Assembly: GCF_029714305.1 (NCBI RefSeq)
Contig: NZ_CP121647.1
Location: 5,352,501-5,416,500 of the forward strand
Source: Bradyrhizobium sp. CB3481
Lineage (GTDB): Bacteria > Pseudomonadota > Alphaproteobacteria > Rhizobiales > Xanthobacteraceae
Length of the DNA stretch: 64,000 nucleotides
Direction of reading: 5' to 3'
The notes beneath the pieces were generated by a model, which saw only the letters and a program-made list of their open reading frames with translations, was not told the origin of the DNA and did no database searches. Positions 1 to 64,000 of the stretch are shown piece after piece (the stretch's first letter is position 1; every line of letters begins with the position of its first letter). The translations under genes and the position numbers were made by a program.

Positions 1-924
1 CTTCTTCAGTTCTTTGCTCGCGCACAGCCAAGCATAGTTGGCATGGAATCCTGCGCCGGTTCACAGTGGCTCGCCCGGAAGATACAGGCACTTGGTCACA
101 AGGTGCGCCTGATCCCCGCGCAATTCGTGAAGCCCTACGTGAAGTCAAACAAGAACGATATCATCGACACCGAGGCGATCGCTGAGGCCGCGACGCGCCC
201 GACGATGCGCTTCGTCGCCGTGAAGGAGGAGGACCAGGTCGATCTTCAAGCGCTGCATCGAATCCGTGACCAGATGGTCGGCTCGAGGACACGCCTGATC
301 AATCAGATGCGGGCTTTCTGCCTCGAGTACGGCGTAGCTTTGCGTCAGGGTGCCGGAATATTCAAACTCGAGTTGCCGCGCGCTTTGAATGACGAAGGAA
401 ACGATTTGTTACCAGTGATGCGTCGCCTGGTCGGCGATCTCTTCGCCGATCTCCGCCGCCTCGAAGAGCGGATCCGCGAAGTGACACAGGAGATCGAAGC
501 GGTCGCCGATCGAGAGGACGTCACACGCCGGCTAATGACAATCCCTGGTATCGGCGCACTGGGTGCGACCGCTGTACTTGCCGCGATCGGTGATGGGCTG
601 CAGTTTCGCAAGGCCCGCGACTTTGCTGCCTGGCTGGGGTTAGTGCCCAGGCAATACTCGACCGGCGGAAAACAGACGTTGCTTGGCGTCAGCAAACGCG
701 GCAATCGCTATGTGAGAAAGCTTCTAGTGCATGGCGCGCGATCCTGCTTCCGGCATCTGGACCGGACGCGTGATCGCTTAGGAAGCTGGCTCGACGGGCT
801 CCAGGCTCGGATGCATCCGAACAAGGCCGTTGTCGCTCTAGCCGCCAAGATGGCCCGCATTGTCTGGGTGGTCTTGAACAAGCCCGGAGCTCTCTACGAA
901 CGCAGAGATCCTGCTTTGACCTGA
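1..924 (+). CDS. IS110-family transposase, 5' end cut by the window edge
   Basis: Open from base 1 in frame 1 to TGA at 922-924. The first visible residues, LLQFFARAQPSIVG, match residues about 44-57 of the copy at 18.1-19.2 kb, so about 43 N-terminal residues lie outside the window. Visible family features are the acidic RuvC-like part (GMESCAGSQW, then NDIIDTEAIAEA), a coiled-coil-like middle, the helix-hairpin-helix-like MTIPGIGALGATAV and the C-terminal transposase domain with RQYSTGGK, which carries the expected nucleophilic serine. No frameshift is present, unlike copy B. It is probably a functional recombinase acting on its own element ends. Confidence 0.9.
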   Translation, partial: LLQFFARAQPSIVGMESCAGSQWLARKIQALGHKVRLIPAQFVKPYVKSNKNDIIDTEAIAEAATRPTMRFVAVKEEDQVDLQALHRIRDQMVGSRTRLINQMRAFCLEYGVALRQGAGIFKLELPRALNDEGNDLLPVMRRLVGDLFADLRRLEERIREVTQEIEAVADREDVTRRLMTIPGIGALGATAVLAAIGDGLQFRKARDFAAWLGLVPRQYSTGGKQTLLGVSKRGNRYVRKLLVHGARSCFRHLDRTRDRLGSWLDGLQARMHPNKAVVALAAKMARIVWVVLNKPGALYERRDPALT

Positions 925-1172
925 CGCTTCTGGCTTCGATTGCAAGGCTCGGGAACAGTGATGACGAAACAGTGGATCAACATGCCGTAAGCCCTGTGCA
1001 AAAAAGCGGGCTTCGTGCCCGAACCATTTATTGGGAACGGCGTGCGCGGATCTCATCATGGCCTGGCTGCAACAGCAGTCCACTCGCGAGAGGCCGGATA
1101 CATTTATGCAACTGGAAGCGTCATTTTTGCTGTTACGACCCCTTGCACGGACGGGGCGGACCATACATAATT
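925..1172 (+). ncRNA. Candidate IS110 guide (bridge/seek) RNA region
   Basis: About 248 bp between the transposase stop and the element end contain no plausible gene, yet match the same region of copy B (17898-18129) almost base for base over about 230 bp. In IS110/IS1111 elements a structured RNA from the element end chooses the target. Strong conservation without coding and the fact that both copies sit at the same place in IS3 orfA agree with that. The exact RNA ends and its guide loops were not resolved. Confidence 0.4.
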
Positions 1173-1425
1173 TCCCAAAGAGATCCTTCAAGGCTGCGTT
1201 ATCCAGCATAGCGTCGGCCAAAAGCCGCTTCAGCCGCGTGTTCTCATCCTGAAGCGTCTTCAGCCGCTTGGCCTCCGAGACCTCCATCCTGCCAAAGTTG
1301 GATTTCAATTTGTAGGTGCTGGCGTCGCTGACGGCTTGCTTGCGATAGATCGGCGACCGAAACGCTGGCCTCGTGCTCCTTCAAAATCCCGATGATCTAC
1401 TCTTCCGAAAGCGGTTGCGCTTCAT
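1173..1425 (-). pseudogene. IS3-family orfA remnant
   Basis: Reading leftwards from ATG at 1425-1423, the DNA encodes a degenerate IS3 OrfA. The start is MKRNRF-like, the frame is lost and regained, and then the leucine-zipper part FGRMEVSEAKRLKTLQDENT followed by RLKRLLADAMLDNAALKDLF is readable. Copy A of the IS110 element cuts it at its 3' end, at the point where OrfA normally passes into OrfB. No OrfB is present here. Upstream (about 1470-1490) lies a GTGACCTTGCCCCACC-type sequence that could be the IS3 terminal repeat. Confidence 0.75.
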
Positions 1426-1787
1426 GCTCGGGGTCCTCGTCTGGGCCAGAGCGAACTTCAAACTAGATTGAGCCGGTGGGGCAAGGTCACTTTACAGACA
1501 GCGCTGGCTACTTGGGGCGCTCGGTCATCTTGTCGGGCCCGATCCACAGAAACGGAGTTGGGCGACGAATTCAGCCGTCTTGGGAAAGGGGCGCGAAAGA
1601 AGCTCAGCAGGTCACGACCTCCGGCGCGGCACACTGGGCGGATGCTAGAGCTTCCGCGTGCCGGACTATTCGACCTGATGGCGTCGCGCTCGGGCGATTT
1701 GGTGGGCCCTATTTGCGGCACGAGAACCTGTGGTGTGTTTTGCTCCGTCGCGTCGGCCTTGTCATTCTGACCCTGCTGATTGGGCCG
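1426..1787. other. Stretch without a recognisable gene
   Basis: Apart from the likely IS3 end near 1470-1490, no coding sequence, RNA or repeat could be supported. Short open frames occur on both strands but none resembles a protein family I know. Confidence 0.5.
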
Positions 1788-1880
1788 AGTTCGCGTCGCG
1801 TCGGTCGCTAAGATGCAGGAGCAGGCAATTGAGCCACTCCGCGCCGATCCGCGCTTCGAATATCCGCCGGATGGGCGCTA
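1788..1880 (+). pseudogene. Relic of bioA
   Basis: About 90 bp on the plus strand translate as [19 protein letters not shown], against [21 protein letters not shown] in the intact BioA at 59.5-60.8 kb (minus strand). Matching continues at DNA level to about 1880 and then stops. Only this fragment remains, in the opposite orientation to the intact gene. It shows that a second bioA copy or a rearrangement once existed at this edge of the glycan cluster. Confidence 0.7.
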
Positions 1881-1935
1881 TCATTGCAACATCTGAAAAC
1901 CAGTACCCAATCACGTCCGAGCTACCGCCTCGCCT

Positions 1936-2682
1936 TCACAACTTAAGTCGCTTGAAAATCCGTTCCGGCATTAGGCGGATGATCAGCATCACCAAAAACC
2001 AGATGGATCGAACGTAAATTACGTTCTTGCGTCGGTTAAGGCCATTCAGCACTGCTTCGCCTACCTCGATCGGGTCACCCGTGAAGATCGCCGGCAGTTT
2101 CATATGGTCCGTCACTCTGGTTCGCACGAAACCGGGCTTGACCGTCATCACATGAATGCTGCTGTCGATCGCCAGGCGATTGCGCAAGCCGGAAAGAAAC
2201 GCCGTGAGCCCCGCTTTCGCAGAACCATAGAAATAGTTGGAGCCCCGTCCTCGATCTCCCGCAACAGACGAGATTCCGACAATGGACCCATGTCCGCGTC
2301 CGACAAATCGTTCCGCAAAGAGACTGAGGATCAGCGCCGGGCCCTCATAGTTTGAGCGCATGATCTGTCGAGCATAATCAAGATCGATTTCGGCGCGCGG
2401 CTGCTCGCCAACGAGGCCCACAAACGAAATTACGACATCCGGAAGGTCGGGCAGCGCGTCGACGAAGGCGACAAATGAACCCGTATCAAGCACGTCAAAT
2501 TGGTGGATGGTAACCTGGCGACCTGTGCGAGCCGAAATATCGTTGGCGTCGCGCTGAAGTTCAGGCAGGAAGCGTCCGGCGAGCCGAACTGTCCACCCGC
2601 CCTTGGCAAAGACATGTGCTGTCGCCCTGGCAATGTCCGACGTGCCCCCCAGAATAAGAACGGCTCTTTTGGCATCATCCAT
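1936..2682 (-). CDS. SDR-family keto-reductase, DprE2-like
   Basis: 248 residues, a short-chain dehydrogenase/reductase. The N-terminal nucleotide-binding loop reads LGGTSDIA (residues about 11-18) and the catalytic motif YGSAK lies near residue 152, with a serine pair (GISSVAG) about 15 residues earlier. The C-terminus has a hydrophobic, basic segment (WFLVMLIIRLMP). This pattern, and its place 9 bp downstream of a DprE1-like oxidase, fit decaprenylphospho-2-keto-ribose reductase (DprE2), which makes the D-arabinose form. ATG at 2682 is preceded by GAGAGGA. It is the last gene of the minus-strand cluster. Function is inferred from family and neighbours; another sugar or lipid substrate is possible. 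Confidence 0.82.
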   Translation of the reverse strand: MDDAKRAVLILGGTSDIARATAHVFAKGGWTVRLAGRFLPELQRDANDISARTGRQVTIHQFDVLDTGSFVAFVDALPDLPDVVISFVGLVGEQPRAEIDLDYARQIMRSNYEGPALILSLFAERFVGRGHGSIVGISSVAGDRGRGSNYFYGSAKAGLTAFLSGLRNRLAIDSSIHVMTVKPGFVRTRVTDHMKLPAIFTGDPIEVGEAVLNGLNRRKNVIYVRSIWFLVMLIIRLMPERIFKRLKL

Positions 2683-2691
2683 CTATTCCTC

Positions 2692-4020
2692 TCAAACTCC
2701 AATTCGCTGGGCAAGGCGCGACTGCAATTTTCCGGACGGGTTGATCGTCCGTCTAATCTCGCGAAAGAAAGACAGATCAGGGTAGCCTGCCTCAAAGGTC
2801 GCTCGTGATTGCCGGGCATCCTTAGCCAGATACAGCCTGCCTCCTGCGGCGACGACGAGTTCGTCCAGCTCATCGAGGAAGGAAAACGTATCGCCCGCGA
2901 TCGGAAAGTCCAGCGCCAGGGTGTAGCCCGGCATTGTAAAAGACAGGGAGCCGCTTCCCGCGCCTAGCTTCTTCAGAACGGCCAAAAACGAGGATCCGCC
3001 GCGTCTCGCGATGCGTTCGAGCATTTCGGCCAAGGTGGCTTCGGCATTCTTGGAAGGAAGCACGCTTTGGTGCTGAACGAAGCCGCGCCGACCATAGATC
3101 CTGTTCCAGTTGCCGATTGCGTCGAGCGGAAAAAAGTGGAGATGAGCGGGGAGCAGAGTGCGGGAGTCTACTTTGCGTGCTCCGGCCCGGAAATAGAGCT
3201 CGTTGAAGGCCGCAACGGTCCTATTGTTCAACACGAACGAGGGAGCATCGACCGGCATCGACAAAAAACGTTTTCGCAGCGGAAAGGGATTTGCGGCCTG
3301 CTTTTCATCGAGTTGCTCAGAAGCGGCATGCTCGCCAAGAAATATCAGCGAGCGGCCGAGATGGGGACCGCGCGCCAAGCAGTCGATCCATGCCACTGAG
3401 TAAGTGACGCTCTCGCTACTCTCCAGTGCAGCGATGGCAGCACCGAGAGAATCGGCCACGATGGTCCGCTGGACGACCCAGCCTGTCTCGACGGAACGCA
3501 ACCTGATCGTCGCCTCGAGAATGGTACCGGTTAACCCCATTCCGCCAATTGTCGCGCGAAACAAATCGGGATGCTCGTCACGCGAAGCGAGAAGCGTTTC
3601 GCCCGTGGGCAGCGCCAATAACAGGCTATCTACATAGCCACCGAAGCCGCCCTCACTGTGGTGGTTCTTGCCGTGGACGTCGGCCGCGATAGCGCCGCCA
3701 ATGCTAACGAAACTTGTGCCGGGAACGACATAGGGAAAAAATCCGCGCGGCAGGAACGTCGCAATCACGTCGGAGAGAAGCAGGCCGGCCTCCAAGGTCA
3801 CACGACCCATCTTCGGATCGAAAGTTCGTATCCGATTGAGGTGAGTAAGCGCGATCGTCTGGCGAATGCCGATGGCTGCGTCCCCGTAGGCCCGGCCATT
3901 GCCGCGGGCGACGGCTTGATCGCCCTGTGCCGTCGCGCGTCGGGCGGCATCGGCTGTACGGGGATGGATCATTTCGGAGTCGATAATGGGATACCGGCCC
4001 CAACCCGAAATCGCTGTCAC
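2692..4020 (-). CDS. FAD-linked oxidase, DprE1-like
   Basis: 442 residues, GTG start. The N-terminal FAD-binding part shows ARGNGRAYGDAAIG (about residues 38-51), the form typical of decaprenylphosphoryl-ribose 2'-oxidase and sugar-1,4-lactone oxidases, followed by PGTSFVSIGGAIAADVHGKN, the flavin pyrophosphate region. The rest matches the DprE1 substrate domain in length. With the following SDR it would oxidise and then reduce polyprenylphospho-ribose at C2 to give polyprenylphospho-arabinose, at the inner membrane. It follows the UbiA fusion gene by 75 bp. D-arabinolactone oxidase is the main alternative, made less likely by the DprE2 and UbiA partners. Confidence 0.85.
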   Translation of the reverse strand: MTAISGWGRYPIIDSEMIHPRTADAARRATAQGDQAVARGNGRAYGDAAIGIRQTIALTHLNRIRTFDPKMGRVTLEAGLLLSDVIATFLPRGFFPYVVPGTSFVSIGGAIAADVHGKNHHSEGGFGGYVDSLLLALPTGETLLASRDEHPDLFRATIGGMGLTGTILEATIRLRSVETGWVVQRTIVADSLGAAIAALESSESVTYSVAWIDCLARGPHLGRSLIFLGEHAASEQLDEKQAANPFPLRKRFLSMPVDAPSFVLNNRTVAAFNELYFRAGARKVDSRTLLPAHLHFFPLDAIGNWNRIYGRRGFVQHQSVLPSKNAEATLAEMLERIARRGGSSFLAVLKKLGAGSGSLSFTMPGYTLALDFPIAGDTFSFLDELDELVVAAGGRLYLAKDARQSRATFEAGYPDLSFFREIRRTINPSGKLQSRLAQRIGV

Positions 4021-4095
4021 TGTCCTGAGGTCCTCATGTTTCGCTCAGCTCGCAATAAAGCAGGATTTCGGCGCAACTAGAAACTCTCGAATGCG

Positions 4096-6009
4096 TCAAA
4101 TGGCAACGATAACTACGGCGACCATCGAGGCGATGGCAATTGCGCTGATAGGGTCGCTCAGCGCAAAGACAATAGGATCATCATCCATTAAACGGCGGTG
4201 TGCCATCATGAGCGCCCTTCCTATCCAATAGAGAAGAATTGGACAGATGAGCCACAATGTGTCGGGATGACGATAGAGCATCTGCACATCGGGAGATCTA
4301 ATATAGAGTGCAAAGATCGTGACAGCGTTTAAGCCAGCCGCAGCAACTAAGGCGGCAACGATATCAAGGTCGCCGATCCTGTAGTCACGACCTGAACGAT
4401 TAGAGAGGCGCTGGTCGAGCCTCGTCGCCAGTTCAACGTACCGTTTGATTAGCGCGAGCGATGTGAAGATGAACATAGAGAAAATGAAAAGCCATTGCGA
4501 AATTTGAATTTCAGCTGCCACGCCACCTGCAACAATGCGTGTCGTGTAGAGCATTGCCAACACAATAACGTCCAGAAGCATCCTGCGTTTCAAATAGATA
4601 GAATAAGCACTTGTTAATAGAAAATAGCCTACCAATACGCCGACAAACTTAAGCGAGATTGTGGTTGCTAGCATAAGGGAAAATAGGAGAAGCCCCGGAA
4701 CCACAAGCAAACCGGTCCGAAGTGGGAGAAGGCCACTCGCAAAGGGTCGAGCGCGCTTGCTAGAGTGCGCACGATCATCCCTAAGATCTAGTAGATCGTT
4801 GAGGATGTAGACAGCTGACGCGCAAGCGCAAAAAGCTAGAAAGGCGATCACATCTGTGATGATGTTAGGCAACGTAAATTGATGGGAGGCCAGCAATGGC
4901 ACAAAAACCAGGAGGTTCTTGACGTATTGGTGGACCCGCAGGGCCTTGAACCACGCCCACCTGCCCACATTCCTGTTGTCTAACGCGACGCAATTGCCCT
5001 TGAGCTCGACGAGCCGAGTCTTTACCGAATTGGAAAGGTCGATACCGTAGGCTTTATCGGCAATCTCCCACACGGGGAAATCTGAGGGACCGTTGCCAAC
5101 GTAATCAAACCCGGTCTTACCGAAGACAGCCGAGAGTATCTCGGCCTTCAAAGGTCCCGACAAATTCGTTTTTTCGTCAGACGCAAACCAACCATCGAAG
5201 ACGCCTAAGTGATCCGCGACGGCCTTCGCGTGCTTCTCGTTGGCTGCTGTAGCCAGATAAACCTTCCTGCCCCGGGCTTTGGCTGCCTGGACTAGATCCA
5301 TAACGCAGGTACTGTACGGGAGCGTCGTATAGTCCAATTCGGATGCCTGGGCAAGCTGATGCTTTACGGCTGCCTTGCCATCGGCCAGAGCGCGGAGCGC
5401 TGCAAGGTTCGCGTGCAACCCAAGAGGCAGTACGTTTAAAAACGACTCGTATAGTAGATCCGTTAGCAGCAACGATCCGTCTAGATCTACGACCAACGGC
5501 TTTTCGCAGGGAAACCCCGTATCAGCGTATTTACCATCATTGCTGGTGCGCCAGATGCCGTCGAGAACTTTCGGCAAAATGTCATCGAGTTGCATCGGAC
5601 GACCGATAAAGGCAATGTAGCCGTCACGATCGACGGCAAACGAGATGGGAATCCCGCAAGAAAAACTCGGTTCGATCCAAAGCTTATTCATTTCGCCTGT
5701 GTAGTCGAATGCGATTCGATAGTTCACATCCGGCAGGTTTTCGGTCAACCACGCTTCCAAGCTAGTTCGAGCCTCATCCGCAGTTCGAGCACGTTCACGA
5801 GCTGCGACTCCGACAACCTGAAGTCCACTATTTTCGTATTTCTCTTGCAGCTGTACCAGATGGGGCATCGTCGCCATACATGGCATGCACCACGTCGCCC
5901 AAAATTCGATGATGTACACTGTCCCGGGCTGGAAGCTCGTGAGGGGCTGGCCGCGCAGCCAGCTCTCCGCTTTGATCGAAGGAGCCAGCGACCCCACACG
6001 CAGTACCAT
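4096..6009 (-). CDS. Three-part protein: thioredoxin-like, HAD phosphatase, UbiA prenyltransferase
   Basis: 637 residues. ATG at 6009 is chosen because GGAGGG lies just upstream; a GTG 33 bases earlier lacks this. Residues 1-150 are a TlpA/ResA-like thioredoxin fold with WCMPC at 40-44. Residues about 170-335 are an HAD hydrolase with DLDGS at 175-179. Residues about 350-637 are a UbiA prenyltransferase with eight or nine hydrophobic segments and NDLLDLRDD at 404-412 followed by SSKRARP, the form seen in decaprenylphospho-phosphoribose synthases. UbiA would join phosphoribose to a polyprenyl phosphate and the HAD part could remove the 5-phosphate. HAD-UbiA fusions are known; the added thioredoxin domain is unusual. 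No signal peptide precedes the thioredoxin part. Confidence 0.85.
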   Translation of the reverse strand: MVLRVGSLAPSIKAESWLRGQPLTSFQPGTVYIIEFWATWCMPCMATMPHLVQLQEKYENSGLQVVGVAARERARTADEARTSLEAWLTENLPDVNYRIAFDYTGEMNKLWIEPSFSCGIPISFAVDRDGYIAFIGRPMQLDDILPKVLDGIWRTSNDGKYADTGFPCEKPLVVDLDGSLLLTDLLYESFLNVLPLGLHANLAALRALADGKAAVKHQLAQASELDYTTLPYSTCVMDLVQAAKARGRKVYLATAANEKHAKAVADHLGVFDGWFASDEKTNLSGPLKAEILSAVFGKTGFDYVGNGPSDFPVWEIADKAYGIDLSNSVKTRLVELKGNCVALDNRNVGRWAWFKALRVHQYVKNLLVFVPLLASHQFTLPNIITDVIAFLAFCACASAVYILNDLLDLRDDRAHSSKRARPFASGLLPLRTGLLVVPGLLLFSLMLATTISLKFVGVLVGYFLLTSAYSIYLKRRMLLDVIVLAMLYTTRIVAGGVAAEIQISQWLFIFSMFIFTSLALIKRYVELATRLDQRLSNRSGRDYRIGDLDIVAALVAAAGLNAVTIFALYIRSPDVQMLYRHPDTLWLICPILLYWIGRALMMAHRRLMDDDPIVFALSDPISAIAIASMVAVVIVAI

Positions 6010-6677
6010 GTTGCCCTCCAAAGCAGTTGCCAAACGCTGCACGGGCTTATGCGCTAACTCGCTTTTCTCTCAGAAACGGGGCACACCGTTTTCAAGGAAA
6101 AGGAGAGCATCGCTCGCCTTGCGTCTGCGTGCACTCACCGCTCCATCAGTGTTGCTGCATCTAATAGCAACAGCCGTGCCAGCTGCCGTTCGCGCGCATT
6201 AAGCGCCTGATGACGCTCCGAAAGCCTCCACGCAGCTTCAAGACAACTAGTGTTGTGAGTCTGACGGGCATTGTAAGATGTCAGAAGCTGAACACGAATC
6301 GCGCGACACGCCGCTCGCAGCGGTGTGGCTTGCCGCTGTGAGCCGCCGAACGGAATTTTCAAATCTCTCTCCTTCAGGCAGGATCAGAAAGTGGCTACGA
6401 TGCAGAGCGGATAACGAGCGAAGGCGGTGGGCTAACGGCGCCGTGTTCGTGGTCGACAATGATTAAGTGGTTCGCGAGCACTGCAGATTGTGCTGCATGA
6501 AGAGATAAGTATCCATGAGTTGGCGATCCAGAAGGGACCTATGACAAGGAAAGCCGGATAGAGTCTTTTTAAACGCTTTTTCCACGCTGCAACCTGTTGC
6601 GCAAGATAACACATCGTGCCGCATCCGCGCGTGATCATGAGCGTCATTTCGCCGGGCAAGATCATTGAATGATCTCT
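6010..6677. other. Non-coding leader region shared with 13.5-13.9 kb
   Basis: No gene was recognised in these 668 bp. The part from 6010 to about 6420, upstream of the fusion gene, is repeated in decayed form at about 13500-13870. Shared blocks include CAACAGCCGTGCCAGCTGC-type and TCAGGCAGGAT sequences, so the two segments descend from one duplication that included this leader. Confidence 0.6.
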
Positions 6678-7070
6678 CTATCTCTGCCTGAAGGTAAAAA
6701 CCTTATGAGCTTGATAGGTCATGAATACGGGACTGCAGACCGCTACCGTGTGAGCAACGAGTTCAAGGTGGTACGCCCACCCGATGGCTGGCGTTATCCA
6801 ATACCTCAAGCCAATGCTCACGAGCCACACTTGGACGAACGCCGCAAAATACACCACCAGGAAACGGAGATACTGTCGCCGCGCGGAGCCTTCAAAAGCC
6901 TGAAAGACATAAATTTTCGACATCAGAAAAGCGGACGTCAGTGCGATGGGAAAAGCCAGCGCGACAGCATACTCAAAGCGCACGGATTTAGAGATCAAGA
7001 TACGACTTAGTATGTTTACTGCCGCAGTGAGAACGCCTACGATTAAAAATCGTGCAAACCGATTTTTCAC
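6678..7070 (-). CDS. GtrA-family small membrane protein
   Basis: About 130 residues with four hydrophobic segments (FLIVGVLTAAVNIL; ALAFPIALTSAFLMS; YLRFLVVYFAAFVQVWLVS; VAVCSPVFMTYQAHKVFTF) and the closing K-x-F-x-F typical of GtrA proteins. GTG at 7070 is preferred because GGAG lies six bases upstream and the length suits the family; the frame stays open to 7241 and a longer start is possible. GtrA proteins help move polyprenyl-linked sugars across the inner membrane. In mycobacteria a GtrA protein (Rv3789) is coded beside dprE1 and dprE2, which supports the same link here. Confidence 0.8.
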   Translation of the reverse strand: MKNRFARFLIVGVLTAAVNILSRILISKSVRFEYAVALAFPIALTSAFLMSKIYVFQAFEGSARRQYLRFLVVYFAAFVQVWLVSIGLRYWITPAIGWAYHLELVAHTVAVCSPVFMTYQAHKVFTFRQR

Positions 7071-7568
7071 AGCAACTCCAGCGATGGTGCACGTCTCCAA
7101 CCTGGGGACATTTTTTAGCCACGAAGGAATTTGTGGAGTTTCCACGGCACCGGAACCTGCAAGTAGATCTTGCATATTGGAAGGTAGGCCATCGCAAGCC
7201 GCATTTTCGCTTGACGTAAGCGCGATGCAAACTTGCCGCACTAGGTTCTATAAATAATCATGGCCGTCTAAAAATTTCGATATCCAGAGATCGGAACGAC
7301 TGCGCGTCCGGATTTAGATTGATGCATGCCATGTGCCTTGGTCGCGCCGATATGGTTGACGAATCCGCAAGATTTACAAGCCAGTCGTCGAATTCGCTCC
7401 GAAGGATTCCGCGCGAGCTAGCCGCCAAACGCGCTTCTCTTCGTAATACGGCGGTTGAGATCTCGAGCTATAGATAGTGAACAGGTCGTTCATAACTATT
7501 TCCTCGCACAGATTATCGGCAGCGTAAGATTTCGAATGGTCCATCGCTGGGGATTGCTCAAAGGGATT
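7071..7568. other. Spacer without a recognisable gene
   Basis: If the GtrA gene starts at 7070, nearly 500 bp separate it from the upstream oxidoreductase gene. No other family-like frame, repeat or clear promoter was identified. The lower GC content is similar to that of the neighbouring cluster genes. Confidence 0.45.
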
Positions 7569-8855
7569 TCAGCATCGTTCGGCGGCCTCCGCCATCGTGC
7601 GGCCAAGGCGGATGCTCTCGGCTACACCACGATCTTCCGGATAATAGAAGCATGTGTCTGCGATCTGCAGACCCTTAATCGGAGTCTGAACCGAAGGCAG
7701 TTTGTTACGAAAATTCGGTTCACACACAGGCTGGGCATAACGAAGGCGGCTAACGTTCGCATCGATCAGATCGTTAGGCTGGATCGTCGGATTGATACGA
7801 CGGATATAGCCGAACGCCTCATCGATAAACTGCTGGTCCTTCCAGCACCATTTTGGTTGGGTAACGGGCAAATAATAGGGAACATAAACGATCGTATCCG
7901 CGAGCGGCCGGAGATTAGAAAACTCGATTAAGCCTGGGATGTCGATATCCTCCGCAACGATGTTCTCCCAAAAATGGGGCGTCACAGACTTACGCAGTTT
8001 GAACACCACGCACACAACTCCGATGTTTCGGATCGCAGCGTATTTATTCTTCCAGTCTTGCGGCAAGTCGGGCACGAGATGATTGACCAGAGGGATTGGC
8101 ACGGTCGAGATCACCGCCTCGATTTCAAACTCCGTGTCTCCCGCCTGCACCAGACGAACGCGGCCGTCTTTCACGACAACGCGTTCTACCGGCGTCCTAA
8201 GATGGATACCACCGCCCTTGCGTCGAATATCATCGGCCATAGCCTCGAGCAGCGTTTCCGATCCGCCGTCAATGTAGCCGAGCCGCTCTTGGAAAATTGA
8301 CCTGCGCGAATTTCCGATGCGTTTGATCCGAGCCGCAATCCAAGATGCCGAGATTTCGTCAGCAAATTCATAGAATTTCAGTTCCTGAAGTCGTTTCCAC
8401 AACTTATTGTACACGGACTTACCCGACCCACGTTCGATCCACTCTCGCGAGGTCAAATGTTCGATCCGGCTGAAATCCCTTGCTTTGGTCGTCAGAAACA
8501 TCTGGAGACCGGTGCGTAGTTTTTCGATCATAGAGAGATGCGGATAGCGCAGCAGGGAAAGTGGATCGCCCCATTTGTGGACGTTGCCGTGAGTAAAGTA
8601 GGCCATGGAAGTGTCTACCCAGCGTATTTTATTCGAAATACCAAGTTCGTGCATCAGCGCAAACGTGGGCGCATCCGACTTGCACACGAAATGGTAGAAG
8701 CGTTCGATCGAGAGCCCGGAAAACTCAAAATGCGCGGCCATACCGCCGACTCTTTCGTCAGCCTCGATCAGGTCGACCTTGTGGCCGAGTGTAACGGCGC
8801 GTTGCGCGGCTGCGAGCCCCATGGGGCCAGCCCCCAGCACAGCGATCTGGCTCAT
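7569..8855 (-). CDS. NAD(P)/FAD-dependent oxidoreductase, amine-oxidase/protoporphyrinogen-oxidase type
   Basis: 428 residues. The N-terminus carries the dinucleotide-binding loop VLGAGPMGLAAAQRA, then an acidic residue (DLIEADERVGG), as in flavin amine oxidases and in FAD oxidoreductases beside polysaccharide genes. The C-terminal flavin loop reads ADTCFYYPEDRGVAESIRLG. ATG at 8855 is chosen because AGGAG stands eight bases before it. It follows the epimerase gene by 11 bp, so the two are almost certainly co-transcribed. The substrate is not evident: it could act on a sugar nucleotide or on the lipid carrier. Family assignment is firm, role in arabinose donor synthesis is inferred only from the neighbours. 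Confidence 0.8.
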   Translation of the reverse strand: MSQIAVLGAGPMGLAAAQRAVTLGHKVDLIEADERVGGMAAHFEFSGLSIERFYHFVCKSDAPTFALMHELGISNKIRWVDTSMAYFTHGNVHKWGDPLSLLRYPHLSMIEKLRTGLQMFLTTKARDFSRIEHLTSREWIERGSGKSVYNKLWKRLQELKFYEFADEISASWIAARIKRIGNSRRSIFQERLGYIDGGSETLLEAMADDIRRKGGGIHLRTPVERVVVKDGRVRLVQAGDTEFEIEAVISTVPIPLVNHLVPDLPQDWKNKYAAIRNIGVVCVVFKLRKSVTPHFWENIVAEDIDIPGLIEFSNLRPLADTIVYVPYYLPVTQPKWCWKDQQFIDEAFGYIRRINPTIQPNDLIDANVSRLRYAQPVCEPNFRNKLPSVQTPIKGLQIADTCFYYPEDRGVAESIRLGRTMAEAAERC

Positions 8856-8866
8856 GCTCACAACTC

Positions 8867-9796
8867 CTAGAATGCCAAGGTGATCGAGGAATATGCAGGA
8901 TCGAGATAAGTTTCGGTGAGCGCACGTTCCAATGGTGTCGCTCTAGCTCCGAATTCCTTTGGCCAATCAATGACCGGAAATGTCTCAGGTATAACCAGGG
9001 CCTCAAGCTGGGTCGTCGTAAACGGTGGATTTCTATTGATCTTTTCGTACAGCCAAAGCAGCGCCCAGAAAAAGGTATAGGGGATTTGGATGATCCTCGA
9101 GCGCGGCTTCACGATCTCATGAATCATGACGATCAAGTCGCGATAGAAAATCTTATCAAGTCCCGAGATATCAAACGTGCCTGTTTTTCTGTGCTCGATG
9201 GCCGCGATAATCACGGACACGAAATCCCCGACGTATAACGGTTGGCGGGTAAACTTGCCGCTGCCCGGGATTGGAAAAATGGGTGTGCGATCCATAAAGT
9301 GTCGGAGCCAGCCAAGGTGCTTCCGATCAAACCAGCCGAACATCAAGGTCGGACGAAGGATGACATGCGGTAAATCACTAGCCACATAGAGCCCCTCCTG
9401 GGCTTTCTTTGATCGGGTGTAGAAATCATCCGCCTTTGAATTGACTACTGACGACGATACTCCAACGAAATATGGGACGGAGTGGACTCGCATGGCAGCG
9501 AGGACATTCCTGGTGGCCGTGACGTTGTTAGCTTCGAAGTCTTGGTAACGCCTCCCCCCGATCTGGGCCTGATTGATAACTACGGTATCGCCGTCGGCAA
9601 AGCTGTCAATCCACGATCCTGGCAGTGCGAGATCCGCCTCAATTATTGGGACGTTAAGATGCGTTTCGCGAAACAAGCGAATGTTAGCCTTATGTTTGTC
9701 GATGCCAACAAGTTCTAGATCGTTGCGCGATTTTAGCCGCGCCACGAGGTTTTGGCCGACCAGACCCGCTGCTCCGGTTATAATGATCTTCCGCAT
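8867..9796 (-). CDS. NAD-dependent epimerase/dehydratase (extended SDR)
   Basis: About 309 residues. GAAGLVG near the N-terminus binds NAD(P), an acidic GIDKHK follows the second strand, and the catalytic YTRSK lies near residue 130 with SSSVVNS ahead of it. This is an extended SDR like sugar-nucleotide epimerases. The C-terminal third contains a hydrophobic stretch (FFWALLWLYEKI), seen in members acting on lipid-linked substrates. A second ATG six bases upstream (9802) overlaps the AGGA that serves as ribosome binding site, so 9796 is preferred. It heads the tight pair with the oxidoreductase. Confidence 0.8.
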   Translation of the reverse strand: MRKIIITGAAGLVGQNLVARLKSRNDLELVGIDKHKANIRLFRETHLNVPIIEADLALPGSWIDSFADGDTVVINQAQIGGRRYQDFEANNVTATRNVLAAMRVHSVPYFVGVSSSVVNSKADDFYTRSKKAQEGLYVASDLPHVILRPTLMFGWFDRKHLGWLRHFMDRTPIFPIPGSGKFTRQPLYVGDFVSVIIAAIEHRKTGTFDISGLDKIFYRDLIVMIHEIVKPRSRIIQIPYTFFWALLWLYEKINRNPPFTTTQLEALVIPETFPVIDWPKEFGARATPLERALTETYLDPAYSSITLAF

Positions 9797-9803
9797 CAGC
9801 ATC

Positions 9804-9995
9804 CTAGGGGTTCAGTCTGTGGAAGAGAACCGGGGGCACCGAGCGGATGATCATCTGATCAGACGTTGGTCCCGGTTTGACTACTACCGCGCGCGGTCGG
9901 AATCGTGCAACCAGTGGCTGATACTTTGCACTAAGGCCGCAGGCGCGCTGCCGCACCGCAAATGTAGTTAGATCGGCATCCACGATCACCAGCAA
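9804..9995 (-). pseudogene. 3' fragment of an unidentified gene
   Basis: A 63-residue open frame (MLVIVDADLTTFAVRQRA to VPPVLFHRLNP) ends at TAG immediately before the ribosome binding site of the epimerase gene. The position looks like the end of an upstream operon gene, but its 5' portion runs into the decayed acyl-CoA carboxylase region and no family was recognised. It may also be chance. No function is proposed. Confidence 0.3.
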
Positions 9996-10081
9996 CCGAA
10001 GACAGGTACTTCTGTGCCGTGCACGTAGCTTCCTCCTGACTTTTTGACGACGTCCGCTTGGCGATTAGAAAGAGATCGGGC

Positions 10082-10886
10082 CTACTCCGGCAGGATGATA
10101 ACCGACAAGGCAGCCGCCCTCGATCGTGGCCAGCCCAGTCGCACAGATGAAGGTCTTCTCGATGCAATGATGATGTCGCAGCGGCCCAGCACCTCCGGAT
10201 TACCACCGAACCAGTAGCCGGACACGACGCCGACCACAGGTACCCGGCTGGAAAGCTCGGCATACTGTACCCATCCAGGCCCGTTATCCGAACCGATAGG
10301 TATCGGTCGGCCAACCTGCCCGCCTTCCGCGTAGAACACCGGCGGCATCCGCCACGGCGCGCCGACCTCAGTATGCGATCGATCTTCCTCTGCTTGATTT
10401 GACAATGAATGCCGGCGCGCGCGGTGCGGTCATAGGCTACGACCATGCAGCGGCTTCCGGGTCGCAATGTGCGGCATTGACGGCTGCGACGCCCCCAACG
10501 ACCCCGTCCGCAGGCGTGTTCTTGATCAGCTTCTGGAGCGATCGCCGCCCCTGTACGGGCATGGGAACGATGCCGCGTTCGAAGAACGAACCGCAGTCGA
10601 CGAGCTGCGCGACACTTTTGCGCGCCGAGCGCTGGTTGGTCTTGCGCCTCCGGCTCGACCGCCTCCGGCCGATTCTCGTCAAGCGCGTTGGCCTGCCATA
10701 CGATGATCTGCGCCAGATCCTGACGAATGTAATTGAGGTCGATCTCAGTCTTCCGAGAGCGTCCAATCGGGCGACCACCGAGAGAGCGGACGATCCCCTG
10801 TTGAATTTTGTTCGCCATTTTGATCCGCCCTGGATACGCATCAGACCGCTCAGGAGAGGCAGCACGATAGCATAGCTTGGCGACAT
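10082..10886 (-). pseudogene. Decayed acyl-CoA carboxylase carboxyltransferase
   Basis: Parts of a biotin-dependent carboxyltransferase are readable in different frames. From the 5' side: CGSFFERGIVPMPVQGRR, then LQKLIKNTPADGVVGGVAAV (about 10490-10600); then HTEVGAPWRMPPVFYAEGGQ, then a GPWVQYAEL-like part and VPVVGVVSGYWFGGN (about 10190-10370); then GRCDIIIA. These match the propionyl/acetyl-CoA carboxylase beta type. Several frameshifts and a missing C-terminal half make it a pseudogene. It separates the methyltransferase gene from the rest of the sugar cluster. Confidence 0.75.
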
Positions 10887-10919
10887 TGGACCGGACTGGA
10901 TGCTTGTACAAAGCTTGCG

Positions 10920-11787
10920 GGTCGGCGCCGTGGTAAAAGCAATTTAACCAATGGCTACGTCGCTTGGACAGCTACCAAATCAGATAGCGTAAGGGAGTCT
11001 GCCAACGGCAGCACCAGTTCTCCCTTGGTCGCGCGCCATTGCGCTCCGGGGGCTTCCATGCCGCAGCCCGATCGTCATTGCCGGACGACGCGACTCGACG
11101 AGAGGCCGCCTTTGTCCGTCGTCTCGATCGGCCACTGCGTCATATGCGGCGGCTCAAGCGTGATGTTGGGTTCCTCCCCCCGCGAGGTTGGGCTTGTTCA
11201 TACGGTTGTGGCTAGAGGCACTTACAAATCGAGAACCTAGCTAGAAGACGGGCGCCGAAACAACCCGACGATCGAGCCGGAAATTTGTAGTTTGAGGATA
11301 CGACAGGGAAGCATCGCTGCCGCGCCGAGGTTGGGCATTTTGACCTATCGCGGGTGCCGCCGACGTGAAGTGGTCCTCGCAAGAAGCAGCTTGCGCACGT
11401 ACGGGAAGTTCCAGCAGCAACGAAGACCATGCAATACGAGCCGATGCATCCAAGACGGCAATAAGCTCAGAAGAACGGAGAAAGTGATGATTCGACCGAG
11501 ATTAGCAGAGATGTGCCGTAAACCACTGCCTCTGGAAATCCTGATATGTCGGCCGGTGGCGCTCTGTGGTCCTACCGATCTCGATATCCGAAATGAGCAC
11601 ATGCCGATGCCGAAGCCCCGCTCAAATGCAGAGGATAGTTTCGAGCGAACGAACGAAATATCTCGTGGTGTCGAAGCCACAACCGGCCTAAAAACCTGCC
11701 TTCAGAAGACGCCCTGACGGACAGTAAAGCCGTGAACAAGCATTGAGAGCTAGCCGCGATGGCCTAATGACTTCCAAAATGAAAAGC
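10920..11787. other. Stretch without a recognisable gene
   Basis: About 870 bp. Open frames of up to about 140 codons occur on both strands, but none shows family motifs or a convincing start. It lies between a decayed gene and the 3' end of the methyltransferase gene and is probably old, decayed DNA. Confidence 0.5.
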
Positions 11788-12573
11788 CTAACAGCTGAGA
11801 ACGGAACGCGAAGCCTTGGCTAGCTTTCTTCGGTTAACCAGATTCAGCCAGCGATAGTTTAACTTCGCAAGCATGGTTACTGCCGAAATCGGCAGGGGGC
11901 GTAGCACTGATTTTCGCAATCGCCAACGCAGATCGCCGACCTCTTTTAACCCGTTCGGCGTGATTCGAGTCTTCTGAATTGCGAGCGGCAATAGATCAGC
12001 GAGCTCCTCCTTGACGTATAGAATCGTATTGAACCGATACCAGGGCTCCACTGCTCTGTTGTTTTGCAGCGCAAGGCGAATGACGTCATAAGCCTCGTAG
12101 CCAAGCGAGGAGAACCGTTCTTGCCAAAACACAAGGGGCCGTTCGTTGATATGGTTTTCGCCACCTTGCCCAGGTGTTGCCGCCGAAAACGCAATGATAT
12201 CGGCGTGCGCCGTAAGGCTAGATGTGAAGGTGTCGGAACATGATGGATCGAGATGTTCGGCGACCTCGAAAGTTGTTACCAAGTCGAACTTTTCGCCTAG
12301 ACGAAATGGAGTAGACAGATCTACAGGGAAGAAATCTTCTCGTGGAATGTGAAGGGAGTCCAGCCGAACGTATGGCCCGTCTACACCCTTTGCAGTTTTG
12401 ACGCCGGCCGCCTTCCACTCGCGAAGCCACGCACCACGTCCGCAACCGACGTCGAGGATAGAAGAAGGGCTCAACAGCGGCACAACAAGCTTTGCGAATT
12501 CCTTTGCTGATGAAAGCGCACGGCGGTCAATGTACTCAAAAAACTCCTCTGAATAGGGATGTAGTTCAGTCAT
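11788..12573 (-). CDS. Class I SAM-dependent methyltransferase
   Basis: 261 residues. The SAM-binding motif ILDVGCGRGAWLREW lies near residues 40-54, followed by GVDGPYV and the acidic VDLSTPF; FDLVTTFEVAEHLDP is motif IV as in Methyltransf_23/11 proteins. ATG at 12573 has AGGTGA close upstream; another ATG at 12576 overlaps. C-terminal basic residues (RRKLAKASRSVL) and no membrane segments suggest a cytosolic enzyme, perhaps acting on a sugar or lipid-linked sugar. It is the most upstream gene of the minus-strand cluster, but the decayed region between it and the epimerase leaves the operon link uncertain. Confidence 0.8.
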   Translation of the reverse strand: MTELHPYSEEFFEYIDRRALSSAKEFAKLVVPLLSPSSILDVGCGRGAWLREWKAAGVKTAKGVDGPYVRLDSLHIPREDFFPVDLSTPFRLGEKFDLVTTFEVAEHLDPSCSDTFTSSLTAHADIIAFSAATPGQGGENHINERPLVFWQERFSSLGYEAYDVIRLALQNNRAVEPWYRFNTILYVKEELADLLPLAIQKTRITPNGLKEVGDLRWRLRKSVLRPLPISAVTMLAKLNYRWLNLVNRRKLAKASRSVLSC

Positions 12574-12618
12574 CACTCACCTGCTGCGTTGAGAGCGCCT
12601 CATGCCTTGGCCGAAAAT

Positions 12619-12632
12619 CGTCTACATAGACG
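12619..12632. promoter_or_regulatory. Perfect 14-bp palindrome upstream of the methyltransferase gene
   Basis: CGTCTACATAGACG is a perfect inverted repeat 46 bp before the start codon, a position suited to an operator. No matching nod box, NifA site or TtsI box was recognised around it, so a regulator cannot be named. Chance is possible. Confidence 0.3.
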
Positions 12633-13019
12633 TGAACGATTTGCTTCCGTACCGTCGAGCAATTTCAGTGCCAGCTGCCGGCAAGTGCTTGGACAAATGC
12701 TTCCGAAAAAGCTCGGCAGGCGGGAATTAGGAGTTGTCCTTCTCTGGAGCGAAGAGTTCGCGCATCGCCCCGGCCATCGACACATCGGCTTTTTGGTCGA
12801 TCGCGGAGCGAGCGATGTCATGCGTTTTGTGAAACAACAGATGTGCATGAAAGACGCGGCAGCTGATGTCGTCGGACATCAACGCGACACCGCCGAAGCG
12901 CCTTGTCCAATCCGCAGCCTTCGTCGCCGGCGCAAGTGTGGCACGGGCTGGTCGGTCAACCCCTTGCTTGCGTGCGTTCTGCATTGATCTTCGGCGACCC
13001 CTTTCGTCTCGGTTACTTC

Positions 13020-13870
13020 AGCTTCATCGCTGGCACGCCAGATGCCTAAAGCCGCCGGCAAACGTTTTGAGTTCCATTGGATAACCGATAAAGGCGGTGT
13101 GACCGTCACGATTTACGACAAACGAGGAGCATTCCCGAGAGACAAATCGGGAGCGATCCAAAGCTGATTATTTCGCCGGTGCCGCGATCCAATCGTTCAG
13201 CCTCAAGAACTCGGTCAATCGGCGTTCAACTGAGTTCAGGCGCGGTCCGTCGTTGGAGCTTCTTCGCGAGCAGCGAACCCGACGACTAAAGTTGTCCGCC
13301 GTCCTTATATTTTCTTGTAGCTGCACCAAATGGGGCATTGCCACCCCAAAATTCGACGATGTGTCCTTCCCTCTCGGGCTGGAAGTTCGTGAGGCGCTGG
13401 CCAGTAGCCAGATCTCCACATTGATTGAACGCACCGCTACCCGAAGCGCAGTTCCACTGACTCTCGAAAGCTATTGCCAAGCTTACGTGATTTTGTGCGC
13501 GAGCTTGTTTCGCACTCGGAACGGGCCACACGGCTTCAAGGCAAGGAGAGTATCCGATGCGTCTGCGTGCAGTGAGCCCTCACTCCTGTGTTGGGCATTT
13601 CAGTATCAACGGCCGTGCCAGCTGCGTCAGCGCGCGTAAACGTTTGATCAGTCGTCTTCAAGACGTCCGCGGCGCGCCAAGACGCCGGCGCGGTGAGCGC
13701 GCGGGGCTTTGTACCGACGTCGGAAAATGGACACGACACGTGCGTTTCGCGCCGCCAGAATGCTTTGGCGTTGTAACCCGCCGAATAGGAACTTACTAAT
13801 CCCGCTGCCCCGTCAGGCAGGATTAAAGTACCGCGACTATGCAGATCAGTATCGAATGAGCCAACAGCGT
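13020..13870 (-). pseudogene. Decayed duplicate of the thioredoxin part of the fusion gene and its leader
   Basis: This segment aligns, in the same orientation, with about 5533-6420. On the minus strand fragments of the thioredoxin domain are readable in shifting frames (RLTNFQPERE...HIVEFWG; MPHLVQLQEN), corresponding to LTSFQPG, YIIEFWAT and MPHLVQLQEK of the intact protein. The WCxxC codons are lost. The similarity continues through the upstream leader to the TCAGGCAGGAT block. The HAD and UbiA parts are not present here, so only the thioredoxin end was copied or kept. Confidence 0.75.
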
Positions 13871-14439
13871 GGACCAGGGACGCGCGTTTTAGCCAGAACT
13901 CAGAGGATAACCGCCTAAAGTTATGCGCACGTCGGCGAATCGGCGATGCTCCGGGACCCTTCACAGAGCTCAACCGCGATTCGCACGAGAACGATAACGC
14001 TCGAGGCCGAGGCGGTAGGTCACGAAAGGCCAACTGGAAAATCGTTCCAGTACACACACCAAAGCCTAGATTACGATGAAGCTGAAAGACGCAACCACGA
14101 GGCCGCCAATCAGAAACTAACCATGGCTGATCGTCGAGATGAATCTTGTGGAGTTCCGGCCAACCCGATTAGAGCGTGCGTAAGCAAATTTCAGTTGTTG
14201 GCACCTTGGCCTTCGCCTTAACCGCGACAACGATAGCCTCAGCGCCATCATCAAAGCCCTCTGGAACGCGCCAACCGCGACATCGACGCGCCCCAACGAT
14301 CGATTTCAAACGGAACGGCTCTAAGCGATGCAATCACATACAAAGCTCAAGCCGTACGAGCGCCGCAAGCGAACCCATTTTCAGGCAAGTGACCGCCGGC
14401 TCGCCTTCCTTGAGGCGCTGTAGGGCGCCAGACTATGCC
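13871..14439. other. Stretch without a recognisable gene
   Basis: Roughly 570 bp between two relics. Short open frames on both strands lack family motifs; no RNA or repeat was recognised. Confidence 0.45.
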
Positions 14440-14690
14440 GAATGGGAGCGGGAAGACGACCAGTCCACCAGCCGCACGCACGCGCAAACGACAGGCTCTT
14501 CCCAAAACCATTCACATAGTTCGGCAGTCGGCACAAACGTCCAAAATGAACGGCGTCGATCGGCAAGCCTGGCTGACCGATGTCCTTGCTCGCATTGCGC
14601 CCACCCAGCTCATCGCCTGCACGAGCTTCTATCCTGGACTTGGACGCCGCCATCAACGCTCTCGCTCAGGCGCCATGACCACACGAGAAC
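14440..14690 (+). pseudogene. Relic of an IS66 tnpC 3' end
   Basis: On the plus strand, KMNGVDRQAWLTDVLARIA is followed, one frame over, by HPAHRLHELLSWTWTPP. This is the C-terminal end common to IS66 TnpC proteins (family form: NGVDPQAWLADVLARIA...HELLPWNW). Nothing else of that element is readable. It is a different and older IS66 from the one inserted just downstream. Confidence 0.7.
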
Positions 14691-14714
14691 GAAATTAGGA
14701 CCCGATATCTTGAA

Positions 14715-14840
14715 ATGGAGATCGAGGACGGGTTTATTTGGGTCTATGGCGTCGGAGAAGATGGCGAGGCATTCACCGACTTCGGAATCGACAAGCTAAT
14801 CGAGCTTGTCAGGCTCCACAAAGAAACCCTGGGTGCTTAG
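14715..14840 (+). CDS. Small open frame of unknown function (41 residues)
   Basis: ATG at 14715 to TAG at 14838-14840 encodes an acidic peptide beginning MEIEDGFIWVYGVGEDG and containing a repeated hydrophobic pattern (FGIDKLIELVRL). Composition and codon use look protein-like rather than random. No strong ribosome binding site is visible. It ends six bases before the IS66 inverted repeat. No family recognised. Confidence 0.35.
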   Translation: MEIEDGFIWVYGVGEDGEAFTDFGIDKLIELVRLHKETLGA

Positions 14841-14854
14841 GCGAGGGTAAGCGC

Positions 14855-16451
14855 TTAGCCGCCACCCTGTTGGCACTGGCTTGACGTTTTGCGGAACTGC
14901 CAGGGCCTGAGGTCTTCGATCCTGTTGTGGGGATGGCAGTCGATGATCGCCTCGAGTGTTTCGGCGATGTAGGCGGCCGAGTTGACGTCGCTGAGCTTGC
15001 AGGTGGCGACGATCGACGCAAGCAAGACCCAATTTTCAGGCCCGACCTCATGACCGGCGAAGAGCGCATTTTTTCGGGTCAGGCAGACTGGCCGGATGGC
15101 GTTCTCGACCGGGTTCGTGTCGAGCTCGAGGCGCCCGTCTTCGAGGAAGCGGGTCAGCCCTTGCCAATGATTGAGCGCGTAACGGATGTCCCAGCCTTGA
15201 GCCGCTGGAGATCACCGACAGCTGCTTCTCGAACCACGGCCTCAACGCCTCGATGATGGGCAGCGAGTGCTCCTTGCGCGCGGACAGCCTGATGTCCGGC
15301 GATGAACCGCGTACCATGGCTTCGATGGCGTAAAGCTGTGCGATCTGCCGGATGGCCGCCTCGGCGATCGGCGATTTGCTGTTGCGGGCCAATTTGACGA
15401 AGCGCCGGCGCAAATGGCTCCAGCAATGCACGAGCGTCCACGGCCCTTGCGGTCGAGCGACTTCGCTCAGCCGGTCATAACCGTCATAGGCATCGCATTC
15501 CAGGAAGCGTCCATTAAAGCCGTCCAGGAACTGCTCAGCAAAGGCGCCGCTGCGACCGGGGGCATATCGGAACAGCACGATCGGCGGACTTGGGCCACTG
15601 TGGCCGCGGTCGTCGGAGACGATCGCCCAGAAGTAGCCCTTCTTCGTTTGACCACGCCCGGGATCGAGCACCGGCGCCGTGGTTTCGTCCATGAACAGAC
15701 GATCCGCCGCGGCCAGATGGCGGCGCATGTGGTCGGCAACGGGTTGGAGATGGAAGCAGGCGCGGCCGGACCAATTGCCCAGGGTCGCCCGATCCAGCCG
15801 GATTCCCTGGCGCGCATAGATCTCGGCCTGACGGTAAAACGGCGTATGGTGCGCCAAACTTGGAGACGATCACGTGGGCAATCGCCGCTTCGGTCGGTAG
15901 TCCACCCGGCACGACATGCTCCGGTGCGTGCGCCTGCACGATAGGGCCCGAGCAGCGGCGGCAGATGTATTTCGGGCGGCGTGTGACCAGCACGCGCCAT
16001 TGCGCCGGGATCACGTCGAGCCGTTTGCTGACGTCCTCGCCGATCTTCGTCATGGCCCCGCAACCGCACGGACAAAGCGTGCTCGCAGGCTTGATGATCC
16101 GCTCCACCCGCGGCAAATGAGAAGGCAAGCAGCTCCGATTGCGACGAGAACCCTGATCCGATCCGCCGCGCGATCGGCCCTGGATGATCGCGGCCGCCTT
16201 CTCCTGCACGGCGTCCAGGACGCCTTGCGCGATCTCCACGTCTTCGAGCGGCAAATGATACTGATCTGGTCGCAGCTTCTCGGACTTCGCGCCGAACTTC
16301 TCGCGTCGCAATTCGCCGAGAATGACCTCCAGCCGACGCCGTGCTTCCTCCGACGCCGCCAGTGCGCCCCCTGCTCGCTCAAGGCCGTCTGCGTTTGCGC
16401 CAAAAGCGCCTTCAAGCGTTCGTTTTCGTCGCGCAGCGCCGCGATGCTCAT
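14855..16451 (-). pseudogene. tnpC: IS66 tnpC, frameshifted
   Basis: The IS66 DDE transposase is readable across at least three frame changes. MSIAALRDENERLKALLAQT begins at 16451. After a shift near 16370, LGELRREKFGAKSEKL and the zinc-binding CPCGCGAM and YICRRCSGP follow. After a shift near 15855 come the catalytic parts (HHTPFYRQAEIYARQGI; LFMDETTAPVLDPGRGQTKK; CDAYDGYDRL; HCWSHLRRRF). After another near 15200 comes the C-terminal domain (IVATCKL; AYIAETLEAIIDCHPHNRI). TAA is at 14857-14855. The frameshifts rule out a working transposase. Confidence 0.85.
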
Positions 16452-16489
16452 GCGCTATTTCGAGCACATCGCCGCCGCACGCGCCACGT

Positions 16490-16873
16490 TCAAAATAGCT
16501 TCCGAGTCACTCTGCCGCAGTTATCCAGCCGCCTACGGGCGCCGCGCTTGCTCCGGGCGGACCAACCTCCAATCCAGACCCTCGAACAAGCCGCGAACAT
16601 CGCCGGGGATACGCGCATCACACCGTCCGCGATCGTTGGCCAAACGAACTTGCAGCCTTCAAGGCGCTTGTGCACGAATACCAGGCCCGTTCTATCCTAG
16701 ACCAAAATCTTGATCCGGTCCGCTCGTTTCGATCGGAACACGAAGGCTGCGCCGCTAACCGGGTCCAGACCAAGCATTTGCTGTACCTTCGCAGCCAGCC
16801 CATCATAGCCACAGCGGAAGTCAATCGGCCGCGTCGCGATGTAAATCTTCAGATCAGCACCGGGCGCGATCAT
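16490..16873 (-). pseudogene. tnpB: IS66 tnpB with an in-frame amber stop
   Basis: TnpB (IS66 Orf2) begins MIAPGADLKIYIATRPIDFR at 16873, its ATG overlapping the tnpA stop as ATGA. After RADRIKILV the family has WDGTGLV; here TGG has become TAG at 16699-16697. The frame then continues normally (HKRLEGCKFVWP) to the stop at 16490. The end of the frame departs from the usual TnpB. One base change inactivates the gene unless the stop is suppressed. Confidence 0.85.
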
Positions 16874-17289
16874 CGTGACGCTCGCACCGCGCGAATCAAC
16901 CGAGACAGTTGCTCGCCGTCAATGGCCGCGTCCGTCCGCACGACGACGTCGCCAATCGCAATCTCGAGTTTGACAGCCGGAACATGACGCTCTAACGGCT
17001 CCTCCACGACCAGCGGCGCGAACGGCGGCTGCGGAGCCTCGCACGACGGCAATTCGCCTCGCCGGCGAAAGCGTCGTCGCCAATCGTAAATCTGCCAACG
17101 CGTTGCCCCGTGCCTGCGCGCCACCTCCGACACCTGAGCACCGGGCAGCAGATTTTCCGCGACGATCCGAGCCCGCTCGGCCTCCGAACGCACACGACGC
17201 CCGGAGGGTCCTTCAAGCACCTCAAGCCGGCTGACCGCCCCAACTGACGAGCTGTCCAAATGGACGTCCTTTTTGCCGTCCAATCCCAT
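16870..17289 (-). CDS. tnpA: IS66 TnpA
   Basis: 139 residues from ATG 17289, chosen because GGAGG stands seven bases upstream; the frame also allows 17325. It has the helix-turn-helix of IS66 Orf1 (LLPGAQVSEVARRHGATRWQ, then IYDWRRRFR) and the variable proline-rich middle, ending VRTDAAIDGEQLSRLIRAV. This small protein helps transposition. It is the only intact gene of the element, and the downstream tnpB is coupled by ATGA. Confidence 0.85.
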   Translation of the reverse strand: MGLDGKKDVHLDSSSVGAVSRLEVLEGPSGRRVRSEAERARIVAENLLPGAQVSEVARRHGATRWQIYDWRRRFRRRGELPSCEAPQPPFAPLVVEEPLERHVPAVKLEIAIGDVVVRTDAAIDGEQLSRLIRAVRASR

Positions 17290-17368
17290 CCCAAACCTCC
17301 GTTCAAGCCGGAGGCTTCTTCGCACATCTAATCTAACCCCGAACCCAGGGTATCGGCTAAGCGCTTAC

Positions 17369-17579
17369 AGCCGAGGAGCCTGCGGCCTACGCCGAATGGA
17401 TACGACGCGCCGGAGTGTTCGTGCGGCAGCAAGCCCCAAAATGCTTTCGGCACTGCGCAGCGCGTGCAATCAACGCCCTCGTCTGCATAAGCGATTACAA
17501 AGAGAAGGCTCACGTCGCGATGGCGGCGGCAGCAGCCGCCATGCTGCGTCCGAAGCTCCAACAAGCGTTTGATCTGTCG
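17369..17579. other. Short segment between IS66 and IS3
   Basis: About 210 bp with no gene. Part of it (about 17378-17460) weakly resembles 13705-13780 (GAATGGATACGACGC against AAATGGACACGACAC, then AATGCTTT), so it may belong to the same decayed neighbourhood. Confidence 0.3.
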
Positions 17580-17642
17580 TGACCTGCCACTGAGTATTTC
17601 CTCCAGAAGGAGTTAGAGTCCGGCCCGAGGAAGGACGGACAG

Positions 17643-17897
17643 ATGAAGCGAGCAAGGTTCACGGAAGAGCAGATTATCGCGATATTGAAGGAGCATGAGG
17701 CGGGAGCGAAGATGGCTGACCTGGCTCGCAAGCATGGGATCTCCGAAGCGACGATCTACAATTGGAAGGCCAAATTCGGCGGCATGGACGTTTCCGAGGC
17801 GAAGCGGCTGAGGGCCTTGGAAGAGGAGAACGCGAGTTGAAGAAGCTTCTGGCCGAGCAGATGCTCGACGCCGCCCTCCGCGAGCTGCTTTCAAAAA
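17643..17897 (+). pseudogene. IS3 orfA, frameshifted and interrupted
   Basis: MKRARFTEEQIIAILKEHEA begins a normal IS407-group OrfA with the helix-turn-helix MADLARKHGISEATIYNWK and FGGMDVSEAKRLRALEEENA. One A is missing at about 17834 (GCGAGTTGAAG), shifting the frame; the remaining KKLLAEQMLDAALRELLSK is then readable until the IS110 insertion at 17898. Normally this runs straight into OrfB starting MVGPAAKR, which is found at 21572. Confidence 0.85.
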
Positions 17898-18129
17898 ATG
17901 TATGGTCCGCCCCGTTCGTAACAGCAAAAATGACGCTTCCAGTTGCATAAATGTATCCGGCTTCTCGCGAGTGGACTGCTGTTGCAGCCAGGCCATGATG
18001 AGATCCGCGCACGCCGTTCCCAATAAATGGTTCGGGCACGAAGCCCGCTTTTTTGCACAGGGCTTACGGCATGTTGATCCACTGTTTCGTCATCACTGTT
18101 CCCGAGCCTTGCAATCGAAGCCAGAAGCG
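17898..18129 (-). ncRNA. Candidate IS110 guide RNA region, copy B
   Basis: About 232 bp downstream of the transposase, nearly identical to 925-1172 except for about 12 bases missing near the tip and a few substitutions. It contains no plausible gene. Its role as guide RNA is inferred from what is known of IS110/IS1111 elements. Confidence 0.35.
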
Positions 18130-19178
18130 TCAGGTCAAAGCAGGATCTCTGCGTTCGTAGAGAGCTCCGGGCTTGTTCAAGACCACCCAGACAATGCGGG
18201 CCATCTTGGCGGCTAGAGCGACAACGGCCTTGTTCGGATGCATCCGAGCCTGGAGCCCGTCGAGCCAGCTTCCTAAGCGATCACGCGTCCGGTCCAGATG
18301 CCGGAAGCAGGATCGCGCGCCATGCACTAGAAGCTTTCTCACATAGCGATTGCCGCGTTTGCTGACGCCAAGCAACGTCTGTTTTCCGCCGGTCATTGCC
18401 TGGGCACTAACCCCAGCCAGGCAGCAAAGTCGCGGGCCTTGCGAAACTGCAGCCCATCACCGATCGCGGCAAGTACAGCGGTCGCACCCAGTGCGCCGAT
18501 ACCAGGGATTGTCATTAGCCGGCGTGTGACGTCCTCTCGATCGGCGACCGCTTCGACCTCCTGTGTCACTTCGCGGATCCGCTCTTCGAGGCGGCGGAGA
18601 TCGGCGAAGAGATCGCCGACCAGGCGACGCATCACTGGTGACAAATCGTTTCCTTCGTCATTCAAAGCGCGCGGCAACTCGAGTTTGAATATTCCGGCAC
18701 CCTGACGCAAAGCTACGCCGTACTCGAGGCAGAAAGCCCGCATCTGATTGATCAGGCGTGTCCTCGAGCCGACCATCTGGTCACGGATTCGATGCAGCGC
18801 TTGAAGATCGACCTGGTCCTCCTCCTTCACGGCGACGAAGCGCATCGTCGGGCGCGTCGCGGCCTCAGCGATCGCCTCGGCGTCGATGATATCGTTCTTG
18901 TTTGACTTCACGTAGGGCTTCACGAATTGCGCGGGGATCAGGCGCACCTTGTGACCAAGTGCCTGTATCTTCCGGGCGAGCCACTGTGAACCGGCGCAGG
19001 ATTCCATGCCAACTATGCTTGGCTGTGCGCGAGCAAAGAACTGAAGAAGGGTGTCCCGTCGACAGCGAACTTTCTGAACAGGTGTGCCGTCGCAGCTCAG
19101 GCCAATGACGTGGAACAGGTTCTTGCCAATGTCGATTCCATAGACAGCTGCAGGTCGCGGCAAATTGCGATGGGTCAT
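18130..19178 (-). pseudogene. IS110 transposase with a 4-bp deletion at the catalytic serine
   Basis: MTHRNLPRPAAVYGIDIGKN begins at 19178; the DEDD part (GIDIGK, GMESCAGSQW, NDIIDAEAIAEA) is intact. At about 18395 copy A reads CAATACTCGACC and this copy CAATGACC: four bases are gone, removing the YS of RQYSTGGK and putting TGA directly after Gln. The rest (GGKQTLLGVSKRGNRYVRKL) continues in another frame from an ATG that overlaps the stop as ATGA. The protein cannot be catalytic. Confidence 0.9.
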
Positions 19179-19237
19179 GATGCTCTCCTCTTTTGATCTG
19201 ACCTTCCTATCATGATGGAGGAGGACGGGGCGGGTTA

Positions 19238-20008
19238 GAGGGTGTCAGAAAGAATGTGTAAGTAGGTTTCTGTGAGTTTACCTTACAAAGGAGACTCACA
19301 TGACGACGGACACGACGATTACACCTGAACTGCTGGATCAACTCCTCGCTAACTATGAGAAGCCTGAAGACCTCACCGGTGCAGACGGACTTTTCAAGCA
19401 GCTGAAGAAGGCGTTGATTGAGCGGGCGCTTGGTGCGGAGCTGAGCGATCATCTTGGCTACGAGAAGGGGTACCCGGCCGGCCGCGGCAGCGGCAATAGC
19501 CGCAACGGGACCAGCGCGAAGACAATCCTGACCGAGGACGGCGAGATCGAGATCGCGGTGCCACGCGACCGGGCCGGCAGCTTTGAGCCGTTCTTGATCG
19601 CCAAGGGCCAGACCCGTTTCGAGACCCGCGGCAGCTTTCCAAACGACGACGCGGCGTTGAAGCTGCTTTATCTCGCCATCAAGAACACCGGATTGAGGTG
19701 GCGGCGAGGCGTCGAGTGGACTGCCGCCATGGGCCAGTTCGCCATTCAGTTCGGCTCGCGTTTTCCGGGATCGGCGCGATGACCAAAGTGTCGATCAGCC
19801 ATCTTATCCGGCGGCCCGAGTTTGGCCGATCAGCAAGCTCTGTAAAGGCGGGCCTGCGGCCCCCGCCTGTGGCGGCTGCGGCCTTGACAGAGCTTGCTGC
19901 CCGGCCACTGTTAGCCACCATGGGATCGATGAAATGTCCGCCTGATGCAAGAAACCACTGCAATTCAACCTTCACAGAGGCCTCTTACACAAAATATCTG
20001 AAATTCCC
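19238..20008 (+). mobile_element. IS256 derivative with internal deletion
   Basis: 771 bp with IS256-type ends: GAGGGTGTCAGAAAG at 19238 and an inverted partner ending AAATTCCC at 20008, sharing inner blocks TGTAAG...TTTCTGTGA. The two ends are kept while the middle of the transposase is missing, the structure of a non-autonomous element. A hairpin with 13-bp perfect arms (19831-19843 with 19887-19899) lies after the transposase stop. Confidence 0.8.
19300..19782 (+). pseudogene. Internally deleted IS256 transposase (160 residues, still open)
   Basis: Residues 1-108 match the IS256 N-terminus (ITPELLDQLLANYEKPEDLT; ALIERALGAELSDHLGYEKG; DGEIEIAVPRDRAGSFEP), then IAKGQTRF jumps directly to the C-terminal end [20 protein letters not shown]...FGSRFPGSAR. 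About 250 residues with the DDE core are missing, but the join keeps the frame. The protein, if made, would keep the N-terminal DNA-binding part. It follows a good ribosome binding site (AAAGGAG). Confidence 0.85.
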
Positions 20009-20329
20009 GCGGACCATCCCATTCTGATGTCCCCAGTCAAGCACACAGCGCACGGTTTCCCATCTCCACGAGGACTCATCGTGAAGTTCTTGCCGCGATG
20101 GACCGTGCAGAGGAGAAGGCGGGACCCAAAGACGTCGGTGAACAGGCTCTGATGCGCAGGTTGGATACCGCATTTCCGTTTTTTCGTCTGGGGCTGTCCC
20201 TGGTCTAGCGTCGGGCGTCGATCAGATGATCGGCCACATAATGGGTTTCAGGATTTCCCCTGCCGTGGTCTCGCCTTCACCTCTGCACGATTGATGTCTG
20301 CGACTACCCCTGATCCTGATTGCAACAAA
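20009..20329. other. Unidentified segment between two elements
   Basis: About 320 bp. A minus-strand frame reads DESSWRWETVRCVLDWGHQN and looks coding, but no family was recognised and both ends are cut by elements. It is likely a remnant of an older gene or element. Confidence 0.35.
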
Positions 20330-21571
20330 GGGGGCTGTGGGCCGGTCGAGCGCACCTACGACTCGAACGGTCCACAGCCCCCAACGACGTTACGCCTGTC
20401 GAGGTGCCATGAGCTCGCGATTGATTGCCCAAATGAAGGCGGATAGCTCGCGGGCAATCGCCGTGACGATTACGGTTCGCCGCTTGCCCTTCCGCTCGAG
20501 TGAGCGGAAGCGTCCGCACAATCTGGTTTGCGCTTTCCACGCAATCTCGCGCGCGCCTCTCGGCGCGGTCTCCACCTTTGGCTGCTTGTCTCGGCTCACG
20601 CGCGGCGGATATCGATAGCTCCAGGCCGCCTCCACAAGCATACGTCGCGCCCGCCCATTACCGGCTTTGGTGATGCCGCCTCGCTTGATCCTGTCGCCAG
20701 TCGAGTTTTCCGTGGGCACCAGACCCAGATAGCCCATCAGCTCGCGCGGATCTTGAAGCGGGAGAGATCACCGATCTCGGCCAGCCCCCCCACAGCCGCA
20801 ATGAGATCAATCCCCCGCATCGCCTGCAGGGCCGCGACAATCTCAGCAAGCGACCACTCGGGTACTGCCTCGCGGATGGCATCTTCCAAACGCTCCATCC
20901 GCTCACTTTCCTGGCGTATCCCCTCAAGTAACTCTTCGAATGCGATGCGCTGCTCGCGATGCTCGAGCTTCTGCGACATCAGCCATCTCATGTGGGCTGG
21001 TCCCCACGTTGTCTTGCCCGGATAGATGCGTCCCAGCCGCAGCATCAATGACGAGATCTGTTGACGCTTGCCCTGGAGGTCCTTCTTCACCGCCTGCCGG
21101 GCACGCGACAGATCGCGCATAGCCTCATGGCGCTCGTCCGGCACCCACACCGCGGTGAGCTCGCCCGCGCGCAACAGCTTGGCGAGGCTTACCGCATCGC
21201 GCCGGTTCGTCTTCACTCGATCGCCGGCCTTCTTCGGAACGAGCGAGGGGCCCACCACCAGGCAGTCATGGCCGAGGCTCTTGAGCAGTCTGTAGAGGCC
21301 ATATCCTGTCGGCCCTGCTTCGTAGCAAAACGTCAGATGACAGCATTTCGCTGCAAGCTTTGCCACCAGCTTTCGGATCGCTGCCTCCGTGGCAGAAAAC
21401 TCCCCGAGATATCGGACCTCGCCGCCACGGCCGCCACCGGCAATGGCTATTGCATTGCGCGATTTTGACGTATCGATTCCGACAAAGACCTCGGTATGAT
21501 GATCCACGACTCGCCCTCCTTGTTTGAGGCTCTGCCCGGTCCACCCTCATTTTGTGGAGGAGACATACAGT
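20330..21571 (-). mobile_element. Second, different IS110-family element
   Basis: Carries its own IS110 transposase gene (20390-21507), only distantly like copies A and B. It ends next to the resuming IS3 orfB at 21572. Exact ends could not be fixed; a GTGGGCCGGTCGAGCG-type sequence near 20336 and ACATACAGTCTA near 21562 are the likely edges. Confidence 0.65.
20390..21507 (-). pseudogene. IS110/IS116-type transposase, frameshifted
   Basis: MDHHTEVFVGIDTSKSRNA begins at 21507; FVGIDTSK, CYEAGPTGYGLYR and TNRRDAVSLAKLLRAGELT are the DEDD motifs, and GLAEIGDLSRFK leads to the C-terminal part. A base is lost at about 20740 (family reading RFKNPRELMGYLGLVP; here RFKIRAS then stop). The C-terminal domain continues in another frame as MGYLGLVPTENSTGDRIKRG with the expected serine, down to 20390. 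Confidence 0.85.
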
Positions 21572-22500
21572 CTAATGGTAGGGCCCGCCGCTAAGCGCGC
21601 TGCGGTCGCGCATCTGCAGGCCGTCATGAGCCTGTCGGAACGGCGAGCCTGTTCGATCGTCGGCGCGGATCGGAAGATGATCCGCTACAGCTCCAGCCGC
21701 CCTGCAGACACGGCTCTGCGTGGGCCGATTGCGCGATCTCGCCAACGAGCGGCGGCGTTTCGGGTATCGCCGGCTGTTCGTCTTGCTGCGGCGGGAGGGC
21801 GAACCGTCGGGGATCTACCGGATCTACCGGCTTTATCGGGAAGAAGGGCTCACCGTCCGCAAGCGACGAGCCCGCCGCAAGGCCGTGGGGACCCGGGCTC
21901 CGATCCTGGTGGAGGCTAAGCCCAATGCCCGCTGGTCGCTGGACTTCGTTCACGACCAGTTCGCCAACGGCCGGCGCTTCCGCATCCTCAACATCGTCGA
22001 CGACGTCACCAAGGAATGCCTAGGCGCCATTCCAGAGACGTCGATCTCGGGACGGCGCGTGGCCCGCGAACTGACGGCAATCGTCGAGCGACGCCGCAAG
22101 CCAGGAATGATCGTGTCTGACCATGGCACCGAGTTCACCTGCAACGCCATGCTCGCCTGGAGCAAGGACACAGTCATCGATTGGCACTTTATCGCGCCGG
22201 GAAAGCCGATGCAGAACGGCTTCATCGAGAGTTTTAATGGCCGAATGCGCGATGAACTGCTCAACGAGACCCTGTTCTTCGATCTCGATGACGCCCGCGC
22301 CAAGATCGCCAACTGGGTCGCCGACTACAATATCCGTCGGCCTCACTCGTCGCTGAAATACCTCACCCCGCGGCCTATGCCGCCCACCTCACCGCAACGG
22401 ACGATCGGCTGCGCAACCCCGACCAGCTCCGCCGATCGTCCGTTGCTCCACCCGCGCCACTTGGCGTACAAACCACCGACACTCTAACCGCCGCTGGATG
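21572..22500 (+). pseudogene. IS3 orfB, frameshifted twice
   Basis: Starts MVGPAAKRAAVAHLQAVMSL at 21574. An extra G near 21722 shifts the frame before [20 protein letters not shown]; a base is lost near 22368, moving the C-terminus to another frame that ends at TGA 22498-22500. The DDE residues are seen in [16 protein letters not shown] and [10 protein letters not shown]. Together with orfA at 17643-17897 it rebuilds a full IS407-group transposase. Both frameshifts disable it. Confidence 0.88.
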
Positions 22501-22770
22501 AAAGTTCAGTGGCAGCTCAGTCGGTCTCGCCTTCTAGCCGCTTTGGCGAGTTGGACGCGTTTATGGACCTTATTCGTCACTGCCTGGGATTCATTTTTTG
22601 ATTCGCAGCGCCCGCTCCGCTGAGAAACCGCGACTGCAACGTTGCAGAAGGAGTAGAGCCGACCATCGCAGATACTGAGGTGAAGGCTCTTCCTCTCCGA
22701 ACCCACAATATACGGCAAGGCCCCTGAGTCGGATAACCGAGACAAATCAGAGAGTAGGTGCGGGCGTCTC

Positions 22771-23757
22771 TTATAGTTGCGTCACTATCACCTCTGGTGT
22801 CGTCTGATCCGATATAAGGATGTTGCGAAGGGGAGTTCCGAACCCCGGACCCGATACTTCCGTCACGTCGCCAGACAGAATCTTACAATCCCCGAAGCTC
22901 AACACGTCGGCCCCTAAAAAATAAACATGGACGTCGCCAGGGCGCCGGAAAGGGCGGTATTTGAAATGGTGGTGTTCCAAATTTGCTATGGAATGGCACA
23001 TCTCGCTTTCTCCCGTCAGAAAGGACGCTCCCCAAATTTCGGTTGCGCCGCGCGAAATGGACACCTTTCCTTCTATCGAGGCCGGAAGATCGCCGACGCG
23101 AAGTTCCGGGCCGAAAGAGCACTGTCGAAGCTTTGAGTGAGCCAAATAGAGATAGTTTTTCCGTTCCATTACGTGATCAGAAAACTCATTGCCCAAGGCG
23201 AAACCAAGTCGCAGTACATCACCGTTGTCCGCAATCACGTAGAGTCCGACGATTTCAGCTTCCTCGCCCATATCGTCAGCGTAGCACGGGATCGAAACTT
23301 TCTGCTCAGGGTGCACAATCCAGGCACCATCCCCCTTGTATGCCCATTCCGGCTGCGCGCCTATGGTACCAGATAGTGGCTTACCGCCATCGATACCGAG
23401 CTTGAACATCTTCAGGCTATCGGAAGGATCATCGACTTGTAGCTTCGCATGCATTGCATCCCGTGACTTGGCGCTACCAAGATGTGTCAATCCAGTGATC
23501 GCAAGAACGCAATGCGCTGGGTCCGGGTGGTCTAGCGGCACAAGAAGCCTCTTTTCAGAGATAATCCGGTCGTATGCAATGGTCGCGCCCACACCTAATT
23601 GATCAACCAAGGCCTCAACTCCCATCCGGTGTCGGTGAGCCTCAAGCGCAAGTTCGCGAGTGGTAGCGAGGCCGTTGAGTCGGCGGGGGCCATCCCCCTC
23701 CTTGATCACGCCCACCGCACGACTCCCGTCTGTGTCTACAAACTGAAAAAGACGCAC
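22771..23757 (-). CDS. AraD1/GguC-type, fumarylacetoacetase-fold protein
   Basis: 328 residues from GTG 23757, chosen for GGAG seven bases upstream; the frame also extends to 23796, overlapping the previous gene. The sequence (RLFQFVDTDGSRAVGVIKEG... TYDRIISE... FALGNEFSDHVMERKNYLYL... LRQCSFGPEL) matches the AraD1/GguC branch of the fumarylacetoacetate hydrolase superfamily, whose members act on 2-keto-3-deoxy sugar acids. The acidic metal site seems present in DDMGEEAEI. It starts 15 bp after the dehydratase stop and is last in the operon. A dehydratase or hydrolase step on a keto-deoxy acid is likely but the exact reaction is not set. Confidence 0.78.
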   Translation of the reverse strand: MRLFQFVDTDGSRAVGVIKEGDGPRRLNGLATTRELALEAHRHRMGVEALVDQLGVGATIAYDRIISEKRLLVPLDHPDPAHCVLAITGLTHLGSAKSRDAMHAKLQVDDPSDSLKMFKLGIDGGKPLSGTIGAQPEWAYKGDGAWIVHPEQKVSIPCYADDMGEEAEIVGLYVIADNGDVLRLGFALGNEFSDHVMERKNYLYLAHSKLRQCSFGPELRVGDLPASIEGKVSISRGATEIWGASFLTGESEMCHSIANLEHHHFKYRPFRRPGDVHVYFLGADVLSFGDCKILSGDVTEVSGPGFGTPLRNILISDQTTPEVIVTQL

Positions 23758-23771
23758 GAAGATAACTCCAA

Positions 23772-25280
23772 TCAGAGCACCGCATGAAGTTGCCAAGGGA
23801 TGAATTCCAGGTCGCCGTAGCCAAGCAATTCAGATTTAGTTTTCCGACCGGAGGCCACCGCTATTATGTTCTCAAAGATTTCTACACCTTTCGCTTGGAT
23901 CGACGTGCCTTCAACAATGTCGCCGCAGTTGATATCCATATCGTCGCGCATGTTCGAAAAAAGCGCCGAGTTGGAAGCCAGTTTGATGGAAGGCACCGGC
24001 TTGCAGCCAAATGCGGACCCACGTCCAGTGGTGAAACAAAGCACGTTCGCTCCGCTAGCTATCTGTCCAGTGGCCGAGCAAGGATCGAATCCCGGACCAT
24101 CCATGAAGATCAAGCCTTTTCGAGACGGCCGCTGTGCGTATTCGACCACATCCTCAAGTTGGCAGGTCCCGCCTTTTGCTACTGCACCCAGTGATTTCTC
24201 CATAATAGTTGTCAAGCCGCCGGCCTTGTTGCCCGGCGAAGGGTTATTGTTCAAGCTATTTCCGAAGAAGCGAGTATAGTCTTCCCACCAAGCCAACTTG
24301 CGGTAGAGTTTATCAGCGACCTCGGGCGTACGCGCACGGGCCGCCAGGATATGCTCAGCTCCGAAAATTTCCGGTGTCTCCGTCAAGATTGCGTTTGCTC
24401 CGGCGGAGGATAGAAGATCCACTGCATATCCAAGTGCCGGGTTGGCGGTGATGCCTGAATAGGCGTCCGAACCACCACACTGAAGGGCAACGGAGAGTTT
24501 ACCAATTGGCGCAGGCTCGCGCTTAGCTTTGGTCGCGCACGGCAGCATTTCCCTAACCAGCCTCACACCCGCATCAATAGTCGCGCGCGTACCACCCTCA
24601 CCCTGGATCGTTAAGAATCGCAATGTCGAACATTGCTCAAGCCCACACTCGCTGAACAGTCGCGTGATCTGCATCTGTTCACAGCCAAGTCCAACCATCA
24701 GGATTCCGCCAAAATTCGGGTGAATGAGGTAGCCTTCAAGCGTTCTCCGAAGTAGCTCATACCCAGAGCCACGATCCGACATGCCGCATCCTGTAGTGTG
24801 TGGGAAGGCCGCAATGCCGTCGATCGGCATTCCAGCCAGGTCAATCTGCTTGGACGCCTCGTCGGCGATCAACTTCGCAACTGTGCCGGCGCAATTTACA
24901 GAAGTCATAACGCCAATGAAGTTCCTCGTGCCCCAACAACCGTTGGCACGCTGGTAACCCATGAAGGTTCGGTCATTGACGTTGTTGACGATGGTAGCAC
25001 GACCGATCACAGCACGGCGCGTATCGGTTGACTCTGTCGGGCGGACATTGTGGCCATGAACATGATTGCCGGCTTCAATTGCTTCCGTCGCGAAGCCGAT
25101 GATCTGACCATATTTGAAAATAGGATCCCCGGCAGAAATAGTTCGCGTCGCAAACTTGTGCCCACGAGGAATATTTGCCAGCAACTCAACCGAACCAACA
25201 GTTGTACCGGCCACCAATTGTTGGGTTGCGACGGCAACATTGTCATCGTCCGACAGGACGAGATAAGATCGATCGTTCAT
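23772..25280 (-). CDS. UxaA-family sugar-acid dehydratase (altronate dehydratase type)
   Basis: 502 residues, the normal length. Residues 1-90 form the SAF domain (SDDDNVAVATQQLVAGTTV; VHGHNVRP), and the long C-terminal UxaA domain shows GYQRANGCWGTRNFIGV, FPHTTGCGMSDRGSGYELL, VGLGCEQMQI, QCGGSDAYSGITANP and the closing part with GDLEFIPW. These enzymes use iron to remove water from aldonates such as D-altronate. In an operon with a sugar dehydrogenase and a lactonase it would dehydrate the aldonate made there. Substrate is unresolved: D-altronate, or a 6-deoxy or pentonic acid. Confidence 0.85.
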   Translation of the reverse strand: MNDRSYLVLSDDDNVAVATQQLVAGTTVGSVELLANIPRGHKFATRTISAGDPIFKYGQIIGFATEAIEAGNHVHGHNVRPTESTDTRRAVIGRATIVNNVNDRTFMGYQRANGCWGTRNFIGVMTSVNCAGTVAKLIADEASKQIDLAGMPIDGIAAFPHTTGCGMSDRGSGYELLRRTLEGYLIHPNFGGILMVGLGCEQMQITRLFSECGLEQCSTLRFLTIQGEGGTRATIDAGVRLVREMLPCATKAKREPAPIGKLSVALQCGGSDAYSGITANPALGYAVDLLSSAGANAILTETPEIFGAEHILAARARTPEVADKLYRKLAWWEDYTRFFGNSLNNNPSPGNKAGGLTTIMEKSLGAVAKGGTCQLEDVVEYAQRPSRKGLIFMDGPGFDPCSATGQIASGANVLCFTTGRGSAFGCKPVPSIKLASNSALFSNMRDDMDINCGDIVEGTSIQAKGVEIFENIIAVASGRKTKSELLGYGDLEFIPWQLHAVL

Positions 25281-25329
25281 AGCTTTCCCCAGTTCTATGG
25301 GCCTTATGAATCAGAGTAGGTTCAGACCT

Positions 25330-26187
25330 TCAAATTTGGTCTACTTGGCTAGGCCCTTCCAAATGGTAGAAGCGGCGAGCGGTGTTTCCTTCGATTTCCG
25401 CTCGATCTCCAGGGGGCAGTTCAACTAGTAGAGTGTCAGTGGCCCTTGCCCAAGGATCATAACCTCCGGCCAAAACGGATACAGGCCAGTCACTTCCCCA
25501 CATCAGTCGCGCAGGCCCGAAACGATCCACAAGATGCTCAACGTAAGGGCGTAGTTGCTCGACATCCCAATGAGGACCTGCCTCCGTAATGAGGCCAGAC
25601 AGCTTGCAGAACGCATCGGTCTCTTTAGCGATGGAGCCGATCTCACTTGCCCATGGCTCAAACTTTTTCTCTCGAATTTGTGGTTTACCCCCGTGATCAA
25701 TGACAGTACAAAGATCAGGATAGCGATCAAGAAATCGACGAAGATCGCTGAGTTGATGAGGGTAGACGAGTGCATCAAACGTGAGACCGAGTTCAATCAT
25801 ACAAGCGATAGCGGGTGCCAACGCTGGTTGGAGAAGCCAACCATCAGGAAGCCATTGTACCATCGGTCTCAACCCAACAAGCTTTTGCGATCGAGCTAGC
25901 GAGCTTATTCGAGCTGGCGCATCTGGCTGCAATAAGTCGGTCCATCCAACAACGGCTGCCACGAATTGAGTTGATTTAGCTACGTCTAGGATAAAATGAG
26001 TCTCGGCTTCTGTATCAGTACATTGTACGAGGACGGTCGCTTCGATGCCATGCTTTGCAAGATGAGGCTCTAAATGGACAGGCATAAAATCAACTATAAT
26101 TGACCCAACATCGGGGGCCATCCAAGCATAATCCCCCCGCGTTGGGCGCCAGAAATGGTGGTGTGCATCAATTCGAGTCGCCATCAT
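25330..26187 (-). CDS. Amidohydrolase-family lactonase (fuconolactonase-like)
   Basis: 285 residues. RIDAHHHFW at the N-terminus is the HxH metal site of COG3618, and LMWGSDWPV near the C-terminus carries the catalytic aspartate. This branch includes L-fucono-1,5-lactonase, L-rhamnono-lactonase and 4-sulfomuconolactonase. Start ATG 26187 overlaps the stop of the aldo/keto reductase by four bases (ATGA), so both are made together, as expected for a dehydrogenase-lactonase pair. Cytosolic; no signal peptide. Confidence 0.83.
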   Translation of the reverse strand: MMATRIDAHHHFWRPTRGDYAWMAPDVGSIIVDFMPVHLEPHLAKHGIEATVLVQCTDTEAETHFILDVAKSTQFVAAVVGWTDLLQPDAPARISSLARSQKLVGLRPMVQWLPDGWLLQPALAPAIACMIELGLTFDALVYPHQLSDLRRFLDRYPDLCTVIDHGGKPQIREKKFEPWASEIGSIAKETDAFCKLSGLITEAGPHWDVEQLRPYVEHLVDRFGPARLMWGSDWPVSVLAGGYDPWARATDTLLVELPPGDRAEIEGNTARRFYHLEGPSQVDQI

Positions 26188-27188
26188 GCCAGACCATCCA
26201 ACAAGCCAGCAGCTTTGAGGTCATCCCAGAGCGATTCCGGGATTTTTTGGTGCAGCCACGCCGTGATCTGCTCAATTTCTGACGGTCGAGAGGCGCCCGA
26301 TAATATTGAGGCAACGGCGGGATGGCGAAGCGGCAATGCCAAGGAAGCCGCCGGAAGACTCACGCCGTGTTCTTTACAAACTGCTTGGATCGAAAGTGCT
26401 TTGGATCGGAGTTTTTCACTTGCTGGTTTGTAGTTGAAGGTTGCGTTTGGAACTGCTGGATCAACGAGGATCCCCGAGTTGAAGACGCCGCCGAGAAACA
26501 CGGAGGCACCAGTTTCAATGCATTTTGGCAAGAAGACATCGAGCGCAGACTGTTCCAACAGTGTGTAACGTCCGGCAAGAAGAAAGCAGTCAAAGTCGCC
26601 ATCCCGCATGGCATCCAAACACACATGCCATTCGTTAACGCCGAGCCCGATCGCCTTAATCACGCCGACGCTACGCAAATCGTGAAGGGCCCGGTAGGCG
26701 CCGTCCATCGCGGAGCGATAAACATTGGGCTGCATCTCAGGACCGTGGGTGTCAGTCCCAATATCGTGAATTAGGACAATATCAACGCATGGAAGCCCCA
26801 AACGTTGGAGGCTGTCTTCGAGGGACCGCTTGGTCGCATCATAACTGTAGTCAAAGCGAGCGGTAAAATTAAACGGCGATTTGAAAGGGTCTGTATCGAG
26901 ATCACGTGATCCGGGCTCTAGCAAGCGGCCAACTTTTGTTGAAAGAACATAATCGTCCCCCGATTTTTCGCGCAAAAAGTCGCCTATCCTGCGCTCGCTT
27001 TGGCCATAGCCATACATTGGTGCAGTGTCAAAAAAACGAATGCCATCCTTCCAAGCTTGACTAAGCGTCGCCTCGGCATCGTGATTATTCACGGGTCGAT
27101 ACAAGGATCCGAGACCTGTGCCTCCCAGGCCGAACTGGGTGACCTTAAGCCCGGTCCTCCCCACTTTTCGATAGTTTGCGTCCGACAT
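26184..27188 (-). CDS. Aldo/keto reductase, aldose 1-dehydrogenase type
   Basis: 334 residues. FDTAPMYGYGQSERRIG holds the catalytic aspartate and tyrosine, and TKVGRLL the lysine. The layout and ending (LHQKIPESLWDDLKAAGLLD) are like those of D-threo-aldose 1-dehydrogenase/L-fucose dehydrogenase and pyridoxal 4-dehydrogenase. It probably oxidises a sugar such as L-fucose or D-arabinose to the lactone with NAD(P). GGGAGA precedes the ATG. It is the first of four tightly spaced genes; the hydrolase candidate lies 97 bp upstream in the same direction. Confidence 0.83.
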   Translation of the reverse strand: MSDANYRKVGRTGLKVTQFGLGGTGLGSLYRPVNNHDAEATLSQAWKDGIRFFDTAPMYGYGQSERRIGDFLREKSGDDYVLSTKVGRLLEPGSRDLDTDPFKSPFNFTARFDYSYDATKRSLEDSLQRLGLPCVDIVLIHDIGTDTHGPEMQPNVYRSAMDGAYRALHDLRSVGVIKAIGLGVNEWHVCLDAMRDGDFDCFLLAGRYTLLEQSALDVFLPKCIETGASVFLGGVFNSGILVDPAVPNATFNYKPASEKLRSKALSIQAVCKEHGVSLPAASLALPLRHPAVASILSGASRPSEIEQITAWLHQKIPESLWDDLKAAGLLDGLA

Positions 27189-27285
27189 GCTTTCTCCCAG
27201 AATTATTTTGATCGGAGATCATCATCACCCACTCCTCTCGATAAAAGCTTGACGCGCCAAGCAGTCTGTCGATCCTCGTGGGCGT

Positions 27286-29445
27286 TCAGTCAGTGGGGGA
27301 TGGGATGGCCGTGAACGGAATGAGGACCGCAGCCGATCGCGGCGGGATTACCAACTTGTCGTTAACGGGGTGCCATTCCGGGTAATCGACCAGCCGATAC
27401 TGCATCGGCAGATGTTGGCCATCGATGCGTACCGAAAGCCTATCAATAGGCTCGTCGGAGTAGTTGGCCACCACCACGGCGGTCCGCCCGTCACGGTGCC
27501 GGAATGCGGCATACGGATGGTGAGCCGCTCCGTTGGATCTACGCACGGTGACTCCGACCGTGTCGATGAAGGTAGCGTCCCAGACCCATTCACGCAGCTC
27601 GGCCCGCAGTTGGTCCATGCGCTGGCCGTACGCTACGGTGTCCGGCGCGTCGGAGAGACGGCCCTTGAAGTTGAATGGCTCGTAGCTGATTACATAGCGG
27701 TATAACAGGCATTGATTGATCATGTTACGGTCGTTGAATCCGATCACGGCGGTCATCAAAAGCGCGTCGGGCCGCAGGTATCTGCTGATCGGTAAGTGCT
27801 CCGGATCTGAGCTTCGGTGATAACCGAGTTGGTAGGCCTCCCACTCCCAGTCGTAGGGAGCCTCACAGGCGAACAGAAAGTCGTCCGATAAGCCAGGTGT
27901 ATGGCGGAGCCGAGAGACGAATTCTCGGTCATTGGCGTATACTGGCGCGCCTGGCCGGTGCTGATGGGACTCGTCGAAGCACACCACGGACCCGTGCCAC
28001 ATCGCCTCGTCGTAGAGCATCCCGTCCGCGCCGAACTCAACGAGTGCGGCGAATTCCTCCTGGCAGATCTGCAGGTAACGCTCGCTAAGGAAGCACATTG
28101 GCACCAGCCGTTTGACATTGATGTCGAGCAACTGGGTGATGGTCTGGTAGCGGTACCCATTGAATAGATAGTAATCGCCGTAGGGGTCTTTCACTGCGTG
28201 GTTGATCAACTCATGACGGAACCTTTCGGTGGTCCGGTCGGCCCAGGTGAATTTCGTGTACAGCACAACCTTCAAGCCATGCTGCTGGCACCCTGCGATC
28301 GCAGCGCGCAGCCCTTCGGCTCCTCCGAGTTGCGGATCCGGATCGTGGGAGGGGATGTTTCCGTCTTGGCCGCCTTCGGTCCAGCCGACTACTTGAATCG
28401 CGCGGACGCCGTGCTTGGCGCATTCGGCGGCGATCTCGGGCAACTCGGCGAAGCTGATTCGCCGCTCCCTTTCCTGCGAGTTGAGTTGCAGTTGCAGCCA
28501 AGAGTGGGGCTCGCAGGCCCAGGACGGGGGGCGTGCGCTGGGCATGCCCCAGGCGGCGCGCCGCTGCGTGTATCGGTCGATACCCGCATGCCAATCGCCC
28601 GTAAATGCAGCCACTGCGATGGGGGTGAGGGCCCGTCGCTCGCCGGCTGCGAGGTATGGCAGATGTACCGCGGCAAAGTGGACAGCCACTGTATGCCCGC
28701 CAATTTCCTCGCCGGCGGGTGCCCGCGCACCGGCGGGTGTCCGCCAACTGATTGAGTCGTCGTAGCCAGGCAGCAATTCGGCGAACCAAGTCACCGGCTC
28801 GACCGATGGCTCGTCAACGCCGACGTAGAGGCCCATAGAGCCATCTTCGAGCAACATCCACGGCATCGAAGGGTTGATGGGAACGAAGCTGGTATTTGAA
28901 CCGCAGTGCAAGGTGGGATGATTAACACCCCAGTAACCGGCTTCATTCCGGAAGGTGGGCCATATGCTGGATCGAGTGCGGCCAAAGCCGATGGTACTGT
29001 AGGTGAATGCCTCAAGCCGGCCGCTGGGTGCCGGCCGGATGTCGCCCAACTGAGGGAAGTAGACGTTCTCGACGACCAGGTCGCTGGTGTTGTCCAGTTC
29101 GATGCCGAAGACGATTCGGTCTTCGTGTGCCGTGATCTGGGTCCGCACGGCGATGGGGTGTGTGGCGCCATGCTCGTCCACCACACTGTCCCATACGGTC
29201 GTGACCGTGCGCCCGTCGTCGCTGATCGAGCAAGTGGGTGCGCCTTGCTGTCGGCCGTCGACGAAATTCGCTCGCCGGTCGGCCGCGGGCACCAGCAGAC
29301 GGAAGGACCGTCCGAGTTCGGCACGGTTGAGCACAGCCCAATCACCGTGCCGCATCGCGACTATTGCCCCAGTTTCCGTGTTAACAGCTACCTCTAGAGC
29401 CCTCGCGTGCAACCAATGAATTGCAGCAGGATCAGATCGCATCAT
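27286..29445 (-). CDS. Large DUF6259-like protein, candidate glycoside hydrolase
   Basis: 719 residues without signal peptide. Residues 1-270 look like a beta-sandwich of the kind found before GH barrel domains. The middle (about 300-600) is a likely TIM barrel: HGVRAIQVVGWTEGGQDGNI, HGLKVVLYTKFTWA, FGADGMLYDEAMWHG and FACEAPYDWEWEAYQLGYHR are typical strand-end loops with acidic residues. A C-terminal beta domain ends it. The set fits DUF6259 proteins, thought to be glycoside hydrolases. GC content is clearly higher than in the genes on both sides. Beside sugar-oxidation genes, a role in freeing the sugar they use is likely; this is inference. Confidence 0.72.
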   Translation of the reverse strand: MMRSDPAAIHWLHARALEVAVNTETGAIVAMRHGDWAVLNRAELGRSFRLLVPAADRRANFVDGRQQGAPTCSISDDGRTVTTVWDSVVDEHGATHPIAVRTQITAHEDRIVFGIELDNTSDLVVENVYFPQLGDIRPAPSGRLEAFTYSTIGFGRTRSSIWPTFRNEAGYWGVNHPTLHCGSNTSFVPINPSMPWMLLEDGSMGLYVGVDEPSVEPVTWFAELLPGYDDSISWRTPAGARAPAGEEIGGHTVAVHFAAVHLPYLAAGERRALTPIAVAAFTGDWHAGIDRYTQRRAAWGMPSARPPSWACEPHSWLQLQLNSQERERRISFAELPEIAAECAKHGVRAIQVVGWTEGGQDGNIPSHDPDPQLGGAEGLRAAIAGCQQHGLKVVLYTKFTWADRTTERFRHELINHAVKDPYGDYYLFNGYRYQTITQLLDINVKRLVPMCFLSERYLQICQEEFAALVEFGADGMLYDEAMWHGSVVCFDESHQHRPGAPVYANDREFVSRLRHTPGLSDDFLFACEAPYDWEWEAYQLGYHRSSDPEHLPISRYLRPDALLMTAVIGFNDRNMINQCLLYRYVISYEPFNFKGRLSDAPDTVAYGQRMDQLRAELREWVWDATFIDTVGVTVRRSNGAAHHPYAAFRHRDGRTAVVVANYSDEPIDRLSVRIDGQHLPMQYRLVDYPEWHPVNDKLVIPPRSAAVLIPFTAIPSPTD

Positions 29446-29573
29446 AGGCTTGGGTTCCGTTTACTGGGTTTGTTCCGGGGATGTTAACCAGCGAGTCGCG
29501 CTAGAGCCCTGATGGAAAGGGCCGATCAACAATGTGCTTCTTTTTCCTATCCAGCAGCGACATTTGCTGTCCT

Positions 29574-30266
29574 TCAGCTTGCCGCCTCTTTTGGTAACTC
29601 GCCGGAATTGGGCACTTCTACCTGCAGAGCTGCCGAGCTCGCCCACGTTACGAAGTTCGAGTTGATGCGCGAGAGCGCCGCATAGGCTCGCCTGAAGTCG
29701 AGTGGATAGAGCTGATCCGGAGCGACGCCGTCAGCCAGTGCAATCTCAATCGGGAGAATAAATGCGCCACGCATACAGAATGCGAGGCCCCGCAAAGTGC
29801 TTAATGTTCCATACGTCGGCCCAGCTCCTCGGCGCGTTCGCTTTCGTATATTTGTTGGTATTGAAGGCAATGGCCGTCGAATACCTAATCCATCGACTCC
29901 GAAGGGTTGAGGATCGTCCTTCGAAAACTCTGCAAGAAGCCTTCCATCCATTGCGGTGCGGTCGAGCCGTTCAAACATGCCCTTGCTAGACAGTTGCTCG
30001 AAGTCTCCTGGCAACGCCTCCACCACATCGCACTCCGGGCCTCCGGTGTTGACCATGGCGCGCACAGTGGGCATCGCGGGTCCAACCGCTCCAATGACCT
30101 TGATTCCAGTTTCCTTCTCTGACGGCTTGAAAATGGCATTCCGCATGACATCTCGGTGGCCTCCGCCCGCGCAAACGACTACCTGACCGTTGTCCTGGGC
30201 CGCGGTCGGTGAAAACGCCGCACAGCTCGCAAGAACAGCAACAACGAGCGCGTGCTTGCAACGCAT
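29574..30266 (-). pseudogene. Decayed ABC-transporter solute-binding protein
   Basis: ATG at 30266 with a perfect AGGAGGT upstream starts a Sec-type signal (MRCKHALVVAVLASCAAFSP, then TAAQ) and a PotD-like protein similar to the intact one at 33.5-34.6 kb: VVVCAGGGHRDVMRNAIFKP against VVVCSYGGQVQDALRKAAFE. After about residue 115 the frame is disturbed (KDDPQPFGVDGLGIRR...) and it stops at 29574, about 130 residues short. The end ALQVEVPNSGELPKEAAS is not family-like. It would have been a second binding protein for the same kind of ligand. Confidence 0.78.
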
Positions 30267-30829
30267 TTGGTACCTCCTGCGGATTGTGGTAGATGATCGG
30301 CTTTGACCTGGCCGATGTGCACGCGCGCTATGAAGATGCCCTGTCGCCATTGTCGGTACCAAGATGCAAGACGTGTCGTGCGACGGAGAGGGGAGGTCCC
30401 GGCCACCGATGAGGGGCGCCACCCTACGCGATCGCGTAGCCAGGCGAACCGCGTCCGCCATGCGCTGCAACAGTACCTCCAACACGTCATCGATCTCTTA
30501 AACGGGTGAAACACCCTGCCTGTGCGCAGCCTTAAGCTGTCTATCGATGAGGAGTGTAAAAACCCATCTGCGCATAGGGACAGCGAAAATTGGCGACGTT
30601 TGCCGAAATTCTGCACGAAGAGCGCACGTGCGACGCTTTTCCACGCCGCTCCTTGCACGACGAGATGAGCAAGGCATCTTATGACGCGACAAACAGGAGG
30701 TGTGCGGCGCGTCAATCAACATGAGACGAGGCGGCCGAGTCAGGGCAAGAATTGACGCTGGCCGCGGGTTTGCGCGACAATAAAACGGCATTGGCAGCGT
30801 CAATCACCGCATTGTCGAGTTCGTTTGGA
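30267..30829. other. Upstream region of the decayed binding protein, no gene recognised
   Basis: Roughly 560 bp between the decayed binding-protein start and the istB relic. Only the ribosome binding site AGGAGGT at about 30270-30278 is clear. No family-like frame was found. Confidence 0.45.
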
Positions 30830-31484
30830 GTGGCGTGAACCGGCGGCCGGCTTGGACCGCGCCAGCTCGCCGAAACGGCTGATTGGCCGTGATCAGCAGC
30901 GGGCTTCGCTCGTAGCGGGCGGCGATCAGCTCGAACAGTGCGCTGGTCTCCGCCTGACCCTTGCTCGCACATGTGATATCGTCGAGGATCATGAGGTCGC
31001 AGCGGTCGAGTTTCGCGATCTCCAGCGCCAGCTTGCGCCGGGCCACCTGCAGCCCGTGCACCAGATCGATCGTGCGTGCGAAGAGAACGCGCCAACCCGT
31101 CCTCGACGAGAGCCAGGCCTATCGCTGCGTCGAGATGGGTCTTGTCCTCGCCGAGCGGACCGGACAGCAGCAGATTGGCGCAGGTTCTCAACCAGACGTC
31201 GCCGACAGCGATGGCTGTCACCTGTGCCTTTGACAGCATCGGCACGAGTCGAATGTGGCGAGCGTCTTGCCGGCGGGCAAACGCGCTTCCGCCGTGTGCC
31301 GCTCGATGCGACGGCGGGTACGATCGGCGGCTTCGTGCTCCGCAAGGGCCGGGAGGAATCGGGCGGCAGGCACAGCCTTCCTTGCCCGGGTGAGATCGTT
31401 TTCACGCCGGGCAGGCGCAGCTTCTCTGCTCAGTCTCCTGCGAGAAATCCTTGTAAGGAGCGAGCTAGCAAGAGAAGCGTGCAA
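30830..31484 (-). pseudogene. istB: istB (IS21) relic
   Basis: Reading leftwards: LAEHEAADRTRRRIERHTAE, ARLPAGKTLATFD, then MLSKAQVTAIAVGD, the Walker A region as SGPLGEDKTHLDAAIGLAL (glycines lost), LQVARRKLALEIAKLDRCDL, MILDDI and YERSPLLITANQPF. These are collinear with the IS21 IstB at 43.9-50.6 kb but lie in several frames. istA and the element ends are missing. The family role is an AAA+ helper of transposition. Confidence 0.8.
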
Positions 31485-31716
31485 TTAGATCTCGCGTTGC
31501 AGCATCCCAAGAGAAGCCCGCCGGACAAGCTCCTCCAGTTGAAGAGCCGTCAAGTCCAATCCGCCCCCAAGAGCCCCTGCTCCGCTTGTTTCCTCGACGA
31601 ACTTATCTCATGCATGGCCGCGACCTTAAGCGATTCATTTTAGGCTCTCGGGCGCTAGATGGAACATAGTCGGCGAGGTCATTGAGTTAGGTCCGCGCCC
31701 AACCGGGTTCACTTAT

Positions 31717-33504
31717 TCACAGCGGCGCAACCCTGCTCTCGCTGCCGGCGCTGCCTACGCGGCGAGATCTGAGTGACGCGAATTGGGCCCCCGCCAACAG
31801 GAGAATTGAGACCAGGATCATCAGCGTTGAAACAGCAGCGATGGTTGGGTCGATTTCGAAGCGGACCCCATCCCACATCCGCTTCGGCAGCGTGGTTGCC
31901 GTCGTACCGCTCAGAAATAGCGCGAGCACCAGCTCATCAAACGATGCAAGAAAAGCGAACAGCGCCGCGGTCAAAATGCCGGGCTTAATCGCAGGGAGGG
32001 TTATCCTTACAAATGCGGTGACTGGAGTAGCGCCCAGGCTACGGGCTGCCTGCTCCAGCCGCGTATCAACACTGCGCAGAGCTCCTGAAACGACTATGAT
32101 GACCATAGGGATGGCCAACACCAAGTGTGCGAGCAGAAGCCCAACAATAGACCCTATGAGATGTAGCCTGGCGAACTGGAAGTAGATCGCGACGGCAATA
32201 ACTAAGGTAGGAACGATCGAGGGTGAGATCAAAAAGCCCATAAGAGCACGTGAGCCAATAAAGCGTGCTCGTACCAGCCCGATAGCCGCGCAAATTCCCA
32301 GCGGCGTTGCAATAACCATGGTGAGCGTCGCAACCTGTATGCTCACCCAAGTAGCTGCTGACCAATCGGCTCGACTGAAGTAGTTCAGGAACCATTGCAA
32401 CGATAAACCGGCTGGCGGAAATTGTAGGAACTGTGATGCACTCAAGCTAAGTGGAAACAGTATTGTGATTGGCGCAATCAGAAACACGATCACAGTCCAG
32501 CCCAGCACCGGTGCAATGAGATTGCTGACGGGCAAACGCGAACCAAATATTGGGAGAGATCGACCAAGCACGCTTGTTGCAAAACGCACGACACGGCTCG
32601 GCTTTCCTTTATGAGGAGCAGATCCTCCCTGCCCCGAGCCATCGACGAGCCTCCAGTACAAAGTGACCAACATCAGGGTCGCGACCAGCAGGATTACAGC
32701 CATTGCTGCTGCGAGCTCCCAGTTGAGGACCTCGTTGACCTGGCGATCGATGAGCATAACGAATGTCACGTCACCATCGCCCCCGAGCAATGCGGGCGTG
32801 ACGAAGAAACCAAGGCTCAAGATGAAGACGAGAAGCGACCCCGCCGCAATGCCGGGCATGGTGAGAGGGACGAAGGCCAACACGAAAGCTGCAAATGCAC
32901 CGGCACCAGCGCTTCTCGCGGCATCGACTAGCCGCAGATCGACTCGCTTCATGGCAGTAAATAGCGGTAGGACCATGCACGGCAGCATGACGTGAACCAT
33001 GCCGACGTACACTCCAAATCGATTATATAAGAGCTGTAGAGGTTCCGCGATCAGTCCGCTACTGATCAGGCCCTGATTGATCAGCCCGTTCCGACCGAGC
33101 AGCACCATCCACACGTACGCTCGCACGAGCGTGCTGGTCCACACAGGGAGTATCACAAGAATCGCGAGGATCTGAGCCCAGCGTGGGCTGGACCTGATCA
33201 TTAGGTAAGCAACCGGATAACCTAGTAAAAGACACAGGGCAGTTACCTCAACGCCCAATCGGACTGTGCCAAGAAGCACTTTCCACATGTATGCATCGCG
33301 CAGCACTTCCCTGTAGTTGTGCAAGGACCAGCCGTCCGCACCGAAGCTGGTCATGAGCAGCTTGAAAAGAGGCGCGCCGTAAACAGTGCCTAACAAACCC
33401 AGCGCTGGAAAAACGAGCAGCAGGGCCCCGTGGCGATCAAGAAACTCAGCGGCAACGGTCTTAATATCAACCTGGGCTTTGAAGTTCGCAGCTCTCGCCT
33501 TCAT
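31717..33504 (-). CDS. Fused two-domain ABC permease, spermidine/putrescine type
   Basis: 595 residues from ATG 33504, which shares a base with the stop of the binding-protein gene (TGATG), so translation is coupled. The N-terminal half (about 6 membrane segments) and the C-terminal half (about 6) each carry the permease EAA-like loop: RLVDAARSAGAGAFAAFVLA and RLEQAARSLGATPVTAFVRI. It is thus PotB and PotC in one chain, seen in some rhizobial transporters. Frame length upstream to 33591 is possible but needs no separate start. Substrate not known; polyamine, opine or amino-acid-derived ligand. Confidence 0.87.
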   Translation of the reverse strand: MKARAANFKAQVDIKTVAAEFLDRHGALLLVFPALGLLGTVYGAPLFKLLMTSFGADGWSLHNYREVLRDAYMWKVLLGTVRLGVEVTALCLLLGYPVAYLMIRSSPRWAQILAILVILPVWTSTLVRAYVWMVLLGRNGLINQGLISSGLIAEPLQLLYNRFGVYVGMVHVMLPCMVLPLFTAMKRVDLRLVDAARSAGAGAFAAFVLAFVPLTMPGIAAGSLLVFILSLGFFVTPALLGGDGDVTFVMLIDRQVNEVLNWELAAAMAVILLVATLMLVTLYWRLVDGSGQGGSAPHKGKPSRVVRFATSVLGRSLPIFGSRLPVSNLIAPVLGWTVIVFLIAPITILFPLSLSASQFLQFPPAGLSLQWFLNYFSRADWSAATWVSIQVATLTMVIATPLGICAAIGLVRARFIGSRALMGFLISPSIVPTLVIAVAIYFQFARLHLIGSIVGLLLAHLVLAIPMVIIVVSGALRSVDTRLEQAARSLGATPVTAFVRITLPAIKPGILTAALFAFLASFDELVLALFLSGTTATTLPKRMWDGVRFEIDPTIAAVSTLMILVSILLLAGAQFASLRSRRVGSAGSESRVAPL

Positions 33505-34598
33505 CACGGATTCCCAGTTTGCAGCCACGTGTTCCACATTTCTATATTGCGGTCTTTGTTGGTTTTTCCGTCGACCTTTTTCGCCCACCACTCAGCATCA
33601 AGCCATATTTGCTGCTTGAGGTTATCAGGGTACGTCACGGTCTGCTTTGCTAGCTCAGGCGTCATCAGATTCAAAGATTCGGCGTTCACCGGGGAGCCCC
33701 CGCCCATTAACCTTATCCATTCCACTACAGGCTCGGGTCGCGATACGAATTCTATGAATTTCAGCGCATTGCCGACGTTCTTCGCGCCCTTAGGAATGGC
33801 CCAGAAGTCTGCCGTGTAAAACCCTTGGTTCCACTCAAAGTCGACCGCCGCTCCTTGCAATTTGAGCTGGGCGATGCGTCCTTGCGAGGCAAATCCGATG
33901 TGGGCTTCCCCATCCGCAAGTGCTTGGGGCGCCATCGCGCCGCCGCTGGACCATTTTAGAACGTGCGGCTTGATTTTAGATAAGCCGCGATAAGATCGTT
34001 CGAGATCGAGCGGATAGAGATGTTGAGGCAGAACTCCGTCAGCCAGCAACGCACACTCGTTTGGCGGGCTGGCGGACGTTGCGGCGGGTAAGATTCTCGG
34101 TCCGGGGAATTTCTGCACGTCCCAAACGTCAGACCAAGTTCGTGGGTGCTTGCCGATGGGGTAATATTTTGTGTTGAAGGCAATTACCAGGGAATAGGTC
34201 GCAGCCCCGACCCCAAACGGGTGCACAAACTGCTTATTGATTTGCGACATGGTCCGCCCGTCGAGAGCGTTATAGTTAATCTTCTCGAGAAGATTGCCGT
34301 TCGCGAGAGCCAGGAAGTCCGGAGCGAAAATCTGCACAACGTCCCACTCGATATTGTTACTCATGCTCATCGCGCGGAGTTTTGCGGGTGAGGGTCCCGT
34401 CGCCTCGACAACCTTGATCCCTGTTGTGCGTTCAAACGGCTCGAACGCAGCTTTTCGCAGCGCATCTTGAACTTGGCCGCCATATGAACAGACAACGACT
34501 GCGCCTGAGGTTTGGGCATTTGCTTTGCCAAGCACTCCCATGGCTGCGGCGGCTCCGAACCTAGCACCGAATGATCGTCTAGTTAATTGGGCTACCAT
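33504..34598 (-). CDS. PotD-type periplasmic solute-binding protein, Tat-exported
   Basis: 364 residues. The N-terminus LTRRSFGARFGAAAAMGVLG with AQT cleavage region is a twin-arginine signal. The mature part is a COG0687 binding protein: VVVCSYGGQVQDALRKAAFE, WDVVQIFAPDFLALANGNLL, ECALLADGV, GEAHIGFASQGR, ADFWAIPKGAKN. It lies between the ATPase (38 bp upstream) and the permease (overlapping). A decayed homologue is found at 29.6-30.3 kb. Tat export is common in this group in rhizobia. The ligand is not evident. Confidence 0.87.
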   Translation of the reverse strand: MVAQLTRRSFGARFGAAAAMGVLGKANAQTSGAVVVCSYGGQVQDALRKAAFEPFERTTGIKVVEATGPSPAKLRAMSMSNNIEWDVVQIFAPDFLALANGNLLEKINYNALDGRTMSQINKQFVHPFGVGAATYSLVIAFNTKYYPIGKHPRTWSDVWDVQKFPGPRILPAATSASPPNECALLADGVLPQHLYPLDLERSYRGLSKIKPHVLKWSSGGAMAPQALADGEAHIGFASQGRIAQLKLQGAAVDFEWNQGFYTADFWAIPKGAKNVGNALKFIEFVSRPEPVVEWIRLMGGGSPVNAESLNLMTPELAKQTVTYPDNLKQQIWLDAEWWAKKVDGKTNKDRNIEMWNTWLQTGNP

Positions 34599-34636
34599 GA
34601 TCCCCTCCCCTGGCTCTGTCCTGCAGTCTTTCTGTC

Positions 34637-35797
34637 TTATTTCACTGGCACGAAAACAATGGAGTCTTCCGAGTTCCAGCCAACGGTCACGGCATCTCCA
34701 ACGCTCAGCCGCGGCCGACCTCTGGCATTCTGAACGTTCGTCAGTAGTACGTCGGACGCCGATATACGGACTGAATACCTGACAGTGTCACCGACATACG
34801 TCACTGTCTCAATAACTCCACTATGCCGATTCTCAGCATCTAGTGCTTCCTGCCCCAAGAGGACACGTTCGGGGCGAACCACCATGGTGACAACACTCGT
34901 ATCGCGAACCTGGCGGACTTGGCCAACGCACTCGACTCCACCAGAGGTGATGATCGTGCAGATGTCTCCCGAGACGCTGCGAACCGTCCCCACGATGTGG
35001 TTCGAAGCGCCCACAAAATCGGCCACGAAAAGCGTAGCAGGATCCTCATAAAGATCCTCGGGAGAACCAATCTGCTCTATCTGGCCATGATTCATCACTG
35101 CGATCCGATCTGAGATGGCCAGCGCCTCCCCTTGGTCGTGAGTAACCATGAGCGTGGTTACGCCAAGTCGTTTCTGCAGGGATTTGAGTTCAGCCTGCAT
35201 GCTCTCACGCAACTTTCGATCGAGCGCTCCCAGAGGTTCGTCGAGCAAAAGGACCGGCGGGTCGAACACGACCGCGCGGGCGAACGCAACGCGTTGCTGC
35301 TGCCCGCCGCTCAGCTGGGCTGGCAGCCGCGCACCGAGAGATGATAACTCAACGAGATCCAATGCACGCTGAACACGCGCTCGAACCTGGTGCGCCGGCA
35401 TACCCCGCATTTTGAGGGGAAAGGCGACGTTGTCGGCGACCGACATATGGGGAAAGAGTGCCAGGTGCTGGAACACGACCCCGATGTTGCGCAGATTGGG
35501 CGGAAGACGGTCAACACGCGCTCCGTCGATGACGATCTCGCCGAACTCCAAATCAGTGAAACCAGCAATCGCCATCATCGTTGTCGTTTTCCCGGAGCCA
35601 CTGGGCCCCAGCAATGTCAGGAACTCCCCTGGGGCAACATCTAGCGTCACGTCTTTCATTGCGGCGACGGCGCCGAAACTCTTCGTGGCCCGCCGTATCT
35701 GGATGCTCTTGCCCACCCCGCAAAGTTCTTCGGTGCTGACAATCAATGAGGGATCATCCTTGGATGCCGAATTCCGACGCGTTGAAGTTAGTTGCAT
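34637..35797 (-). CDS. ABC transporter ATP-binding protein, PotA type
   Basis: 386 residues from ATG 35797, with AGGAGG 11 bases upstream; the frame could also begin at 35833. Walker A is LLGPSGSGKTTTM, the signature is QLSGGQQQRVAFARA, Walker B is VLLLDEPLGALD and the switch histidine is in MVTHDQGEA. The C-terminal TOBE domain (about 285-386) is present. First gene of the transporter operon, followed by binding protein and permease. Energises import of the unknown ligand across the inner membrane. Confidence 0.9.
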   Translation of the reverse strand: MQLTSTRRNSASKDDPSLIVSTEELCGVGKSIQIRRATKSFGAVAAMKDVTLDVAPGEFLTLLGPSGSGKTTTMMAIAGFTDLEFGEIVIDGARVDRLPPNLRNIGVVFQHLALFPHMSVADNVAFPLKMRGMPAHQVRARVQRALDLVELSSLGARLPAQLSGGQQQRVAFARAVVFDPPVLLLDEPLGALDRKLRESMQAELKSLQKRLGVTTLMVTHDQGEALAISDRIAVMNHGQIEQIGSPEDLYEDPATLFVADFVGASNHIVGTVRSVSGDICTIITSGGVECVGQVRQVRDTSVVTMVVRPERVLLGQEALDAENRHSGVIETVTYVGDTVRYSVRISASDVLLTNVQNARGRPRLSVGDAVTVGWNSEDSIVFVPVK

Positions 35798-35829
35798 AGA
35801 GTTCCGAGCCTCCTCACTTCCGAGCACGC

Positions 35830-36345
35830 GCAAGCCGCGCAGTTCCTATGGGAGCTACTGTCCGGCCGGCGCGAAGAGCACCTCACGGGCTCGCAAGACC
35901 TCCATGACGCACCCTCTCGCAAAGCGACGGTCTGCGCGAATGGCGTCTGCTGCCTGCCTTTGCGAGCGGCGCTCGCCGGCGCGAGCCATAATGGAAGATG
36001 GCCAAGTAAGATCGACCACCTGAATATCGCGAGACCGCCTTCATGGGTTCGATCGGCTGAGCGTGGACAATGAGATTCGACACCCCGTCGATTGCGGGGA
36101 GCAATTCGGCACGATCGCAGTCGCAGACCTTGATCACATCCAGTTCGCCGAAGCGACGGGTGAATGCCAAAACGTCCGCATAGGTCACATTCCGCTCTCA
36201 AAAAATGAGCACGACATGCTGGAGCCACGCCTGACGGACACTCGTCGAGGGGTAGCAATAAGTCGAGGCCGCACACCTCCGTCCCAAGCGGTCGGCCGGT
36301 TGGCTCGATGGTGATATTGCCTTCAGGCGTGTTCAACGTGCCCCC
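35830..36345 (-). pseudogene. Decayed TauD/TfdA-type dioxygenase
   Basis: Starts at about 36345 with NITIEPTGRPLGTEVCGLDL, the N-terminus of alpha-ketoglutarate-dependent taurine-type dioxygenases; after a frame change VTYADVLAFTRRFGELDVIK and LPAIDGVSNLIV follow, then the reading breaks up before the HxD metal site. The 3' half with the other iron and ketoglutarate residues is missing. It lies in the same direction directly upstream of the ABC transporter, so the transporter may once have fed such an enzyme. Confidence 0.7.
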
Positions 36346-36359
36346 CAACGCTCGCGGCA

Positions 36360-37115
36360 TCGTGGATGCTTAGTGCCGCGTTCATCCGTGTTGTTGAGAA
36401 TACAAGGAACAGTGGACCGAAGAACCGTGAAAACCGGCCCGTGATTGCAGCATTTCTGCAAATAAGGAGCGCTTTGTACTGATTTCGGCAGCGACCATCG
36501 AGCATGCCCGCCGCTCGCGTCAGTCCGAACTAGTGAAGATAGTACCTGTGAAAAAACGATAGATCTCAAGGTGGCAAGCGTCCGGCGAAGACCGCCGGCG
36601 CCAAACTCATCTCTATTAGGGTGCGTAACTGAACACGCTCGGATGATAGGATACGCTGGATAGTCTGCCTCGAACCATACGGTGGCGATGCGCGCCACGA
36701 AGCGATCCGAGTCTAGCGGCAGTCCGGCCCGCGAGAGCACATTAGATCCCGCTTGCAAGATCTTGGCGAGCGCCTCGGATAGACATAAAGCATACCGCTA
36801 TTTGCACGGGGACCGGATGTAGACGCAACCATGGCGAAGACTGCGCGCAGCAGATGGAGCATGGCAGCAATCATCGCCGCGCCCGAGTCGCGCCCCTTCC
36901 CGGATCGTGGCGCCATCGACGTCAACTTGGTTACGCCCGAGATCTGGCTTGGTCTTGCGTTGCTGCCTTGCGCTGCGCGCCTATCAGCCGCCGTCCTCCG
37001 AAGCGAGGCACCCCCACCCCAGGGTCGGCTGCTCAGGCCGCGAATTCGCGGGCGCATAGCGACTTAGATTATCCATAAGTTCTCGGATAATGTGAGTCGT
37101 TCTAAACTTCGCGTT
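36360..37115. other. Stretch without a recognisable gene
   Basis: About 750 bp. A minus-strand frame (LDSDRFVARIATVWFEADYP) looks coding and may be a further decayed gene of the transporter region, but no family was identified. No RNA or repeat seen. Confidence 0.45.
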
Positions 37116-37693
37116 TTAGTCACGTGCATCTAAAGTTCGCCACATAAAGTCTGCTGGGCTTTGTGGCAGAAGCGTTTGACGGCCAAAATCTGGTCTGCGG
37201 ATTTGTTCCATTTGAATGGCTTCGGGTTTCTGTTGCTCGACAGCTTGAATGTTTGGCTCTGGTGCGCTGCAGCCCGAACGCCACCCACATTCGGCGGATT
37301 GTGGTGTATGAAAAGCCAGTTTCCGCAGCATTGAGCGGATCGACCAGTGCGTCGCATCGGCCGGCGTGATTCGCAAAGTCCGCTCGATCACACAGCTACC
37401 TGATCGTCGTTGATGGTGCGAGGGCGGCCCGGGCGAGCCTCATCGAGGAGGCCATCACAGCGGTCCTTCAAAAATCGGCGGCGCCATCTACCAACGGTAT
37501 GTTCGTGGATGCCGAGTTCAGCGGCCACGGACTTACTTGGTAATCCATCCGCACATCGCAAGATCGCGCGGCACCGCTCAGATAACGACCGGGCAACACG
37601 ATGACGACGAACTTGTCTCTCCAAGCACGTCCGCTCCTCCTGACTCAGCACCAACGGCGCGATCGGCCGACCTCTCACACCTGCGTTCGTCAC
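37116..37693 (-). pseudogene. IS630 transposase remnant with its catalytic core deleted
   Basis: Starts at 37693 with the IS630 helix-turn-helix part (SLSERCRAILRCADGLPSKS, then VAAELGIHEHTVGRWRRRF, LDEARPGRPRTI) and continues ITPADATHWSIRSM. After a frame change, SQTFKLSS jumps to KPFKWNKSADQILAVKRFCH and QQTLCGEL, the C-terminal end. The DDE core between FKLS and the C-terminus is missing. It is a deleted, probably non-mobile or non-autonomous copy on the opposite strand from the next IS630. Confidence 0.75.
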
Positions 37694-37897
37694 AAGCGCT
37701 CTCCTGTATGGACTCGCGCGATCATATAAATGTCACGAACTTGCGTTCCAGAGACTAGTCTCGAGCGAGTCCGCAATCGTAGATTCGCGTCGCTGTGCCC
37801 GGCGTGGAGGCAAACAGTAATGGAGTCTCCCATGGCGCTCCAGCGGCTTGCCCCTGATATTGAGCGATGATGAGCGGCCGGACTGAAGTCGCTGACG

Positions 37898-38413
37898 ATG
37901 CGGCGGAAGACGGCGCAAGCGCTGGCTCTGAGGGTACGGATCGTGCCGACCTGCGCGGAAGGTGGTCAGAACAAGGAACTGGCAGCCAAGCTGGGCCTGG
38001 ACCGAAAGACGGTAGGCAAGTGGCGGCGGCGCTTTGTGGAGCAGCGTGTGGCCAGATTGCTTGACGAGCCGCGCTCCGGAGCGCCGCGCACGATCGACGA
38101 CGTCCGCATTGAAGCTGTGATCGTGCAGACGCTGGAGAGCTGTCCGGAGAACGCCAGCCATTGGAGTTCCCGCGGCTTAGCGAAGGCCAGCGGCCTGTCG
38201 GTATTGACGGTGCAACGTATCTGGCGGGCCTTCGGGCTCCAGCCGCTCCGAATGGACTTTCACGCTCTCGACCGATCCGAACTTTGTGGCCAAGGGGCGC
38301 GACGTCGTAGGCCTCTACGTCTCGCCGCCGGAGCACGCCATCGTTCTGTGTGTGGATGAGAAGTTGCAAATCCAAGCGCTGGACCGCAGTCAGCCGATGC
38401 TGCCGATGCATCC
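37898..38413 (+). pseudogene. IS630 transposase, N-terminal part
   Basis: MRRKTAQALALRVRIVPTCA, then NKELAAKLGLDRKTVGKWRR and THWSS-like [30 protein letters not shown]: helix-turn-helix half of an IS630 DDE transposase. A frame change near 38255 is followed by [20 protein letters not shown] and [16 protein letters not shown], which includes the first catalytic aspartate. It runs into the IS256 at 38422. Confidence 0.85.
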
Positions 38414-38483
38414 CGGGCAGCGAGGGTGTCCGGAACGATATGTAAGTAGGTTTCTGTGAGTTTACCTTTGAGGGGAGACTCAC

Positions 38484-39270
38484 ATGCCGACTGATTCGAC
38501 GATCACTCCTGAACTGCTGGACCAGCTTCTGGCGAACTACAGCAAGCCCGAGGACCTGACGGGCGAGAACGGGTTGTTCAAACAGAGCTTAAGAAAGCCT
38601 TGATCGAGCGAGCGCTTGGGGCCGAACTGACCGAGCATCTGGGCTACGAGAAGGGTGATCCTGGCGGCCGGGGCACTGGCAACAATCGCAACGGGACGAG
38701 TTCGAAGACGATCCTGACCGGGGACGGCGAGATCGAGATTGCCGTGCCGCGCGATCGCGCCGGCAGCTTCGAGCCGCAGCTGATCGCCAAAGGCCAGACC
38801 CGGTTCGATGGCTTCGACGATAAAATCCTGAGCCTATACGCCCGCGGCATGACGGTGCGGGTGATCCAGGGCCACCTGGCCGAACTTTATGGCGCCGAGG
38901 TCTCGCCCGACCTGATCAGCCGGGTGACCGACGCCGTCCTCGAGGAGGTCCGAGAATGGCAGGGCCGGCCGCTCGATGCCGTGTACCCGATCGTGTTTTT
39001 CGACGCGCTGCGGGTCAAAATCCGCGACGAGGGACTGGTCAAGAACAAGGCCGTCTATGTTGCGCTCGCCTACAACAGCGACGGCGAGAAGGACGTGCTC
39101 GGGCTCTGGATCGAGCAGACCGAAGGCGCCAAGTTCTGGCTGCGGGTCGTCAACGAACTGAAGGCGCGCGGCGTCAACGACATCCTGATCGCCGTCGTCG
39201 ATGGGCTGAAGGGGTTCCCCGAGGCGATCACCTCGGTCTACCCGCAAACTCTGGTGCAGACCTGCATCGT
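38484..39270 (+). pseudogene. IS256 transposase, first part
   Basis: MPTDSTITPELLDQLLANYS is a normal IS256 start; near 38580 extra bases (CAGAGCTTAAG) shift the frame once. From LIERALGAELTEHLGYEKGD on, it reads through AVPRDRAGSFEPQLI, FDDKILSLYARGMTVRVIQG, DAVYPIVFFDALRVKI (first catalytic Asp) and VLGLWIEQTEGAKFWL, FPEAITSVYP and LVQTCIV, where the IS1182 begins at 39271. Confidence 0.87.
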
Positions 39271-40815
39271 GGGGTCGTTGAAGAAGCCCGTATCTTCGAT
39301 TGACTCGCGTTCTTGCAAGATGACAGTCGCGCCGTTGGGAGGCCTCAGGTCGAGGCGATCCTTAAACGGCCGATCGTTAGCGTGAGGAGCGAACACGAGC
39401 AAAATGGCTAAAGCGGCTGCGGCCAACCGCTTCAGATTGATAGCAGCGGCGGTCAGGAAAGCCTGGATACGCATGTTGTCTCTGCCACGGCGTATGGCGC
39501 GACGGAGACCGTGCCAAGTCTTGGCTTCGCCATGGACGCCCTCGACCCGCCAACGATAACGCCGATAGAGATGGCGTTCATGCTCCCCCCATCTGAGCCT
39601 CTTGCGCAGCGCTCTCAGTAACGACGGGTGGTTGACATTGAACACGACCACACGAGCGTGGCGGGAGGGGCTCACGCAATGCGGCCGCAGGGAACAGGCC
39701 GAACAGTCTTTGCCACTCGCATGGAAGTGTTGGAAAGAGTCCCGTTGCAGCTTGCCTTTGGGCCGCAGGATCTTGCCGGTTGGACAGCGCACCAGGTTGT
39801 GCTTGGCATCGAGCCTAAAGCGCCGCGTCGGTATGACCTTGCTAGGTTGCCGTTCGGCCTTGGCTGGTACAACGGCATCGATCTGGCGGTCCTCCAACGC
39901 CCGAAAAACCTTAGCATAGGCGTAGCCTGCATCCATGGTCGCCGTCTTAATAGCGACACCGGTTGTCAAGGCGATGGCATCGAGCTGAGCTTCTAGGGCC
40001 ATGCCTTCGTTCTGTTCGCCGGTCGTCACCTCGACGTCGACAACGACGCCCTTCAGATCATCGACAGCCGTATGTTGTTTATAGGAGAGTTCGAGATGAC
40101 GGTTACGACCGTTCGTCGCCATAGTCGCATCGGGGTCGGTCGTGCAGATCTTTTTGTATTTGCCGCTCTGACGGTCTTCCCATCCGAACTCGGATGGATT
40201 CGCCGCATCTACGTCGGCAACATGGCGTACGGCCAAAGCGTCCCAGCTCACATTCGCACGGATGCCGCGCGGCAATTTGGGTGGAAGCGCTCCCCACCCA
40301 GATTGTCGCGCTATACACGGATCAGCGATGCATCGATATGGATGATCTCGCCGGCCACAATCTTGGCTGCTATGCACGCCGTCACGGTGCGTTTGAAGAT
40401 GTTGCGAAAGCGCTCGGCACCCCAGCGCTGGCGAATGCGCGTCAGCGACGAGTGGTCGGGTAGCACCTCGTGCAAACCGTAGCCGACGAACCAACGGATC
40501 GCGAGATTGACCTGCGCCTCGCGTAGCAGCCGTCGATCATGGATGATTCCCAGCAGAAAGCCGGCAACCATGAGCCGAACAGCCACTTCGGGGTCGATCC
40601 CCCGGGCGTCCGATATCTGTGCAGTAGAGATCGGTGACATCGTCACGCAGCCACGAGAGGTCCAACACGCGATCGACACGAGCGAGGATGTGGTCGTCTG
40701 GAACGAGCTGTCGCAACGAACCAGTGATGAACAGCTCCAGCTGATCGCGCTCTTTCCGGCCGAGCATCCTGCCCACCTCGCGAATCAAAGAGAACCGGCG
40801 GGACCAGTGAATCAA
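39238..40815 (-). pseudogene. IS1182 transposase, broken twice
   Basis: GRKERDQLELFITGSLRQLV, then VDRVLDLSWLRDDVTDLYC starts the gene; a frameshift near 40615 precedes IDPEVAVRLMVAGFLLGIIH and LPDHSSLTRIRQRWG (DUF772-type N-terminal part). After IIHIDASLIR the 53-bp mini-element puts in a stop. The catalytic part NVSWDALAVRHVADVD to YRRYRWRVEGVHGEAKTWHG follows in a new frame. The last residues (about 11) are read from IS256 DNA beyond the element end. Confidence 0.85.
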
Positions 40816-40841
40816 CGTCTGCAGACTTCTTCAACAACCCC
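39271..40841 (-). mobile_element. IS1182-type element inside IS256 (level 3)
   Basis: Ends GGGGTCGTTGAAGAAG at 39271 and CTTCTTCAACAACCCC closing at 40841 are inverted repeats (15 of 16). ATCGT stands directly outside both (39266-39270 and 40842-40846), a 5-bp duplication. IS256 reading QTCIV continues as HLIRNSLAFVSWKDRK right after it. Contains one transposase gene on the minus strand, broken by a frameshift and by a 53-bp insertion. Confidence 0.88.
40263..40315. repeat. 53-bp palindromic mini-element with 6-bp target duplication
   Basis: Starts TGCCGCGCGGCAATTTGGGT and ends GATTGTCGCGCTATA; the two halves are imperfect inverted repeats meeting at AGCGCT. CACGGA stands on both sides (40257-40262 and 40316-40321), and removing one CACGGA plus the 53 bp restores the IS1182 reading ASLIR to NVSWD. 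Its ends are the same as those of the IS21 element at 42191-50704 (TGCCGCGCGGCAAT and TTGTCGCGCTATA). Confidence 0.85.
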
Positions 40842-40846
40842 ATCGT

Positions 40847-41086
40847 GCACCTGATCCGTAACAGCCTTGCCTTCGTCTCCTGGAAGGATCGCAAGGCGAT
40901 CCTGCCCTCGATCAAGGCGATCTACCGCGCCGAGAGCGCCGACGCGGCGGCGCTTCGCCTTGCCGAGTTCGAGGCCGAATGGGGCAAGCGCTATCCCGCA
41001 ATCGGCCAGATCTGGCGCAATGCATGGGAGCACGTGGTGCCGTTCTTCGCCTTCGCACCAAGCATCCGCAAGATGATCTACACCAC
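40847..41086 (+). pseudogene. IS256 transposase, second part
   Basis: HLIRNSLAFVSWKDRKAILP, then IYRAESADAAALRLAEFEAE, WRNAWEHVVPFFAFAPSIRK and MIYTT, in frame and directly continuing the first part across the IS1182. It stops at MIYTT where IS110 sequence begins at about 41087; the family reading [12 protein letters not shown] resumes at 51425. Confidence 0.87.
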
Positions 41087-41420
41087 GGATGAGATGGACA
41101 AGCGATTTCTTCATGGCCGAAGCAACGATTGCGGAGATCGCGGTAAGTCCATTCTTTTGTTCGGTCGCGCTGCTGGCCATTCTTCCGTCCCGGCCACCGA
41201 TCTCGCAGCCGACGCGCGCAGGGGCGGTCAAGGCTGGCCGCATTTGCGGCCACCGTATGGCTTGGCCTTGACCGGCCCGAGCACGACGGCACGCTGGCGT
41301 GGAACGGGACTGCGTTCCTGGCCTGGCTAGATCTTGCCGTCAGCCGCGGTTATGGTTGTCAGGCGCGGGCGACCTCGTGGCGAAGCGTGGCGCATCGGCT
41401 GCAAGCGCCACCAGGCTGCC

Positions 41421-42190
41421 CTATTTTGTCCTGCCGAGCTGAGGCGCCCGCGCGCCGGTTTTTGGCCGCCGTGGTTTCCATTGCGTCACCAAGCGCTCGT
41501 AGCTTTGCTCTGCCCGGGCGGCAATCAACATCTCGCGGTCGCGCAGCGCCTTGATGTTGTAGGCATAGGCTGGCCCGCGCCGGCTGCCTTTCTGTTGTGG
41601 ATGCCCGGCTTGAAGCTGCATCGCGCGGGTCTTGTTGGCGACCAGCAATGGGCGCGCCCACAGGTAATCCTCGCCCTTCGTCAACAAATGCCAGCAGAGC
41701 ACCGTGAGCTTGCGAGCCACAGCCACCGCGGCAATCTGATGGCCGCGCCGGGCGCGGATGCGAACGAAAAACGCATGCAGTGGACCGGGCGCCTTGGCCG
41801 CGGCCCAAGCCGCCTCAACCAGCATGGCACGCGCATGACTGCGGCCGATCTTGCTGATGCGGCCGTGGTGGGCGGCTCCCAGCCCGGACTGCCGCACCCG
41901 CGGATTCAGCCCGAAATAGCTCACCAGCTTCTGCGGGCTGTTGAACCGGCTGATGTCGCCGATCGCCGCCACGATGCCGGCGGCGACCGCCAGATTCACG
42001 CCGGTGATCGTCATCAATCGGTTGACCGCGGAATCGTCGATGGCGTTCTGCGCGATCTCGCGGTCGAGCAGGGCCAGGTCTTCCGCCAGCCGGTCAAGCT
42101 CACGGACGTGCCGATCGATCGCCGCGCGCTCATCGTCTGGCAGCTGTTGAGCGGCCAACCACGCCCGGCCGCGAGCGTTGAACAAATCGG
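41421..42190 (-). pseudogene. IS110 transposase, C-terminal part
   Basis: Begins DLFNARGRAWLAAQQLPDDE, carries LMTITGVNLAVAAGIVAAIG and YFGLNPRVRQSG, with the expected serine, and KIGRSHARAMLVEAAWAAAK. It ends at 41421. Rejoined with the N-terminal part at 50711-51182 (ending LLPKCPHADL) through the 6- to 7-bp duplication AAATCGG it would give a normal transposase of about 410 residues. Confidence 0.87.
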
Positions 42191-42273
42191 TGCCGCGCGG
42201 CAATCAGGATGACAGTGGAGCGTCAATCAGGATGAGAGAGCTTCGCGGGGCTCGTGACGCAGGGAGGGCGTAG

Positions 42274-44243
<1,970 letters not shown>

Positions 44244-44277
44244 GAGTCAGATTCATACTACGCATCTCGCTACCCCC

Positions 44278-46347
44278 TTAGAGTTGAAGTTCTTTTTGAC
44301 CCGGATCGCCAGACGATGGCCGCCGGAACCGCCGCGCATGCGCGGCGCGCTTGACATCGGGATGTTCCAGATCAACCGCTTTGATCATCCACGGTGCGCC
44401 TTTGCACAGCTGCTGGGCAGGCAAGCTCTGTTCTTCGATCAGACGGCGAACCGTCGAAGGACTGACTTTCAACGCAGTTGCAGCTTCGTCCAAAGTGACC
44501 TCTCCACGCTCGGCGCGCTCGCCCTCTCGGTAGGCCGCAATGGCGTGTTGATTGCGCAGGCTGCGAACGCGGACACGGGTCCAACTGTTGCCCCGCCCCG
44601 TCGACTTACTGGCGCGGTTGAGAACCGCGGCGATGGTGCTATCGGGCATCTGACGCGCGAGGACACGAACGAGATCGACCACATCTGCTGCGGTGCTCCA
44701 GCGGTGCTCGCCGGTGCGGTTCTTCCTCACCTGCAATGCCGTGTGATCGCCACCATGCCAGTGGACAATCAAGTCCAGCACCTCGTCGTGGATGCGCACA
44801 ACGATCTCATGGATCAAGCTTCGGATGATCCTCTTGCGCGTCGCAGCTGTTGCACCCGGACTTTCCCAAGCTCTCTCGAGATCGGCACCAAGCGCAAGTA
44901 ACCGATCGCGATCGATGTCGCTCAACGTCATCTCCGGCGTAGCCAACAACGTCTCGCGCTCGCCCTCAAGCTCGCGGACAGCGACCAGGCGTTCGTTCCA
45001 GCGCCGCTCCAGCTCGCCGGCAACAAGGCGATTGTCCGGATCGACAGCCTCGTATCGCCGACGAGCGCGAGTTGCCTCGTAGCGTGCCTGCTCCAGAGTC
45101 AACTCGAGCTGACGCAGCTTGTCGGCGTGTTCACGCCCGCGCGCTTCCATGGCCGCCAGTGCCGCCTGTACACCCAGCGGCTGCAGCCGCGCGATGACCT
45201 CCGCGCTGATCGCGCGATCCGCGCGCAGACCGCCGAATGAGATGCACGGGTCTCCACCATGGTTGATCTGGCTACCGCGGCAATGATAGCGCCCGACAGT
45301 ACTGTGCGTGCCGCTGTAGGCAACGTGAAGTTTGCGGCCGCAGTGGCCGCAACGAAGAAGCCCCGCGAGAAGGCCTTCGCCGCGGCGGACCGAGCCACGA
45401 CTCATGAAGCTTTTTCCGTTGGCGTTGTCGGTGATCAGGCGCTGATTCCTCTCGAACTCCGCCCACGTAATGTAGCCCTCATGGTGGTCCTTGATCAAAA
45501 CCTCCCAGTCGTTGCGCTCGCGCCGGAAGCCCCGCACGATCCTCTTGCGGCCGGCCTCGATCGTCACCCGACTGCCCGAGCGCCCGAAGACATAGGCGCC
45601 AGCATAGGCGGGATTGGTCAGGATGTGGTGGATCGTATTGTATACTGGTAACTTCCATTCGACGTGGCGGCCCTCGGGGCCATGGCCGACCGCGGGCAAA
45701 GTGATTCGCTCCTGCCGTAACCAGAGGTGGACCTGGCGCAGTGTCTGCATCTCGGCAAACTTGGTGAACACGAGTACGAGCGCCTCCTGAATGCGCCGAT
45801 CAGGGTCCTTCTCGATCCGATCGTGGGAGACCTTGAGATAGCCGATGGCGACGTTGAGGAAGAGCTCACCCCTACGTGCCTTCTGCTTCAAGGCTTCAAG
45901 CGAGCGTTGCCGAAAGATAGACAGCTCCATCTCGCTCATCGTGCCCTTCATGCCGAGCAGAAGGCGATCGTTGGGGTGGCGCGGATCGTAGACGCCATCC
46001 TCATCGACGATCAGTGTTCCAATGAGCCCGCAGAACTCCAGGAGCGTATGCCAATCCCTGCCGTTGCGGGCCAGCCGAGAGGCCTCAATCGAGACCACAG
46101 CGCCAACTCGCCCTTCGCAAATGGCGGCGAGCAGCTTCTCGAACCCGGGACGCGCGGTGCCGCCACCCGAGCGACCGAGATCGTCGTCGATTACGACCAC
46201 CTCGCTCCAGCCCAGCTGCCGCGCACGGTCGGCCAAGCCGTACTGGCGGCGCTGGCTCTCGCGGTTGTTGATAACCTGGTCGGCCGTCGACTGACGAATG
46301 TAGACGACGGCGTGGCGAGCAAGGTGCTCAGGCGTGATCTTGCTCAT
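44278..46347 (-). CDS. Large serine recombinase of element 1
   Basis: 689 residues. The resolvase domain (about 11-160) has the nucleophile in VVYIRQSTADQV (Ser20), then SRLARNGRDWHTLLE and RLLLGMKGTMSEMELSIFRQ. The recombinase domain (about 180-290) shows HHILTNPAYAGAYVFGRSGS. A zinc ribbon (LRCGHCGRKLHV, later YHCRG) and a coiled coil (about 405-460) follow, then a C-terminal helix-turn-helix (EAATALKVSPSTVRRLIEEQ). All parts of a working large serine recombinase are present. It should cut and join the element ends and target. Upstream accessory gene overlaps its start. Confidence 0.92.
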   Translation of the reverse strand: MSKITPEHLARHAVVYIRQSTADQVINNRESQRRQYGLADRARQLGWSEVVVIDDDLGRSGGGTARPGFEKLLAAICEGRVGAVVSIEASRLARNGRDWHTLLEFCGLIGTLIVDEDGVYDPRHPNDRLLLGMKGTMSEMELSIFRQRSLEALKQKARRGELFLNVAIGYLKVSHDRIEKDPDRRIQEALVLVFTKFAEMQTLRQVHLWLRQERITLPAVGHGPEGRHVEWKLPVYNTIHHILTNPAYAGAYVFGRSGSRVTIEAGRKRIVRGFRRERNDWEVLIKDHHEGYITWAEFERNQRLITDNANGKSFMSRGSVRRGEGLLAGLLRCGHCGRKLHVAYSGTHSTVGRYHCRGSQINHGGDPCISFGGLRADRAISAEVIARLQPLGVQAALAAMEARGREHADKLRQLELTLEQARYEATRARRRYEAVDPDNRLVAGELERRWNERLVAVRELEGERETLLATPEMTLSDIDRDRLLALGADLERAWESPGATAATRKRIIRSLIHEIVVRIHDEVLDLIVHWHGGDHTALQVRKNRTGEHRWSTAADVVDLVRVLARQMPDSTIAAVLNRASKSTGRGNSWTRVRVRSLRNQHAIAAYREGERAERGEVTLDEAATALKVSPSTVRRLIEEQSLPAQQLCKGAPWMIKAVDLEHPDVKRAAHARRFRRPSSGDPGQKELQL

Positions 46348-46789
46348 CGCTGTCCTCCCGGTTCACGTCGTGTGCCTCGACTGCGCTGTCGGTGAGCGCT
46401 TCGGTCAGAAGCTCCTTTAAGAGCTCCAGCATTTGCTGATGGGTTTCGATTGGAATGCTGGTGTATGTCGGAGGGCTCTCGAACAGATCCCCCTGATGAC
46501 GTGATGATCCGCCATGACCACCTCCTCGCGAATGGGACGATTCGCTGGAAGAGGAGGCTAAGAGCGCGTCGACAAGAAGACGCGCCTCCAGTAGACGATC
46601 CACCGGAAGCCGCGGATCAGCTTTGAGATGGAAGGAAGCGGCGGCGGGAGCCGCCATCCATGCCGGCAGCAGCGTTAACGTGGCGTCAGGTTGTCTGATA
46701 ACAAAATGCGTCTCACCCCCAAGCCGCTTGCAGGCGATAACCACGACTGACGCTCCGCATCGCGGATGGAACGGGTAAAGGATCTCCAC
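46328..46789 (-). CDS. Accessory protein of serine-recombinase element 1
   Basis: 153 residues, overlapping the recombinase start by 20 bp. The N-terminal 50 residues (EILYPFHPRCGASVVVIACK, then THFVIRQPDATLTLLPAWM) are collinear with the accessory protein of element 2 (TITDPHHFLFGHRLEVLKER, YVVVALPDGRRRAVRI), sharing P-x-H, Gly and PD positions. I believe this is the family annotated DUF5372, but cannot check. A serine/glycine-rich link follows and a C-terminal helix (HQQMLELLKELLTEAL). Its role is not known to me; control of direction or target of the recombinase is a guess from the constant pairing. Confidence 0.7.
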   Translation of the reverse strand: MEILYPFHPRCGASVVVIACKRLGGETHFVIRQPDATLTLLPAWMAAPAAASFHLKADPRLPVDRLLEARLLVDALLASSSSESSHSRGGGHGGSSRHQGDLFESPPTYTSIPIETHQQMLELLKELLTEALTDSAVEAHDVNREDSDEQDHA

Positions 46790-46830
46790 ATCAGATCCCA
46801 GACACCCGGCATTATGACGCTGGTCCGCCC

Positions 46831-47136
46831 GGCGGCGGCAAGAGCCACTTGGCGGCAGCGATCGGCCTGACCCTGATCGAGAACGGCTGGCGCGTCCTCT
46901 TTACCCGCACCACCGATCTCGTGCAGAAGCTCCAGGTGGCGCGGCGCGAGCTCAATCTCAAGGCGGTCATCAATCGTCTCGATCGCTTCGATCTCATGAT
47001 CCTTGATGATCTCGCTTACGTCACCAAAGACCAGGCCGAGACCAGCGTGCTGTTCGAGCTCATCAGCGCACGCTACGAGCGGCGCTCGATGCTGATCACG
47101 GCCAATCAGCCCTTCGGCGAATGGAACAAGGTCTTC
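46831..47136 (+). pseudogene. istB: istB, second part
   Basis: GGGKSHLAAAIGLTLIENGW completes Walker A, LQVARRELNLKAVINRLDRF and LMILDDLAYVTKDQAETSVL give Walker B, then YERRSMLITANQPFGEWNKV ends at the second serine-recombinase element. In frame with parts one and three once the insertions are removed. Confidence 0.9.
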
Positions 47137-47151
47137 CCAGAACCGATGACT

Positions 47152-47255
47152 TCATGATGCCTCTTTCTTCGAACGCTTAGTGCGTCGTACCCGATTGCGA
47201 AGCTGACTGATTTGTTGGTCTGACAGCTCGATCTGCCATGGCTGGCCTTTGGCTA
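47152..47255 (-). pseudogene. Cut-off C-terminus of recombinase 2
   Basis: Minus strand: AKGQPWQIELSDQQISQLRN, then RVRRTKRSKKEAS and TGA at 47154-47152. It continues the recombinase reading LLARGLLAGRQ across the IS200, and resembles the end of recombinase 1 (CKGAPWMIKAVDLEHPDVKR). The IS200 has parted it from its gene. Confidence 0.8.
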
Positions 47256-47897
47256 ACCAAACCTGCTAAGCCCCCGCCTATGGCGGGGCGAAAACAGGAA
47301 GTTTTACAGCTACGGGAATGAAGTCATGAAGTCTCCTTGGGGAACCGCCAAGAACCCTCAAGGAGACTATGATGGAAGCAGAGTACAATCATCTTAATCA
47401 CGCGACCTGGGATTGCAAGTACCACGTCGTGTTCACGCCGAAGTATCGCAAGAAGCTGCTGTTCGGCAAGATCAAGAGGCATTTGGGCCAGGTATTTCAC
47501 GATCTGGCACGACGCAAGGAGTGCCGGATTGAGGAAGGCCACTTGATGCCCGATCATGTTCACATGCTGATATCGATACCACCCAAATATTCGGTGTCGC
47601 AGATCGTTGGGTATATGAAAGGGAAGAGCTCAATATGGATCGCACAGAACGTCGAACGTAAGATGCGAAATTTCCTGGGCCACAAATTCTGGGCACGCGG
47701 ATACTTCGTCACGACCGTGGGGCGTGACGAGGACATGATCCGAGCCTATATCAAGAACCAGGAAATGGCCGACCAGCAATTAGATCAAATGGAGCTGAAG
47801 ATTTCAGCTACCCCAAGATCCAATCAATCGTCCTAATATCCCTTAAAACCGCCTTTGGCGGTTCCCCATCAAACCTCCAGCTCTGCTGGAGGTTATT
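47256..47897 (+). mobile_element. IS200-type element inside recombinase gene 2 (level 6)
   Basis: About 642 bp with a single Y1 transposase gene and no tnpB. Hairpins mark the ends: CCCCGCCTATGGCGGGG at about 47271-47287 on the left, AACCGCCTTTGGCGGTT (about 47848) and AACCTCCAGCTCTGCTGGAGGTT-type arms (47874-47896) on the right. Joining the DNA outside restores the recombinase frame GRQ to AKGQPW. No target duplication, as expected for this family. Confidence 0.88.
47369..47836 (+). CDS. tnpA: IS200/IS605-family transposase TnpA (Y1 HUH)
   Basis: 155 residues, full length. LMPDHVHMLISIPP carries the HUH pair, IRAYIKNQEMAD the catalytic tyrosine, and YHVVFTPKYRKKLL and KFWARGYFVTTVG are family marks. 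It cuts and joins single-stranded DNA at hairpins in the element ends. GGAG lies before the start, which is ATGATG; either could be used. Apparently intact, and the only fully intact simple IS in the stack. Confidence 0.93.
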   Translation: MMEAEYNHLNHATWDCKYHVVFTPKYRKKLLFGKIKRHLGQVFHDLARRKECRIEEGHLMPDHVHMLISIPPKYSVSQIVGYMKGKSSIWIAQNVERKMRNFLGHKFWARGYFVTTVGRDEDMIRAYIKNQEMADQQLDQMELKISATPRSNQSS

Positions 47898-49897
47898 GGC
47901 TGACGACCCGCCAGCAATCCGCGCGCGAGATAATCGAACACTGTTTGCGGGGTTACTCCAAGCTCAGCCGCAGCGCCCTGAATGGAGAAGCTACCGTCGG
48001 GCCAGCGCATCGGGTTCTTGTCCACGCCGTTGATTTTGACGGTGGGAATGCCCCAACGGGTACGCAGCACCCAGACGTTCTCGCCTTTGAAGGCGCAGCC
48101 TCGGGCCGCGACGAAGCCTTCTTGATTGAGTATTGCCGCGATCTCGCCATCCATTTTGTGTTCAGCATGCAGCTCGAGAATCCGTTGCCGCAACTGATCA
48201 ATATCGACGTAGTCGCGGTAGGTGTGAACGCGCCGTTGCACGTGATGCTCGGTGGTTGCGCCAGTCTGCCAGACGATCTTGAGCCACACCTGACCTCGGG
48301 TCCGCTTCTGATCAAGAACGACTTCGCGGATGACAAATCGCAGAATGCGCTTGCGATCGGCTGCCGACGTGGTGGCCGCGTTCCAAATCCGCGGCAGGTT
48401 CTCGCCGAGCGCTTGTAGCCCTGTGCGTTCCGCCGGGCTAATCAGAAGCGGCTCTTGCGCGCGCCAACGCGCATGCTCCTGCTCGACCGCTTCGACGACA
48501 CGTAGTTTCTCTTCCCAAGCCCGCTCAAGCGAGCGCGCCACAAGCCGGTTCTCGGGCTCTACGGTGTCATATTGACGCCGAGCGCGCTCAGCCTCGTAGC
48601 GGGCGCGCTCCACGCGAAGCGCCCACTGGCGCTCGAGCTGACGACTCTCCTGCTCCAGTTGGCCCGCCGCCGCGAGTGCGATCTCAATCTGATCCGGCAC
48701 CAGAGCATCGAGGACCACCCGCTCGACCAAGCCGTCAACGGCCAAGGCCCGGACTTCCTGGCACAGAACACTGCCTTGCTGGTCCCGATCCGAGCGACAG
48801 CAATAGACCGGATAGTCGGCATTCGGGCCCGTGTAGCGCATGCTCATGCGCCGTCCGCAACGGCCACAGATCGCAATTCCTTGTAACAGGGCTGCCCCCT
48901 TGCGTGGTACGCCAGTGTGTCCCGCCTCATAGCGGCAGACGTTATCTGCCAGTCGCCCCTGGTTGGCCATGAACTCCTCCCAGCTGATATAGCCTGGGTG
49001 AGCGGCGTGCAGGCAAACTGCCCAATCCGCGATCGCCACCTTGACCGTTCCCGTCAGCGATCCCAGCCGACATCGGCTCGGATCCTTCTGCCGGCGGCCA
49101 TAGACATATGCCCCAGCATAGGCCGGATTTTGAAGGATACTAAGGACGCGTGCACTATCTGGCGCACGCCAGACGATCTCGTGTGGAGATGGCCCAAGCA
49201 GCGGTCGAACCGGCAAGGACAATCCGTTCCTGTCCAGGTAACGCATCACACGGCGAGCGCTTTGCAATTCCCGGAATTTGGCGAACACGAGGCGAAGACG
49301 GGCCTGTACCTCCTCATCGGGATTGAGAACAATTGCGCCTGCCCGATCGTAGGCGAGCCCGGCCGGCAGGGGCAGCCGCAACTCACCTCGCGCCGCCTTC
49401 TGGCGCTCGCCTTGATGAAGGCGCATCCGAAGCTGATGCAGCTCCGCCTCGCTCATGATGCCGGACAAGCCCAACAGCAGGCGGTCGTGATAGGCGCGCG
49501 GGTCGTAAAGCCGCTCGCCATCGGCAATGAGCACGCTGAACACCGAGCAAAGTTCGAGAAGCTGATGCCAGTCCCGATTGTTGCGTGCCAAGCGAGAAGC
49601 GTCGAGGCTCACCACAAGACCAGCGTTGCCAAGGCCGATCTCGGCAATGAGCTTCTGGAAACCATGGCGATCCACAGCGCCAGCACCGGATTTGCCCAGA
49701 TCCTCGTCAATAACCTGGACGCGCTCGGGCGGCCAGCCCAGCCCGATGGCGCGATCGACGAGGCGGTACTGTAGCTCCGTGCTCTCCTGGTGCTGGCGCA
49801 CCTGGTTCACGGATGATTGCCGCACGTAGACATAGGCCAACTTCGCTCGGTGCGCAGTCGTGAGCCGCTCGTCAGCGACGTTCAAGCTGATCAGCAC
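47843..49897 (-). CDS. Large serine recombinase of element 2, C-terminus replaced
   Basis: 684 residues from GTG 49897, which overlaps the accessory gene stop (GTGCTGA). Resolvase domain with YVYVRQSSVNQVRQ (nucleophile Ser28), SRLARNNRDWHQLLE and LLGLSGIMSEAELHQLRMRL; recombinase domain with LSILQNPAYAGAYVYGRRQK; zinc ribbon GIAICGRCGRRMSM and CCRSD; coiled coil RQLERQWALRVERARYEAER. A C-terminal helix-turn-helix (GAAAELGVTPQTVFDYLARG) is kept. The last 18 or so residues (ITSSRAGGLMGNRQRRF) come from the IS200 right end, replacing about 35 native ones. It may still be active. Confidence 0.87.
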   Translation of the reverse strand: MLISLNVADERLTTAHRAKLAYVYVRQSSVNQVRQHQESTELQYRLVDRAIGLGWPPERVQVIDEDLGKSGAGAVDRHGFQKLIAEIGLGNAGLVVSLDASRLARNNRDWHQLLELCSVFSVLIADGERLYDPRAYHDRLLLGLSGIMSEAELHQLRMRLHQGERQKAARGELRLPLPAGLAYDRAGAIVLNPDEEVQARLRLVFAKFRELQSARRVMRYLDRNGLSLPVRPLLGPSPHEIVWRAPDSARVLSILQNPAYAGAYVYGRRQKDPSRCRLGSLTGTVKVAIADWAVCLHAAHPGYISWEEFMANQGRLADNVCRYEAGHTGVPRKGAALLQGIAICGRCGRRMSMRYTGPNADYPVYCCRSDRDQQGSVLCQEVRALAVDGLVERVVLDALVPDQIEIALAAAGQLEQESRQLERQWALRVERARYEAERARRQYDTVEPENRLVARSLERAWEEKLRVVEAVEQEHARWRAQEPLLISPAERTGLQALGENLPRIWNAATTSAADRKRILRFVIREVVLDQKRTRGQVWLKIVWQTGATTEHHVQRRVHTYRDYVDIDQLRQRILELHAEHKMDGEIAAILNQEGFVAARGCAFKGENVWVLRTRWGIPTVKINGVDKNPMRWPDGSFSIQGAAAELGVTPQTVFDYLARGLLAGRQPITSSRAGGLMGNRQRRF

Positions 49898-50379
49898 GAC
49901 CCAGTCTCCTTCCGGGCGTGCCGGGAACCGCTTGCATTCGCCGCAGCAGCGTGGCGAAGGTTTGAGCGATCTGGGCTTGCGTCGCGATCGACAGATTCGG
50001 CCACAGGCGCGGAATCTCGGCCGTCGGACAGCGGGGTGGATTTGCCAGGGTTGGCAGGGGTCGATACGCAACGCGACCTACAAGTGGTCGGTGGGTCATC
50101 GCGAATCACCTTCTCGTCGAGAAGACTCAGACTCGCGCTCAAATGTTGCATCAATGGGATCAGCGTACGTGCACTGATGCGCGGCAGACCGGCGGCATTC
50201 GGACGGAAGGTGATTGGCGTATCGCCAAGATCCGTCGATGCGATCCGAACCGCCCGGCGCCGTCCGTCCGGCAGCGCGACAACGACGTAGGTGGGACCGC
50301 GTCCCGACCGCTCCTTCAGCACCTCAAGCCGGTGCCCAAAAAGGAAATGATGCGGGTCGGTGATCGTGACGTGAGACAC
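49891..50379 (-). CDS. Accessory protein of serine-recombinase element 2
   Basis: 162 residues from GTG 50379, placed because the frame upstream runs into istB DNA. VSHVTITDPHHFLFGHRLEV and YVVVALPDGRRRAVRIASTD match the accessory protein of element 1 residue by residue in layout. The rest is helical (LIPLMQHLSASLSLLDEK) and then polar. Its stop lies inside the recombinase start, so the two are translated together. Function unknown; see element 1. Confidence 0.72.
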   Translation of the reverse strand: MSHVTITDPHHFLFGHRLEVLKERSGRGPTYVVVALPDGRRRAVRIASTDLGDTPITFRPNAAGLPRISARTLIPLMQHLSASLSLLDEKVIRDDPPTTCRSRCVSTPANPGKSTPLSDGRDSAPVAESVDRDASPDRSNLRHAAAANASGSRHARKETGSC

Positions 50380-50411
50380 GATCCGCTCAAGAATAGGGGT
50401 ACTCTGTCGTG

Positions 50412-50576
50412 TTCGGCGACCCCGCCATGACCCTCGCCGCCATCGATCGCCTCGTTCACCACGCCACCATCTTGGAGATGAACGTCGAGAGCTATCGCAG
50501 GCGCACCGCCCTCGAACGAAAGCGCGGCCCCGGACGGCCGCCTTCGCATGCGACACCCAAAACTGTCGCTGATTGA
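50412..50576 (+). pseudogene. istB: istB, third part
   Basis: FGDPAMTLAAIDRLVHHATI, then LEMNVESYRRRTALERKRGP, GRPPSHATPKTVAD and TGA at 50574-50576: the normal C-terminal end of IstB, continuing part two across element 2. The three parts together make about 272 residues, the expected length. Confidence 0.88.
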
Positions 50577-50710
50577 CGCTCCGCGACAATCAGAGCCAAC
50601 AAAACTCTTGCGCGCGACAATCATCGCGGCAATCATCACCTCGCCGCGACACCGACTCGCCATCCTGATTGTCGCGCGCTTCCCACCCAGATTGTCGCGC
50701 TATAAATCGG

Positions 50711-51182
50711 CGTGCGGGCACTTCGGGAGCAGGTGCGCGTGCAGGATCGAATGCACCTCGTTCTTGAGCCGCGTACGGTGCCGCACGACCTGGTAGCGCC
50801 GCGCCACCAGCCTACGCTTGCGTTCAGTCTCCGCATCAGGTGTCCAGATCTGCGGCAGGTACCCGGCCGCCTGCAGACTGGCGAGCGTGCCGGCATCGAT
50901 CTTGTCGGTCTTGACGTGAGCCTGGGCGATCGCCTTCACCTGCAGCGGATTAGCGATAATCACCCGTGCCACGAACGGCGCCAGCACTCGCGAGGCCGCC
51001 ATGCTGTTGGCGGTCGCTTCGACCACCACCTCATCACTGGCCAGCAGGGTCTTGCCAAATCCCTCCAACGCAGTCCGCGTCATATCAATGCGGCCCGCAT
51101 GTCGGAGCCTGCCGTCTTCCCAAAACACCACCTCCCCGAAGGTTCGGTGGACATCAATGCCAATTACCCGTCGCATTCGCAC
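50711..51182 (-). pseudogene. IS110 transposase, N-terminal part
   Basis: MRMRRVIGIDVHRTFGEVVF begins at 51182; IGIDVHR, VVEATANSMAASRVLAPF and KTDKIDAGTLASLQAAGYLP are the DEDD motifs. It breaks at LLPKCPHADL, where the IS21 has entered; the C-terminal part lies at 41421-42190. Downstream of it on the plus strand (51183-51424) is non-coding DNA of the element. Confidence 0.87.
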
Positions 51183-51424
51183 CTCCTCCTGCCAGACACA
51201 TGACGGGAGCTGTCGGGCGACACGACAACTACGGATTCGCGCTCTCGGCGCAACCGGGCGAGTCGCAGAGGCGGCCAGCTACTAACTCGAGCTCTCGGCT
51301 CATCGTGTGTATCGGCCTGCCCGCACATCGTGCTCCCGGTGCCTCTGTCCCGATGGTCGCACCATACGCTACGATGTAGAATACCGCAGCGGAACGTTGG
51401 CACCGAGACATCTCATACCGGTTA

Positions 51425-51630
51425 CCAACGCGGTCGAGGTGCTGCACCGCAGCTTGCGCAAGATCATCAAGAGCCGCGGCAGCTTTCCGGCCGACGAGGC
51501 GGCGCTCAAGCTCTTGTATCTCGCCATCAAGAACGCCGGCGTTCATTGGTGGCGGCCGGTCGAATGGACCGCCGCCATGGGGCAGTTCGCCATCCACTTC
51601 GGTGCGCGGTTTCCAGGAACCGCCCGCTGA
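51425..51630 (+). pseudogene. IS256 transposase, third part
   Basis: [20 protein letters not shown] to [10 protein letters not shown] and TGA at 51628-51630: the C-terminal end of IS256, in frame with MIYTT at 41086 when the IS110 is removed. Nearly the same as the end of the deleted IS256 at 19.6-19.8 kb. Confidence 0.88.
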
Positions 51631-51857
51631 TGAGCACAATCGACATCACGGCGCCGACGATGATCGCTTGGTCCGAACCTTCGCCGTCAAGCCCCGCGCC
51701 TGCGGCGCGCCGCTGCGCGGCTTCGGGGCTTGACCGCTCGGTCCGGCCAAGCAAAGTGGTCGGCTATGCCGTCGATGCCACCAGTCAATATCTCAAATAC
51801 CAACTTCAACCTTCACAGAAATCGCTTACACAAAATTTCGGACATTCCCCGGGCAGC

Positions 51858-52380
51858 CGGCCCGAAGGAGCCATCACTACAGAAAGCACGGCACCCCATC
51901 GCTGTTCACCGCCCTCGACATCGCGACGGGGACGCATCATCGGCAGGTGCTATGGACGCCATCGGGCTGCCGAGTTCCGCAAGTTCCTCGACGAGATCGA
52001 GGCCTCGGTGCCGCGCGAACTCAACGTCCATCTCGTCATAGACAACTACGTCACGCACAAAACCCACTGATCCCCAGATGGCTGGCGAAGAGGCCGCGTT
52101 GGCACCTGGACCTGACCCCGACCGGTTCGTCATGGCTCAATCAACTCGAGCGCTTCTTCGCGCTCCTCACCGCTAAGAAGATCAGGCGCGACATCTATCG
52201 CAGCGTACCCGCCCTCAGGGCGGACATCACCTCATTCATCGACAAGCACAACGCCGATCCCAACCCTTCGTATGGACCAAATCCGCCGATGACATACTTG
52301 CTTCCATCGAACGCTTCTGTCGATACAATGCTCCGCCAAAACACGAAACGATATTGCGAACCTCTGGTTCAGGACACTAG
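51858..52380 (+). pseudogene. IS630 transposase, C-terminal part
   Basis: After the IS256 the IS630 goes on: [50 protein letters not shown] (second catalytic Asp), a frame change near 52068, then WHLDLTPTGSSWLNQLERFF (Glu) and RADITSFIDKHNADPNP. A further shift gives SDDILASIERFCRYNAPPK and TAG at 52378-52380. Several frame changes make it dead. Confidence 0.85.
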
Positions 52381-52840
52381 ATCGCGCTGGCCGTACCGGC
52401 GCTTAGCCTCTTGGACTGCGCTTGGGATGCTTGATCGCGAACGCGAAAAGCTATAAGGAATCGCAATCATATGATAAGCTCGAATCGGGTTGAATGACTT
52501 AAGGCTGCAGCGTTTGCATCACTGCGGCCCTTAGTTTACGTCAATTCACGCTTCTGCGAGTCTTGCTTTTTTCCGCTTGCACCCGCGCTCAAAGCGGTGC
52601 GTTGCAGAGAATAGCGCTTTTATCCGGGATAGCGGACGCGATTACGGATGCCCGCTCACGGGCAAAACCCGAGCTGAACGAGACGCGCGAAAATCTGGAG
52701 GGGCCGCGGCACGGCAGCAGGCGATCGCCGGCATTTGCCCACCAAGCTCGATAGGGATACATGGGCTTGCCCGCCAACAACTCAGACGGGGGCGGCTGCC
52801 GGCCCTTGTCTTGAACTTGAAGCTTCGGAGACGCTTTGCA
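52381..52840. other. Region between the nested stack and the membrane-protein gene
   Basis: About 460 bp. Aside from the likely IS630 right end just after 52380, no gene or RNA was recognised. An open frame running into the following gene upstream of 52841 is without family features. Confidence 0.45.
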
Positions 52841-53326
52841 GTGATTTTGAGTACACACGCGGTCGTCGGCGGCGCGATCGCCAGCTTTTTTCCTTCCGAT
52901 CCGTTCTTCGCCGCCTTGGCAGGCTTTGCGAGCCATTTTGCGATCGATGCCATTCCGCACTGGGACTATCCACTTCGGTCAATATCGGTGGGGAAAGACG
53001 CCGACGACCAACGCCTTCGATTGAACCGAGCCGTGATAATCGATGTTATGTGCGTTGGTGTTGACGCCAGCGCGGGCCTCGCACTCGTGATTTGGTTATT
53101 TGCTACAACTGCTTCGGTCTGGACTATTGCGCTTGGCGCCATCGCTGCAATGGTGCCCGACCCGTTGCAGTTCGCGCACAGCATTTATCCACGAGAGCCA
53201 CTGGTTACACTTCAACACTTTCATGTATGGATCCACTCCAAGCGTAAGTTGCCTTGGAAGTTGGGCGTCAGTTCTCAGATCGTGTTCGCGGCCGTCGTCT
53301 CAACCCTGGCCGAGGCCCTCCGTTGA
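52841..53326 (+). CDS. Small membrane protein of the YdjM/DUF457-like metal-dependent hydrolase kind
   Basis: 161 residues from GTG 52841, with CGGAG 11 bases upstream; longer starts exist but precede no family sequence. ILSTHAVVGGAIASFF and FASHFAIDAIPHWDYPLR carry the His and Asp residues typical of YdjM-like membrane proteins; ASAGLALVIWLFATT and WTIALGAIAAMVPDPLQFAH, FHVWIHSKRKLPWKLG and SQIVFAAVVSTLAEAL give the remaining membrane segments and the closing His. Role unknown. It is one of few non-mobile genes between elements. Confidence 0.6.
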   Translation: MILSTHAVVGGAIASFFPSDPFFAALAGFASHFAIDAIPHWDYPLRSISVGKDADDQRLRLNRAVIIDVMCVGVDASAGLALVIWLFATTASVWTIALGAIAAMVPDPLQFAHSIYPREPLVTLQHFHVWIHSKRKLPWKLGVSSQIVFAAVVSTLAEALR

Positions 53327-53375
53327 TGCAAATGTGGCCGCCCGATCGCCAAGCAGGGCTAACCGAGCCTTTCTA

Positions 53376-53402
53376 TAGCGCGACAATCTGGGTGGGAAGC
53401 CG
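53376..53402. repeat. Single copy of the IS21/mini-element end sequence
   Basis: TATAGCGCGACAATCTGGGT followed by GGGAAGC is identical to the right end of the IS21 element (50678-50704, other strand) and to one arm of the 53-bp mini-element. It stands alone, directly beside the left end of the ISNCY-like element, which may have cut it. Confidence 0.75.
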
Positions 53403-53488
53403 CATTGCGTCGCCTGAAATGTTCCTGAATGCTGGGCCGTTGCCTCACGTAATTTGCTCCCCAGTGGGATGGGACTGCGGGGGCGATA

Positions 53489-55003
53489 ATGAGGCAACTG
53501 AGCATGGCGACTCCAAGAGAGCTGACGGCCGCTGTGGGGCAGCGCTACAGAGAGGCGAGCCGCGCGGAGAAGGCGCGAATTCTCGACGAGTTTGTGGTTG
53601 TGACCGGCTTCCACCGAAAGCATGCGATGCGCCTGCTCCGAGGCGATATCCGGCAATCCTCGGTTCGGCGCACCTGTCGCCGGATTTACGAGGAAGCTGA
53701 ACGAAATGCGCTGGTTGTTCTTTGGGAGGCATCGGACCGGATTTGCGGCAAGAGACTGAAAGCGCTGCTGCCGCTCCTGATCGAGTCGATGGAACGGAAC
53801 GGCCACATGGGCCTGGCGCCTGAAATCCGCGCGAAGCTGCTAGCGGTGAGCGCGTCGACGATCGATCGGGCGCTGGGCAAGATCCGACAGGAGGGTGGAC
53901 GCCAACGCCGGCGGCCGGTGGCGAGCGCATTGCGACGGAGCATCCCGGTACGGACGTCCGCCGACTGGAAGGATCCGGCGCCGGGCTATGTCGAAGCCGA
54001 TCTGGTCGCCCACAGCGGGCCCTCGGCGCGCGGCAGTTTTATCCAGACGCTGGTGCTCACGGATATTGCGACCGGTTGGACGGAGTGTGCGCCGTTGCTG
54101 GTGCGCGAGCAAACGCTCCTGAGCACCGTGTTGACAGAACTTCGCCGACAGCTGCCGTTCTCGCTGCAGGGCATCGATACCGACAATGATACCGTGTTCA
54201 TAAACGAAACGCTGAAAGCGTATTGTGAGCAGGCGAACATTGTGTTCACGCGGTGCCGACCCTACCGCAAGAACGACCAGGCGTTTGTCGAACAGAAGAA
54301 CGGAGCCGTGGTCCGACGGATGGTTGGTTATCGGCGGTTTGAAGGGCTCGAGGCGGCTGCGTTGCTCGCAGAACTCTATCGCTCAGTGCGCCTGTTCGTG
54401 AACTTCTTCCAGCCGTCGTTCAAGCTGATCGCAAAACAGCGCGATGGCGCGCACGTCCGTAAATCTTATAGTGCGCCGACGACGCCGCATCAGCGGCTGG
54501 CAGCCGACCCACATACCTCCGATGCGGTTCGGGCCCGACTGCAGGAAATCTGCGTCAGCTTGGACGCGGTCGCGTTGCTGCGTGACATTCGGTCTGCGCA
54601 GCAACGTCTGGCCGACCTTGCCGACGTGAGGTCGGCGGGCGATTCGACTACTGCGGCCCCGCCAATCGACTTGTTCCTCGCCAGCTTGCGAACGGCTTGG
54701 AAAGAGGGCGCATCTCGACCGACGGACCGGCCGATCCTCAAAGCGAAGCGAGGTCGTCGTCGCCCTGATCCGCTCGTTCAGGCGACCCCACAGCTGCAGG
54801 AGTGGTTCAAGGCCGAGCCGTGGCGAACCGGCGCCGAGCTCCTGACAAGGCTACCAGCGGAATATCCGGGCGCGTACCCGGATAAGCTGCTGCGAACGCT
54901 TCAGCGCCGCCTCAAATCCTGGCGCAGCGAGCAGGCAAGCGCGCTGCTGTTTGGATCGGCAGATCATGCGGAGCGGTTCGACGAGACACCGGTTGCGCGG
55001 TAA
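53489..55003 (+). CDS. DDE transposase of the ISNCY-like element
   Basis: 504 residues from ATG 53489; ATG at 53504 (MATPRELTAAVG) is an equal choice. N-terminal helix-turn-helix parts (TGFHRKHAMRLLRGD; LLAVSASTIDRALGKIRQEG) precede an integrase core: GYVEADLVAHSG (Asp), GIDTDNDTVFINETLKAYCE (Asp), NDQAFVEQKNGAVVRRMVGY (Glu). The C-terminal third is basic with [20 protein letters not shown]. No frame breaks: probably active. It is near the rhizobial transposases annotated as integrase-core ISNCY members. Confidence 0.85.
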   Translation: MRQLSMATPRELTAAVGQRYREASRAEKARILDEFVVVTGFHRKHAMRLLRGDIRQSSVRRTCRRIYEEAERNALVVLWEASDRICGKRLKALLPLLIESMERNGHMGLAPEIRAKLLAVSASTIDRALGKIRQEGGRQRRRPVASALRRSIPVRTSADWKDPAPGYVEADLVAHSGPSARGSFIQTLVLTDIATGWTECAPLLVREQTLLSTVLTELRRQLPFSLQGIDTDNDTVFINETLKAYCEQANIVFTRCRPYRKNDQAFVEQKNGAVVRRMVGYRRFEGLEAAALLAELYRSVRLFVNFFQPSFKLIAKQRDGAHVRKSYSAPTTPHQRLAADPHTSDAVRARLQEICVSLDAVALLRDIRSAQQRLADLADVRSAGDSTTAAPPIDLFLASLRTAWKEGASRPTDRPILKAKRGRRRPDPLVQATPQLQEWFKAEPWRTGAELLTRLPAEYPGAYPDKLLRTLQRRLKSWRSEQASALLFGSADHAERFDETPVAR

Positions 55004-55017
55004 CAGCGCCCGCTTCC

Positions 55018-55080
55018 GGTACGGGGGAGGCCGGTCGTTGCGCAACCCCGGCCAGCTCCACGACCGGCCTCCCCCGTACC
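55018..55080. terminator. Strong hairpin after the ISNCY-like transposase gene
   Basis: 55018-55038 and 55060-55080 are perfect 21-base inverted repeats (GGTACGGGGGAGGCC... pairing with ...GGCCTCCCCCGTACC) around a 21-base loop, 15 bases after the stop. No T-run follows, so it is not a standard terminator; it may stop or shield transcription or serve transposition. Confidence 0.6.
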
Positions 55081-55160
55081 GACCGTCCGTCTTCTTGGGA
55101 GCAAAATAAATGAGGCAACGATCGCGTCTTCGGGAACATTCCTCCATGAGGCAATACGAA

Positions 55161-56438
55161 TTCTCACCCTGATCGCCGCCGCCCAGCAGCAAGGATCCTG
55201 CGTGATGTTAGGCGCTGCTTCGTTAGCCGTATGTGCAGAGCCGGTTAAGTGTGACAAGCGGTCACCGCAGCTTGACCATGCGAATCTGTTGTCCTCCTAG
55301 CGTGCAACGAGGCGGAGGAACGGATGGCTCGTTTTTAATTTGAATCTCGAAAGGAAAGCAGAACGTCGACGACCCCGGCGGGTTGGCATTCGAAAAGGAG
55401 CTGCAAGCCTTTGCGGCCGAACGCCTAGCAAAGGACTTAGCGAGCGCTCAACCTCCGCTGCGAGGTACCACCTGTGTGGTCGTTACACGCAGGGCCGAGG
55501 CGAGGCTTATTACGTAAGCGTCTAATTGCCGCTCTCAGCTTGCTGCGATAACCCTCAGCTAGGCATGGCTCCTGGGCCGTCTAATCCGGAATGTCTTACG
55601 ATCGGCGCTCTTTGCGAACGCCAAGAGCATTCCAGGCGCGGATCCCGGGCCGCATCACGGGCGCTGTCCGCAAGCGCGAAGCTTCAGAACACCGGGCGAT
55701 GGCCGTCCGCCACGAGCAGTTCTGCTAGCCGCTCACGTCGTTCGACGCCGCCGGACAGCTCCAAGTGTAAGCCCAGCTGAAGAACCGCCTCGAGAGCCTC
55801 GGCCAGTGGATCGGATCATCAAGGGTTAGCGACACACCCACGGCGCCTGATCGGTCCCATCTCCTTATCTCAGGTGTCAGCGGTGCACGAGGGGCGGAAT
55901 GAGTCTCACCGGATTCGGCTCGCCAGGGGGAAGAGCTCCGTCGGATCGCCTGGAAGGCGGGCTGGACCAGGACCAGCCCGATGACGGCGCAATTGCAGGC
56001 GGCGCCTTCCAATTCTTCCAAGGAGCCGTCGGTGATGCGTGCGGCCCGCCAGGCCTCTCGGCCGAAGGCGTGGGCTTCGCAGTCGACTCTCATAGAACGT
56101 GCTCGCAGTCGACCGAGCGCCTGCGAGGCAGGAGCTCAAGCGGAAAAGGTCCGCGACGCGGCGTGGTGGCATAGAGACCCTCCAGCTTCGGCTCGACAAC
56201 GCGGCCGACGTCCCGCTGCGCGTCGGGCCGTGGCGCGCCGCCGCCATGATCTCGGCGATGGGGCCGAGTCTAAAGAATGGAATCCTCACGTCCGATTGCA
56301 AATGCGGACCCGCTGCAAATGCTCATCAGGTTATTTGCTCAGCTATGAGAGTCTTCATTGCGAAAAACGTGGCTGTGGCATTTGACACGGCGCCGCTCCT
56401 TGCACTGGATCTGCGTCATCCGCATGACTCCACCGAGC
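55161..56438. other. Stretch without a recognisable gene
   Basis: About 1.28 kb. Some frames look partly coding (plus strand about 55355-55520, LAFEKELQAFAAERLAKDLA; minus strand about 55900-56093, FGREAWRAARITDGSLEELE), but with no proper starts and no family I know. They are probably decayed genes. Confidence 0.45.
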
Positions 56439-56783
56439 TTAAGCCGAGGGAGGTCGCTCAGCAGTAGACGGCTCGCAAGCATATGCTGCTGTATTGATCC
56501 ATGACATCGCGACCGCCCCGACCTCGAACCAGCACGAAGCCGCAGTCAGCAAGGCCGTGATCCCAAGAGGAACGAAATCTTTCGTATCAAGCCTAGAATC
56601 GGCACGCGTAGTAAGGTACGGGAACGCGATTCCCCTGAACTGGCAGCGTCGATAACAATCGAAGTCGCAATATTCTCTCCGCGTCGCCAGATCCCGCACG
56701 TACCCTGGACCTAAGGGCCGAGAACATCCGGTGCAGGTTCTGTCGCCGCGCGGCGCCCTATGATTCACGAGTATAAATTTCAT
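56439..56783 (-). CDS. Small Cys-rich protein with C-terminal membrane segment, unknown function
   Basis: 114 residues from ATG 56783 (MKFILVNHRAPRGDRTC). CTGCSRPLGPGYVRDLATRR followed by EYCDFDCYRRC has five cysteines spaced as in small zinc-binding domains. LGITALLTAASCWFEVGAVA is a likely membrane segment. No strong ribosome binding site is seen and no neighbour gives context. The cysteine pattern and good codon use make a real gene likely. Confidence 0.55.
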   Translation of the reverse strand: MKFILVNHRAPRGDRTCTGCSRPLGPGYVRDLATRREYCDFDCYRRCQFRGIAFPYLTTRADSRLDTKDFVPLGITALLTAASCWFEVGAVAMSWINTAAYACEPSTAERPPSA

Positions 56784-57862
56784 AGGTGGGCCTGTTAGCG
56801 TGATCGATTCCGGTTTTGGATTTTGCCGGCGATCCGAGCCTTCGAGGCCGCACTGACGACCAGAGCAACAGTAATCCAAGTGCGCTCGAGCCGACCATCA
56901 TATTTCTTCCCGTTTGCCTGTTCCGAGCTGATCGCAGCAAGGCAGCCGGAAAGTTTGTGCACGATAGTTCATGCACTCTCCTTCCATTCTGTTCGGTACT
57001 CGAGGGCATGTATCAGCCGCTCGCAACCAGCGAAGCCATCTATGATCGGCCTCCCGCCGCGCCTTGAAGCGGTCGACACATTTCTTGGAGCAAAGGGCCG
57101 TTCGCCATCAGTAGTAGCGTATTAGCCCGAACTTTCCGCCGCACATTGCGCAGCGCCTTACCGAATCGTGTTGAGAACTATGAGAGCTGTTGCGCATCCT
57201 CACCCCTGTCGACGCTACGTGGATAGCCCCCTTGCATTTTTCCTAGTCGGCAGCGAGCCGCCCCACGTGAAGTGCGGCATCGACGACACCAAGTCTCGCG
57301 ACATGTAAGAACATCGGACGCAAGAACTTGACTCTGAGGCGCTCTTCCTTCGAAGCGGCGCGCTCGATAGGCGTGCCTTCGCTGGCCTGATATCGATTTG
57401 CTACTCTAACCGATATTTGGATCTTAATTAGTTCAATGAACCGGACTTTGACGCTTAAATCCCGCGTACAAGCGACTTTCCTCGACGGATTTCAGTCTGA
57501 CGGGACCGATGGGCCGCGATAGCAGCACTCGTCTGGAGTCATCAGCGCCAACCTCCCTGCCTTTGCGCGGTCGAAAGAGCCTCCCTCCCCAGCTGCGTGG
57601 TAAGCATGACCACCGTTGCCCGAGCGAGGATCCCAAGCTCGTAGCTATCTAGAACGCGCTCTTCGTATGTTGATTGCCTATTAGACACAGTCAAAATGAT
57701 GCCGCCCCAGCTGTCCGGAACGTTCACCGACGCATACGGCTGCACAGGTCAATGCGACGCCTGCAGACAACGCAGCCGTCGGCGACTCGACACTTAAAAT
57801 GAACTGAATAGTGCACCAGAAGGCCGAGCCGACTTGCTAGCCCGCCCAAGTTTTGCTGGAAA
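56784..57862. other. Stretch without a clear gene
   Basis: About 1.08 kb. A 67-codon minus-strand frame at 57542-57745 (YEERVLDSYELGILARATVV...) looks somewhat protein-like but has no recognised family or good start. Nothing else was supported. Confidence 0.4.
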
Positions 57863-58534
57863 TCACGACTCAGACGAAGCATAAGCGCCTGAAATAAGTT
57901 TGTAACAGCCACATGCCTTTTGCTCGAGGCCCTTGCGTCCATCGATCTGCAACACGCCGCGCATCTTGCGAATCAACCCATGTTTTTCAAATTGGGTCAA
58001 AGTCTCCGTTACTCCAGCGCGGCGCAATCCCAAGGCAGACGAGAGATAGTCGTGGGTGACTGGTAGCACATCAGCGCCAAGAGCATCACTGGCCAAACAA
58101 AGCCAGCTCGCGATCCGCTTTTCGCGATCGTGCCGAACACCGCATAATCCGGTCTGAGCGCAATGCAAGGTCAGCGCTTGAACGTACTGAAAAAGCTCTT
58201 TTCGAATTCCGGGACACTCGGTCATCAGCCGATACAAATCTTCGACACGGATCCTGTGTGCGCTTCCAGGAAAGAGCACAACAGATTGATGCGTCGAAAG
58301 ATGCTCGCCGACAAAGAGCGAAGCGCCGACCGCCCCGCGATGTCCTATCACCGCCGTTTCAAGGATGCTGTCCGCCGCGACAATCCTTAGCGAGACGAGG
58401 CCCGATTCGATAAAATAGACGTGATCAGGATGCCTTTTCGGCTCGTGCAGCACCATGCGTTGTTTCAAGACGATCGGCTCAAGGAACTCCCCTATTGCCG
58501 CGAGGTCTTGACGAGAAATTCTAGTCAGACTCAC
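57863..58534 (-). CDS. Crp/Fnr-family transcriptional regulator
   Basis: About 223 residues from GTG 58534; the frame is open to 58681 and the true start is uncertain. The cyclic-nucleotide-binding-like fold has VLHEPKRHPDHVYFIESGLV and GHRGAVGASLFVGEH; the C-terminal helix-turn-helix reads LPVTHDYLSSALGLRRAGVT, then ETLTQFEKHGLIRKMRGVLQ. There is no N-terminal cysteine cluster as in oxygen-sensing Fnr. Its recognition helix (LRRAGVTETL) belongs to the non-FixK branch common in Bradyrhizobium. It is 1 kb from bioA and on the same strand; no link to biotin genes is evident. Confidence 0.8.
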   Translation of the reverse strand: MSLTRISRQDLAAIGEFLEPIVLKQRMVLHEPKRHPDHVYFIESGLVSLRIVAADSILETAVIGHRGAVGASLFVGEHLSTHQSVVLFPGSAHRIRVEDLYRLMTECPGIRKELFQYVQALTLHCAQTGLCGVRHDREKRIASWLCLASDALGADVLPVTHDYLSSALGLRRAGVTETLTQFEKHGLIRKMRGVLQIDGRKGLEQKACGCYKLISGAYASSES

Positions 58535-58681
58535 GTTTCTGACAAATGACCATGTATTGGGAAGCACCGTACCACGCTGGTTAAAGCATCTGCTGTGCGT
58601 CGAACACCCGCTTGAGAGCTGTATCTCCGGAGCTATCAATCGCGCGCGTGGTCGGTCATGTTGAGGTTCGTCTCCTGGCAT

Positions 58682-59541
58682 GCAGATTTCTTCCGAGTCG
58701 AACCCGCTGACTGTGGCGAAATGCTGATTGCCGACTGTAACGACGTTTTAATCTTGATTGATGCAACGAGGGCCGTGTGGACGCTCAAATCCAGCTTTCG
58801 AGCGCCTTTTTTTTTACGGATTCCGACTGGCCGAGCGGCAGTTGCGTGTACCGACTCTAGCTTGGAGCCTCAGCGCACCAACTTGCCTCATCTCCCTCAA
58901 AAGCGCGACAATCCGATTTGCGCCTGCAGCTGCTTGTGATGCACTTAGCCCGGGGGTGAGATGGCTTTTCGCCTGCCTTGGCGAAACCTGACGTTCTTGG
59001 GTCCTTCGAAAACGGTCCGAGCTTTGCCGAAAGATCGGGTTCCTTCATCGTCCCGCTTAGAAGCGACTCACCAGGCGCGGAGAGCCTGGTGCTCCAAACT
59101 CCATGAGCTTAGGAAGGCTACTTCGGTACGCGTGGATATGAAGCATGGCGTGGGAAGGCGTCAGCATTGTCATCATCCGGAAATCACGAGACCTCGGGAC
59201 TCGGAGCGAGAGACGGGAGGGACGCGTCGTGCGGATAAAGGAGGGAAACAAGCCGCACCTATCAAAATCTCGTCTGAAAGGCGTCCTGCGAATGCGGCCT
59301 ATCTTGGATCCCGATTCGTCAAGGTAAACCGCGTCCCTGGGAGGTCGCGTCCTAGGCGGAGAAAAACACTGTCATTGCGAGAGGAAGCACAAACCTACCA
59401 TTCCAAGAATCAAGAGACAGACGACCGTTCAATAGTCGCTCGATCATTAAACAGGACTTGCCAGCCGCTAATTCGTCATGCGGAGCGACTTTGGATCGCA
59501 TTGGCGCACTCCGCATGGGAGTTACGCAGCGAAGTGCGCCT
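58682..59541. other. Region between the regulator and bioA, no gene recognised
   Basis: About 860 bp. One plus-strand frame is open for over 200 codons but is very basic, has no family resemblance and ends antisense to bioA. No terminator of the bio operon could be made out with confidence. Confidence 0.45.
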
Positions 59542-60804
59542 TCAAGTTAGCGCATCGGCAGCATCCCTGATGCCGCTATAGATCTCATCAATGTCTGCCG
59601 GTGTCACGCAATAAGGTGGCATCACGTAGATCGTATTGCCGAGCGGCCGCAGCAGCAGATTTCGATCCTTGAAGAACGCCTGAAGCTTCGGGCCGATGCC
59701 CGCGAGATAGCCCGCCTCCTTTGCTTTCAGATCGAGTGCTGTAATCGTGCCTGTCCGGCGGACTTTTTCGAAGCGCGGATCGGCGCGGAATGGCTCAATT
59801 GCCTGCTCTTGCATCATGGCGAGCGACGCGACGCGCTGATGAGTTTCCGGATCTTGCCAGAGATCCAGGTTGGCTCTTGCGGCGGCGCAGGCTACAGGGT
59901 TCGCGGTATATGAACTCGAATGAAAGAACGTACGCGTACGATCTTTGGAATAATGCGCGTCGAAAATATCCGCGCGGCAGAGTGTCACCGCGAGGGGAAG
60001 CGCCCCTCCCGTGAGACCCTTCGAATAGCAGGCAATATCGGGCGTGACGTTGGCTTGCTCGCAAGCGAACAATGTTCCGGTGCGCCCCCAGCCAGTCATG
60101 ACCTCGTCGGCAATGAACAAGACGTCCGAGGCCTCGCAAATTCGTTTCATCTCTCTTAGCACCCAGGCTGGGTACATCAGCATACCGCCTGCACCCAATA
60201 TCAGAGGCTCCACAATAAACGCGGCTGGCATTTCGCGTCGACATGCAGACTCGAGCGCATCGAGCGTCGCCTGTTCATGACCGCTCGTAGGGAACGGGAT
60301 CGCCGTAACGTCGAACAGCAGCGGCCCGTACGCTGCGTTGAATACGCCTCGGGCGCCGACCGACATCGCCCCGACCGTATCGCCGTGGTAGGAATGTTGC
60401 ATCACGACAATGCGTATGCGTTGTTTGCCGATATTGTGCCAAAAGCCAAGGGCCATTTTTATGGCCACTTCCACACTGGCTGATCCACTGTCGGAGAAGA
60501 ACACGTAATCAAGACCAGGGGGTGCGAGTTTCAAAAGTAGCGCAGCAAGCTCCTCAGCCGGATCATGGGTATATCCGGCAAAGATGATCTGGTTGAGCTT
60601 TTGTGCCTGTTTCTGGATCGCGCTCACGATGTGAGGGTGGCAATGACCATGCGTCACGACCCACCAAGATGAGATTGCATCTATGATACGGTGACCATTC
60701 GCGGTGTGGAGATAAGCACCATCACTACGCACCACCTTTGTCATATCGTCTTGAAGCGCGTGCTGCGTGAACGGATGCCAGATCGACGACCTCTTTGGCA
60801 TCAT
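59542..60804 (-). CDS. bioA: Adenosylmethionine-8-amino-7-oxononanoate aminotransferase
   Basis: 420 residues, full length. [20 protein letters not shown] near the N-terminus is typical of Bio[17 protein letters not shown] carries the substrate tyrosine-region, [20 protein letters not shown] follows, [20 protein letters not shown] holds the PLP aspartate and [17 protein letters not shown] the PLP lysine. It converts 8-amino-7-oxononanoate to 7,8-diaminononanoate. ATG overlaps the bioD stop (ATGA). Last gene of the operon. A relic of another bioA lies at 1.8 kb. Confidence 0.95.
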
Positions 60805-61433
60805 TGTTTGAAATCATCAGCACGAAATGATGCCTTGAACGCGGCCTGCAGCGTGCCTGCTGTGAGAGGAGAAAGCCAGGGCAATCGCCCCAACCAACGC
60901 ACCCGCCCGATCTCGCAAATTGCGCTCTCATTCTCAGAATTTCTTTCGCCAATGAAGGCAATCCCAAGAATGTCGATCTGGCGCTTTCGCAGTGCCTCTA
61001 TGGATAACAGCGAGTGATTAATCGTACCTAGTGACGTCCGCGCGCAAAGCACGACTGGAAGCTGCCATCGCTCGAAGAGGTCAATGTAAAGCGTGCCGCC
61101 TCTTAGCGGGACCATTAGCCCGCCGGCACCCTCGATAACCAGCGGTCGCTCCCCGGTGTCCGGAATATCGAGCGCATCCACGTCAATGCGAACGCCGTCA
61201 AGTTCGGCGGAATGATGTGGCGAAGCGGCCTTTCGAAGGCGGTAACGCTCGGGCGCGATGCGATCGGGTGAGAGACCGCCCAGCCGTGTGACGAGCTCGG
61301 TATCGGACTCTTCGTCGAGTCCGGCCTGAATCGGTTTCCAATAGTTCGTACCGAGGAAATCGGCGAGCCCCGCGGAAAACACCGTTTTTCCGATCCCGGT
61401 ATCTGTGCCAGTCACCACGATCCGCTGAGTCAT
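60801..61433 (-). CDS. bioD: Dethiobiotin synthetase
   Basis: 210 residues. [20 protein letters not shown] is the P-loop, [20 protein letters not shown] the second conserved part with the acidic metal ligand, and [20 protein letters not shown] follows. It closes the ureido ring of dethiobiotin with CO2 and ATP. Starts inside the bioF stop (ATGA) and ends inside the bioA start, so bioF, bioD and bioA are translationally linked. Confidence 0.95.
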
Positions 61434-62584
61434 CGAGACCAGCCCCTCGTCTCCTCAGTGAGCGCATCGAGCATTGCACGCACCTGATCCTCCTCTACAT
61501 TGAGTGTCAGCGAAATTCGCAAACGGGCCGTACCCGCCGGCACGGTTGGCGGCCGGATGCCGCGAATATCGAAGCCGCGACTCTGTAGTGCAGATGCTAG
61601 CCGCATCACACGAGAATTGTCGCCAACAATATAGGGCACGATCTGTGAATCCGAAGGACTCCGTCCGAAGCGTACACTGATCTGCCGATGCGTGAACGCG
61701 ACCAGTCTGGCTAGACGTTGCTGCCGCTCGGGTTCTTGTTGCAGGATTAAGAGTGCCTCGCGCACGGCGACAGCCGTCAAGGGTGACGGTGCCGTGGCAA
61801 AGATAAACGGACGGCAGCGGTTGACCAGGAAATCGCGCAGGACGCCTGTGGCAGTGACAAGCGCGCCGGCGGCTCCAAGCGCCTTGCCGCAGGTATGAAG
61901 GACGATAAGATTTTCGCGCGCCTCATAAGCGGCTGTGAGCCCCCGTCCCTGATTGCCGTAGACGCCCGTGGCATGAGCCTCATCCACGATCAGGAAGGCG
62001 TCGTATCGATCCGCGATCGCGACCAGGTCTTTAAGCGGCGCGAAATCGCCGTCCATGCTGTAGAGACTTTCGACCACTATCCACACCCGGCCTGTTCCGC
62101 CCTTGGTCCGCCAGTCGCGAATTGTGTTCTCGACCGACTGGGGTTCGTTATGAGCGCTCATCCGAAAGTCGGCCCGGCCAGCACGCGCGCCTTCGTGGAT
62201 ACTCGCGTGCACGAGCGAATCGAGGACCAGCAAATCGCCTCGCTGCGGCAGCGTTGTCAGGAGAGCAAAATTTGCGACATAGCCGCCGCCAAAGAAAAGC
62301 GCCCTCTCCGCCCCAAAGAACTTGGCAGCTTCCGCTTCGAGACTTTCGTGCTCCTCGCAATTGCCGCGCAAAAGCCGCGAGCCGCCCGCTCCGATCGGTG
62401 TGCCGGCCTCGAGCGCGGCCAAAACGGCCTTTTTCATGCGAGGCGCGCTCGCGAGCGCCAGGTAATCGTTTGATGCGAAATCGATGCCTGCGCGCGGCTT
62501 GAGGCTGCGCAGCCGGTTATCTTCTTTCAGGGTGTGCAAGGCGGTGACATAATCGGCCACTTTGGCCGCATGGATTGATTTCAT
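61430..62584 (-). CDS. bioF: 8-amino-7-oxononanoate synthase
   Basis: 384 residues. [98 protein letters not shown] and [15 protein letters not shown] (PLP lysine) are the landmarks of the alpha-oxoamine synthase family, BioF branch. It joins pimeloyl-CoA or -ACP with alanine. 83 bp separate it from panD upstream. Confidence 0.95.
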
Positions 62585-62667
62585 TCTTCACTCGCAGAGT
62601 AGCCGTCAATCGCGCAAAAGTTCTGATGGCCGCAAGAAAACGACGGTTCAGCACCGGCCCCTCAGCT

Positions 62668-63021
62668 TCAATGCGGCACGATGCGATTTTCTAGATCAAC
62701 CCGCACAACGTGTGGTCTAAAGGATTTGGCTTCCGCCTCATCAAAGGAGGCATATGCAACGATAGTAATTTTGTCTCCGGGCATCGCGAGTCGCGCGGCC
62801 GCACCGTTCAGGTCTATGTTGCCCGACCGCCGGGGCGCTTCGGTGATATAGGTGCCGAAGCGCGCCCCGGTTTCGATGTTGTAGATTTCGACGCGTTCGT
62901 TGATCATGAAGCCTGCCGCGTCCAGCAGCGCACGATCGATTGATATCGAGCTTTCAGAGTGCAGATCGGCTTCAGTCACCGAGGCAGGATGGATCTTGCC
63001 TTTCATCAACGTAATATGCAT
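62668..63021 (-). CDS. panD: Aspartate 1-decarboxylase, altered at the self-cleavage site
   Basis: 117 residues, normal length. [20 protein letters not shown] is a standard PanD start with Lys9 and His11; [12 protein letters not shown] gives Arg54, Thr57 and Tyr58, and DLNGAAAR the Asn. The chain must cut itself between Gly24 and Ser25 to make the pyruvoyl group. Here residues 21-28 read HSESSISI, where PanD usually has HYEGS: Tyr22 and Gly24 are both serine, each one base from the usual codon, while Ser25 stays. It makes beta-alanine for pantothenate and CoA. Located between bioB and bioF, 48 bp from bioB. Confidence 0.9.
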
Positions 63022-63069
63022 TAGTCACCTACACTGGAGTTTAGCGTACAGCGTGTTCGCTGCCCTGTT

Positions 63070-64000
63070 TCACTTAAGGCAAAGCGCGGATGTGATGCCG
63101 AGCCGGGCCAGCAAATTCGCGTCGCGGTTGGCTTCCGGGTTCTTGGTGGTCAACAGCACATCGCCGATGAAGATCGAATTCGCGCCGGCCAAGAAGCACA
63201 GCGCCTGCAGTTCATCGCTCATGTACTGTCGCCCGGCGGACAACCGCACTACGCTCTTCGGCATCATGATGCGGGCGGTCGCTACCAGCCGCACCAGCGC
63301 GATCGGATCGGGGCGGTCGGCGGTGGCATTGACCGGCACGCCCTTGACCTCGTTCCAAAGGTTGATCGGCACGCTTTCTGGAGGTTTTCGGAGGTTGGCG
63401 AGCAGCACCAGCATGCCAAGCCTGTCCTCGAGACGCTCGCCCATGCCAATAATGCCGCCGCTACACACGTTGATGCCGGCCTGGCGCACATATTCAAGTG
63501 TGTCGATGCGGTCCTGTAGGGTGCGGGTGGTGATGATCTTGCCGTAGAACTCGGGCGAAGTGTCGACATTGTGATTGTAGAAGTCGAGTCCGGCCTCAAA
63601 GAGCCGTGCGGCCTGCTTCGGCGTCAGCATGCCGAGCGTGACGCAGGTTTCCATGCCAAGACCTTTCACCGCGCTGATCATGTCGCAGATCTGATCGAGA
63701 TCGCGGTCCTTTGGACTGCGCCAGGCCGCGACCATGCAGAAGCGCCTCGCGCCGGCTTCCTTCGCGCGCTTTGCGGTGGCAACCACGTCGGCGCAATCCA
63801 TTAGACGGGTGGCCTTCAGGCCCGTGTCGTAATGGGCGCTCTGCGAGCAGTAGGCGCAGTCTTCCGGACAGCCGCCCGTCTTGATGCTGAGTAGGCTAGC
63901 GGTTTCGATATGGTTTGGATCGAAGTTGCTGCGATGAACGCTCTGCGCCTGGCACATCAAGTCGGCAAACGGCAAGCTATAGAGCGCTTCGGCCTCGGCG
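63070..64000 (-). CDS. bioB: Biotin synthase, 5' end outside the window
   Basis: Open to the window edge ([15 protein letters not shown] is the first part seen), so about 30-40 N-terminal residues are missing. [20 protein letters not shown] holds the CxxxCxxC of the radical-SAM [4Fe-4S] cluster; [43 protein letters not shown] [19 protein letters not shown] and [20 protein letters not shown] (Arg ligand of the second cluster) follow. It inserts sulfur into dethiobiotin. First visible gene of the bioB-panD-bioF-bioD-bioA operon. Confidence 0.96.

Follow-up and report, generated by a model that had tools for sequence, protein, structure and literature searches.

The nest of mobile elements in the window, the 64,000-nucleotide stretch of the Bradyrhizobium sp. 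CB3481 genome analyzed here, can very probably be read, to a large extent, as a series of insertions addressed to mobile genes. Judged by their insertion sites, four of its layers are addressed: (i) IS1182, (ii) IS110, and (iii) and (iv) two elements encoding large serine recombinases (LSRs), LSR elements 1 and 2.

The initial annotation had described six levels, leading from an IS630 element inward through IS256, IS110, IS21 and a serine recombinase element to IS200. This nest is real: its borders and target duplications bear it out, and for most layers the genome also holds a sister copy in which the site is empty or less filled. On re-reading, the borders and duplications reported for the IS256, IS21 and IS1182 insertions, and the 53-bp mini-element within IS1182, agree with the earlier description, and the containment order of the layers is upheld (Table 1). 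Two points required amendment. LSR element 2 does interrupt istB, but at 47143/50422 rather than 47136/50412; and the chain, although nested as described, had omitted a second cut in this gene, made by LSR element 1 at the Walker A codons.

Table 1. Features of the nest, in window coordinates (a slash within a motif marks the break)
Feature	Position	Strand	Remarks
Outermost element, IS630-like	37755..52380	.	Frames damaged; interrupted 38421/51850; CTAG at both ends
IS256 element, all inserts counted	38422..51849	+	NF033543 IS256; 8-bp duplication CGGGCAGC (38414-38421 and 51850-51857)
IS1182 element	39271..40841	-	At CIVHLIRN of the IS256 transposase (position 216 of the profile); ATCGT duplicated, 5 bp (39266-39270 and 40842-40846)
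53-bp mini-element in IS1182	40263..40315	.	6-bp duplication CACGGA on either side
IS110 element, inserts counted	41087..51423	-	In IS256 transposase motif TT/TNAVE; AC shared by both junctions (41085-41086 and 51424-51425); interrupted 42190/50705
IS21 element, inserts counted	42191..50704	+	6-bp duplication AATCGG (42185-42190 and 50705-50710); istB interrupted twice
istA of IS21	42352-43902		istB starts at ~43899
LSR element 1	44243..46829	-	2587 bp; in istB Walker A codons (GPP/G); shared CC
LSR 1, open frame	44278..46347	-	689 aa; Resolvase, Recombinase, Zn_ribbon_recom and C-terminal HTH_17
Small accessory ORF of LSR element 1	46328..46789	-	153 aa
LSR element 2	47145..50422	-	~2.64 kb without IS200; in DP/xM codons of istB; shared CC
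LSR 2 frame	47843-50071		In LSR element 2
IS200 in LSR element 2	~47258..47900	+	Y1_Tnp frame 47369-47836; site empty in sister copy L013

Most layers carry the features of their families. The IS256 element encodes a Mutator-type transposase and is flanked by an 8-bp duplication, and the element at 39271-40841, which we take to belong to IS1182, combines a DDE_Tnp_1_6 transposase with terminal inverted repeats and the ATCGT duplication. The IS110 transposase has a DEDD N-terminal domain and Transposase_20, its sister copy in L017 matches NF033542, and its junctions share only the 2-bp AC, with no long duplication. IS21 comprises istA and istB within a short duplication and has an intact sister (L021), and the IS200 element has a Y1_Tnp transposase and no duplication. 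The IS630 layer is the least secure: an HTH, a DDE domain and a TA duplication are expected of this family, its left part matches HTH_29/HTH_32 in Pfam, its right part has no Pfam match, its frames are damaged, and its outer borders are inferred from the CTAG at each end.

Less-filled states were sought among sister copies within the same genome. These include an uninterrupted IS21 copy with both LSR sites empty (L021), four IS110 copies without IS21 (L017, L019, L023 and L024), two copies of IS256 with IS1182 that lack IS110 (L012 and L020), four IS1182 copies without the mini-element (L009, L012, L023 and L024), and LSR element 2 without IS200 (L013). The proposal that the order of arrival of at least eight elements can be fixed holds as a containment order, but "fixed" is too strong, given the mini-element and the mosaics. 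The IS1182 of L020 also carries the mini-element with the same duplication, which means that it had entered IS1182 before one or both of these copies arrived; and the IS256 of L024 is a mosaic of segments 95–98% alike and one segment 82.8% alike. The ends of the mini-element are similar both to those of IS21 and to those of an insertion sequence of 1.8 kb. A purely IS21-derived origin was rejected, as its left end differs from that of IS21; it is identical to the left end, in L017, of another insertion sequence type of ~1.8 kb, with a 504-aa integrase. One copy of this type lies in the window from 53374 onward.

Since most layers are multicopy in the genome, which favors misjoining of repeats, we also considered an assembly artefact. 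However, the duplications at four layers are perfect, the genome is a single 8.04-Mb contig, and closed plasmids and other genomes show the same junction types, so that we regard the chance of an artefact as negligible.

IS110 and IS1182 are each found at a single conserved block of codons in transposase genes of the IS256 family. Among 30 IS110 loci fetched, all 22 with both ends readable have the element at the motif TN[PA][ILV]. In the other eight, the left flank is not IS256-like in three (L182, L192 and L193) and IS256-like by eye in three without two readable ends (L176, L191 and L194), while two gave no end. IS1182 lies at a different IS256 motif, in either orientation, in 18 of 20 loci, the motif being absent in L211 and L221. 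Several of these IS110 and IS1182 loci are near-duplicates, and their choice was biased. When placed on the IS256 profile, the break falls at position 301 for IS110 (4/4 left halves) and at 211–216 for IS1182 (5/5), the IS1182 of the window lying at 216. NCBIfam names nine of ten flanking frames IS256 transposase; the tenth, the right half in L173, had no match.

The identities of the layers further suggest that IS1182 and IS110 reached the IS256 of the window and its sister copies independently, by separate arrivals. The IS256 of L020 is only 82.8–83.8% identical to that of the window while its IS1182 is 99.9% identical; the IS110 copy nearest to that of the window (L017, 100/99.7%) lies within a different IS256-family gene; and in L009, IS1182 is inverted at the same site of an IS256 that is 82–85% alike. 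As the layer identities disagree, a move of a loaded IS256 as one package need not be invoked.

LSR elements 1 and 2, by all indications, each occupy one conserved codon block of istB. This genome has three copies of LSR element 1, each in a different, diverged istB gene and each at the same Walker A codon, and their proteins are 99.7–100% alike; the element itself is 99.5% alike although its istB hosts match window-type IstB at only 37–50% of residues. LSR element 2 is present as two copies and one left-end fragment, every one at the DPxM codons of istB. LSR 1, LSR 2 and a third recombinase, LSR 3, have Resolvase N-terminal, Recombinase and Zn-ribbon domains. The accessory ORF of LSR element 1 has no Pfam match, although some homologues bear DUF5372 (PF17342), and its predicted structure, of low confidence (mean pLDDT 64.6), matched no PDB entry at E <= 0.001.

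Relatives of LSR 1 in other genomes likewise occupy the Walker A codons of IstB, or two fixed sites in the IS66 transposase gene tnpC. We analyzed the best 80 of 160 loci found, a sample biased by its selection for likeness to LSR 1. In 54 of the 80, IstB (27) or IS66 TnpC (27) is split into flush halves ~2.6 kb apart, compared to none of 50 controls, which are weak as they are short stretches centered on IS110 or IS1182. A looser reading, using separate profiles for the left and right halves of IstB, yielded 56 two-sided, nine one-sided and 15 loci without an assigned target. The gap between halves (56 values) is 2.45–2.71 kb in 55 cases and 3.36 kb in one; elements of this clade consist of one recombinase of ~690 aa and mostly one small ORF, with no room for cargo. 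Pfam upheld the right-side tnpC in 9/9 flanks, and in a second set in 4/10 sequences. Of eight named-plasmid loci, fetched among 60 listed of 377 matches, three have IstB and three TnpC, with both halves present; of the remaining two, one has IS66 tnpB and one no clear target.

On the LSR tree, loci with the same target label group together (19 changes versus a shuffled mean of 44.9, a value as low being reached in 0/200 shuffles). In this tree the row OWN_el4, with nine stops and a frame shift, is unreliable, and L145 was mislabelled for its tnpC site; there the gene is broken at the second site, consistent with its placement. By the textbook rule, both junctions of an LSR insertion should carry the same crossover dinucleotide. 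The two junctions share CC for LSR elements 1 and 2 in the window and GA in 18 of 18 tnpC loci displayed, and they agree in all three copies of element 1 in this genome. At the IstB loci read by eye (24 of 29 two-sided), the junction dinucleotides agree in 12 and disagree in 12, the latter going against this rule. Near some of the 15 loci without an assigned target lie host-type genes, for an outer-membrane barrel (L123), a sigma-70 region (L127) and cytochrome c (L133), which suggests that further LSR targets may exist. No transposase was detected by Pfam on the flanks of these three or of L104, L112, L124, L126, L128, L129 and L130; upstream of L112 is a group II intron reverse transcriptase.

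In 12 loci with relatives of LSR 2 in other genomes, both halves were found only in L142 and L145, and four were ambiguous. This genome contains an LSR element in istA, with an empty sister site, and another at the FYN motif of an IS3 transposase, seen as three copies plus a remnant. Instances of related LSR elements inside or next to istA, IS3, IS66 tnpB, IS91-type and even LSR genes were also seen.

Could the nest simply reflect neutral pile-up, with a non-essential island tolerating insertions where insertion sequences are dense? The region and its surroundings are rich in insertion sequences (with 63 of 64 matches falling within 5.09–5.85 Mb), and the copies of IS21 and IS256 examined have varied surroundings and mostly their own duplications; for these two layers, neutral pile-up stands. 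For IS1182, IS110 and the two LSR elements, it is contradicted by insertion at the same codon in diverged genes of one family, that is, by the 54 split genes, the 22/22 and 18/20 motif counts and the shared profile positions, and as an account of the nest we consider it improbable. For the same reason we doubt that a "safe landing place" caused the depth of the nest, as had been suggested: each of these four elements is found again in this genome at its particular motif in one gene family, and same-motif insertions of IS1182, IS110 and relatives of LSR element 1 are seen in other genomes too. The supposed rarity of such depth is also doubtful, since similar stacks occur in the same genome at 5239036-5245385 and 5828241-5837585.

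Alternatively, a single ancestral insertion might have spread by homologous recombination among IS256, IS21 or IS66 copies, the same site then representing the same event. Mosaics do exist: besides the IS256 of L024, the two halves in L179 derive from two IS256 groups, and L074 and L075 have the right half in common but not the left. However, IS1182 occupies its site in either orientation, including in L009; the istB and tnpC targets differ greatly in sequence and are distributed across proteobacterial families and Acidobacteria; and LSR element 1 is nearly invariant in dissimilar istB hosts. We therefore consider this explanation very unlikely.

Under the preferred reading, addressed insertion, each LSR element would leave as a circle, and its recombinase would join the attP of the circle to an attB within a conserved motif of the transposition gene of another insertion sequence, with a 2-bp crossover that is presumably CC here and GA in the tnpC clade. 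Bridge RNAs are known for the IS110 family, and by analogy IS110 may select its site in this manner. As such targets are conserved, multicopy, mobile and dispensable to the host, newcomers would mostly find a site, do little harm and possibly ride along; and nests would deepen because one layer can bring the target of the next. As each insertion breaks the transposition gene of its host element, it should also act as a brake on that element.

Known systems share some of these properties. LSRs of phages and integrative elements have the same Resolvase, Recombinase and Zn-ribbon domains, use conserved coding sites, and different LSRs share one target gene; among the targets named in a survey are a Mg-chelatase/protease family, competence genes and a prolyl isomerase, whereas the unit described here is 2.6 kb and its targets are transposition genes (PMC10083194). 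In the main text of that survey, istB and "insertion sequence" have no occurrences. IS607 is likewise an insertion sequence-sized unit moved by a serine recombinase, but its transposases are described as having their domains in inverted order and only minimal specificity for the target, in contrast to the large recombinase and fixed target seen here (PMC4058570). The IS110 bridge-RNA elements share the NF033542 transposase, and RNA-guided site choice is expected here as well, but in this case the target is a transposase motif of another insertion sequence (PMC11208158). REP-aimed insertion sequences also use a repeated, conserved genomic target, though theirs are repetitive extragenic palindromes rather than conserved codons of mobile genes (PMC1525189). 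The available part of PMC3281130 contains no occurrence of "serine recombinase", and a search of open-access articles brought up no description of LSR elements that target transposition genes.

Taken together, we somewhat favor the view that these elements belong to a guild of minimal, LSR-based insertion elements that is widespread and lives mainly on other insertion sequences, each clade using one transposition-gene motif and rarely switching prey. If so, the attB sites of the guild would include IstB Walker A, IstB DPxM, IstA K[AG]KVE, two IS66 TnpC sites, IS66 TnpB, IS3 FYN, IS91 and other LSRs; IS110 and IS1182 would prey on IS256; and mobile elements would form food chains, of which nests are the fossil record. 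Transposition-gene motifs serving as addresses for other elements would provide a mechanism for deep nesting. This raises testable questions: (i) whether insertion sequences are limited by natural, sequence-specific enemies; (ii) how the target of an LSR shifts, as from IstB to IS66 TnpC in one lineage; and (iii) whether LSRs whose attB sites are known and lie in conserved coding sequence may be useful as integration tools. Such a guild would silence insertion sequences while exploiting their multicopy spread.

The CB3481 genome carries three copies of the large serine recombinase (LSR) element 1. Their istB targets are three diverged genes, each broken at the same Walker A codons (GPP|G for the window copy), and CC is present at both junctions of every copy. 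The closest named relatives of the element's recombinase, LSR 1, belong to Bradyrhizobium, and a scan of GTDB genomes yielded 160 loci encoding relatives. Among the best 80 of these 160, a flush-half profile test was positive on both sides for 29 IstB targets, 21 TnpC (IS66) targets at the FAGSD codons and six TnpC targets about 14 residues upstream, and on one side for four IstB and five TnpC targets; 15 of the 80 received neither call (L062, L104, L106, L112, L115, L116, L122–L124, L126–L130, L133). By a stricter automatic rule, 54 of the 80 loci are split (27 IstB, 27 TnpC), while 0 of 50 control loci pass. The gap between split halves is 2.45–2.71 kb in 55 of 56 values and 3.36 kb in one, and Pfam assigned DDE_Tnp_IS66 to all nine flanks of one set and to 4 of 10 sequences of a second. 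The LSR elements have a fixed position, a uniform size, crossover bases that are shared in the window, and repeated events in diverged targets.

LSR 1 also matches in 377 plasmid records, and among 60 of these we examined eight closed, named plasmids picked for spread. The istB gene is split in Sinorhizobium meliloti pMl1, Paraburkholderia sabiae pPs24235_2 and Bradyrhizobium sp. 26S5 p26S5b, and tnpC in Bradyrhizobium barranii pBb323S2a, S. meliloti ml59 pSymB and Microvirga ossetica unnamed2; in Rhizobium bangladeshense p3 the LSR element abuts an IS66 tnpB that is short at its N-terminus, and the target gene in Azospirillum sp. B510 pAB510f received no clear call. One Rhodobacteraceae assembly holds three LSR copies (L074, L075, L076), the first two having a common right istB half and different left halves, which look as if istB halves had been exchanged between copies. 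At locus L112, the LSR gene is near a group II intron reverse-transcriptase sequence (Pfam).

Integration would proceed by LSR-catalyzed attP × attB recombination via a circle. The crossover dinucleotide is GA in each of the 18 loci examined from the tnpC sister clade, whereas reading by eye of 24 IstB loci gave 12 in which the left and right junctions carry different dinucleotides. Such unequal junctions could arise if an element integrated into a mismatched core and the heteroduplex was then resolved, or if halves were exchanged later. The C-terminus of LSR 1 contains an HTH_17 domain, together with an excisionase-family match below threshold, and a small accessory ORF of element 1 has homologues in 58 of the 80 loci, some of its database homologues carrying PF17342 (DUF5372); we speculate that either the HTH_17 domain or this ORF might control excision.

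Target labels need 19 changes when mapped on a tree of 83 recombinases, compared with a mean of 44.9 in shuffled labels, and none of 200 shuffles was as low; long branches of this tree, including the rows of elements 2 and 4 of the CB3481 genome, are unsure. The IstB Walker A label accounts for eight changes and is scattered over alphaproteobacterial, betaproteobacterial and acidobacterial rows. Of the 23 TnpC FAGSD rows, 22 fall into one nested clade, with two rows lacking a target call; another clade unites the rows labelled with the second TnpC site, one row lacking a call, and L145, which carried a wrong target label on the tree. The simplest reading is that IstB specificity is old and that a lineage has only rarely switched to a different insertion-sequence gene.

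Other LSR elements also interrupt such genes. Element 2 lies at IstB DPxM in the window and in L013, with a left-end fragment in L009; element 3 lies in istA at D|KAKVE (empty sister site, L059); and element 4 lies at FYN of IS3-type transposases (L052, L055, L056 and L057 for the right junction, L052 and L056 for the left). Two further LSR genes of this genome, at L058 and L018, received no target call. Across the order, LSR 2 relatives turned up in 10 of 249 sampled genomes, CB3481 among them, with 12 loci outside the CB3481 genome: in TnpC (L145, both halves; L149), IS3 (L144, L147, L148) and IstA (L142, both halves), adjoining IS91-type genes (L146, L152), or without a clear target (L143, L150, L153, L155).

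IS110 and IS1182 are likewise found in IS256 transposase genes. IS110 relatives (E ≤ 1e-140) occurred in 27 of 146 genus genomes, CB3481 included. Of 30 loci analyzed, both ends were readable in 22, all with right flank TN[PA][ILV][EG] and a left flank that ends in the matching [ST]T codons (left frame shifted in L184); these include a few near-duplicates (L187–L189; L173 and L200) and a mosaic (L179). Among the other eight, the left flank appears IS256-like by eye in L176, L191 and L194, but not in L182, L192 and L193, and two loci yielded no end. IS1182 relatives (E ≤ 1e-60; 15 of 146 genomes) sit at a VH[FL][MIL][RG]N motif in 18 of 20 loci, in both orientations and some judged from a single end; the motif was not seen at L211 and L221. 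NCBIfam identified nine of ten flanking frames as IS256 transposase, with IS110 breaking the profile at position 301 and IS1182 breaking it at 211–216, as the window's IS1182 also does.

The genome is a single contig of 8.04 Mb (window, 5352501–5416500), in which 63 of 64 matches to the nest fall within 5.09–5.85 Mb, with many related insertion sequences around it. The borders proposed in the initial annotation agreed within a few bases on re-reading; LSR element 2 is present as claimed, with its border relocated (see table). Layers were checked against less-filled copies within the genome in place of rebuilt consensus sequences. An IS21 copy has both LSR sites empty (L021), IS110 copies lack IS21 (L017, L019, L023, L024), IS256 with IS1182 lacks IS110 (L012, L020), IS1182 copies lack the mini-element (L009, L012, L023, L024), and an LSR element 2 copy lacks IS200 (L013). 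These copies show IS21, IS110, IS200, the mini-element and both LSR elements to be real insertions. Among the stretches compared in this genome, we found neither an uninterrupted IS256 of the window lineage nor an intact IS630, the latter layer being identified by helix-turn-helix matches on its left part only.

Coordinates of features and loci
Feature	Reference	Coordinates	Observation
LSR element 2	window	47143/50422	relocated border
Mini-element	window	40263–40315	~53 bp, short flanking duplications
Mini-element	L020		as above
Mini-element	genome (L018)	5590783–5590836	as above
1.8-kb integrase-type insertion sequence	window	53374 onward	also L027, L017; its ends and those of IS21 resemble mini-element ends
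L009	genome	5239036–5245385	second stack: istB with IS256 (holding inverted IS1182) at Walker A codons, LSR element 1, LSR element 2 left end
L024	genome	5816879–5821714	mosaic of two IS256 lineages
L058	genome	5452804–5454723	LSR gene near group II intron reverse-transcriptase sequence (by eye)
L060	genome	5828241–5837585	istB split by LSR element 1, apparently also by another IS21-type element carrying LSR element 3 in its own istA
L106		301–4928	LSR element inside another LSR gene's catalytic-domain coding sequence, between SRLARN and GRDW

The claim that the order of arrival of at least eight elements can be fixed held for containment at this site but not for dating each arrival, given the mini-element shared with L020 and the mosaic L024. 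L020 also contains the mini-element, again flanked by CACGGA duplicates, and its IS1182 is 99.9% identical to that of the window while its IS256 is just 82.8–83.8% identical; the mini-element therefore already lay within IS1182 when at least one of the two copies landed. The window IS110 is closest to the L017 copy (100/99.7%), which sits in a different IS256-family gene, and in L024 some segments are 95–98% like the window's, while the IS256 segment between the inserted IS1182 and IS110 is 82.8% like it. The layers therefore came, or were swapped, separately.

Nested insertion sequences are already known, as are LSRs and the guidance of IS110. The open-access literature searched gave no account of LSRs that as a family target transposition genes, though subscription papers, preprints or insertion-sequence databases could hold one. 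The main survey of LSR targets, in the parts considered here, names other genes as targets (PMC10083194).
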